DNA from: Desulfovibrio sp.
Lineage (GTDB): Bacteria > Bacillota > Dethiobacteria > DTU022
Length of the DNA stretch: 32,603 nucleotides
Assembly (NCBI GenBank): GCA_020060545.1
Contig: JAGUZX010000129.1
Span: forward strand, 1-32,603
Direction: 5' to 3'
Below the pieces are notes generated by a model, which did no database searches, had not been told where the DNA came from, and saw only the letters and a list, made by a program, of their open reading frames with translations. Each line of letters starts with the position of its first letter. The first letter of the stretch is position 1. This document shows, one piece after another, positions 1 through 32,603 of this stretch. The position numbers and the translations under genes are program-made.

Positions 1-463
1 CCCCGCCGCGCCCGGCCCGGCCGGCGGGGCGGCAGACATCGTCCCGGAAAGACACCTGTTCGCCGGTAGCGCTGTAAAATATGCTGCCCGTTTTCCCGAC
101 AAAACCGGCCGTACCCTTAGGGATCCCGGCGGAATTTCTAAGGCGCTGCAAAAAAGAAACAAATTCACCGCGCAAGGCCATATCCCCGTCCAGGTAGAGA
201 ATCCACCGGCCGGCGGCCTCCCTTGTACCGGCGTAGCGGCCCGCGGCGGGGTAAAGGGAGGGGTGTGCCTCCAGCGTCAAGACCTTCGCTCCATATTCCG
301 CGGCTACCGCGGCGCTGCCGTCCGTCGACAACGAATCAACGTAAATCCATTCTATATCGTCGGCTTTGGGTAGGGAGCGGAACAAGCCGGGCAGCCACCC
401 GGCCTCGTTGCGCCCGATGGCTACGATGGACAACCAGAACTTGTTCGCCTTTTCGCCTTGCAT
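1..463 (-). CDS. Glycosyltransferase family 2, partial (runs off window start)
   Basis: Reading the minus strand from an ATG at 463 gives an uncut frame to the window edge, about 154 residues. It opens with a GT-A fold start (LSIVAIGRNEAGWLPGLF), followed by WIYVDSLSTDGS and the nucleotide-sugar/metal motif LYLDGD, all typical of GT2 glycosyltransferases. The C-terminal part lies outside the window. A GGGAGGGGG stretch lies about 13 nt before the ATG; an in-frame GTG at 493 is possible but has no ribosome site. The gene follows the O-antigen ligase-like gene by 37 nt and probably ends this polysaccharide operon. The sugar it transfers cannot be read from the sequence. Confidence 0.85.
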   Translation of the reverse strand, partial: MQGEKANKFWLSIVAIGRNEAGWLPGLFRSLPKADDIEWIYVDSLSTDGSAAVAAEYGAKVLTLEAHPSLYPAAGRYAGTREAAGRWILYLDGDMALRGEFVSFLQRLRNSAGIPKGTAGFVGKTGSIFYSATGEQVSFRDDVCRPAGRAGRGG

Positions 464-500
464 TTTAGTTCGCTGGCCCCCTCCCGGCTTCACTTTGATT

Positions 501-1799
501 TTAAACGGGCAGTGCCAAACGCAGTTTTAAGTTCCGGTAGAGGGAAAAATAAAGTCCCGCAAAGAAGATAAAGACAAAATTAGTCTGGATACTGTGGTTG
601 AAAAGCGACGGCACCAGAGAGCTGAAAGCGACCAGGAAAAGGAGCTTTAACAACCCGTATTCCGCGGCGGAAACCTTGCCGGCAAGATAGAAGGATCGCC
701 CTTGCTTTAAGGGGCCCACCAGGGCCAGAGCAAGCGCAGCCAAGATCAAGGTCCCCAGGATCATCCCAAATTCAAGATAGTACTCGAGAATAAAATTGTG
801 CGGCGTGGTGGAATAAGGGAAGAGAGTCGGCCAAAACTCTACGCCGTAACCGAAAAGGAAGGCAAACAGCTCCCGCCCGAAAATAAGCTCGAACCCGAGG
901 GCGGCTACACCCAGCCTTAACAAATTCCCCCCCTCTTTGGTAATGCCGGTAAAGCGGGCTGTAAAAAAGTCATATTGCACCAGGAAAATAAGAAGAAGGC
1001 AGATTGCGATCGCAATGGGAAGATAATATGCCAATTTATGCTTCATTTGAAGCCGGCGCAGGAAAAACAGCCAGAAAAGCACCCCTCCTGCCAGAAGCAT
1101 CACCACTCCCCCCCGGGATCCGCTCCAGGCAAACACGCGCAGCAGCAGGATGATGCCGGCAAAGCAGAGCAGTTTAACGCCCCGGGCATACCGTTCCAGG
1201 AAGATATAAAAAAGAAGGATCAGGACCACGACAACGACATTTTTCGCGAATTCATTCGGTTCGAGCATATACCCGTGCGCGCGCCCGTAAAGGGAATAAG
1301 GGAAACTGATCATGGAACCGGTTTTAAAATAACTGTAGAGTTGGCGGAAGGTCAGGAGGGGGATGCTCACCAGGACCAGCAGCCTGATCATCCTCTTGAT
1401 TACGGCCGCATCGAGGGACAGGAAGTAGAAGAAAAACAACAAGAAATGCATCGTTAGATAAGAGATAAACTTGAACCAAAATTTCAGGTCGGGTGCGGGG
1501 GTATAAAGGTATGTAAAAAACATGGCGCAGGATAATAGAGACGCCCACAGGAGGCACGCCAGTTCACCATGAGACAGCAGCAAACGGTCGCGGTTCGGCC
1601 ACCAGGCGAGGCGGAAACGGCCGCCCCCGCGATCATCATCCGGGATAAACAGGTAGCGCAGCATCATTGCGAGCGCCGAAACGGCGGCAATGCCCACGTA
1701 AAGGTGGGTAAGGTTAATCAGGCCGTGCACCGCACCGCCGCGCAGGCAGAAAACCAGGACAAAAAAGATGGTGATCACTCTGGCAATAGTTTCTTTCAA
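501..1799 (-). CDS. O-antigen ligase/polymerase-like membrane protein (Wzy/WaaL family)
   Basis: A 432-residue, very hydrophobic protein with roughly a dozen predicted membrane helices. Near the C-terminus it has TTPHNFILEYYLEFGM, the His-Asn containing periplasmic-loop signature of the Wzy_C/O-antigen ligase family, next to a helix pair and basic end (LYRNLKLRL). Family members polymerise lipid-linked repeat units or ligate finished glycans on the outer face of the membrane. The start is a TTG at 1799, supported by GGAGGAG 12 nt upstream inside the end of the preceding gene; the gap is 2 nt, so translation is probably coupled. With a flippase in the same locus this fits a Wzy-dependent pathway; polymerase versus ligase cannot be decided from sequence alone. 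Confidence 0.85.
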   Translation of the reverse strand: MKETIARVITIFFVLVFCLRGGAVHGLINLTHLYVGIAAVSALAMMLRYLFIPDDDRGGGRFRLAWWPNRDRLLLSHGELACLLWASLLSCAMFFTYLYTPAPDLKFWFKFISYLTMHFLLFFFYFLSLDAAVIKRMIRLLVLVSIPLLTFRQLYSYFKTGSMISFPYSLYGRAHGYMLEPNEFAKNVVVVVLILLFYIFLERYARGVKLLCFAGIILLLRVFAWSGSRGGVVMLLAGGVLFWLFFLRRLQMKHKLAYYLPIAIAICLLLIFLVQYDFFTARFTGITKEGGNLLRLGVAALGFELIFGRELFAFLFGYGVEFWPTLFPYSTTPHNFILEYYLEFGMILGTLILAALALALVGPLKQGRSFYLAGKVSAAEYGLLKLLFLVAFSSLVPSLFNHSIQTNFVFIFFAGLYFSLYRNLKLRLALPV

Positions 1800-1801
1800 G
1801 G

Positions 1802-2974
1802 TTAAAACCGCTCCTCCAGGATCCGTTTAACCTGCGCATAGCGCTCCTGCCAGGTATGGGCGCCGGCATACTCAATCAGTCCGGCGGAGATTTCCGTTTT
1901 TTTTTCAGCCGCGCGCCGCAGCGCCCGGCAAAACCCCGGGGCGTCGGTATAAGTCTCCAGCGCCCCCCCCAGGGCCAGCAGCTCCCGCATCGGGGAGGCC
2001 ACTACAGGCAGGCCGCAAGCCAGGTATTCGAAGTACTTGATCGGATTGATGGCATGCGTCAGCGGGGTTAATTGAAAGGGAATGATCCCCACGGTGGCGG
2101 CCCTCAAATACTGCGGGACGGCGGCGTGTTCCCTTCTTCCCAGCAAGGTAAAGTTCTTTTTTAAGCTTAAACGTGCCAGCCGCCGGACGGTTATTTTATC
2201 CTTTACCGCCCCGATCAGTAAAAAATGAAAATCCTCCATTTTGTCTGCGGCATACTCGAGCAGCTCGCAATCGAACCAGGCGTCGATCGTCCCGACAAAC
2301 ACGGCTACCTTTTTAAATCCGGCCGGGAAGTCGGCCGGCGCAGGCCCGCAGTCCCGGAAAAAAAACTCGCTCACCCCGTTGGGCAGGTAGAATACCGCGT
2401 CTTGCTTGATCCGCCGGGCATACTCGCACAATTCACGGGAGGTGGCCAGGACAACATCCGCCTTGGCGATCAGCTCCTCCTGCAGCGCCACCACGCTTTG
2501 CGGAATCCGGCTGAACTGATCGAAGCGGTCGGCCAGGCGGAAGCAGCTGACGCGGTGCGGAATCAGTTCCAGGAGGCTGACCGCCACCGGTCCGGCGCAC
2601 CAGAGGATGTCCACTTCACCAAACCCGGCTTGACGGAGGCTTTGCTTCACCGGAGGAAGGCAATAGCGGTAATGGCTTCGACCGGCGTAGCGGCTGCGCA
2701 GCAGGGGAAGGTTGTAATACGGCATCAAGGTGAGGGGGATATGCCAGTCGATCCCCTCCACTTTCCTGATCCCTTCCTTCCAAACCTTGAAGCGGTGCCG
2801 GTTCACCCGGTCGGCCTTAAACAGGTGGAGAGGGCTGATCGCAGGGCCCAGCCAGAGGCAGCTGTGCCCGTCGGCGTGAAAAAGGCGGATATACTGGTGG
2901 GAGCCCAGGGGATCTTGATAATCCAAATCGTGCGATTCCGCGAAAAGTATTTTCACCCGGCGGTGTTCCCCCAT
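1802..2974 (-). CDS. Glycosyltransferase, GT1/GT4 (GT-B) type, TuaH-like
   Basis: A 390-residue GT-B fold protein. The N-terminal half carries VKILFAESHDLDYQDPLGSHQ; the middle has KADVVLATSRELCEYARR and FYLPNGVSEFFF; the C-terminal donor domain has VAVFVGTIDAW, FHFLLIGA, LLGRREHAAVPQYLRAATVGIIPF and PIKYFEYLACGLPVVASP, which includes the acidic E-x7-type donor motif. The arrangement resembles teichuronic-acid enzyme TuaH (inference). The stop of the heparinase-like gene immediately abuts the ATG at 2974. Because GGGGGA sits 10 nt before an in-frame GTG at 2956, that codon (residue 7) may be the true start. Presumed cytoplasmic, adding a sugar to the lipid-linked repeat unit. Confidence 0.85.
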   Translation of the reverse strand: MGEHRRVKILFAESHDLDYQDPLGSHQYIRLFHADGHSCLWLGPAISPLHLFKADRVNRHRFKVWKEGIRKVEGIDWHIPLTLMPYYNLPLLRSRYAGRSHYRYCLPPVKQSLRQAGFGEVDILWCAGPVAVSLLELIPHRVSCFRLADRFDQFSRIPQSVVALQEELIAKADVVLATSRELCEYARRIKQDAVFYLPNGVSEFFFRDCGPAPADFPAGFKKVAVFVGTIDAWFDCELLEYAADKMEDFHFLLIGAVKDKITVRRLARLSLKKNFTLLGRREHAAVPQYLRAATVGIIPFQLTPLTHAINPIKYFEYLACGLPVVASPMRELLALGGALETYTDAPGFCRALRRAAEKKTEISAGLIEYAGAHTWQERYAQVKRILEERF

Positions 2975-5341
2975 TCAGGATTTAATCGCAAACGAAAGCC
3001 GCGCCGCGGGCAGCTTGACCCCGTAAGAAGGCGCATAAAAACCCTTTTCCATCCGCCCTTCCACCGCGGCGCCTCCGGCGGCTACAGAAAGCTGCAACGC
3101 CAGGTCACGCCCCCGCAAAATGTACCCGCCGAGATCATCCCTGATTACATCTACCGCCGGGTGCAGGTTGAAGTTCAGGCAATAGTTCGCACATCGCCCC
3201 CCCAGCAGGTCTTCCAGCTCCACCGCGCCGGGAAAAACGCGCACGGTCCGCCGGTGCACCGGCCCGAAACCGTGATGCAGCGCCTGCACCGATCCGGGCC
3301 GCAGCGCCTCAATCCGCGCCCCCGCCTGATCCTCCAGTAAAAAGAGCCCTCTCTGGCCGGGAATCCAGCGGTTTTGCTCTTTACCGGGAACGGCCAGGGT
3401 ATTATGCGCGGCCGTGGCCCGAAAAGCATTCCGCTCTTCAGCCAGGGCGGAATAGGTAAAAACACCCGGATCGACAATAAAGTCCTGGCCGCAGACGTTT
3501 AATTCAAAGGAGAGCTTGTCATTGTGGGCATGAACCCCCCACCCTTCGGAGCCGCGGGAAAAGCAGGTGAAAGCGAGATAAAAGGGGCCGCTCCGAAAAA
3601 TAACAACCCCGGCATGCGGGTAATAAACGGTCTCACAGGCCCCGCTCTCTGTTTCATGATCCCGGGCGGCAGGTTGCATCAGGGTGATCCTGGTTTGCAC
3701 CGGCCAATGTTCGTTACTGAAAATTATAGCACCGGCTTCTCGCTTCTTCAACCTTTTCCGCGGCGGCGCGGCGCCGCCGCACTTAACCCGGCCCGGGAAA
3801 GCCTCCCGGGAGCGGTTAAAACTCTTTAAAGCTTCCCGTGCTTCCGCGCCGAGACCTTCCCAGAACAGCAGGCGCTCCATTTGAAAAGAGCCCGCTTCCA
3901 CCGGAAAGTCGCCGCGGCCGAAAATGCACCCGGCAATCGCCAGGAGATAACGAAAATCGCGAAAATCCTCTTGGAAGGACGCTGCCGCACGGTTAAACGC
4001 TCCTACCGGTGTCAGTTTAAAGAGCCGCCCGCTGTCAAAATCACCGAGCAGGGGAAGCCGTCCGTCCGGCTTGGCCAGGTCCGCGATATACTCGAACATC
4101 CGGATTAGCCTTTCCAGGTACCATCCCGGAAAAGGAAGCGCTTTGCCAAAATCCAGTTCCCCCCGGCCGGCGTATCGCTGCAGGCGCAGCCGCCTTTCCC
4201 GGTCCAGGCTCATCAAAAGCAGGCTGCCGATTAAAAATATTTCGGCGGTCAGCCGGTGATAGCCGGTCGAGGCCTCAAAATTACTGCCGTCAGGTTTGAC
4301 CTGCCGCCGCATCTCTTTGACAAGCTCCCGCGCGGCGAACGCGAGCCAGCGATCGCTGCGCGGGAGCCAGGGACAGGCCGCCTCCAGGCTGATCATCCCG
4401 GCCAGGTCGGCCAGGTAATGGTTCCCGGTAAAAAAGCTGTAGCGCTCAAGGTTTTGCCGGATATGCATCGCGTGTTCGTAAAGGCTTCCCGTAAAAAGGG
4501 CTCGAAAAGGCGCGGCGAGCAGGGGCGAATCGAGAAAAAAAGTATAACCCAAAAGCCAGTTGACAACCCGAATGGCCGCCTCCATGGTGCAGCACCAGTT
4601 AACGCCGCAGGCGCGGGGATTGTGAACCATCCAATCGGTTATTTGCAGGACAAATTCCGCCGCCAGGGCCTCCGTTTCTCCGCCGGCGGATCGGAACGCC
4701 AGCCCCATTACCCCGAGATGCTGGAACCGGGACAGTTCCCAGGGGATTTTAACCTCCGCACCGGGAAACCGCCCGACCGGTATGGCGCGGGACCAGGCCA
4801 GCGGTTCCCACCGGTAACCGGAACGGAAATCAAGGTGCCAATCAATCGGGTTGTAGCGATCCAGCGCTAGGCGCAGTTTCTCCCGCACGCCGGGATCGAA
4901 CCGGTCGCGATCCAGCTGCAGGGCCGCGGCGATACGGTTTCGGGCGAGCCTTTCCTGCTCCGGTCCCGGAGGCATTTGATAATGGTGCCCTTCAAATCCC
5001 GCGCTTTCAGTACAGTAGCCGACCTTGACCGGGCCCGAGCCGAGCAGGTCAAAGCGGTGCGCTGCAGCCTCCCGCGCCAGGAAGCGAACCGTCTCAAGCT
5101 TGCCTTCCCGCCGCAGAGATTCACCGATCGCCGTTGATGCGAAGTTCCCCGGGAACAGGGGAAACGGCGATCCGGCAAACTTATGCCCGCCTTTAAAAAC
5201 GCCGGCAGCGCCGCCGTTTAACCAGCCCTCTCCCCGCTTTTGATCCCTTCGCCGCTGCGGGCCCGCCATTAAGCGTCCAGTGATCTTGCGCGGCACCGCT
5301 CCGGGAGGCAGGGCCAGCATTAATTTTAGCTTATTTACCAT
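2975..5341 (-). CDS. Heparinase II/III family protein (polysaccharide lyase-like)
   Basis: A 788-residue protein with two recognisable parts. The N-terminal (alpha/alpha) toroid shows VKIPWELSRFQHL and YSFFTGNHYLADLAGM, with the long helical region to about residue 480. The C-terminal heparinase II/III domain has HAHNDKLSF (604-612), then DFIVDPGVFTYS and AAHNTLAVPG, the usual His-rich core and beta-sandwich. No signal peptide is obvious. Known family members cleave uronic-acid-containing glycans by beta-elimination. Its position between wecC (which makes a uronic acid) and a glycosyltransferase suggests it trims, edits or epimerises the polymer made here; that role is inference. The start ATG at 5341 is preceded by AGGAAG at 9 nt. 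Confidence 0.85.
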   Translation of the reverse strand: MVNKLKLMLALPPGAVPRKITGRLMAGPQRRRDQKRGEGWLNGGAAGVFKGGHKFAGSPFPLFPGNFASTAIGESLRREGKLETVRFLAREAAAHRFDLLGSGPVKVGYCTESAGFEGHHYQMPPGPEQERLARNRIAAALQLDRDRFDPGVREKLRLALDRYNPIDWHLDFRSGYRWEPLAWSRAIPVGRFPGAEVKIPWELSRFQHLGVMGLAFRSAGGETEALAAEFVLQITDWMVHNPRACGVNWCCTMEAAIRVVNWLLGYTFFLDSPLLAAPFRALFTGSLYEHAMHIRQNLERYSFFTGNHYLADLAGMISLEAACPWLPRSDRWLAFAARELVKEMRRQVKPDGSNFEASTGYHRLTAEIFLIGSLLLMSLDRERRLRLQRYAGRGELDFGKALPFPGWYLERLIRMFEYIADLAKPDGRLPLLGDFDSGRLFKLTPVGAFNRAAASFQEDFRDFRYLLAIAGCIFGRGDFPVEAGSFQMERLLFWEGLGAEAREALKSFNRSREAFPGRVKCGGAAPPRKRLKKREAGAIIFSNEHWPVQTRITLMQPAARDHETESGACETVYYPHAGVVIFRSGPFYLAFTCFSRGSEGWGVHAHNDKLSFELNVCGQDFIVDPGVFTYSALAEERNAFRATAAHNTLAVPGKEQNRWIPGQRGLFLLEDQAGARIEALRPGSVQALHHGFGPVHRRTVRVFPGAVELEDLLGGRCANYCLNFNLHPAVDVIRDDLGGYILRGRDLALQLSVAAGGAAVEGRMEKGFYAPSYGVKLPAARLSFAIKS

Positions 5342-5374
5342 CGTTGTTTTCTTCCTGTTACTAACGGCAAGTAA

Positions 5375-6706
5375 TTAGGAGCCCGGCGGCCCCTCCGCCG
5401 CGCCGGCGGCAAGGACTCCCGGCATACCCGCGCCCAGCAGGCAGTACTTAAAACCGTGCTCGCTCCATAAACGCGCATCGAGGCAGTGCCGCGTGTCCAG
5501 AACCTGCCGGGTGCGCATCAGTTTCCCCAGTTCACGGGGATAGAGAAACTTAAATTCGTCGTGATCCGCCAGTAATAAGGCCAGGTCCGCGCCGGTAAAA
5601 GCCATGGCGAGATTGTTTGTTTCCTCCGGAAAAGCGGTGACACGGGGGTCGTAAACCCGGCATTCAATGCCGCGCCGGCGCAGCGCCTCCAATACCGCCA
5701 GGGCCGGGCTTTCCCGGGTATCCTCGATATTTCCCTTGTATGCCACCCCCATCACCGTCACGACCGGGGCGGGGATACCTTCGACCAGCCGGGCGGCCCA
5801 TTCGGCAACATGAAGGGGCCTTTGATCGTTAATCGACCGCGCCGTCGCCAGGAGGCGCGCTTCTTCAGGGAAAGCGGAAATGACGAACCACGGGTCCACG
5901 GAGATACAGTGCCCGCCCACCCCGGGTCCGGGCAGATGCAAGTGAACCCGGGGATGAAGGTTCGCCAGGCGGACAACCTCCCAAATGCTGATCCCCAGCT
6001 TCTCGCAAATGAAAGAGAGTTCATTGGCAAGGGCGATATTGACATCGCGAAAGATGTTTTCCGCCACTTTAACCATCTCCGCCGTCCGGGAGTCGGTTAA
6101 AATGATTTCCCCTTCCACGAAAGAACGGTAAAGGGCTTCGGCTTTTAAAGCGGACGGGTGGTTATAACCGCCGATAATCCGGTTATTTTCAATCAGCTCT
6201 TTCATGGTTCGTCCCGGCAGCACCCTTTCGGGACAGTAGGCCAGGAAAAAATCGCGGCCGGCAGTCAAACCTCCCTTTTCCAGCAGGGGAGCCACTAACT
6301 TCTCCAGCGTGCCCGGCGGGCAGGTCGATTCAAGGACAACCAGGTTGCCCTGCTGCAAATGGGGGCGGATCGCCTCCGCCGCTGACCGGACATCGTTAAG
6401 ATCCACTGCAACATCACCCGGTCCATGATTAACCGGGGTCGGCACGGCGATAAAAAAGATATCCGCGGGCTCCGGCTCCATTCGGGCTACCAGTTTCCCG
6501 GAGTTGACCGCAGCCTGGACCAGGGTATGCAAACCGGGCTCCTGGATATGAACCAGGCCGCGGTTGATGCTCTCCACCAGGGAAGGCTTCAAGTCAACAC
6601 CCACCACCTGGTACCCGCTGTTGGCCAAAACGCTTGCGGTCGGCAGGCCGATATAGCCCAGGCCGAGGACACAAATTTTCTGTTTCTTCCCTTTTTCCTG
6701 GAACAT
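5375..6706 (-). CDS. wecC: UDP-N-acetyl-D-mannosamine dehydrogenase
   Basis: A UDP-sugar 6-dehydrogenase of 443 residues with the chosen start. It has an N-terminal NAD motif GLGYIG (15-20), the middle-domain signature VKVAENIFRDVNIALANE, and the catalytic-cysteine motif GPGVGGHCISVDPWF (Cys about 267). The DPWF ending is characteristic of the ManNAc-specific WecC branch rather than the DPYY of glucose or GalNAc dehydrogenases. It oxidises UDP-ManNAc to UDP-ManNAcA with two NAD+. The frame is open to 6757, but the ATG at 6706 has an ideal GGGAGAGGTG site just upstream and avoids overlap with the preceding gene. The matching UDP-GlcNAc 2-epimerase is not in this window. Confidence 0.9.
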   Translation of the reverse strand: MFQEKGKKQKICVLGLGYIGLPTASVLANSGYQVVGVDLKPSLVESINRGLVHIQEPGLHTLVQAAVNSGKLVARMEPEPADIFFIAVPTPVNHGPGDVAVDLNDVRSAAEAIRPHLQQGNLVVLESTCPPGTLEKLVAPLLEKGGLTAGRDFFLAYCPERVLPGRTMKELIENNRIIGGYNHPSALKAEALYRSFVEGEIILTDSRTAEMVKVAENIFRDVNIALANELSFICEKLGISIWEVVRLANLHPRVHLHLPGPGVGGHCISVDPWFVISAFPEEARLLATARSINDQRPLHVAEWAARLVEGIPAPVVTVMGVAYKGNIEDTRESPALAVLEALRRRGIECRVYDPRVTAFPEETNNLAMAFTGADLALLLADHDEFKFLYPRELGKLMRTRQVLDTRHCLDARLWSEHGFKYCLLGAGMPGVLAAGAAEGPPGS

Positions 6707-6725
6707 CTTCACCTCTCCCATGCGG

Positions 6726-7187
6726 CTACCATAAGCGGGAACCGAAAATGACCACATTCGAAGCGGCCAGGATAATCAAACCCGAAACAAGCACGCCGCA
6801 GGCTATAATCGCCAGTGCCGCCCGCAAAGGGAAATTAAAAAAAGCCGCGGCCACGCTGGCCGTCCATGCTCCCGTGAATGGCAAAGGGATCGCCACGAAC
6901 AGGAAAAGGGCGTACTTGCCGTACTTCCTGATTAAGTTGCGCTTGATGTAAACTTTTCGCATCATCCGGTAATAGAGATAGCGGATTACCCTGACCCTAA
7001 CCAGGTACTGTTTAAATTTCCTTAAAACCAGGATGGCCGGGACGACGATGGCCGTGTTCCCGATAAAACCGAGCGCCAGGGCCTCCAGGTTGCTGAACCC
7101 GAGATGGAGGGCCAGGGGCAACCCGCCGCGGATCTCCGCGACCGGCAGCGCCGAAATAAAGAGTACTTTCAAAATATCGATTAACAT
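6726..7187 (-). CDS. COG2426 family small membrane protein (putative small multidrug export protein)
   Basis: A 153-residue integral membrane protein. VAEIRGGLPLALHLG near the N-terminus and AIPLPFTGAWTASVAAAFF after the basic central segment (KFKQYLVRVRV, MMRKVYIKRNLIRKYGKY) are hallmarks of the PF06695/COG2426 family. About four to five hydrophobic segments are visible. The family is annotated as putative small multidrug export protein, without firm biochemical support. Here it lies between the flippase and wecC in the same direction, so it may be part of the polysaccharide operon or simply travel with it. ATG at 7187 follows AAGGGGAT. Confidence 0.8.
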   Translation of the reverse strand: MLIDILKVLFISALPVAEIRGGLPLALHLGFSNLEALALGFIGNTAIVVPAILVLRKFKQYLVRVRVIRYLYYRMMRKVYIKRNLIRKYGKYALFLFVAIPLPFTGAWTASVAAAFFNFPLRAALAIIACGVLVSGLIILAASNVVIFGSRLW

Positions 7188-7242
7188 TCCGGATAATCCC
7201 CTTTTTTAATTTGCCGTGCCGCCCGGCGGTAAGCGCCGCGGT

Positions 7243-8763
7243 TTAAAGCGCCTGTTTTTTAATGCTGAGGCGTCCGGTTTTGAGCAGATCGCTCAGCCTG
7301 ATCTTCTCAGACCGCAAAATGACCCAAAGGAACCCTGCGCCCGCAACGACGGCCACGATTACTTTTAACCCGGCTTTACACCAAAAACCCGGCACCGTAA
7401 AAGCGATCAACACGATCAGGCCGGCGGAAAGCAGGATGATCAAAACCAGCTTGAACAGGTTTCCCCACTGGTAATAGATCGGGAACAGCCGGGCCGAGAC
7501 CACGGCGTAGCATAAAGCGAATACCAGGTAGGAAAGCCCTGTCGCCGCCCCGGCGCCGACGATGCCCCAGAGCGGGATAAACAGGTAATTCAAAGCGATA
7601 TTCAGCAGCGCGATAAACCAGCAAGTCAATAAGATATAAACCGTTTTATTTTTCACCAGGATGCCGACCACCGTCACCTGGGCGGTGATGAAAAAGAGGA
7701 TCCCCAGGGCCAGGGCGGGGATGGCGGCATAGGAAGCGCGGTAAGGCTCGGCGACGAGGATATGGAGAACCTCCCCGGCCAGGGCGAGAAACCCGAGAAC
7801 AATAAAACCGGCCCCGGCAAGGAAATAATTAATCGTCTTTCCGAAAACAACGCGGGCGTATTCCCTGTCCGTTTCGTAAAGCTTCAGGGCGTGCGGCAGC
7901 CAGGACTGCCCCAGGGCGCCGTGCAGGAGCATCGGTACGGCCGCCATCGAAACCGCGATCGAGTAAAGCCCGACTTCCTCCAGGGAGGCCATCCGGGCCA
8001 GCATCACCCGGTCGGCGTTGCTGAAAATCCAGAAAGCAAGGATCACGGGCAGCAGGGGCAGCCCGAACGACAGGATTTTCTTCAACTGAACGGCGGAAAA
8101 GCGCCAGGCCAGCAAATCCCTGATAAACCAAAGCCGGACCGGGATCATGATCAGGCAGGCGGAGCCGGCGCCGACCAGGGCGCCGGCTATGCCCAGCCGA
8201 AAATACAGAGCGAAAAAGACGGATAATACCAGCGTGAGCAGCGCCGTGGTCACGTTCAAAACAGTAAAGATCCTGGCTTTGAACTGGTTGCGCAGCGCCT
8301 GGGCCAAAACCGTATTCAGCATGGCCGGAGGGGCGGCCAGCAGCCCGATTGTCCAGGCCAGGTGGTAGTGTTGGTTCCCAAAAAGCAGCTGCACGATCTG
8401 GCGGTTAAACGGCAGCAGCGCCAGGATAAAGACGATACTCCAGGCCGTTAAAAATATAAACCAGGTGGAAGTCAGCACCATCCGTTCATCGTCCGTTTTG
8501 CATTCAAAAAAAAAGCGGGCATAGGCCTCTTCACCGCCCAAGATCAAAAAACCGGTAATCAGGCTGACAAGCGGCGTGATATAGCTCCAGGCCCCGTATT
8601 CATCGGTCGAAAAAATCCTGGTGAAAATAGGGGCCGAAATCAAGGACATGCTCTTGATCAGGATATTCCCGGAACTGTAAACCAGGATATCATGAAAAAG
8701 CTTCTTGAAACTGAAGGCCGGCGCATTGTTTAAAGCGGTGGCGGTTTCAGCGGCGGACTGCAA
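7243..8763 (-). CDS. Polysaccharide flippase, Wzx/MATE-like (MOP superfamily)
   Basis: A 506-residue protein with 12-14 predicted membrane helices. The N-terminal pattern (DILVYSSGNILIKSMSLISA, then PIFTRIFSTDEYGAW) is the usual start of oligosaccharide flippases of the polysaccharide-biosynthesis family, and FGLPLLPVILAFWIFSNADR marks the second half-repeat. Such proteins flip undecaprenyl-diphosphate-linked repeat units across the membrane. TTG at 8763 is the best start, with GGAG about 12 nt upstream. A 108-bp gap with two hairpins separates it from the upstream glycosyltransferase gene. Together with the ligase/polymerase-like gene at 501 it defines a Wzx/Wzy-type export route. Confidence 0.9.
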   Translation of the reverse strand: MQSAAETATALNNAPAFSFKKLFHDILVYSSGNILIKSMSLISAPIFTRIFSTDEYGAWSYITPLVSLITGFLILGGEEAYARFFFECKTDDERMVLTSTWFIFLTAWSIVFILALLPFNRQIVQLLFGNQHYHLAWTIGLLAAPPAMLNTVLAQALRNQFKARIFTVLNVTTALLTLVLSVFFALYFRLGIAGALVGAGSACLIMIPVRLWFIRDLLAWRFSAVQLKKILSFGLPLLPVILAFWIFSNADRVMLARMASLEEVGLYSIAVSMAAVPMLLHGALGQSWLPHALKLYETDREYARVVFGKTINYFLAGAGFIVLGFLALAGEVLHILVAEPYRASYAAIPALALGILFFITAQVTVVGILVKNKTVYILLTCWFIALLNIALNYLFIPLWGIVGAGAATGLSYLVFALCYAVVSARLFPIYYQWGNLFKLVLIILLSAGLIVLIAFTVPGFWCKAGLKVIVAVVAGAGFLWVILRSEKIRLSDLLKTGRLSIKKQAL

Positions 8764-8793
8764 GTTGACCCTTCACTCCAATTTTAAATTAGA

Positions 8794-8852
8794 CATCCAT
8801 GAAGCCCAGGCTTCAACCATCTGATGGATGAAAATAGTAATGCTCTATTTTC
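8794..8852. repeat. Adjacent inverted repeats between glycosyltransferase and flippase genes
   Basis: Two hairpins fill the gap. The first pairs CATCCAT (8794-8800) with ATGGATG (8824-8830) and contains an inner GAAGCC/GGCTTC stem. The second is a perfect 8-bp stem, GAAAATAG (8830-8837) with CTATTTTC (8845-8852), around a 7-nt loop. Neither is followed by a clear T-run in the direction of transcription, so a mRNA processing, attenuation or stability role is as likely as termination. Confidence 0.5.
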
Positions 8853-8871
8853 AGGATAGCAATTAACGTAT

Positions 8872-10011
8872 TTAGATCGCCCCGGGGACTGTTTTGCTGT
8901 TCTCTATTTTTTTCTCCAGCAGCAGGCCGATCTCCTGCAGCCTTGCCCCCCAGGTATTGGCGCGGGCAAAATGAACCGCCTCCCGGTACAAATCTTCCGT
9001 ATAAGCAGCGTAAGCTTCTTCGATGGCCCGGTCGACAGCGTCGCCCTGCCGGTAGACCGTGAAAAATTTTTTAAAGCGCGCCGGCCAGGGGAAAAAATCC
9101 GTGCAGACTACGGGGCGCCCGACTGAAAGGTATTCAAAGCATTTCTGCGGGAAGCTGTATTCGCTGTTGTACTTCGTGTCGTAAGGCATTAAAAGCACGT
9201 CCATCGACGCCATCACCGGCCGGATTCGGTCTCGCTCCAGGGGGCCCAGGTAGTCGACTGCCGGCGAGTTTAAAAAAAGGCGCCATGCCTCCCGTTCTTT
9301 CCGGCTCAGCCTGGACATCTCCACGACCGGCCCCGCCATCACCAGGCGGTATTTCCCGCTGCCGGCGACGGCCCGGAGCAAATCCAGGTCCAACACGTAG
9401 CGAATGGTGCCCACATAGCCGATCGTTTTAACTTTTTCCTTGCGGAACGGGAAATCGCCGGGGATGAATTCGTCCACCCCGTGGAGCGCCAGGAACGCTT
9501 TGCCGGTATGCCGGAAACGGCTGTAAAGGTTCGGCGATGTCACGACGATCAGGTCGACAATTTGCGCCAACCTGGCTTCTTCGTTTAGGTGCCGGCCTCC
9601 CCCGAAATTATCGTTGCAAAAATAGAGTACCGTTGCGCCGCGCTCCTTGAAGTATGCGGCAAAGCGGCGCGCATAATGATCGTGAATCCAGACCAGGTCC
9701 GGCTGAAAGTTATTTTTCGCCAAAAAAGCGGTTACCTGGAGCAGCCTTCTTTGATCGTTGAGGCCCCTGGATAAACGATCCGGAATAAATTTGCAGCCCG
9801 GGTAGTAAACCGTTAAATTAGCGCTTTCCGCTTTACTCCACGGCAGCAGGGTTTCACCCAGCCGGCCAAAACGGTTAACCCAGATTACCCGGTTTTCCCT
9901 GGACAGCCGGTCCATGAGGATATGTTTTTCCCGGTAGGGCTCGTCCCAAAAACTCTGGGTGACACACAATATCTTCCTGTTTTGGAGCACTTTCAGTTCC
10001 TGTTCCGGCAT
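8872..10011 (-). CDS. Glycosyltransferase, GT-B (group 1) type
   Basis: About 379 residues from the chosen start. The N-terminal domain begins RKILCVTQSFWDEPYREKHILMDRLS, with IHDHYARRFAAYFKERG later; the donor domain has IGYVGTIRY, YRLVMAGPV, YLGPLERDRIRPVMASMDVLLMPYD and PQKCFEYLSVGRPVVCTDF, including the E-containing loop of GT4-like enzymes. The frame is open to 10059, but ATG at 10011 lies one base after the TGA of the preceding rfbF gene, which fits coupled translation. The protein is presumed to act on the cytoplasmic face, building the repeat unit. Donor and acceptor are unknown. Confidence 0.8.
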   Translation of the reverse strand: MPEQELKVLQNRKILCVTQSFWDEPYREKHILMDRLSRENRVIWVNRFGRLGETLLPWSKAESANLTVYYPGCKFIPDRLSRGLNDQRRLLQVTAFLAKNNFQPDLVWIHDHYARRFAAYFKERGATVLYFCNDNFGGGRHLNEEARLAQIVDLIVVTSPNLYSRFRHTGKAFLALHGVDEFIPGDFPFRKEKVKTIGYVGTIRYVLDLDLLRAVAGSGKYRLVMAGPVVEMSRLSRKEREAWRLFLNSPAVDYLGPLERDRIRPVMASMDVLLMPYDTKYNSEYSFPQKCFEYLSVGRPVVCTDFFPWPARFKKFFTVYRQGDAVDRAIEEAYAAYTEDLYREAVHFARANTWGARLQEIGLLLEKKIENSKTVPGAI

Positions 10012-10012
10012 C

Positions 10013-10777
10013 TCACCACACTTTCCAGGGCGCTTTACCGCTTTCCCAGTATCCTTCAAGAATTTTCAGGTCCCGGTAGGTGTCCATGCACTGCCAAAAA
10101 TCATCATGGCGGTAAGCAACCAGCTCGCCGGCGCGGGCAATCCGCGACAGCGGCTCCCGCTCCCAGGCCACATCGCTTTTAATATAGTCGAGCGCCGCAG
10201 GCTCGATCACGAAAAAACCGCCGTTAATCCACCCTTCGCCCGTGAGCGGTTTTTCTAAAAACTCCGTAACCATATCCCCGTCAAAGCTGAGGCTCCCGAA
10301 CCTGGCCGGAGGGCGGACCGCTGTAACCGTCACCAGCCTGCCGCAAGCGCGGTGATGCGCAAGCAATTTCTGCAGATCAACATTGGCGACCCCATCGCCG
10401 TAAGTTAACATGAAAGTTTCCTTGCCCAGCCAGGAAGAGAGCCGCTTGAGCCGGCCTCCGGTGTTCGTGAGCAGCCCCGTATCCACCAGGTGCACATTCC
10501 AGTCCTCGTGCCCGCCGTTATGTACCGACACGCTCCCGTCCGCCATGGAGATGCTGATGTCGCCGTTCATGCAGTAATAGTCGTGAAAGTAACGCTTGAT
10601 CACCTCGCCTTTATACCCCAGGGCGACGACAAACTCTTTAAAGCCGTAAAATGCATAATACTTCATAATATGCCAGATCATCGGCCTGCCGCCGATTTCG
10701 ACCATCGGCTTGGGCCTGACCGCCGTTTCTTCGGCCAGGCGGGTGCCCATCCCTCCGGCAAGGATAACCACTTTCAT
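10013..10777 (-). CDS. rfbF: Glucose-1-phosphate cytidylyltransferase
   Basis: A 254-residue nucleotidyltransferase with the LAGGMGTRLAEET start, VRPKPMVEIGGRPMIWHIMKYY, MLTYGDGVANVD and EKPLTGEGWINGGFFV. The sequence pattern, including SVHNGGHEDWNVHLVDTG and DDFWQCMDTYRD, is that of RfbF/DdhA, which makes CDP-glucose from CTP and glucose-1-phosphate, the first step to CDP-linked deoxysugars (abequose, paratose, tyvelose, yersiniose types). Length equals the family norm. The usual partner CDP-glucose 4,6-dehydratase (RfbG) is not next to it. The start ATG at 10777 follows GGGAGGAGAA. Confidence 0.92.
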   Translation of the reverse strand: MKVVILAGGMGTRLAEETAVRPKPMVEIGGRPMIWHIMKYYAFYGFKEFVVALGYKGEVIKRYFHDYYCMNGDISISMADGSVSVHNGGHEDWNVHLVDTGLLTNTGGRLKRLSSWLGKETFMLTYGDGVANVDLQKLLAHHRACGRLVTVTAVRPPARFGSLSFDGDMVTEFLEKPLTGEGWINGGFFVIEPAALDYIKSDVAWEREPLSRIARAGELVAYRHDDFWQCMDTYRDLKILEGYWESGKAPWKVW

Positions 10778-10917
10778 TGTTAATTCTCCTCCCTTCAGCG
10801 GATGCAGCTACTACTTCGCCAGCATTAGAACAAAATCCTCCATGTTCTAAGTTTCGAGCCGGCCGTTTGCGAACTGATCCGCGGGAAAAAGCTGCACCTA
10901 AAGCAAGTGGGGCTTGA

Positions 10918-11811
10918 TCAATCTTTTTGGCCCAGCAGATACAGCCTTCGAACCAGCAAATTCTCCCGCGGCATACTTTGGAAGCTTTGATGCATTTTTT
11001 CCGGGTTAATCGGGAGGTCATCCCACTTTTCTTCTTCCGCTGAAACAACCCTGAAGCCGGCGCTTTGAAACATCTCCACAACCTGACCGGCGCGCAGCCG
11101 GTTGGTATAAAAGCCGGCGCGCTTGAATAAGGCGCTTTCCCAGACCCGCGGGCCAAACCGCAGGGAATTAAGGCCCTCGCCGAGGTGATCCTGCAAATCG
11201 ATCCGGTGCGAAGTAAAACTGCCCCTTTTGTGCGCGCGGCATAGCTCCCGCAGAAACGAACCGATCTCATTCAGGTGAATATGCTCCAGGACATCCTGAG
11301 AGAAAGAAAAGTCTAGCGAACCGCTTTCGAGAGAGCGCAGGCTTGCGATTCCACCGGTCAGGTAGGTGGTGCCGGTGGCTTGAAGCAGCTCTTCAAAAGA
11401 ACGGCAGGCCAGCAGCCGCTCCGCTCTGGTGAAGCCGGAGCCGGCCAGCTCCCGGGCAAGTCGTTTGTAGAAGGCCATATCCCGAACGGCATGCCCGCCC
11501 TGGTCCAGCAGAACCGTCTTTTTCGCACCCGCCGCCCAGGCAATCAGGCCTGTAGCCGCCGAATCACCGGGGCCGATTTCCAGCAGCGCCGCGCCCAACA
11601 GGGATACGCCACTGTGGCGCCGGTGATTTTGAAAAACAGAGAGGGCGTACCCCGCGTCATCCATACCGCCAAGTTTGAATATCCCCAGCGGCCTGAAGAG
11701 GACATGCTTATACGGTATCAGGCACAGGGCCAGTTTTACGCCCATTTTTAGCCGCCACGGCACTTTTGCTTTCAGCTTTGCACTGTTAATCGACAATACT
11801 CCTTTCTGCAA
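10918..11811 (-). CDS. Class I SAM-dependent methyltransferase
   Basis: A 297-residue protein with motif I LLEIGPGDSAATG near residue 75, DQGGHAVRDMAFYKRLA after it, and LDFSFSQDVLEHI as the motif II/III region, typical of Rossmann-fold small-molecule methyltransferases. A later segment (FGPRVWESALFKRAGFYTNRLRAGQVVEMFQSAGF) resembles sugar- or lipid-acting methyltransferases in glycan loci. It may O-methylate a sugar or cap a chain (inference). The start is uncertain: TTG at 11811 opens the frame, whereas AAAGGAG lies inside the first codons and would better serve a codon slightly downstream. A 140-bp gap separates it from rfbF. Confidence 0.75.
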   Translation of the reverse strand: MQKGVLSINSAKLKAKVPWRLKMGVKLALCLIPYKHVLFRPLGIFKLGGMDDAGYALSVFQNHRRHSGVSLLGAALLEIGPGDSAATGLIAWAAGAKKTVLLDQGGHAVRDMAFYKRLARELAGSGFTRAERLLACRSFEELLQATGTTYLTGGIASLRSLESGSLDFSFSQDVLEHIHLNEIGSFLRELCRAHKRGSFTSHRIDLQDHLGEGLNSLRFGPRVWESALFKRAGFYTNRLRAGQVVEMFQSAGFRVVSAEEEKWDDLPINPEKMHQSFQSMPRENLLVRRLYLLGQKD

Positions 11812-11871
11812 CCCCGGCCCCGTTGATCAAGCAGAGGCGATCCGCCAGGGAGCCGTATTAACCGGCGCTTT

Positions 11872-13017
11872 TTATGTTCGCTCGATGCTCCTTAAAAAGG
11901 TTCCCGTTTTTTTCACTTTCGTTGAAACGGCATCACGGTAGACGGCCATCGTTTTCGCGAGCATTTTATCAAAGGTAAAGCGCTTGGCAAATTCATCCCT
12001 GGCGCTTAACCCCATCCTTACCCTTAACTCCGGCTTCTCCAAAAGTTCCGTAAGCCGCTCGCAAAACTTTTCGACATCACCGCGGGGGATTAGAAACCCG
12101 TTTGACCCGTCAGCCACCGCTTCTTTTACTCCCCCGACATCCGTTGCCACCACGGGCAGGCCGGCCCGCATCGCTTCGAGGATGGTCAAGGGGAAACCTT
12201 CCCAGAGCGAGAGCAAAATAAAAACCTGCGCCGCGGCCAGTTTTTCGGCAACATCGCCGCATACGCCGTGGAAGCGAATGCGGCTTGAAATACCCAACTC
12301 CCGGGCCAGGGCTTCGACCTGCGGGCGTAAAGGGCCGTCCCCGATCAGATCCAGTTCCCACGGCAAATGTTGAAGGCGGTTTAATCCTTTCACCAGGGTA
12401 TAGTGATCTTTCTGTTTTTCAAACCGGGCCACCATCAATAGGCGCGGCGGGCTTTTGCCCGGATTTCCCCGGAGGGATTTTGGAATATCGGGCATTCCAT
12501 TATGGACAACCACGACCTGGTCGGCCCGGCCTACGCCGCTATTTAAGGCCAGTTCCCGGTCGTACTCCGATACCGTGATCACCCGGTCCGCCAGCGGAGC
12601 CGCCAATTTTTCGGCCCAACGGTAAAACCAGGTTAACCTTGATTCCATCCCTTCGGTAAAAGTCCACCCGTGTGCGGTAAATGTAACCGGAATATTGAGC
12701 GATCGCGCGGCCAGGCGTCCCACCCATCCGGCCTTGGATGAATGAGTCGTGACCAGGTCAGGTTTCAGCTGTTTGAGTATGGAGCGTATTTCGAATACGG
12801 CCAGGCAGTCTTTCCAGGGGTTTAAGGGGCGTACCAGCTGCTTGAGCGGCCGACAGGCGATCCCTTTATTTTGCAGATCGTCGGTAAATGGACCGGTTCC
12901 CCCCACGGTCACCAAAACATCGTGCCCCAGGGACTGCAGCCCTAAGGATAAATCACGGAGATGAACCTGAGCTCCCCCGATCAGGTCTGACCGTGTATTG
13001 ATGTGGACTATTTTCAT
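11872..13017 (-). CDS. Glycosyltransferase family 4
   Basis: 381 residues from ATG at 13017, chosen because it has GGAGAG 11 nt upstream and begins with the usual GT4 strand MKIVHINTRSDLIGGAQVHL; the frame stays open to 13158 but that extension is basic and unlike the family. The protein has THSSKAGWVGRLAARSL and FTAHGWTF in the acceptor domain, then RLLMVARFEKQKDH, LIGDGPLRPQVEAL, IRFHGVCGDVAEKLAAAQVF and the donor-binding EGFPLTILEAMRAGLPVVATDVGG (E-x7-E). It should be a retaining cytoplasmic enzyme of repeat-unit assembly. It lies about 107 bp downstream of the epimerase gene. Confidence 0.9.
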   Translation of the reverse strand: MKIVHINTRSDLIGGAQVHLRDLSLGLQSLGHDVLVTVGGTGPFTDDLQNKGIACRPLKQLVRPLNPWKDCLAVFEIRSILKQLKPDLVTTHSSKAGWVGRLAARSLNIPVTFTAHGWTFTEGMESRLTWFYRWAEKLAAPLADRVITVSEYDRELALNSGVGRADQVVVVHNGMPDIPKSLRGNPGKSPPRLLMVARFEKQKDHYTLVKGLNRLQHLPWELDLIGDGPLRPQVEALARELGISSRIRFHGVCGDVAEKLAAAQVFILLSLWEGFPLTILEAMRAGLPVVATDVGGVKEAVADGSNGFLIPRGDVEKFCERLTELLEKPELRVRMGLSARDEFAKRFTFDKMLAKTMAVYRDAVSTKVKKTGTFLRSIERT

Positions 13018-13124
13018 CACCGGATCAACTCTCCGCGCTTTTGCCTGTTGGATCTTGCTTCCCTGCCGCCTCTTCCGGCGCCAGTTGAATATCCTGGTTG
13101 ACCGGGGCCACGATGAAAGGGATC

Positions 13125-14066
13125 TTAATGCGTACCGTGCTCCGACCGCTGATACCATTCCACGACCCGTTTCAAACCTTCGCGAAATTCTATTTTCACT
13201 TCATATCCGATCAGCTCCTTGGCGGAGGCGGTATCAGCCCGGGAATGGCGGATATCGCCCGGCTTCGGGTCCATGTATAACGGGTTTATTTGTGTGCCCA
13301 GGATGCCGTTTAAATGGCGAACCAATGTGTTTAAAGAATAACTGGCGCCGCAGGCGATATTGATTGTTTCACCCCGGCCCACTTTCGGAGAGCGGCAGGC
13401 CAGGATATTGGCTTCCACCGCATTTTCGATATAGGTAAAATCACGGGTTTGCTCGCCGTCCCCGAAGATAACCGGCGGTTCGCCGCGCAGCATGGCGGTG
13501 ATGAATTTCGGTATAACCGCCGCATATTCCGAAGCCGGATCCTGGTAAGGACCGAAAATGTTAAAGTAACGCAGACCGACAACTTGGAGGCCGTATAGAT
13601 CGCTGAAAACCCGCCCGTAAAGCTCCCCGGCGTATTTGCTCACGGCGTAGGGCGACAGGGGATTGGCCGGCGTGCTTTCGGCAACCGGCAGTCTGGCCGT
13701 GTCGCCGTACACCGCGGAAGATGACGCGTAAACGATCCGTTCCACGCCCATCTCCCCGGCTGCAGCCATTAAATTTAAAGTGCCTTCAATGTTAACCTTA
13801 TTGCAGTAAAGCGGGTCGTCCAGAGAGCTTGAAACAGAAGAAACAGCGGCCTGGTGCAATATGTAGCGGACGCCGTTTAAAGATTTGCGGACAATGTCAG
13901 AGTCACAGATATCCCCTTTAATTATTTCCACCTTGGCCAACCCTTCCAGGTTCGCCTCTTTACCGGTGCTATAATTGTCCAAAACCCGCACCGCGTAGCC
14001 TTCACCGCAAAGCCGCCGGACGATATTGCTCCCAATAAAACCGGCTCCCCCGGTCACAAGGAACAA
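13125..14066 (-). CDS. NAD-dependent epimerase (GalE/WbpP-like UDP-sugar 4-epimerase)
   Basis: A 313-residue extended SDR with GGAGFIGS at the N-terminus, DNYSTGK, YASSSAVYGD (catalytic Ser region), YAVSKYAGE (Tyr-x3-Lys) and LRYFNIFGPYQDP, PVIFGDGEQTRDFTYIENAVEA and DIRHSRADTASAKELIGY. These match UDP-glucose/UDP-GlcNAc C4-epimerases of the WbpP/VipB branch. It would supply UDP-galactose or UDP-GalNAc for the polymer; substrate choice is inference. The start is TTG at 14066, directly behind GGGGGAGGGAG, one of the clearest ribosome sites in the window. Confidence 0.85.
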   Translation of the reverse strand: MFLVTGGAGFIGSNIVRRLCGEGYAVRVLDNYSTGKEANLEGLAKVEIIKGDICDSDIVRKSLNGVRYILHQAAVSSVSSSLDDPLYCNKVNIEGTLNLMAAAGEMGVERIVYASSSAVYGDTARLPVAESTPANPLSPYAVSKYAGELYGRVFSDLYGLQVVGLRYFNIFGPYQDPASEYAAVIPKFITAMLRGEPPVIFGDGEQTRDFTYIENAVEANILACRSPKVGRGETINIACGASYSLNTLVRHLNGILGTQINPLYMDPKPGDIRHSRADTASAKELIGYEVKIEFREGLKRVVEWYQRSEHGTH

Positions 14067-14227
14067 AATACTCCCTCCCCCGGCGCCTGCCGGACCCTTA
14101 CCATCCAGGCAAGCGCACCAGTTTTATATTCAACACCTTTCAATAAAATCCCTTTACCTCCAATGCGGAAAACATTTCCGCCCTGCACAGGCTGCCCCCT
14201 GGAAAGAGGCATTGATTTGACCATGTT

Positions 14228-15571
14228 TCAGGTGCAGGCCCTGATCAGGTAGTAAGCGCCCGGGGCGGCAAATAAAACCAGCAAAAAAACCGCGGCGGGG
14301 ATGAACGGAATATGGAACGAGAAAAGCACGGCAATCGCCGCGGCAAAAAGGAGCAGGTAAAAAAGATAGACCGCCCGCCTTACTCTTTTTGAAAGCGGAG
14401 GCTTGCCGGCGCCGCGGCCGGACGGCCGGATCGTGTTTTGGAAGGGCAATTTGCCCAGGAAGTGCAGCGTGATCTCTGCGGCGGGATAGATGAAAAGCAG
14501 AAAACTTCCCGGCACCAGGTAAAGTGCAAGCGGTGCATCGATCCGGAAAAGATAGAGGGCGGCCAGCGAAAAGCCCAGGAGCATCCCCCCGGTCCGGTCA
14601 AGCGGAATCACCGCAGGGCGCAGGTTGTACGGGTACAACCCCAGGCAGCCCCCCAGGACGATCAGCGCCACGCCGGCGATAAGATAACGCGCGTGCAGGG
14701 ATAAAAGCACGCCCAGGGCAACACCCATGACCGCCGTTATCGCTGCGGCGAGACCGTCCAGGCCGTCTTGCAGTTGAAAAGCGTTGCTCATCAGGAGAAC
14801 CCAAACCGCAGCCAGGAAAAGCGTGAAAAAAACAGGAACCCGGTAGCGGCCAAAGTATTCTACCAGATTCAGCAGGGAGCCGCGGTTGCCGAAAACCAGC
14901 AATACGGCGGCCGACGCCTGGCCGAGCAAAAGAAAACGGCGGCCGGTAATACGGTAGTGGTTAAGCAAGCCGGTGAGAACAAGCAGTGTCACGGCGGCGA
15001 GGAGCAGCCCCACTTTTAACGTGAAGGGGAATACCAGCAGCGAGCCGGAAACAAGAAGCAGGTAGATTAGCAGGCCCCACGGCGGGGGGCGTTCCACAAT
15101 CTCCGCCGCCTTTTCCCCTTGTGTTTCCGTGGCGGGGGCGCCTTTCACTTTTGGCGCCAGCAGGCTCCCGGCCCGGATCAGAAGCAAGGCCGATGCCACT
15201 CCGGCGGCGTCCATGAGCACATCCGGGATGGCCGCGGATCGTCCCGGGACAAAACCCTGGTAATACTCATCAAATATACCGTAAAGCAACGCCATAAACA
15301 GCGTCCACCCGGCAGCGCCTCCTCTCCAGGGGGAAATCCCTCCGGACAGGGCCCGGTAAAGGAAAAAACTGAATGCGGCGTAGCCGAAGAAGTGCTCCAG
15401 GCCGAAAGGGAGCCGAATTTTCTCGAGCAGGGGGTCCCCGGCGGGCAGAGAAGACAAATAAAAGATTAGAAACATGAACAAAACGGGCGGCGCCCACAAA
15501 CAGAACTTGCGCCGGATCGAGTTTAAGCGCCCGGTCCCCGTTTCGCTTGAAGCAGGCTGTTTAAAGGTCAA
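14228..15571 (-). CDS. VanZ domain fused to a degenerate WecA/TagO-like (MraY family) domain
   Basis: A 447-residue membrane protein with two parts. Residues 28-135 form a VanZ-like domain: LIFYLSSLPAGDP, then GIFDEYYQGFVPGRSAAIPDVLMDAAG. After a hydrophilic linker (139-162), residues 165-447 align by eye to undecaprenyl-phosphate sugar-1-phosphate transferases: GLLNHYRITGRRFLLLGQ (201-218) matches the family GLLDDrfxLsxxxKLLGQ, NAFQLQDGLDGLAA (263-276) matches NAFNLIDGLDGLAA, and PLDRTGGMLLGF matches FMGDTGSMFLGF. The Asp-Asp pair is NH, one Asn is Gln, GDTGS is DRTGG, and the HxHH loop is missing. It is therefore probably catalytically inactive. Start TTG at 15571 with AAAGGAG 11 nt upstream. 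Confidence 0.8.
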   Translation of the reverse strand: MTFKQPASSETGTGRLNSIRRKFCLWAPPVLFMFLIFYLSSLPAGDPLLEKIRLPFGLEHFFGYAAFSFFLYRALSGGISPWRGGAAGWTLFMALLYGIFDEYYQGFVPGRSAAIPDVLMDAAGVASALLLIRAGSLLAPKVKGAPATETQGEKAAEIVERPPPWGLLIYLLLVSGSLLVFPFTLKVGLLLAAVTLLVLTGLLNHYRITGRRFLLLGQASAAVLLVFGNRGSLLNLVEYFGRYRVPVFFTLFLAAVWVLLMSNAFQLQDGLDGLAAAITAVMGVALGVLLSLHARYLIAGVALIVLGGCLGLYPYNLRPAVIPLDRTGGMLLGFSLAALYLFRIDAPLALYLVPGSFLLFIYPAAEITLHFLGKLPFQNTIRPSGRGAGKPPLSKRVRRAVYLFYLLLFAAAIAVLFSFHIPFIPAAVFLLVLFAAPGAYYLIRACT

Positions 15572-15592
15572 TTAATTAAGCTCCTTTATGGC

Positions 15593-16117
15593 CTAACTGC
15601 GGAAGAACAACGAGTTAATGTTCGATGTGGCGGTCCTGGCCTTACTTTTAACCAGCTCCACCGATTCCAGTTCCGCCTCGCTCAGATCCCCCCGGGCGTT
15701 GACTATTAACTCCAGCACTTCAACCAGCGCCTCGCTGGCCGAGATCATCTCTTTCACCGCGGCGGTCAGCGCTTCGCCCTCGATGATCCATTCCGCTTCT
15801 CCCCTTTTTACCGGAACGGTCCAGTTGGCCATCTCTTCATATGACGGAAAATTGTGGTCTAAATGTTCGCGGCTGATCCAGAGAAGGGTCTCTTTCCGCT
15901 CTTCCAACCATTCGATCCGCTCCTGGTCGCTCATGTCCCTGGCCCATACATCAAGGTCGAAAAGGGCCGCACTGACAGCCTGGACGATCTCTTCGACGTA
16001 TGCATTCACGGCCAGAAAAGCCTCGCGGTCAAGCTTTCCTTTCAGGCCGCACCCGGCCGGCAGCAGGAAAAGCGGCAAAAGGGTTAAAGTAAATGCGAAC
16101 AGGCCCAGCTTTTTCAT
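15593..16117 (-). CDS. Small putative lipoprotein of unknown function
   Basis: 174 residues from ATG at 16117, which has GGGAGGT 8 nt upstream. The protein starts MKKLGLF, followed by a hydrophobic stretch and LLPAGCG, a near-consensus lipobox, so Cys at about residue 23 should be lipid-modified and the protein anchored outside the membrane. The rest is helical and acidic (LDREAFLAVNAYVEEIVQAV, WLEERKETLLWI, EALVEVLELIVNARGDLSEAELESVEL). I do not recognise the family. It is 21 nt upstream of the VanZ-fusion gene and probably co-transcribed; it is divergent from the deacetylase gene. Confidence 0.7.
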   Translation of the reverse strand: MKKLGLFAFTLTLLPLFLLPAGCGLKGKLDREAFLAVNAYVEEIVQAVSAALFDLDVWARDMSDQERIEWLEERKETLLWISREHLDHNFPSYEEMANWTVPVKRGEAEWIIEGEALTAAVKEMISASEALVEVLELIVNARGDLSEAELESVELVKSKARTATSNINSLFFRS

Positions 16118-16291
16118 GCAGCTTACCTCCCGGCAAGACGAAAGTCCGTTATTTCCCCTTGCTTTCAAAGATACTGCTCCGCCCTGATTTCACTGGGTTC
16201 GACATTTTCTCCCAAGTTTCCTGCAACATGCTGACACTTCATCCGGCGGCGATTCCAGACCGGCATTTTCCACGGTATTTTCCTCATTGTC

Positions 16292-16320
16292 ATAACACGT
16301 TTTTAACCATAAGATATAAT
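16292..16320 (+). promoter_or_regulatory. Putative sigma-A promoter of the deacetylase gene
   Basis: ATAACA (16292-16297, four of six matches to TTGACA), a 17-nt spacer, and a perfect TATAAT (16315-16320). Transcription would start near 16327, about 45-50 nt before the coding start. It sits in the divergent region between the deacetylase and the lipoprotein gene. Confidence 0.6.
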
Positions 16321-16370
16321 TGCAACGAAGCGCTCTTCGTAACAACGAAAATCGAATCGGGACGGGAGGT

Positions 16371-17402
16371 ATGGCTTTGGGGAAATGCATCGGCCTTGGC
16401 AAGCTTTATTTGATGCCCGTTTGCCTCTTGGCGGGAGCGTTGATTTTACACGGGTGCGCCGCCGGTTCCGGCGCCGGCCCCGGTGCGGGGGGTGCACCGC
16501 CCGGTGAAAGTGCGGGGTTAACCGCAAATACAGTCAAGCACGAACCGGCAGTAACCGAGGGACAGGAAATTATAATCCCGCTGCCGGTCAACCGAGATAC
16601 GCCTTCCTCCCGGGTTGTCGACAGGGGGCTGAGCCAATCCGCTGAAAAACGCATCGCCCTTACCTTCGATCTGGGGTGCCTCAGGGAAAGAAAAGCGGCG
16701 CCCGCTTCTGAACTTGAATGGTTGAACGAGCCGACCATCTCTCTTTTGCTGATTTTGGAGCGATACGGCGTCAAGGCGACCTTCTTTCCCCAGGGCTCCT
16801 GGTTGGAAGATCACCCCTACCTGGGCCGGGAAATCGCCAGGCGGGGCCACGGCCTGGGCAATCACTCTTACACGCACCGTTCGTTTCTCGATTTGACTGA
16901 CGCGGAAATAATTGACGAACTGCGTAAAAGCAACCGCGTCATCGAAGCTGTCACCGGATTCCGCCCTTATTATTACAGGCCTACTTTCGGCCTTTACACC
17001 GATTCCCACCTCAAGATTTTTGCCGGTGAAGGGTTCCCTTATACCATCATGTGGTCGGTTGCATCATTGGATTCGGCGAAGGTGGGTCCATGGGGCCCGA
17101 TTACACCGGCCTCTATCATCTACCTGGTGGTTGGATGGGCCGATGACGGCAAAATTGTTTTAATGCACGATCAGCCAAACACGGTCAAGGCGCTGCCCTC
17201 AATCATCCTGGCGCTGCGCCGAAAGGGGTTTACCTTCGTCACCCTCGATGAAATGCTGCCGCCGCCGGAGCCGGTCAACCCGGTTAAATATACGGTTAAA
17301 AAAGGGGATACGCTGGAGGGCATCGCCCGGCGGCATGGGGTGAGCGTGGCGGAGATTGTGGCGGCCAACATTTCGGAGAAAATCCTGGAAAAATACCGCT
17401 GA
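16371..17402 (+). CDS. Polysaccharide deacetylase lipoprotein with C-terminal LysM segment
   Basis: 343 residues counted from ATG at 16371; GGGAGGT abuts this ATG, so the in-frame TTG at 16377 (7-nt spacing) may be used. A hydrophobic leader ends in LILHGC, a lipobox with Cys 29, then a Gly/Pro/Ala linker. The NodB domain runs from about 93 to 295: LTFDLG (Asp 100), ATFFPQGSW, HSYTH (His 165 and 169), YYRPTFG, and LMHD (His 266). The second Asp of the usual TFDD is Leu, as in several Firmicute variants, so activity is uncertain. Residues 306-343 begin a LysM repeat (YTVKKGDTLEGIARRHGVS) that ends early. It is the only intact plus-strand gene and probably acts on peptidoglycan or the cell-surface glycan. 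Confidence 0.85.
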   Translation: MALGKCIGLGKLYLMPVCLLAGALILHGCAAGSGAGPGAGGAPPGESAGLTANTVKHEPAVTEGQEIIIPLPVNRDTPSSRVVDRGLSQSAEKRIALTFDLGCLRERKAAPASELEWLNEPTISLLLILERYGVKATFFPQGSWLEDHPYLGREIARRGHGLGNHSYTHRSFLDLTDAEIIDELRKSNRVIEAVTGFRPYYYRPTFGLYTDSHLKIFAGEGFPYTIMWSVASLDSAKVGPWGPITPASIIYLVVGWADDGKIVLMHDQPNTVKALPSIILALRRKGFTFVTLDEMLPPPEPVNPVKYTVKKGDTLEGIARRHGVSVAEIVAANISEKILEKYR

Positions 17403-17407
17403 TATCC

Positions 17408-17431
17408 CCGGCCGGTGCAATCACCGGCCGG
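17408..17431. terminator. Hairpin between convergent genes
   Basis: A perfect 10-bp stem (CCGGCCGGTG with CACCGGCCGG) around a 4-nt loop CAAT lies 5 bp after the deacetylase stop and 3 bp after the epimerase stop on the opposite strand. It is well placed as a two-way terminator but has no T-run on either side. Confidence 0.55.
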
Positions 17432-17434
17432 CGG

Positions 17435-18346
17435 CTAGATCCCGGGCAGGTTGTTTTTCCACCAATCAATCGTTTCGTCCAGCCCCCGGTCGAGGTCGTA
17501 CCCGGGGCGCCAGCCCAGTTCACTGTCCAGGCGGCGGGTATCCGCCACCAGCAAAGCCGGCTCGTTTTCGGGGGCGGGAATAGCGCCCAGGAGGAGCAGC
17601 TCCGGCCGGTTTTGCTTGAGGGCTATTTTGGAGACGATCTCTTTCAAGGCAACCGGTTTGCCGGAAGCGATATTGACCGGGCCTGTCAGCTCGCTTTCCA
17701 GCAGGTTCACAAATGCCGCGGCCACGTCCTTAACGTAAAGAAAATCTCGGATCTGGTTGCCATGGGTGCAGGGGGCCGGTTGGCCGCGCAGCAGGGAGAC
17801 GATGACCGAAGATACCAGTTTTTGCAGAGGCTCATGAGGGCCGTATAAAAAGAAAATGCGGCCCCAGGCGGAACTGATTCCCGCCTGGGCGCTGGCGGCG
17901 GACACCAGGGACTGCAGCGAGTTTTTACAGACTCCGTAGAGGGTGGCCGGGGTCAGGGGGGTCACCTGTTCGGAACAGTAACCGTAGCGCCAGTCGTACT
18001 CGGCGCAGGTCCCGGCGGTGACTATCCTCCGCCCGTTGTTTACGGCAAACGCCTGCAAAAGATCCAGGCTGCCTTTTACCCACCGCAAATTCTCCAGCGA
18101 GGTCCAGCTCAATTTTGGCACGATATACCAGGCCAGATGCAAGAGGTGGGTCGGCGCCACGGATTTCAGCAATGCATATACTTGCCCGGGATCCAGGAGA
18201 TCGGCCTGGTGCCAGGTTGCGCCGGGCGCCTGCCCCCGGGCAGGCTTGGTTGAAACGGCATGCACCTGGTAGCCTTTCTCCAGCAACAGCGGCAGGCAAT
18301 GGCGCCCGATAAAACCGGTGGCTCCGGTTAGTAATACCTTTTTCAT
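17435..18346 (-). CDS. NAD-dependent epimerase/dehydratase (SDR), likely 4-keto-sugar reductase
   Basis: A 303-residue extended SDR: GATGFIGRH at the N-terminus, THLLHLAW, VTAGTCAEYDW, LYGVCK (Tyr-x3-Lys), and a C-terminal sugar-binding domain with GNQIRDFLYVKDVAAAFVNLLE, PVNIASGKPV and ELGWRPGYDLDRGLDETIDWW. Enzymes of this kind commonly reduce the 4-keto group at the end of deoxysugar pathways. It overlaps the stop of the RmlC-type epimerase by 4 nt (ATGA), which strongly suggests the two act in one pathway. The exact substrate is inference. Confidence 0.85.
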   Translation of the reverse strand: MKKVLLTGATGFIGRHCLPLLLEKGYQVHAVSTKPARGQAPGATWHQADLLDPGQVYALLKSVAPTHLLHLAWYIVPKLSWTSLENLRWVKGSLDLLQAFAVNNGRRIVTAGTCAEYDWRYGYCSEQVTPLTPATLYGVCKNSLQSLVSAASAQAGISSAWGRIFFLYGPHEPLQKLVSSVIVSLLRGQPAPCTHGNQIRDFLYVKDVAAAFVNLLESELTGPVNIASGKPVALKEIVSKIALKQNRPELLLLGAIPAPENEPALLVADTRRLDSELGWRPGYDLDRGLDETIDWWKNNLPGI

Positions 18347-18873
18347 CTTTCAAAATCCGGTATATTCCGGTCCTTTTCCGAGATGATTTTTGCTTCGATC
18401 GGCCAGCGGATACCGAAGACCGGATCGTTCCACCTCACTCCCCTGCTGTATTCGGGGGCATAGAATTCGGACATCTGGTACAGGATCATCGTGTTGTCTT
18501 CCAAAGTTTGAAAACCGTGGGCAAAACCTTCGGGGACAAAAAGCATCTGCTTTTTCCTGGCACAGAGCTCCACGGCGAACCACCGGCAATAAGTCGGCGA
18601 ATCCCGCCTCAGGTCGATAATCACATCATAAATTGATCCCTGGACACAGCTGACAAGTTTTGCTTCCGCCATGGGAGGGGCCTGGTAGTGCATCCCCCGC
18701 AGGGTGCCTTTTTTTTCATTGAATGACATGTTGCTCTGTACAATCTTCAAGGCGAGGCCTTTTTGCTTGAACTTATGCTTGCAATAAGTACGGGCAAAAA
18801 AGCCTCGCTCGTCTTTAACCGGTTCCAGCTCAATGATATAGGAACCCTTTAAATGGGTTTCGGTAAATTTCAA
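18343..18873 (-). CDS. dTDP-4-dehydrorhamnose 3,5-epimerase-like (RmlC family)
   Basis: A 176-residue cupin sugar epimerase of normal family length. It shows KDERGFFARTY, GTLRGMHYQ (catalytic His 62), KLVSCVQGSIYDVIIDLR, VPEGFAHGFQTLED, LYQMSEFYAP (Tyr 132, general acid position) and GVRWNDPVFGIRWP. Both catalytic residues are present. RmlC enzymes epimerise C3 and/or C5 of NDP-4-keto-6-deoxyhexoses. With a C-methyltransferase directly upstream, this member may act on a branched or CDP-linked intermediate rather than the rhamnose precursor; the other Rml genes are absent. TTG at 18873 immediately follows the upstream TAG and has a long GGAGGTGATT site. Confidence 0.88.
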   Translation of the reverse strand: MKFTETHLKGSYIIELEPVKDERGFFARTYCKHKFKQKGLALKIVQSNMSFNEKKGTLRGMHYQAPPMAEAKLVSCVQGSIYDVIIDLRRDSPTYCRWFAVELCARKKQMLFVPEGFAHGFQTLEDNTMILYQMSEFYAPEYSRGVRWNDPVFGIRWPIEAKIISEKDRNIPDFER

Positions 18874-20112
18874 CTAAATCACCTCCACCTTTGGGATCGG
18901 GATCACAAATTTGCCGCCCCACTTTTTGATACCGATCATCTCCGCCATGATTTCATTTTTGAGGTTCCAGGGCAGGATCAAGAGGTAATCGGGCCTGGTT
19001 TCGCGAATTTTTTCCGGCGGTGCAATCGGAATGCGGGTCCCCGGCAGGTAAAGCCCCTGCTTGTGCGGGTTTTTGTCCACGGTGTAGTCAAGAAAATCGG
19101 TGCGGATGCCGCAATAGTTGAGCAGGGTATTGCCCTTGGCCGGCGCGCCGTAACCCGCGATGGATTTTCCTTCACGCTTGGCCTCGATCATAAACTGCAG
19201 GATCTCCCGTTTGGCTTTCTTAACCTGCTCACCGAAGGAAAGGTAAGTTTCCACCTTCTTAAAACCGAGCCTTTCTTCGCGTTCCAGCAGTTCTTTCACC
19301 CGCGGGCCCGCCGGTTTTCCCGTATCGCCCGCATGGCCGGCGTAAATGCGCAGCGAACCGCCGTGGGTGGGCAACTCTTCCACGTCAAAGAGGGTAAGGC
19401 CGTGGGAGGCAAAGACCGTGTTTGCCGTCATAAAAGAAAAATAAGAGTAGTGCTCGTGGTAAATAGTGTCAAACTGGTTTTCCTCCATCAAGCGCAACAG
19501 GTGGGGAAATTCCATCGTTACGGCGCCGCCCGGCTTGAGCAGCGCTTTCAAGCCGGAGAGGAGATCATGGGTGTCTGGAATGTGGGCCAGGACATTGTTC
19601 CCGACGATCAGGTCCGCCTGCTTGCCCCGGGCGGCCAGTTCGCCGGCGACCTTGCCTCCAAAAAAATCAACCAGGGTGGGGATGCCTTTTTCCCGGGCCG
19701 CCCGGGCCACATTCGCCGCCGGATCTATGCCGAGCACATCGATACCGGCCGACTTGAAATACTGGAGCAGGTAGCCGTCGTTACTGCCGATCTCGACAAC
19801 CAGGCTGCCCGGGCGCAGGGCGAACCGCTCGATGGCCTGGCCGGCATAAACCCGGGCATGCTCCAACCAGCTGCCGGAATAAGACGAAAAGTAAGCGTAA
19901 TCACTGAAAATCTCCTGCGGCGTTCCGAACTCCTCCAGCTGGACGAGAAAGCACTCCCCGCAGACAAAAGCATGCAGCGGGTAGAAAGGTTCCATCTGCT
20001 GGAGGTCCTGCGGTTTCAGATAGGAATTGGCCAGGGGGGAAACCCCCAGGTCGGCAAATGTATACCGCAGGCGGGCTTTGCAGAACCGGCATTTCTTCTC
20101 GATTTTACTCAT
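18874..20112 (-). CDS. NDP-sugar C-methyltransferase (TcaB9/NovU/TylCIII type)
   Basis: A 412-residue protein with the three-part layout of sugar C-methyltransferases. The N-terminal zinc domain carries Cys 8, 11, 51 and 54 (CRFC, CGEC). The SAM domain has VVEIGSNDGYLLQYF (106-119) and NNVLAHIPD. The segment YHEHYSYFS (from Tyr 218) matches the Tyr/Glu/His catalytic triad of TcaB9-type enzymes. The C-terminal domain has GYGAPAKGNTLLNYCG and the DNKPH-like VDKNPHKQG. Known members methylate C3 of NDP-4-keto-deoxysugars. Start ATG at 20112 with AAGGAGAG 11 nt upstream; it lies between SDR and RmlC genes in one operon. Confidence 0.9.
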   Translation of the reverse strand: MSKIEKKCRFCKARLRYTFADLGVSPLANSYLKPQDLQQMEPFYPLHAFVCGECFLVQLEEFGTPQEIFSDYAYFSSYSGSWLEHARVYAGQAIERFALRPGSLVVEIGSNDGYLLQYFKSAGIDVLGIDPAANVARAAREKGIPTLVDFFGGKVAGELAARGKQADLIVGNNVLAHIPDTHDLLSGLKALLKPGGAVTMEFPHLLRLMEENQFDTIYHEHYSYFSFMTANTVFASHGLTLFDVEELPTHGGSLRIYAGHAGDTGKPAGPRVKELLEREERLGFKKVETYLSFGEQVKKAKREILQFMIEAKREGKSIAGYGAPAKGNTLLNYCGIRTDFLDYTVDKNPHKQGLYLPGTRIPIAPPEKIRETRPDYLLILPWNLKNEIMAEMIGIKKWGGKFVIPIPKVEVI

Positions 20113-20127
20113 TTTACCAAGCTCTCC

Positions 20128-21180
20128 TTAACATTGATCTGTCCAGTGAAGCTGTTCGTCCAGCAAACCTTTCTTCCTTAAGCTTCGCAGCACTTTTAGC
20201 CTGATAAAATTGGAATTACGGAAATCCGGATCGCTGAACCGCATCGCCTCCAGACCCAGCTTTAGTTCCTCGATGGTCGGGAGCAGATCATAACGCGGCT
20301 GGTGTTCCGGGGCCAGGGCTTTAAACAGCCCGAAATCGACCCGGTACGAACGACGGTCCGGCGGCGCCCCTTTATTGATGGAGAGTTCAACCCCGGGGAT
20401 TACCCGGGCCACCGCTTCGGCCAGCTCTTTAACCCGGTAATTCCAGTCGTCGCGCCCGACGTTGACGACCAGGCAATTGCCCCCGGCAGACGGGTCCCGG
20501 CCGACGGCCCAGTCGACAGCCCGGGCCATGTCTTTCACATTAATCAGCGGCCGCAGGGGGGTACCGTCGCTCAAAATCGTAATTTTTCCGGTCGACACCG
20601 CGCCGGCGACAAAATCGTTTAACACCAGGTCCAACCGCAGGCGCTCGGCCATGCCGCAGGCAGTGGAAAATCTCAGGCAGGTAACCATAAAATGCCTGCC
20701 GGCCAGTTGAGCCAGCTCTTTTTCGGCTAAAACTTTCGACCGGGCGTAAGCCGTTTGCGGATCCAGGGGAGAGCCTTCATGCCTGGCGCTGTCTTCGGCA
20801 AAACCGTAAACGCTGCAGCTTGAGGCAAAGATAAACGCCCCGGCTCCTGCCGCCCTGGCTTTTTGGGCCAGATCGATTGTGGCCCGGTAGTTGACATCGT
20901 AGGTAACCGCTTCAAATTCTTTACCCATGGGATCGTTGGAAATCGCCGCCAGGCTGACCACGACATCCACTCCCGACAGCACCGCCGGGGATAAGTTCCT
21001 TACATCCTGGAAATACTGCAGGTCCACCCGGTTTTCGGGAAGGATGTCGCCGTTCGAGAGCTGATTGGCAAAATAACCGGTGTCGAGACCGGTTAACATG
21101 GCCCCGGGATATGTAGAGCGCAACTGCTTTACTACACCCGGCCCGACATAGCCCATATTTCCGGTAATTAATATTTTCAA
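20128..21180 (-). CDS. NAD-dependent epimerase/dehydratase (extended SDR)
   Basis: 350 residues: GNMGYVGPG nucleotide motif, GVDVVVSLAAISNDP, FIFASSCSVYGFAED, TAYARSK (Tyr-x3-Lys), LRFSTACG, LRPLINVKDMARAVDWAV and a long C-terminal domain. SDRs of this kind often neighbour C-methyltransferases in O-antigen loci and act as ketoreductases or epimerases on NDP-deoxysugars. It lacks recognisable 4,6-dehydratase features that would make it a RmlB/RfbG substitute, though this cannot be excluded without a structure-based search. It overlaps the upstream GT2 stop by 4 nt and is 15 nt before the C-methyltransferase gene. Confidence 0.85.
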   Translation of the reverse strand: MKILITGNMGYVGPGVVKQLRSTYPGAMLTGLDTGYFANQLSNGDILPENRVDLQYFQDVRNLSPAVLSGVDVVVSLAAISNDPMGKEFEAVTYDVNYRATIDLAQKARAAGAGAFIFASSCSVYGFAEDSARHEGSPLDPQTAYARSKVLAEKELAQLAGRHFMVTCLRFSTACGMAERLRLDLVLNDFVAGAVSTGKITILSDGTPLRPLINVKDMARAVDWAVGRDPSAGGNCLVVNVGRDDWNYRVKELAEAVARVIPGVELSINKGAPPDRRSYRVDFGLFKALAPEHQPRYDLLPTIEELKLGLEAMRFSDPDFRNSNFIRLKVLRSLRKKGLLDEQLHWTDQC

Positions 21181-22157
21181 GATCCGCTTCCTCCATTTTC
21201 TCTCGTGGCAAAAAGTTTAAAAGGTTCTTTTTTGACGAGTTTTTTAACCGACAAACCAAAATAATAAAGCAGGGCTAGAGGAAAATAATAAATTGTTTTG
21301 ACCGGGATCTGTTTCAGATGAAAAAAAGCAATCCTCAGGTGCCCATGCCGCAGCTTATTGATCAAAAAACCGGTCGAATCGCGCACCCGCTCATACTTGA
21401 TTTTTTCAACCTCCCGGGGCGTAAGCTTTACCCGGGTATACCGGGCCAGGTTCCGGTAAAAAATTTCGTAAGCCTCGCTTTGCAACGTGCCGAGGACCAT
21501 GCTTTTTGACATGGACGAACGGGGCCTCCTGCCGGAATAACAAAGGGGCTGGTGGACAAAACCCAGATCATAGTCATTCAGGATTAAATAAAAAAGTTCA
21601 GTGTCGGTATGGTAGAGTTCTTTCCGGAAGCCGCCTTTTTGCTTAAAAGCCTCCTTCAGCATCATTACGGTTGAAGGCGAAAAAACGGTCTCCCTTGTTT
21701 CTGGTTCCAGCAGCAGCCGGCGTAAAAATACAGGCCCGGAAACAATTTCGCACTCCCGGGGAACCGCCCCGGCCAGCAGTCTCTCGCCGTCATAGCACTG
21801 GGCGGAAACCAATCCGACCCGCGGATCCAGGGCGGCGACACGCAGCATCTCCTGCAAGCATGCGGGGTAAAAGAAGTCGTCGGCGCCGATGTATTTAAGC
21901 CAACGGCTTTCCGCGGAGGCATAGGAAAAAACCTTGCTAAAATTTTCAACAATATGAATCGTCTCTTCATTCCGGTAAAGCTTAACCCGCCTGTCTCTTA
22001 AGTATTCCCTCGCAATGCTGTTGGTATTGTCAGTCGAAGCATTGTCGACGATGATAAATTCAAAATCGCCGTAAGTTTGGGCCAGGACGCTTTCAATCGC
22101 TTTTCGCACAAAGGCCTCCCCGTTATATACGGGCAGCAGAACGCTAATTTGCGGCAT
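21177..22157 (-). CDS. Glycosyltransferase family 2
   Basis: A 326-residue GT-A enzyme: ISVLLPVYNGEAFVRKAIESVL, FEFIIVDNASTDNT, and WLKYIGADDFFYP with the metal-binding Asp-Asp. A conserved HTDTELFYLIL segment and a basic C-terminal tail follow. It should be an inverting cytoplasmic sugar transferase of repeat-unit assembly, possibly the one that uses the branched deoxysugar made by its four downstream partners (inference from operon structure). ATG at 22157 is preceded by CAGGAGATC. It is the first gene of the upstream polysaccharide operon; no convincing promoter is visible in the AT-richer stretch 22158-22246. Confidence 0.88.
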   Translation of the reverse strand: MPQISVLLPVYNGEAFVRKAIESVLAQTYGDFEFIIVDNASTDNTNSIAREYLRDRRVKLYRNEETIHIVENFSKVFSYASAESRWLKYIGADDFFYPACLQEMLRVAALDPRVGLVSAQCYDGERLLAGAVPRECEIVSGPVFLRRLLLEPETRETVFSPSTVMMLKEAFKQKGGFRKELYHTDTELFYLILNDYDLGFVHQPLCYSGRRPRSSMSKSMVLGTLQSEAYEIFYRNLARYTRVKLTPREVEKIKYERVRDSTGFLINKLRHGHLRIAFFHLKQIPVKTIYYFPLALLYYFGLSVKKLVKKEPFKLFATRENGGSGS

Positions 22158-22246
22158 CGGGGATCTCCTGTTCCGGTAATTTGATTATCATATTTTTTTC
22201 GACATTGCCTAAAGAAATCCTGCGGTCATATTGATGTTTGCGCCTG

Positions 22247-22501
22247 CTAATCCCGCCGCACCGCCGGCTCCGCTGTTGAAAGGGCTTTTTGCAAGCGATC
22301 TTTTATTTGACGAAAAGCGGGCGATCGCTTCACCCAGCTCCCTTCGGGGAAACCCCAACGGGCCGCACCGGTAGTGGAAACAGAGAGCACTTCAGAAATT
22401 TCAACCCAGCCGGCGGGCAGGGGGTTATCCCCCGTTGGCAGATAGATTACCGGGTCGAGCACCGTATCTTCGGCGGCGCGAAATACCAGCTGGAAGTTGG
22501 A
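22247..22501 (-). pseudogene. Orphan reading frame, probable gene remnant
   Basis: The 491-bp space between sortase and GT2 genes holds this minus-strand frame, open from a TGA at 22502 to a stop at 22247. It reads coherently (FQLVFRAAEDTVLDP, GWVEISEVLSVSTTGAARWGFPEGSW, FRQIKDRLQKALS) even before its first usable start, a GTG at 22462 without a good ribosome site. It lies just downstream of the sortase terminator and has no promoter that I can see. I do not recognise a family. It may be the 3' end of a lost gene; a short real gene of 71 residues is less likely. Confidence 0.35.
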
Positions 22502-22578
22502 TCAGCCCCCGGCCCCCAGGCTTATTATTGACCGGTTTGCGCCGGCTTACGATCAAAGAATGGTTAAAGTGTGTTCGG

Positions 22579-22608
22579 AAAAACAAAACCGGGGGTTTAA
22601 AACCCCGG
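22579..22608 (-). terminator. Rho-independent terminator of the sortase gene
   Basis: On the minus strand a GC stem CCGGGGTTT pairs with AAACCCCCGG (one bulged C) and is followed by TTTTGTTTTT. It lies 41 bp past the sortase stop codon. Confidence 0.85.
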
Positions 22609-22648
22609 TCTACGCGCGGTGTATCGTCTGGAATGGATTTTTAGAACC

Positions 22649-23293
22649 CTACGGCTCCGGCGCCGCTTCCACCTTCTCGAAAGAGGCGCGGACGATGAGG
22701 CGGTGGGTAGCGGCGGCGTACTTCGGCTCGCAGGTCTGCAGGGTTAAAACCGGATCCGGGGTGGAGTCGATAATCCACAGGGCGTCGGGATCGACGATCC
22801 GCACCCAGCTAACCCGGTAAATAAAGCGGTAACCGCCGATATCCAGGTAGATCTCGTCGCCTTCGGCCAGCAGATCGAGGTCGGTGAAAAATCCCCAGCG
22901 GGTCCCGCGGTGCCCGGCGATGGCCACATTGCCGCTTTCGGTGCTCGGCAGGTCGCTCATCTGAAAGTGGACCGGGCCTTTGTTGTGCAGCTCCATGTCC
23001 CAGGCGTCGCCGCTTAAAACCATGAGGTCCACGTTGATTTTGGGGATCAGCAGGCGCATCGGCTGCCATTCCCTGAACACAACCCGCCGGTAAGGAACGG
23101 ACGATTCCGGAACTTCGAAGAAAGTGTCCTGGTAAGCCAGGCGGAGCTTGTGCTGGTGGTATGCAACCTGCGCTTTCTGGAAGCCGGCATAGCCCAGCAT
23201 GAGGATCCCGCCGCTAATGAGGACGGCTCCCGCCAGGCTTAGCCAGCGCCGTTTCTTCCGCTTCTGTCCGTGTTCTGCTTTGTGTCCCGCCAG
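22649..23293 (-). CDS. Sortase (class D/E-like), apparent CTG start
   Basis: Sortase core with MRLLIPKINVDLMV, GNVAIAGHRGTRWGFF (catalytic His 128), LTLQTCEP (Cys 188) and HRLIVRA (Arg 198), the full triad. The first ATG (23200) falls at the end of the membrane segment. Upstream the frame continues with KRKKRRWLSLAGAVLISGGIL, a classic basic-plus-hydrophobic anchor, but contains no ATG, GTG or TTG back to a TAA near 23350. A CTG at 23293 with AAGG 9 nt upstream gives a 214-residue anchored protein, chosen here. An alternative is an ATG at 23358 followed by a -1 shift or indel. It cleaves sorting signals on exported proteins; no substrate is encoded nearby. A T-tailed terminator follows. Confidence 0.8.
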   Translation of the reverse strand: MAGHKAEHGQKRKKRRWLSLAGAVLISGGILMLGYAGFQKAQVAYHQHKLRLAYQDTFFEVPESSVPYRRVVFREWQPMRLLIPKINVDLMVLSGDAWDMELHNKGPVHFQMSDLPSTESGNVAIAGHRGTRWGFFTDLDLLAEGDEIYLDIGGYRFIYRVSWVRIVDPDALWIIDSTPDPVLTLQTCEPKYAAATHRLIVRASFEKVEAAPEP

Positions 23294-23418
23294 GGCGACA
23301 ACCCTTTCCGTGTTTAAGGATTGGCGAACTGTTGTGATTTCGCCTTTTTAATCTTCATTTTATGACCGGCCGGCAAAAAATCAAGCCTCCGCTGGTCCCG
23401 GTTTGAGCGGTTCCGGGG

Positions 23419-24066
23419 CTAGACAGCGCGGTTAATCCGTTTGAGTGCGTCAGCAAACTGCTCGAACAACTCATCGCCGCCGAGGTGGTCGGGGATGACC
23501 GGAACATGGCTCCGCCCGGAGCGTTCCCTGACGGCGCCGGCAACCCGACCGCAGGAAGCAATTACCAGTTCGGCATCCCGGTAAGTTTTATACTCCAACC
23601 GCTGCGCCAGAGAGATCAGGGTTTTATTTCGCAGCGTGCCCCGGCTGATTACCGCATCGGGCCAGAGTTCGCGGATCTCGGCTACCAGGGGAACCCGGTA
23701 GTAACGGCATAAGGAGAGAGCGGGCATAACCGCGGTAAGGGGAGGTGTCGAGGCAAGCACCAGATCGGGCCGCGGGAGGTGGCGCCCCTGCCGGGAAGCA
23801 CGCCGGGCATAGGCGATCAGGGCCCGCCTTTTCTCTCCCGTTTTCATCCCCGGGCTGTAGCGGAGATTGAAGGTCACTACCGCCATCCCCTCCTTTTGCA
23901 GCAGGCCGATTCTTTTGCTTTCCAGCTGCAGGTTGAGCCTCGAATTGCCCGTGATTACGGTTACCTGGTGGCCGCGGGAAACCAGCCTTCGCCCGATTTC
24001 ATAAAAACGGGTATCCGCGCCGCCGCCTTCCGTCGCGAAATATTGATGAAGCATTAAAATATGCAT
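23419..24066 (-). pseudogene. Truncated GT4 glycosyltransferase (N-terminal domain only)
   Basis: 215 residues with the start of WbuB-like GT4 enzymes: MHILMLHQYFATEGGGADTRFYEIGRRLVSRGHQVTVITG, then PDLVLASTPPLTAVMPAL, VPLVAEIRELWPDAVI and AELVIASCGRVAGAVRERSG. It stops after VPVIPDHLGGDELF, precisely where the donor-binding domain should begin, about half the usual 390-410 residues. The downstream DNA encodes the sortase anchor, not the missing half. It is most likely a deletion remnant; a stand-alone acceptor-domain protein is possible. ATG at 24066. Confidence 0.7.
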
Positions 24067-24189
24067 CCTTTTCTTTTTTTCCCCTTTCCGGACGTAAAAA
24101 CCTTTCCCCCATTTTGCTTCTGCGGTCTATGCTAATTTCTCTAAAAGAACTGTTTTCCCTGCTTCAACTTCGATCGGAACGCCAATCAT

Positions 24190-24220
24190 AAGGCCGGCGG
24201 TTTGATTAACCTCCGGCCTT
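24190..24220 (-). terminator. Hairpin downstream of murC
   Basis: An 8-bp stem AAGGCCGG/CCGGCCTT, one mismatch, then GGTT/AACC around a 5-nt loop. It lies 52 bp after the murC stop. The following TTATGATT is only weakly T-rich, so termination is plausible but not certain. Confidence 0.45.
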
Positions 24221-24249
24221 TACATTAGCGGGGCGGGGCGTGCTGCGGA

Positions 24250-24296
24250 GGGGCTGTGAAAGCCCCCTCATTTTAGCCTTCCCCCAGGGGGGAAGG
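24250..24296. repeat. REP-like palindromes spanning the murC stop codon
   Basis: Two close palindromes: GGGGCT/AGCCCC with a 5-nt loop (24250-24266), and CCTTCCCCC with GGGGGGAAGG (24277-24296). The second is inside the last codons of murC and encodes the unusual ending PSPLGEG. The G/C-run composition resembles dispersed repeats seen in many genomes; copy number cannot be judged here. Confidence 0.4.
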
Positions 24297-25688
24297 TATC
24301 TGCCGGTGGATCCTTTCGACAAGGGTGTAGGCCAGGCGGGTAATGTCCCCGGCGCCCATGACGATAATCATGTCGCCGGGCCGGGCGAAATCGAGGGCCA
24401 TCTGAGCCAGATCGTCCATATCTTCACTCGCATAGACCGGTTCCCCCTTGACCTCGCTAATCCGGCGGGCGAGAGAGGCGGCGCTCACTCCGGCGATGGG
24501 CGGATCGCCGGCGGCGTAGATCCGGTGCAGTAAAACCAAATCCGCATCGTTGAAAGAGCGGGCAAATTCCTCGAAAAGCAAGGCGGTCCTGGTATAGCGG
24601 TGCGGCTGAAAGATGCAGCAAATCCGCCGCCCGTTGGCCCTGGCCGCTTCCAGGGTAACGCGGATCTCTGTCGGATGGTGGGCGTAATCGTCGACCACCG
24701 TAATCCCGTTGACCACTCCGATGATCTCAAAACGCCTGTCGGCGCCGCGAAAATTAGCCAGGGCCCCGGCGCACTCGTCCAGGTTAAGCCCGAGCTGCGC
24801 GGCCACGGTCAAAGCCCCGACGGCGTTGCTGATGTTGTGCTTCCCGGGCACCTGCAGGGTTATGGGCCCGGTTGCCGGTTTACCGCGGTGATGCAAGGTA
24901 AAGGTTGAACCGCCGGGGCCCAGTTCAATCGCCCCGGACGAATAATCAGCGCCGGTTTTACCGGTTCCCGTCAGGGCATAGGTAACCGCTTTTCGTTTCA
25001 GCCGCCCGGCCAGTTCCCGCAGGTAGGGATCGTCGCCGCATAAAACCGTACAACCGTCTTCGGATACATGGTTAATAAAAGCGGCGTAGGCTTCCCGCAG
25101 CAGGCCGAAATCGTTATCGTAATGCTCCAGGTGATCCGCTTCCACGTTGGTGACGATGGCGATACGGGGGCGGTAGCGTAAAAAAGAATGGTCGCTCTCG
25201 CAGGCTTCCGCGACCAGGTAGGGGCTTTTCCCGAGACGGGCGTTCCCTTTAAAAGAGCGGACGACGCCCCCGATCACGGCGGTCGGATCCAGCCCTCCCC
25301 GCTCCAGCAGGAGCGCAATCATCGCCGTGGTGGTAGTCTTGCCGTGTGTCCCGGCTACGGCGATGCCGTAGTGATCGTTCATCAAGGCGGCCAGCAGTTC
25401 GGAACGGTGCCACAGCGGGATCTTGCGCCGCCCGGCTTCCTGCAGCTCCGGGTTGCCGGCGGCAATGGCGGTAGAGTAGACTACCAGTTCGGCCGAGTTG
25501 ACATTCTCCCGCCGGTGCTCGAAGCTGATACCCGCCCCCTGCTCGATCAGCTGCCTGGTCAGGGATGATTCTTTGATATCAGAGCCGGTGACACGGTAAC
25601 CCAGTTTCAACAGCACTTGGGCCAGGGCGCTCATACCGTAACCGCCGATGCCGATAAAGTGAACATGGTGCACTGCCGGCAGGGTCAA
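24273..25688 (-). CDS. murC: UDP-N-acetylmuramate--L-alanine ligase
   Basis: A 471-residue Mur ligase: N-terminal FIGIGGYGMSALAQ, the ATP loop AGTHGKTTTT (112-121), EACESDHSFL, TNVEADHLEHY, the C-terminal domain start RRFEIIG, VVDDYAHHPTEI and FQPHRYTRT, MGAGDI near the end. It adds L-alanine to UDP-MurNAc in the cytoplasm, ATP-dependent, at the start of peptidoglycan stem-peptide synthesis. All domains are complete. TTG at 25688 follows GGAGG at 8 nt. The last seven residues come from a palindromic repeat. It stands alone with its own likely promoter rather than in a dcw cluster. Confidence 0.97.
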   Translation of the reverse strand: MTLPAVHHVHFIGIGGYGMSALAQVLLKLGYRVTGSDIKESSLTRQLIEQGAGISFEHRRENVNSAELVVYSTAIAAGNPELQEAGRRKIPLWHRSELLAALMNDHYGIAVAGTHGKTTTTAMIALLLERGGLDPTAVIGGVVRSFKGNARLGKSPYLVAEACESDHSFLRYRPRIAIVTNVEADHLEHYDNDFGLLREAYAAFINHVSEDGCTVLCGDDPYLRELAGRLKRKAVTYALTGTGKTGADYSSGAIELGPGGSTFTLHHRGKPATGPITLQVPGKHNISNAVGALTVAAQLGLNLDECAGALANFRGADRRFEIIGVVNGITVVDDYAHHPTEIRVTLEAARANGRRICCIFQPHRYTRTALLFEEFARSFNDADLVLLHRIYAAGDPPIAGVSAASLARRISEVKGEPVYASEDMDDLAQMALDFARPGDMIIVMGAGDITRLAYTLVERIHRQIPSPLGEG

Positions 25689-25787
25689 GGTAATCCTCCT
25701 TTTTGTTAGAAGCGGTTAAATAACTTAGCCGCCTTTAATACCTATTTTATGCATTTTCCGGTAAAATGCTGCCTGCAATCACGTTTC

Positions 25788-25816
25788 ATTATATCAAAAG
25801 GCGCGCTTGGAAACAA
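25788..25816 (-). promoter_or_regulatory. Putative extended -10 promoter of murC
   Basis: Minus strand: TTGTTT (25811-25816), 17-nt spacer, TATAAT (25788-25793) preceded by TGA, giving an extended -10 TGnTATAAT. The transcript leader before the murC TTG would be about 90 nt. Confidence 0.65.
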
Positions 25817-25944
25817 TTCAGGCCTCGAACGGTCGAACGGTTTTCGAAAGCGATTTTAGGTTAACATGTTATGTCCACCAAAAAACAGTCATAAATTTTA
25901 GAAACCCGCATATAGATATAGTTTGCAGCAAATTCCAGGATCAG

Positions 25945-26025
25945 TAATCCACACTTTGCACAAGGTTATCCACAGCCAGAGCGGCTTGTTTCTGCAGATC
26001 ATCTCAGTTATGCACAGTATGCACA
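25945..26025 (+). promoter_or_regulatory. Cluster of DnaA boxes in the tsaD-murC intergenic region
   Basis: Five same-orientation sites resemble the consensus TTATNCACA: TAATCCACA (25945-25953, one mismatch), CTTTGCACA (25954-25962, two mismatches), TTATCCACA (25966-25974, perfect), TTATGCACA (26008-26016, perfect), GTATGCACA (26017-26025, one mismatch). Offsets between the first, third and fourth boxes are 21 and 42 bp, i.e. whole helical turns. Flanks on both sides are AT-rich. The rest of the 394-bp gap carries the murC promoter and no gene. A DnaA-binding regulatory or titration site is likely; an origin is unlikely without dnaA/dnaN. Confidence 0.65.
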
Positions 26026-26082
26026 TTAAGTAGACATAAAATATTGCCAGAATAAGTATCTAGCAATTTTGTCAATTAGGCC

Positions 26083-27132
26083 TCAGCAGCCGGCCCCGAG
26101 GTTGGGAACAGCGTTCAGATCAAGGGCTGCAAATTCGCCGCGCCGGTAGCGCGGGTACGCGGCGGCGGCGACCATGGGCGCATTATCGGTGCAGAGGGCG
26201 GGCGGCGGGAAATAGAGGGGCAGCCCCGGATGCGCCTCCGCCAGGCGCAGGCGCATCCGGCTGCGCAGGAAGCTGTTGGCGGCCACCCCGCCGGCCAGGA
26301 GCACGCATGCGGCCCGGTGTTCCCGGGCCGCGTCGACGGTTTTTTCCACCAGCACTTCCACCACGGCGGCCTGGAACGAAGCCGCCAGGTCCGGCAGGTA
26401 AATCTCTTCCCCGGTTTGCCGCCGGTGATGCAGCAGATTGATTACCGCCGATTTGAGGCCGCTAAAGCTGAAATCAAACCGCCCTGCTTCGCCCAGAAAG
26501 GCGCGGGGAAAATCGATGCCGGCGGGGTTGCCTTCGCCGGCCAGGCGGTCGATGACCGGCCCGCCGGGATAGCCCAGACCCATGACCCGGGCAACCTTGT
26601 CAAACGCTTCTCCCGCGGCGTCGTCGCGGGTCTGGCCCAGCAGGGTTATCTCCTCCGGTCCGGGCATCAGGAGCAGCGCGGTATGCCCTCCCGAAGCGAT
26701 CAGGGCGACCAGGGGGTACTTGATCCCGGCGCCGGTTAAAAAGTTGGCATAGAGATGCGCCTCCAGGTGGTTGACGGCGATCAGGGGCAGGCGGGCCGCA
26801 TAGGCAAGCGCCTTCGCCGAAGCGACGCCTACCAGGAGCGCCCCCACCAGGCCGGGGCCGTTTGATACGGCGACGGCGTGCAGGTCCCGCAGCCCGGCGC
26901 CGGCCGCGGCCAGGGCCTGCTCGACAATCTCGTTGATCAACTCCAGGTGGTGGCGGGAGGCGATCTCGGGGACCACCCCGCCGAAGCGGGCGTGCAGCCC
27001 GACCTGGGAAGAGACGAAGCTGCTCAAGATCCGGCTGCCGTTTTCGACTACCGCCGCCGCCGTCTCGTCGCAGGATGTTTCGATACCGAGGATTAACACC
27101 GCTTCAGGAAGCCGGCTCATTTTCCTCTCCAT
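26083..27132 (-). CDS. tsaD: tRNA N6-adenosine threonylcarbamoyltransferase
   Basis: A 349-residue Kae1/TsaD/Gcp protein: LGIETSCDETAAAVVENG, VPEIASRHHLE, AVSNGPGLVGALLVG, and the metal ligands NHLEAHLYA (His 122 and 126), ASGGHTALL, GLGYPGGPVID and CVLLAGGVAANSFLR. It transfers threonylcarbamoyl from TC-AMP to A37 of ANN-decoding tRNAs, with TsaB and TsaE. The frame starts at 27132; an in-frame ATG at 27120 has an equally good GGAGAGG site. It overlaps rimI in either case and is the last gene of the tsaE-tsaB-rimI-tsaD operon. Confidence 0.97.
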   Translation of the reverse strand: MERKMSRLPEAVLILGIETSCDETAAAVVENGSRILSSFVSSQVGLHARFGGVVPEIASRHHLELINEIVEQALAAAGAGLRDLHAVAVSNGPGLVGALLVGVASAKALAYAARLPLIAVNHLEAHLYANFLTGAGIKYPLVALIASGGHTALLLMPGPEEITLLGQTRDDAAGEAFDKVARVMGLGYPGGPVIDRLAGEGNPAGIDFPRAFLGEAGRFDFSFSGLKSAVINLLHHRRQTGEEIYLPDLAASFQAAVVEVLVEKTVDAAREHRAACVLLAGGVAANSFLRSRMRLRLAEAHPGLPLYFPPPALCTDNAPMVAAAAYPRYRRGEFAALDLNAVPNLGAGC

Positions 27133-27586
27133 TTCCCTCTCCCCCGCCCAGGTTATCCTTGAACATGATCAGGCCGTCTTCGTTAAAATAATAGCGCTTG
27201 CGAACACCCTTCACGGAAAAGCCTAAATTTTCGTAGAGGCGGCGCGCGCCGCTGTTGCTGGGGCGGACCTCCAGGGAGATCCTTTGCGCCCCCATCCGGC
27301 GGGATTGATCGATTAGCGCTTTCAACAACTCCGTGGCGATGCCGCGGCGGCGGTGATTTTGGTCCACGGCCAGGGTGGTGACGTGGGCTTCGTCCAGGAT
27401 CACCCAGACCCCGCCGTAACCGACGACAAAACCGTTCTCGCGGGCCACCAGGTATACGGCAAGCCGGTTGTTGGCCAGTTCGGATTGGAAGGATTGAAGG
27501 GTCCACGGTTGGGTAAAAGACGATTCTTCGATCGCCACCACCGCGGGCAGATCCTGCAAAAGCATCGGTTCAATGGTTATTGGCAC
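27104..27586 (-). CDS. rimI: Ribosomal-protein-S18-alanine N-acetyltransferase-like GNAT
   Basis: 160 residues from GTG at 27586, chosen because GGGAGAGG lies 8 nt upstream and the frame above it only mirrors tsaB. The GNAT fold is clear: EESSFTQPWTLQSFQSELA at the N-terminus, VGYGGVWVILDEAHVTTLAV, the acetyl-CoA loop NHRRRGIATELL, and LEVRPSNSGARRLYENLGF. It acetylates a protein N-terminus, classically ribosomal protein S18. It overlaps tsaB by 10 nt and tsaD by about 17-29 nt, the normal Firmicute arrangement. Confidence 0.92.
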   Translation of the reverse strand: MPITIEPMLLQDLPAVVAIEESSFTQPWTLQSFQSELANNRLAVYLVARENGFVVGYGGVWVILDEAHVTTLAVDQNHRRRGIATELLKALIDQSRRMGAQRISLEVRPSNSGARRLYENLGFSVKGVRKRYYFNEDGLIMFKDNLGGGEGNGEENEPAS

Positions 27587-28302
27587 TTGCTGTTCCTCTC
27601 CCGCTCTTCCAACCGGCGCTCCGCTTCCGGGCGGCGCAGGTACAGCGGCACCAGTTCCCGGTATGACAGCTCCGGATTGGCTTTGAGGCGGCGCCGGCCG
27701 CACAGCGCCACCAGGCCGGCCCGGCACAGCCGCAGCGGGGCTTCCGGGAGGACCGCCTGATCCCCCAAGACCGCCGACAGGTAGGCGGCATAGCTCTGCA
27801 GCCCCTCCCCGATAAAAACGACAGGCCGGCGGTATTGCTCCAGCCTGGCGGCTAAAGGCGCGATCTCGGCGGCGGCGGGGGGGATCAGCAGCTCCAGGCC
27901 GCTGTCCGGTGAGCCTTCCCTCCGGTAAAGGGCGGTATAAACCTGGTTGCGGCGCGCATCGAGCAGGGGGCAGATGAGCGCCTCCGGTACGGGGACCCCC
28001 TCCGCCAGGGCTTCCAGGGTGGAAACGCCTACCGCAGGTACGGCTAAACCCTGGGCCAGGCCGCGCGCCGTGGCCACACCGATCCGGATCCCGGTAAACG
28101 AGCCGGGGCCCGCCGCTACGGCGACAGCCCGGATCTGCTCGCGCTCCAGCCCGCTCTCCCGCAGCAAATGATCCACCAGGGGCATCAACCTTTCGGAATG
28201 GGTCTTCCGGACATTCAGCGTAAATTCGGCCAGCAGCGTCTCCTCCTGCAGCAGGGCGGCGCTGCAAGCCATGGTGGTGGTGTCCAGGCCGAGAATCAGC
28301 AG
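27577..28302 (-). CDS. tsaB: tRNA threonylcarbamoyladenosine biosynthesis protein TsaB (CTG start likely)
   Basis: TsaB, a Gcp-like scaffold that pairs with TsaD. The first ATG (28272) would remove the conserved opening ILGLDTTTMACSAALL; upstream the frame continues through this motif to two CTG codons (28302, 28299) that overlap the tsaE stop, and holds no ATG, GTG or TTG before them. GGGAGG lies about 11 nt before CTG 28302, giving 241 residues and the family-typical two residues before ILxxDT. Other motifs are VAVAAGPGSFTGIRIGVATARGLA, LDARRNQVYTALY and a basic C-terminus. Translational coupling to tsaE is probable. Confidence 0.92.
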   Translation of the reverse strand: MLILGLDTTTMACSAALLQEETLLAEFTLNVRKTHSERLMPLVDHLLRESGLEREQIRAVAVAAGPGSFTGIRIGVATARGLAQGLAVPAVGVSTLEALAEGVPVPEALICPLLDARRNQVYTALYRREGSPDSGLELLIPPAAAEIAPLAARLEQYRRPVVFIGEGLQSYAAYLSAVLGDQAVLPEAPLRLCRAGLVALCGRRRLKANPELSYRELVPLYLRRPEAERRLEERERNSKCQ

Positions 28303-28880
28303 TTCCGGTCCAGCCTCCCTCCTGCCTCCCCCGGATCGGGGCCGAGAGGGATCATATTCAGTTTCCCGTTGACCCGCCAGGTGACGCTTTCAATCAGCTT
28401 CTCCACCGCCAGGGCGCATTCCCGGCCTTGGGGGGCAAACCAAAGCTGCCGTCCTTCGCCGGCGTGGTCGAAGAAACGTTCAATGAAAATGTCCAGCCGC
28501 TCCCGGGGCAGCAGTTCCGGGCAATGGCCGGCCCACTCGACGAAGGCCACTCCTTCCCCGGGCATGAATTCGTCGAAACCGAGCGCTTCCAGCTCCTCCG
28601 GCTCCCGGAGCCGGTAGAAGTCGAAATGGTAAAGCGGCAGCCGCCCGCGGTAGATTTTAAAGAGAACAAAGGTGGGGCTGCTGACCGGTTCCGTTACCCC
28701 CAGGCCCGCGGCGGCGCCGCGGACCAGGACCGTCTTGCCGGTCCCCAGCTCACCGTGCAGGGCGATTACCATGGGCCGGGCGATGGCGCCGCCCAAAACT
28801 GCGCCGATGTATGCTGTTTCATTTTCATGCCGCGTCGTGATAAACGCTTCGCCCTGCCGCATAGTCCCCCGCATTTCCAT
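28296..28880 (-). CDS. tsaE: tRNA threonylcarbamoyladenosine biosynthesis ATPase
   Basis: 194 residues with Walker A GELGTGKT (43-50), SSPTFVLFKIY, LYHFDFYRL and FVEWAGHCPELL, all standard for TsaE/YdiB. It is the ATPase that drives turnover of the TsaB-TsaD complex. The C-terminal tail (about 40 residues after the Walker-B-like region) is longer than in many relatives. ATG at 28880 opens the frame; ATG at 28862 with GGGGGAC close upstream is an alternative. First gene of its operon, with a promoter at 28894-28922. Confidence 0.94.
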   Translation of the reverse strand: MEMRGTMRQGEAFITTRHENETAYIGAVLGGAIARPMVIALHGELGTGKTVLVRGAAAGLGVTEPVSSPTFVLFKIYRGRLPLYHFDFYRLREPEELEALGFDEFMPGEGVAFVEWAGHCPELLPRERLDIFIERFFDHAGEGRQLWFAPQGRECALAVEKLIESVTWRVNGKLNMIPLGPDPGEAGGRLDRNC

Positions 28881-28893
28881 ATTTTCTTAAATT

Positions 28894-28922
28894 ATTATAG
28901 CCGCACCCGGCAAAAATTGCAA
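28894..28922 (-). promoter_or_regulatory. Putative sigma-A promoter of the tsaE-tsaB-rimI-tsaD operon
   Basis: Minus strand: TTGCAA (28917-28922), 17-nt spacer, perfect TATAAT (28894-28899). Transcription would begin just before the tsaE start, leaving a very short leader, which favours ATG 28862 as the tsaE start. Confidence 0.65.
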
Positions 28923-28945
28923 GGAAGCAGGGGGACGTAAAATTC

Positions 28946-29275
28946 GGGGACACCATACTTCATTCATGGATATAAGTAACCGTAAAAATTCGTTTGGCTG
29001 GTTTAATTTCTTTTAAACTTAAGAAAAAAGGGATGGCCATTCCCCTGACAGATTTACTGATAGCTGCCATATCAATCAACAACAGGGCTTCTGTTATACT
29101 CTGGATCATCACTTTAACCTTATTCCGGATGTTGCAACCGTTTGACATGAACAAATGCGGGGGACAGTATACTTAATTCCCTACATCATTCTGCCCAGAA
29201 AACTTTTTAGATCGTGTCACCCAAGATTTGCAAAGTGAGTTATAACCATGAATTAAGTATAATGTCCCCCGCATT
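28946..29275. mobile_element. Decayed inverted-repeat element (MITE/REP-like)
   Basis: Three related 24-26 bp blocks: 28946-28969 (GGGGACACCATACTTCATTC core), 29154-29179 and, inverted, 29250-29275. The last two are 26-bp inverted repeats with one mismatch, enclosing 70 bp. The shared core GGGGACA..TATACTTAATTC resembles sequences that flank REP-associated Y1 transposases in many bacteria (from general knowledge, not searched). The interior is AT-rich compared with the neighbours and contains no convincing gene; a 64-codon minus-strand frame at 28960-29154 lacks family features. This accounts for the 401-bp gap between the tsaE gene and the dehydratase gene. Confidence 0.6.
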
Positions 29276-29281
29276 AGCCTT

Positions 29282-30712
29282 TCAGTCCTCGATGCCGCAC
29301 AGCCTCGCCACCAGGCGCTTGCGCGACTCGATGTCGTAGGTGTTGCGGATGGCGATCTTCTCCATGATCGGCGAGCCGCCGCCGTGCAGCCCTCCCACCT
29401 GGGCCACCCCGGCGTGGGCGGAGCAGAGCATGTCTGATAGGGTGCGGAAGAGCCGGTGCTGTTTCTCCGCGCTGATGCCGTCCTTGCGCATGATGTACTT
29501 CTCCAGGAAGCCCCTCGTTTCCGGGTTGAAAAAGTCTTCCTCCAGGGGCAGGGTAGCCGGCAGCCCCCCGGCCAAGTCGGCCAGCGTTTCAAACTCGTGG
29601 TAGAGCTTGACCCCGGCGTGGTAGCGGCCCACGTTGGTGTAGACGATGTTCGGGATGTAAGTGCCTGAATTGGCGGGGGTCGCTTTGACCGAGGCGGCGA
29701 TGCCCGCGGCGTAGACCAGTTCGCCCGTGGCGATCAGGTCGGAGAGCTTATCCTTGACGTGAGAGGCGTCGGCGACGCCGTTGTATTCGGCCGCCAGGGC
29801 CGCGGCGCCCAGGATCAGGTCGGTGATCGCCGGCTTGCACCCGGTGTAGCTGTGGCGGTGATAAGTGGCGAAGAGCATCGCCGCCATGCTGCCGAAGTAG
29901 CTCTCGCCGCAGAGGAAAACCCGCTCCCAGGGGACGAAGACGTCGTCGAACACGGTCATCGAATCGGCCAGGCCGAAATGGTAAGGGGTTTTCAGCTGCT
30001 TGCGCTCCCGGGGCGCGGAGAGGCGCACGATTTGCTTCACCCCGGGGTGATCGGCGGGGACGGCGAAGGCCACCGCCCAGTCGGCGTCCTTCGCCGTCAT
30101 CAGGCGGGTCGGCACGACCACGATCTCGTCGCAAAATGGGGCGTTGGAGTTGTGCGCCTTGCAGCCGCGCACCACGATCCCGTCTCTTTTCTTCTCGATC
30201 ACGCGCAGGTAAAGGTCCGGGTCGCTCTGCTCAAAGGGCCGCTTCGCTCGATCCCCCTTGACGTCGGACTGGGCGCAGTTGCCGACCAGGTCTTCTTTCT
30301 GGAAGCGCTTCATGAAAGCCACGAACCGGGGGTAATACTCGGTGCCGAAGGCGTCGTCGCAGTCCCTGGTAACGACGGAGAGGGCGTTGAGCGCGTCGAT
30401 GCCCATGCAGCGCTGGATGCAGCCGCCCACCTTCTGGCACATCAGCCGGGTGCACTCCTGCTTCTTGAGCAGGTCGTCGGCGCTCTGGTGGATGTGGTTG
30501 AGGCGGTGGATCTCTTCCCCCGTCAGGTGGGAGGTGGCGGTGATCAGCCCTTTCAGCGCGGGGTCGTTCACGCGTTCACAGCTGTCGGCAATCAGGTCGA
30601 GCCCCGGCTTGAGGCGCGGATCGTCCCGCCCGATCAGCTCCCCTCCCATGTAAATGTTCTTTTCCATCCGGTACATGCGTTCCCTGTATTCGGAAGCGGT
30701 GGCGATGCCCAT
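29282..30712 (-). CDS. 4-hydroxybutyryl-CoA dehydratase/vinylacetyl-CoA isomerase-like (AbfD family)
   Basis: A 476-residue member of the 4-hydroxyphenylacetate 3-hydroxylase/AbfD flavoprotein family. It begins ATASEYRERMYRM and keeps what appear to be all four ligands of the AbfD [4Fe-4S] cluster: Cys 98 and 102 in GGCIQRCMG, His 285 and Cys 292 in HRHSYTGC, with the same spacings as the clostridial enzyme (Cys-x3-Cys, His-x6-Cys). That points to radical dehydration/isomerisation of an acyl-CoA, not oxygen-dependent hydroxylation. The true acyl-CoA is unknown. ATG at 30712 follows GGAGAG. It lies 60 nt downstream of ridA in the same direction. Confidence 0.85.
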   Translation of the reverse strand: MGIATASEYRERMYRMEKNIYMGGELIGRDDPRLKPGLDLIADSCERVNDPALKGLITATSHLTGEEIHRLNHIHQSADDLLKKQECTRLMCQKVGGCIQRCMGIDALNALSVVTRDCDDAFGTEYYPRFVAFMKRFQKEDLVGNCAQSDVKGDRAKRPFEQSDPDLYLRVIEKKRDGIVVRGCKAHNSNAPFCDEIVVVPTRLMTAKDADWAVAFAVPADHPGVKQIVRLSAPRERKQLKTPYHFGLADSMTVFDDVFVPWERVFLCGESYFGSMAAMLFATYHRHSYTGCKPAITDLILGAAALAAEYNGVADASHVKDKLSDLIATGELVYAAGIAASVKATPANSGTYIPNIVYTNVGRYHAGVKLYHEFETLADLAGGLPATLPLEEDFFNPETRGFLEKYIMRKDGISAEKQHRLFRTLSDMLCSAHAGVAQVGGLHGGGSPIMEKIAIRNTYDIESRKRLVARLCGIED

Positions 30713-30772
30713 TTCATCTCTCCTCTCTCTTTCTCTCGCTCAATTTGAGGACGGGTTTACCGGTGCCGGCAA

Positions 30773-31150
30773 TTATTTAATGGCGATCAGATCTATTTCC
30801 ACGGGATAGCCGCCCGGTATTTCCCGCACGGCCACGCAGGAACGGGCGGGCTGGCCGGCGGGAAAGTATTCCTTGTACACTTCGTTCATTTCCGGGAAGT
30901 CGGCCATCTCCCTCAGGAAGACGGTAACCTTGACCGCCTTTTCCAGGCCGGATCCCGCTTTGGCCAGGATGGCGGCGATATTGTCCAGAACCAGGGCGGT
31001 GGCCGCCTTAATATCGTCTTTAATTGAGAGCTCCTTTTGCGCGTCCACGGGGATGACCCCGGAAAGAAAAATAAAACCGCCCGCTTCCACGGCCTGGGAA
31101 TAAGGGCCGCCTTTAAACATGCCCTCGACATTAAAAATTTTCTTCTCCAT
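30773..31150 (-). CDS. ridA: RidA family enamine/imine deaminase
   Basis: A 125-residue YjgF/RidA protein of standard size: GPYSQAVEAGGFIFLSGVIPVD near the N-terminus, DNIAAILAKAGSGLEKAVKVTVFL, MNEVYKEYFP, and PARSCVAVREIPGG with the catalytic Arg, ending EIDLIAIK. It hydrolyses reactive 2-aminoacrylate and related imines in the cytoplasm. GGGGAGGCGG precedes the ATG at 31150. Its pairing with an AbfD-like gene and IorA/FrhB remnants suggests an amino-acid or keto-acid fermentation module (inference). Confidence 0.93.
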   Translation of the reverse strand: MEKKIFNVEGMFKGGPYSQAVEAGGFIFLSGVIPVDAQKELSIKDDIKAATALVLDNIAAILAKAGSGLEKAVKVTVFLREMADFPEMNEVYKEYFPAGQPARSCVAVREIPGGYPVEIDLIAIK

Positions 31151-31381
31151 TGTTCCGCCTCCCCGAAGTTGTGTTTTCGCAGCCGCCGGCGAACCCGGCC
31201 GCCGTGTTTATTATACCCCTCCCCCGCGGGAAAGGAGGAAGATAATATTGCCAAACGGTCATTGCCGCTGCATGCGCGTATGCCGGCGCCGCGATTCAGG
31301 CTAACGGTTCCAGGCAAACGGGCAGGGTGAAAGCGCGGCGGTTGATCTCCCGCTACCCGGCGCCCGCCCTTAAGCGGCAAC

Positions 31382-31790
31382 TCATTCGGGACGAGGTTGC
31401 CCCGGGCGTGGCAGATCCGGGTGACCACCCGGACGATCACCAATGTCCCGATCTGCTCGGAGAGCTCGAAAGCCCGGCGGGTTATCTCCAGGGCCTCCGC
31501 GACGGAGAAAGGCTCCAGCAGCGGCACTTCGGCCATGCAGGCGAAATGGCGCGAATCGACCTCGTCGATGCTCGAATGGGCGCCGGGGAAATCGTAGTCC
31601 GTAGCGGTACGCGGGCAGACCTTGTAGCAATTCCCGTCATCAAGCCCGCAGTTGTGGATTACGGCACCCGGTCCGTGACGGCCTTGATATAAGGGCAAAG
31701 CCCGGCGCAGGCCCCACAGGAGACGCACCAGCCGGCATCCAGGACTACCTCTTTCAGCTGCAACGGCCCCATGTTCAACCTCTCTTCCAC
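31382..31790 (-). pseudogene. Frameshifted chimera: FrhB-like N-terminus joined to an internal IorA fragment
   Basis: From GTG 31790, behind AAGGAGGAGG, the frame encodes LKEVVLDAGWCVSCGACAGLC, a ferredoxin-like cysteine motif at the start of F420 hydrogenase/dehydrogenase beta-subunit (FrhB) proteins. It meets a stop after ITDR-like residues (near 31665); shifting one base restores AVIHNCGLDDGNCYKVCPRT, still FrhB-like. It then changes without a break into GAHSSIDEVDSRHFACMAEVPLLEP and RRAFELSEQIGTLVIVRVVTRICHARG, an internal part of indolepyruvate:ferredoxin oxidoreductase alpha subunit (IorA). Both genes are incomplete, so a deletion joined them and a later indel broke the frame. Non-functional as an enzyme. 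Confidence 0.75.
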
Positions 31791-31945
31791 CGGCCTGCCT
31801 CCTCCTTATCGCCGCGGCACCACGGATACCAGACTTAATTCCTGCATTAGATTCGCTGGAGAAAACATTATGGCGGGATCGTGTTGCTCTTTTTCCCGGT
31901 GTCAAGTACGGCGTCCCGCGCTCGCACATTCCGATGTTTGAAAAG

Positions 31946-31974
31946 ATTCTATATTTTTGCTTTTTTTCTGTCAA
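31946..31974 (-). promoter_or_regulatory. Strong sigma-A promoter facing the FrhB-IorA remnant, ridA and AbfD-like gene
   Basis: Minus strand: perfect TTGACA (31969-31974), A-rich 17-nt spacer, TAGAAT (31946-31951, five of six). It is the best promoter match in the window. The leader to the remnant start is about 150 nt. It may still drive ridA and the AbfD-like gene through the broken chimera. Confidence 0.75.
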
Positions 31975-32215
31975 GTGGCAGCCCGCCGCCGCAAACCCGG
32001 GCGGGCGGCGGAATTCCTGGCGCAGCAGCTGGAAGTGCCCGTGAGCAGATCGTGGTTGCGGGTGGACTGATTGACCTCCCGCTGACCGGCGAGCAGTTCT
32101 GGGCGGGCAAATACTATTATGATACAGGGGAAACGGTTCCCCCTCCCCCCGAGCCTGCCCTGGCCCTGGCCCTCGGCCTGGCCGGCGATCAGCGTTCGCA
32201 GTCATGCGCCGCAGA
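31975..32215 (+). pseudogene. Plus-strand coding remnant, family uncertain
   Basis: Two plus-strand frames read coherently when joined: GTG 31975 gives RRRKPGRAAEFLAQQLEVPV before a TGA at 32068; the next frame, from about 32043, gives EQIVVAGGLIDLPLTGEQFW, then YYYDTGETVPPPPEPALALALGLAG. The shape (helix, Gly-rich turn, Pro linker, ALGLAG end) recalls the last part of actin-like ATPases of the PilM/FtsA type, but the match is too short to name it. A frameshift and missing 5' end mark it as a remnant. The rest of 31800-32260 holds only the minus-strand promoter. Confidence 0.35.
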
Positions 32216-32261
32216 AAAAAAGCCGCCGATCCGGTGTAATTTGATGGGAAGCTGCAAAGCT

Positions 32262-32285
32262 ATCCCGCCGGGTTCCCGGCGGGAT
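32262..32285. terminator. Hairpin after the ABC-F gene
   Basis: A perfect 10-bp stem ATCCCGCCGG/CCGGCGGGAT around GTTC lies 3 bp past the ABC-F stop. Plus-strand downstream sequence is ATTTTATTT; minus-strand downstream is AGCTTTG. It could terminate either strand. Confidence 0.6.
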
Positions 32286-32288
32286 ATT

Positions 32289-32603
32289 TTATTTCTGGGC
32301 TCCGTATTCGCTATCCAGGAGCCGGGCCACCTCTTCCCAGCGGTCCAGGAGGGCGGCCAGCTCATTCTTCCCGGCCTCCAGCTGCTCCCCCAGTTCCCGC
32401 AAGCGGTGGAAGTCGCCGTACTGGGCCGGATCCGACAGCATCCGCTCCAGGCGGGCGATTTCGGCCTCAACAGAAGCGATCCCTTGCTCCAGGTTCGTTT
32501 GCTCGCTTTGGAGCTGCTTCTCACGGCGCTCCCGCTGCTGCCGCTCCCGGCGCAGTTCCCGCTCCCGCTCCTTTGGCCGCCCCGGCGCCTCTGCGGCGGC
32601 GCC
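32289..32603 (-). CDS. C-terminal part of an ABC-F ATP-binding protein (partial)
   Basis: The minus-strand frame is open from the window end to TAA at 32289, 104 residues. It is very rich in Arg and Glu (PKEREREL, QQRERREKQL), then forms a coiled coil with LEQGIASVEAEIARLERML, YGDFHRLRELGEQLEAGKNELAALLDRWEEVARLLD. This is the C-terminal coiled-coil extension of ABC-F proteins such as YdiF/Uup, which act on ribosomes; the two nucleotide-binding domains are outside the window. Position upstream of the tsa operon, as ydiF is in Bacillus, supports this. Confidence 0.75.
   Translation of the reverse strand, partial: GAAAEAPGRPKERERELRRERQQRERREKQLQSEQTNLEQGIASVEAEIARLERMLSDPAQYGDFHRLRELGEQLEAGKNELAALLDRWEEVARLLDSEYGAQK

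Follow-up and report, generated by a model that had tools for sequence, protein, structure and literature searches.

The window, i.e. the whole stretch of 32,603 nucleotides that was analysed, carries tsaD (26083..27132, minus strand; TIGR03723, PF00814) and, as the next gene downstream, murC (24273..25688, minus strand; TIGR01082). These family matches confirm the two flanking genes named in an earlier note on this DNA. The 394 bp between the genes have a GC content of 39 % compared with 57 % in the window, and it was fair to call this gap AT-rich. No Rfam family matched the gap.

Five DnaA boxes are arranged head to tail in the tsaD-murC gap with box starts at 0-9-21-63-72. All of them are on the plus strand, after the 3' end of tsaD and antiparallel to the gene. 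Box 1 (TAATCCACA, 25945..25953, offset 0) has one mismatch to TTATNCACA, and box 2 (CTTTGCACA, 25954..25962, offset 9), which abuts box 1, has two. Box 3 (TTATCCACA, 25966..25974, offset 21) is a perfect match. A 33-bp spacer (25975..26007) follows, giving a step of 42 bp (four turns) to box 4 (TTATGCACA, 26008..26016, offset 63; perfect match), after which comes box 5 (GTATGCACA, 26017..26025, offset 72; one mismatch). The earlier note had listed four sites (25945, 25966, 26008 and 26017; two perfect and two with one mismatch). Their positions and their offsets of 21 and 42 bp were confirmed, all four being on the plus strand, and the proposed clustering on one helical face is supported, but the fifth site, box 2 at 25954, had been overlooked. 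A putative decayed sixth box with a TAA tail (AAGTAGACATAA, 26028..26039, plus strand) contains the core ACATAA at 26034-26039, and this half-box at +89 is conserved. About 35 bp before box 1 there is an AT-rich motif with GCATATA (GCATATAGATATAG, 25908..25921, plus strand), which could possibly be part of a murC regulatory region. GCATATA recurs at this place in some members of the family and order (six loci).

It is the clustering and not the number of boxes that is unusual in the window. One-mismatch boxes were not in excess over the whole window (9 found, 11.2 expected), as would be expected if the array were a chance cluster in an AT-rich gap. However, when the 394-bp gap was shuffled 5000 times with dinucleotides preserved, four same-strand boxes in 81 bp never appeared, and three boxes were reached in 4 shuffles. 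The genome itself (2.52 Mb in 135 contigs, 95 % complete) contains 36 perfect TTATNCACA sites, compared with 16 for the reversed pattern. Two perfect boxes were found at most 100 bp apart at two places only, each pair being exactly 42 bp apart. When the genome was searched with the 30-bp triple (0-9-21, up to 3 mismatches), the tsaD array and an array on contig C16 were the only matches, and the reversed control found none in this genome. The genome-wide scan of box density thus gave one other equally dense place, the sister array on C16, and did not speak against the cluster described earlier.

The sister array (C16:20712-20805, L031:5213-5306; perfect boxes at 20733 and 20775) reads TAACTCACA-CTATCCACA-3-TTATGCACA-33-TTATCCACA, which is the layout 0-9-21-63 as at tsaD. 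In addition, GTAAACATAA, with the ACATAA half-box, is found at nearly the same distance as in the tsaD array. The sister array precedes a ferredoxin gene and a murE-type gene, and it lies about 2.5 kb downstream of an asparagine-synthase gene. In one relative a triple is also located downstream of an asparagine-synthase gene.

For comparison among genomes, tsaD loci were picked by TsaD protein similarity alone, with flanks unselected for boxes. Among 110 such loci, the density of perfect boxes was 2.59 per kb within the 400 bp that follow tsaD, approximately 70-fold the 0.036 per kb elsewhere. The array is present in most loci of the window's family and order that have an intact flank, so that the comparison of tsaD flanks in close relatives upheld the cluster as well. 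In these arrays the box sequences and the spacing are held, and the letters of the 33-bp spacer vary. Most of the loci retain the exact variant TAATCCACA as box 1, most relatives have at offset 9 a box that matches better than box 2 of the window, and boxes 4 and 5 are decayed in some relatives. Within the class the order tsaD-array-murC is kept (six loci), and the locus of one same-class genome is letter-identical over 1600 bp to that of a Dethiobacter MAG, which by kinship puts the window's organism in the class of Dethiobacter. In two genomes that share a genus (G039 and G041) the array is turned round with respect to tsaD, and orientation to the gene is therefore not strictly required.

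At least three antisense boxes after tsaD were found in 25 of 80 distant loci from other species, all of them Bacillota, as the earlier note had supposed in regarding this position as conserved over a large distance. These arrays come from Bacillus, Anoxybacillus, Oceanobacillus, Pseudalkalibacillus, Sporosarcina, Planococcus and Brevibacillus (Bacillaceae being among the families), and also from Kroppenstedtia, Thermincola, Thermosyntropha, Syntrophomonas, Desulfovirgula, Thermovorax and Dethiobacter. Pseudalkalibacillus has 0-9-21-63-72 exactly and Bacillus canaveralius has 9-21-63-72. The antisense clusters in Bacillaceae, Brevibacillus, Thermincola, Dethiobacter and others bridge the lineages between the window and B. 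subtilis and show homologous continuity at this site. Among the 80 distant loci no box cluster after tsaD was found in other phyla, nor in the Selenomonadaceae, Lachnospiraceae and several rumen clostridia of the set. Boxes, spacing and place after tsaD have all been conserved within the phylum, and a chance origin, of negligible probability, was therefore excluded.

The spacing was then compared across Bacillota. Offsets of 9, 12 and 42 bp were present in 20, 20 and 11 of the 25 distant arrays, respectively. When the same number of boxes was placed at random over the same span, the averages were 4.9, 4.5 and 3.0 loci and the observed values were never reached in 5000 trials, a test which treats the loci as independent although they are not entirely so. 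The 0-9-21 triple was found in 94 of 398 Bacillota genomes (one match for the reversed control), and a control with one extra base per spacer (0-10-23) in 3 of 299. The order-swapped triple 0-12-21 was found in 62 of 149 genomes, with none for its reversed control. It was rejected as a negative control since it is a second natural layout, and 21 of the 40 sites fetched are near tsaD. In both layouts the outer boxes are 21 bp, or two helical turns, apart. One or the other was present in 91 of 149 genomes (a hand count of two tables); many Bacillota genomes are without both triples, and the element is thus dispensable in part of the phylum.

Around 99 distinct 0-9-21 triples, in all of which box 3 is present by construction of the search pattern, further boxes showed peaks at offsets 63-65 and 72-74, and ACATAA showed a peak at offsets 88-90 (24 of 99). 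In six loci this place reads TTATTCACATAA, and some families have GGTTATTCACATAA there. Because of the latter, ACATAA is read as a sixth box of which the window's group would have held only the ACA end plus TAA. We also considered GTTNACATAA as a -35 promoter element. It was rejected as no consistent -10 element follows and relatives have TTATTCACATAA at this place.

Steps of 9, 12, 21 and 42 bp are near-fixed between classes whose spacers have diverged, which points to selection on the geometry itself. A geometry held in this way speaks for an ordered complex of DnaA more than for a loose sink. In an unstructured DnaA sink, the number of boxes would matter and the spacing would be inherited history. 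The switching of layouts between 9-12 and 12-9 and the decay of boxes 4 and 5 noted above would fit such a sink, and reviews describe the B. subtilis clusters as sequestering DnaA. However, inherited history sits badly with steps that stay near-fixed despite diverged spacers and with a slightly wider spacing being confined to the 3 of 299 genomes of the control, and we hold a purely numerical sink to be improbable.

The 0-12-21 triples have a second recurrent home in other Bacillota (four loci, with three more). Where checked, these triples are located after comF or before a gene for a glutamine-type ABC transporter or a ribosome hibernation factor, and a TTCGACA site, which is Spo0A-box-like, follows about 55-65 bp on. 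Through them the state of replication may be coupled to genes of sporulation or starvation. An assignment of this group to the spoIIG operon was rejected, as NCBIfam identified comF upstream and the glutamine-type ABC transporter or the ribosome hibernation factor downstream.

The neighbours of the 99 triples bear on murC. According to the earlier note the array may couple murC transcription to replication, with bound DnaA repressing or activating murC and so tying cell-wall synthesis to replication. The array does lie upstream of murC, the gene order is kept in the class, and in two relatives (G002 and G038) an array is found with murC, tsaD having a different location. Moreover, the sister array precedes ferredoxin and murE-type genes, and DnaA is known to act as a transcription factor (PMC4447404). 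Nevertheless, 63 of the 99 triples are within 900 bp of a 3' end of tsaD and almost all of these run antiparallel to it, whereas 27 are near murC and 31 are near neither gene, with varied neighbours where checked. In two Bacilli a convergent ABC-F-type gene is next to the array, the array is inverted in the two genomes of one genus, and no sigma-70-like promoter was found in the tsaD-murC gap. Since most arrays have no murC nearby and these further points agree, control of murC is weakened as an explanation and we regard it as unlikely.

The older name of tsaD is gcp, and the array of the window therefore occupies the place that corresponds to a DnaA-box cluster of B. subtilis, a kind of site that is already known there. 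The statement in the earlier note on a B. subtilis cluster beside gcp proved correct: Smith and Grossman reported in 2015 that DnaA binds strongly to their region 4, which lies downstream of gcp and ydiF (PMC4447404). The gcp region had an apparent Kd of 0.15 uM for ATP-DnaA and 0.33 uM for ADP-DnaA, and its recovery was 16-fold higher with ATP-DnaA at 55 nM (PMC4447404). Removal of six clusters outside oriC led to early initiation, which was partly relieved when one cluster was added back (PMC5295017, PMC13220808). The two arrays are alike in being directly after the 3' end of tsaD (gcp), in having several or many DnaA boxes and in being outside oriC. They differ in that the next gene in the window is the co-directional murC and in B. 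subtilis the convergent ydiF, and in that the window has five clear boxes and one decayed box whereas 10 are predicted in B. subtilis. The comparison with B. subtilis 168 is one of position and box clustering; the spacing was compared in its relatives Bacillus canaveralius and Pseudalkalibacillus, which have it.

Other authors consider the B. subtilis clusters analogous to datA. In Escherichia coli, datA is likewise a non-coding cluster of DnaA boxes; it lies near oriC, and through its copy number it holds back initiation (PMC5742627, PMC5010248). However, datA requires IHF and promotes ATP hydrolysis, and B. subtilis is without IHF (PMC13220808). The window's array was compared with datA by descriptions of function, no hydrolysis effect being known for the array. 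In the genome of the window's organism one HU-type protein (PF00216) was found. A second Bac_DnaA match was examined as Hda and rejected, as it is a helicase-loader-like ATPase.

The dnaA gene of this genome is on contig C63 and not on the window's contig, with the oriC region at C63:13405-15030. This oriC is poor in consensus boxes, with a single perfect box upstream of dnaA. Between dnaA and dnaN there is a pair spaced by 9 bp (ATATACACA/GTTTCCACA), followed by CTACTACTG, and a DnaA-trio-like run is present. The tandem pair 9 bp apart beside CTACTACTG resembles the tsaD array and is what could suggest that the array is a second or relic replication origin. On the other hand, the tsaD array has more boxes and the 42-bp gap, and it is without an adjacent dnaA or dnaN. 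No DnaA-trio-like run was found beside it, so that it lacks the features expected of an oriC (a trio or unwinding element with dnaA-dnaN nearby). In B. subtilis the clusters outside oriC have been argued to inhibit replication and not to start it (PMC11019786). An origin is thus disfavoured, chiefly by the missing trio-like run, and very improbable.

YabA, a DnaA inhibitor in B. subtilis, was also searched for (PF06156). No match was found in the 95 %-complete genome, and the B. subtilis control was matched. As YabA was not found, cluster-based control may weigh more in the window's organism, which is speculation.

We consider it reasonably probable that the array is the orthologue of the B. 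subtilis gcp DnaA-box cluster, located outside oriC and restraining initiation. In eight near-complete Bacillota genomes the distance between dnaA and the tsaD array is 0.15-0.54 of a chromosome arm, with a median of 0.25, and B. subtilis gcp, at about 0.3, is origin-proximal as well. By analogy, the array would be in the origin-proximal part of the chromosome also in the window's organism, whose genome is in draft contigs. Binding of DnaA to the tandem boxes, five or six in number, would be cooperative and would yield an ordered complex. Its two parts would be the triplet (0, 9, 21) and, four turns further along the same helical face, another group of boxes (63, 72, ~83). Strict spacing is not what a plain sink would predict; it points to a DnaA oligomer of defined form, in which the DNA might be bent over the 42-bp gap. 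Replication would reach the array shortly after initiation, and its two copies would then withdraw DnaA, probably ATP-DnaA preferentially, from oriC, so that early re-initiation would be prevented. The titration of DnaA proposed in the earlier note is plausible.

A wider reading, which we regard as possible but doubtful, is that of a Bacillota-wide, datA-like element defined by its geometry, i.e. the 21-bp triplet, the 42-bp gap and the second group ending in ACATAA. Here an ordered DnaA complex would inactivate or sequester ATP-DnaA, and the element would have been anchored behind tsaD early in the history of the phylum and would have re-arisen elsewhere in individual genomes. According to a 2026 review, B. 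subtilis is without datA and DARS loci, and the balance between DnaA-ATP and DnaA-ADP is treated there as open (PMC13220808).

With regard to the literature, a phylum-wide conserved architecture of this kind was not found described in open sources, and priority is uncertain because Okumura et al. 2012 was outside the search. The DnaA-box clusters outside oriC of B. subtilis were reportedly studied in that work.

The near-fixed spacing, kept next to a single gene in Bacilli and in several clostridial classes, suggests that one cluster at least is an old, structured control site and not a casual sink. The row of boxes after tsaD is thus probably an old control element against too-early copying of the chromosome.
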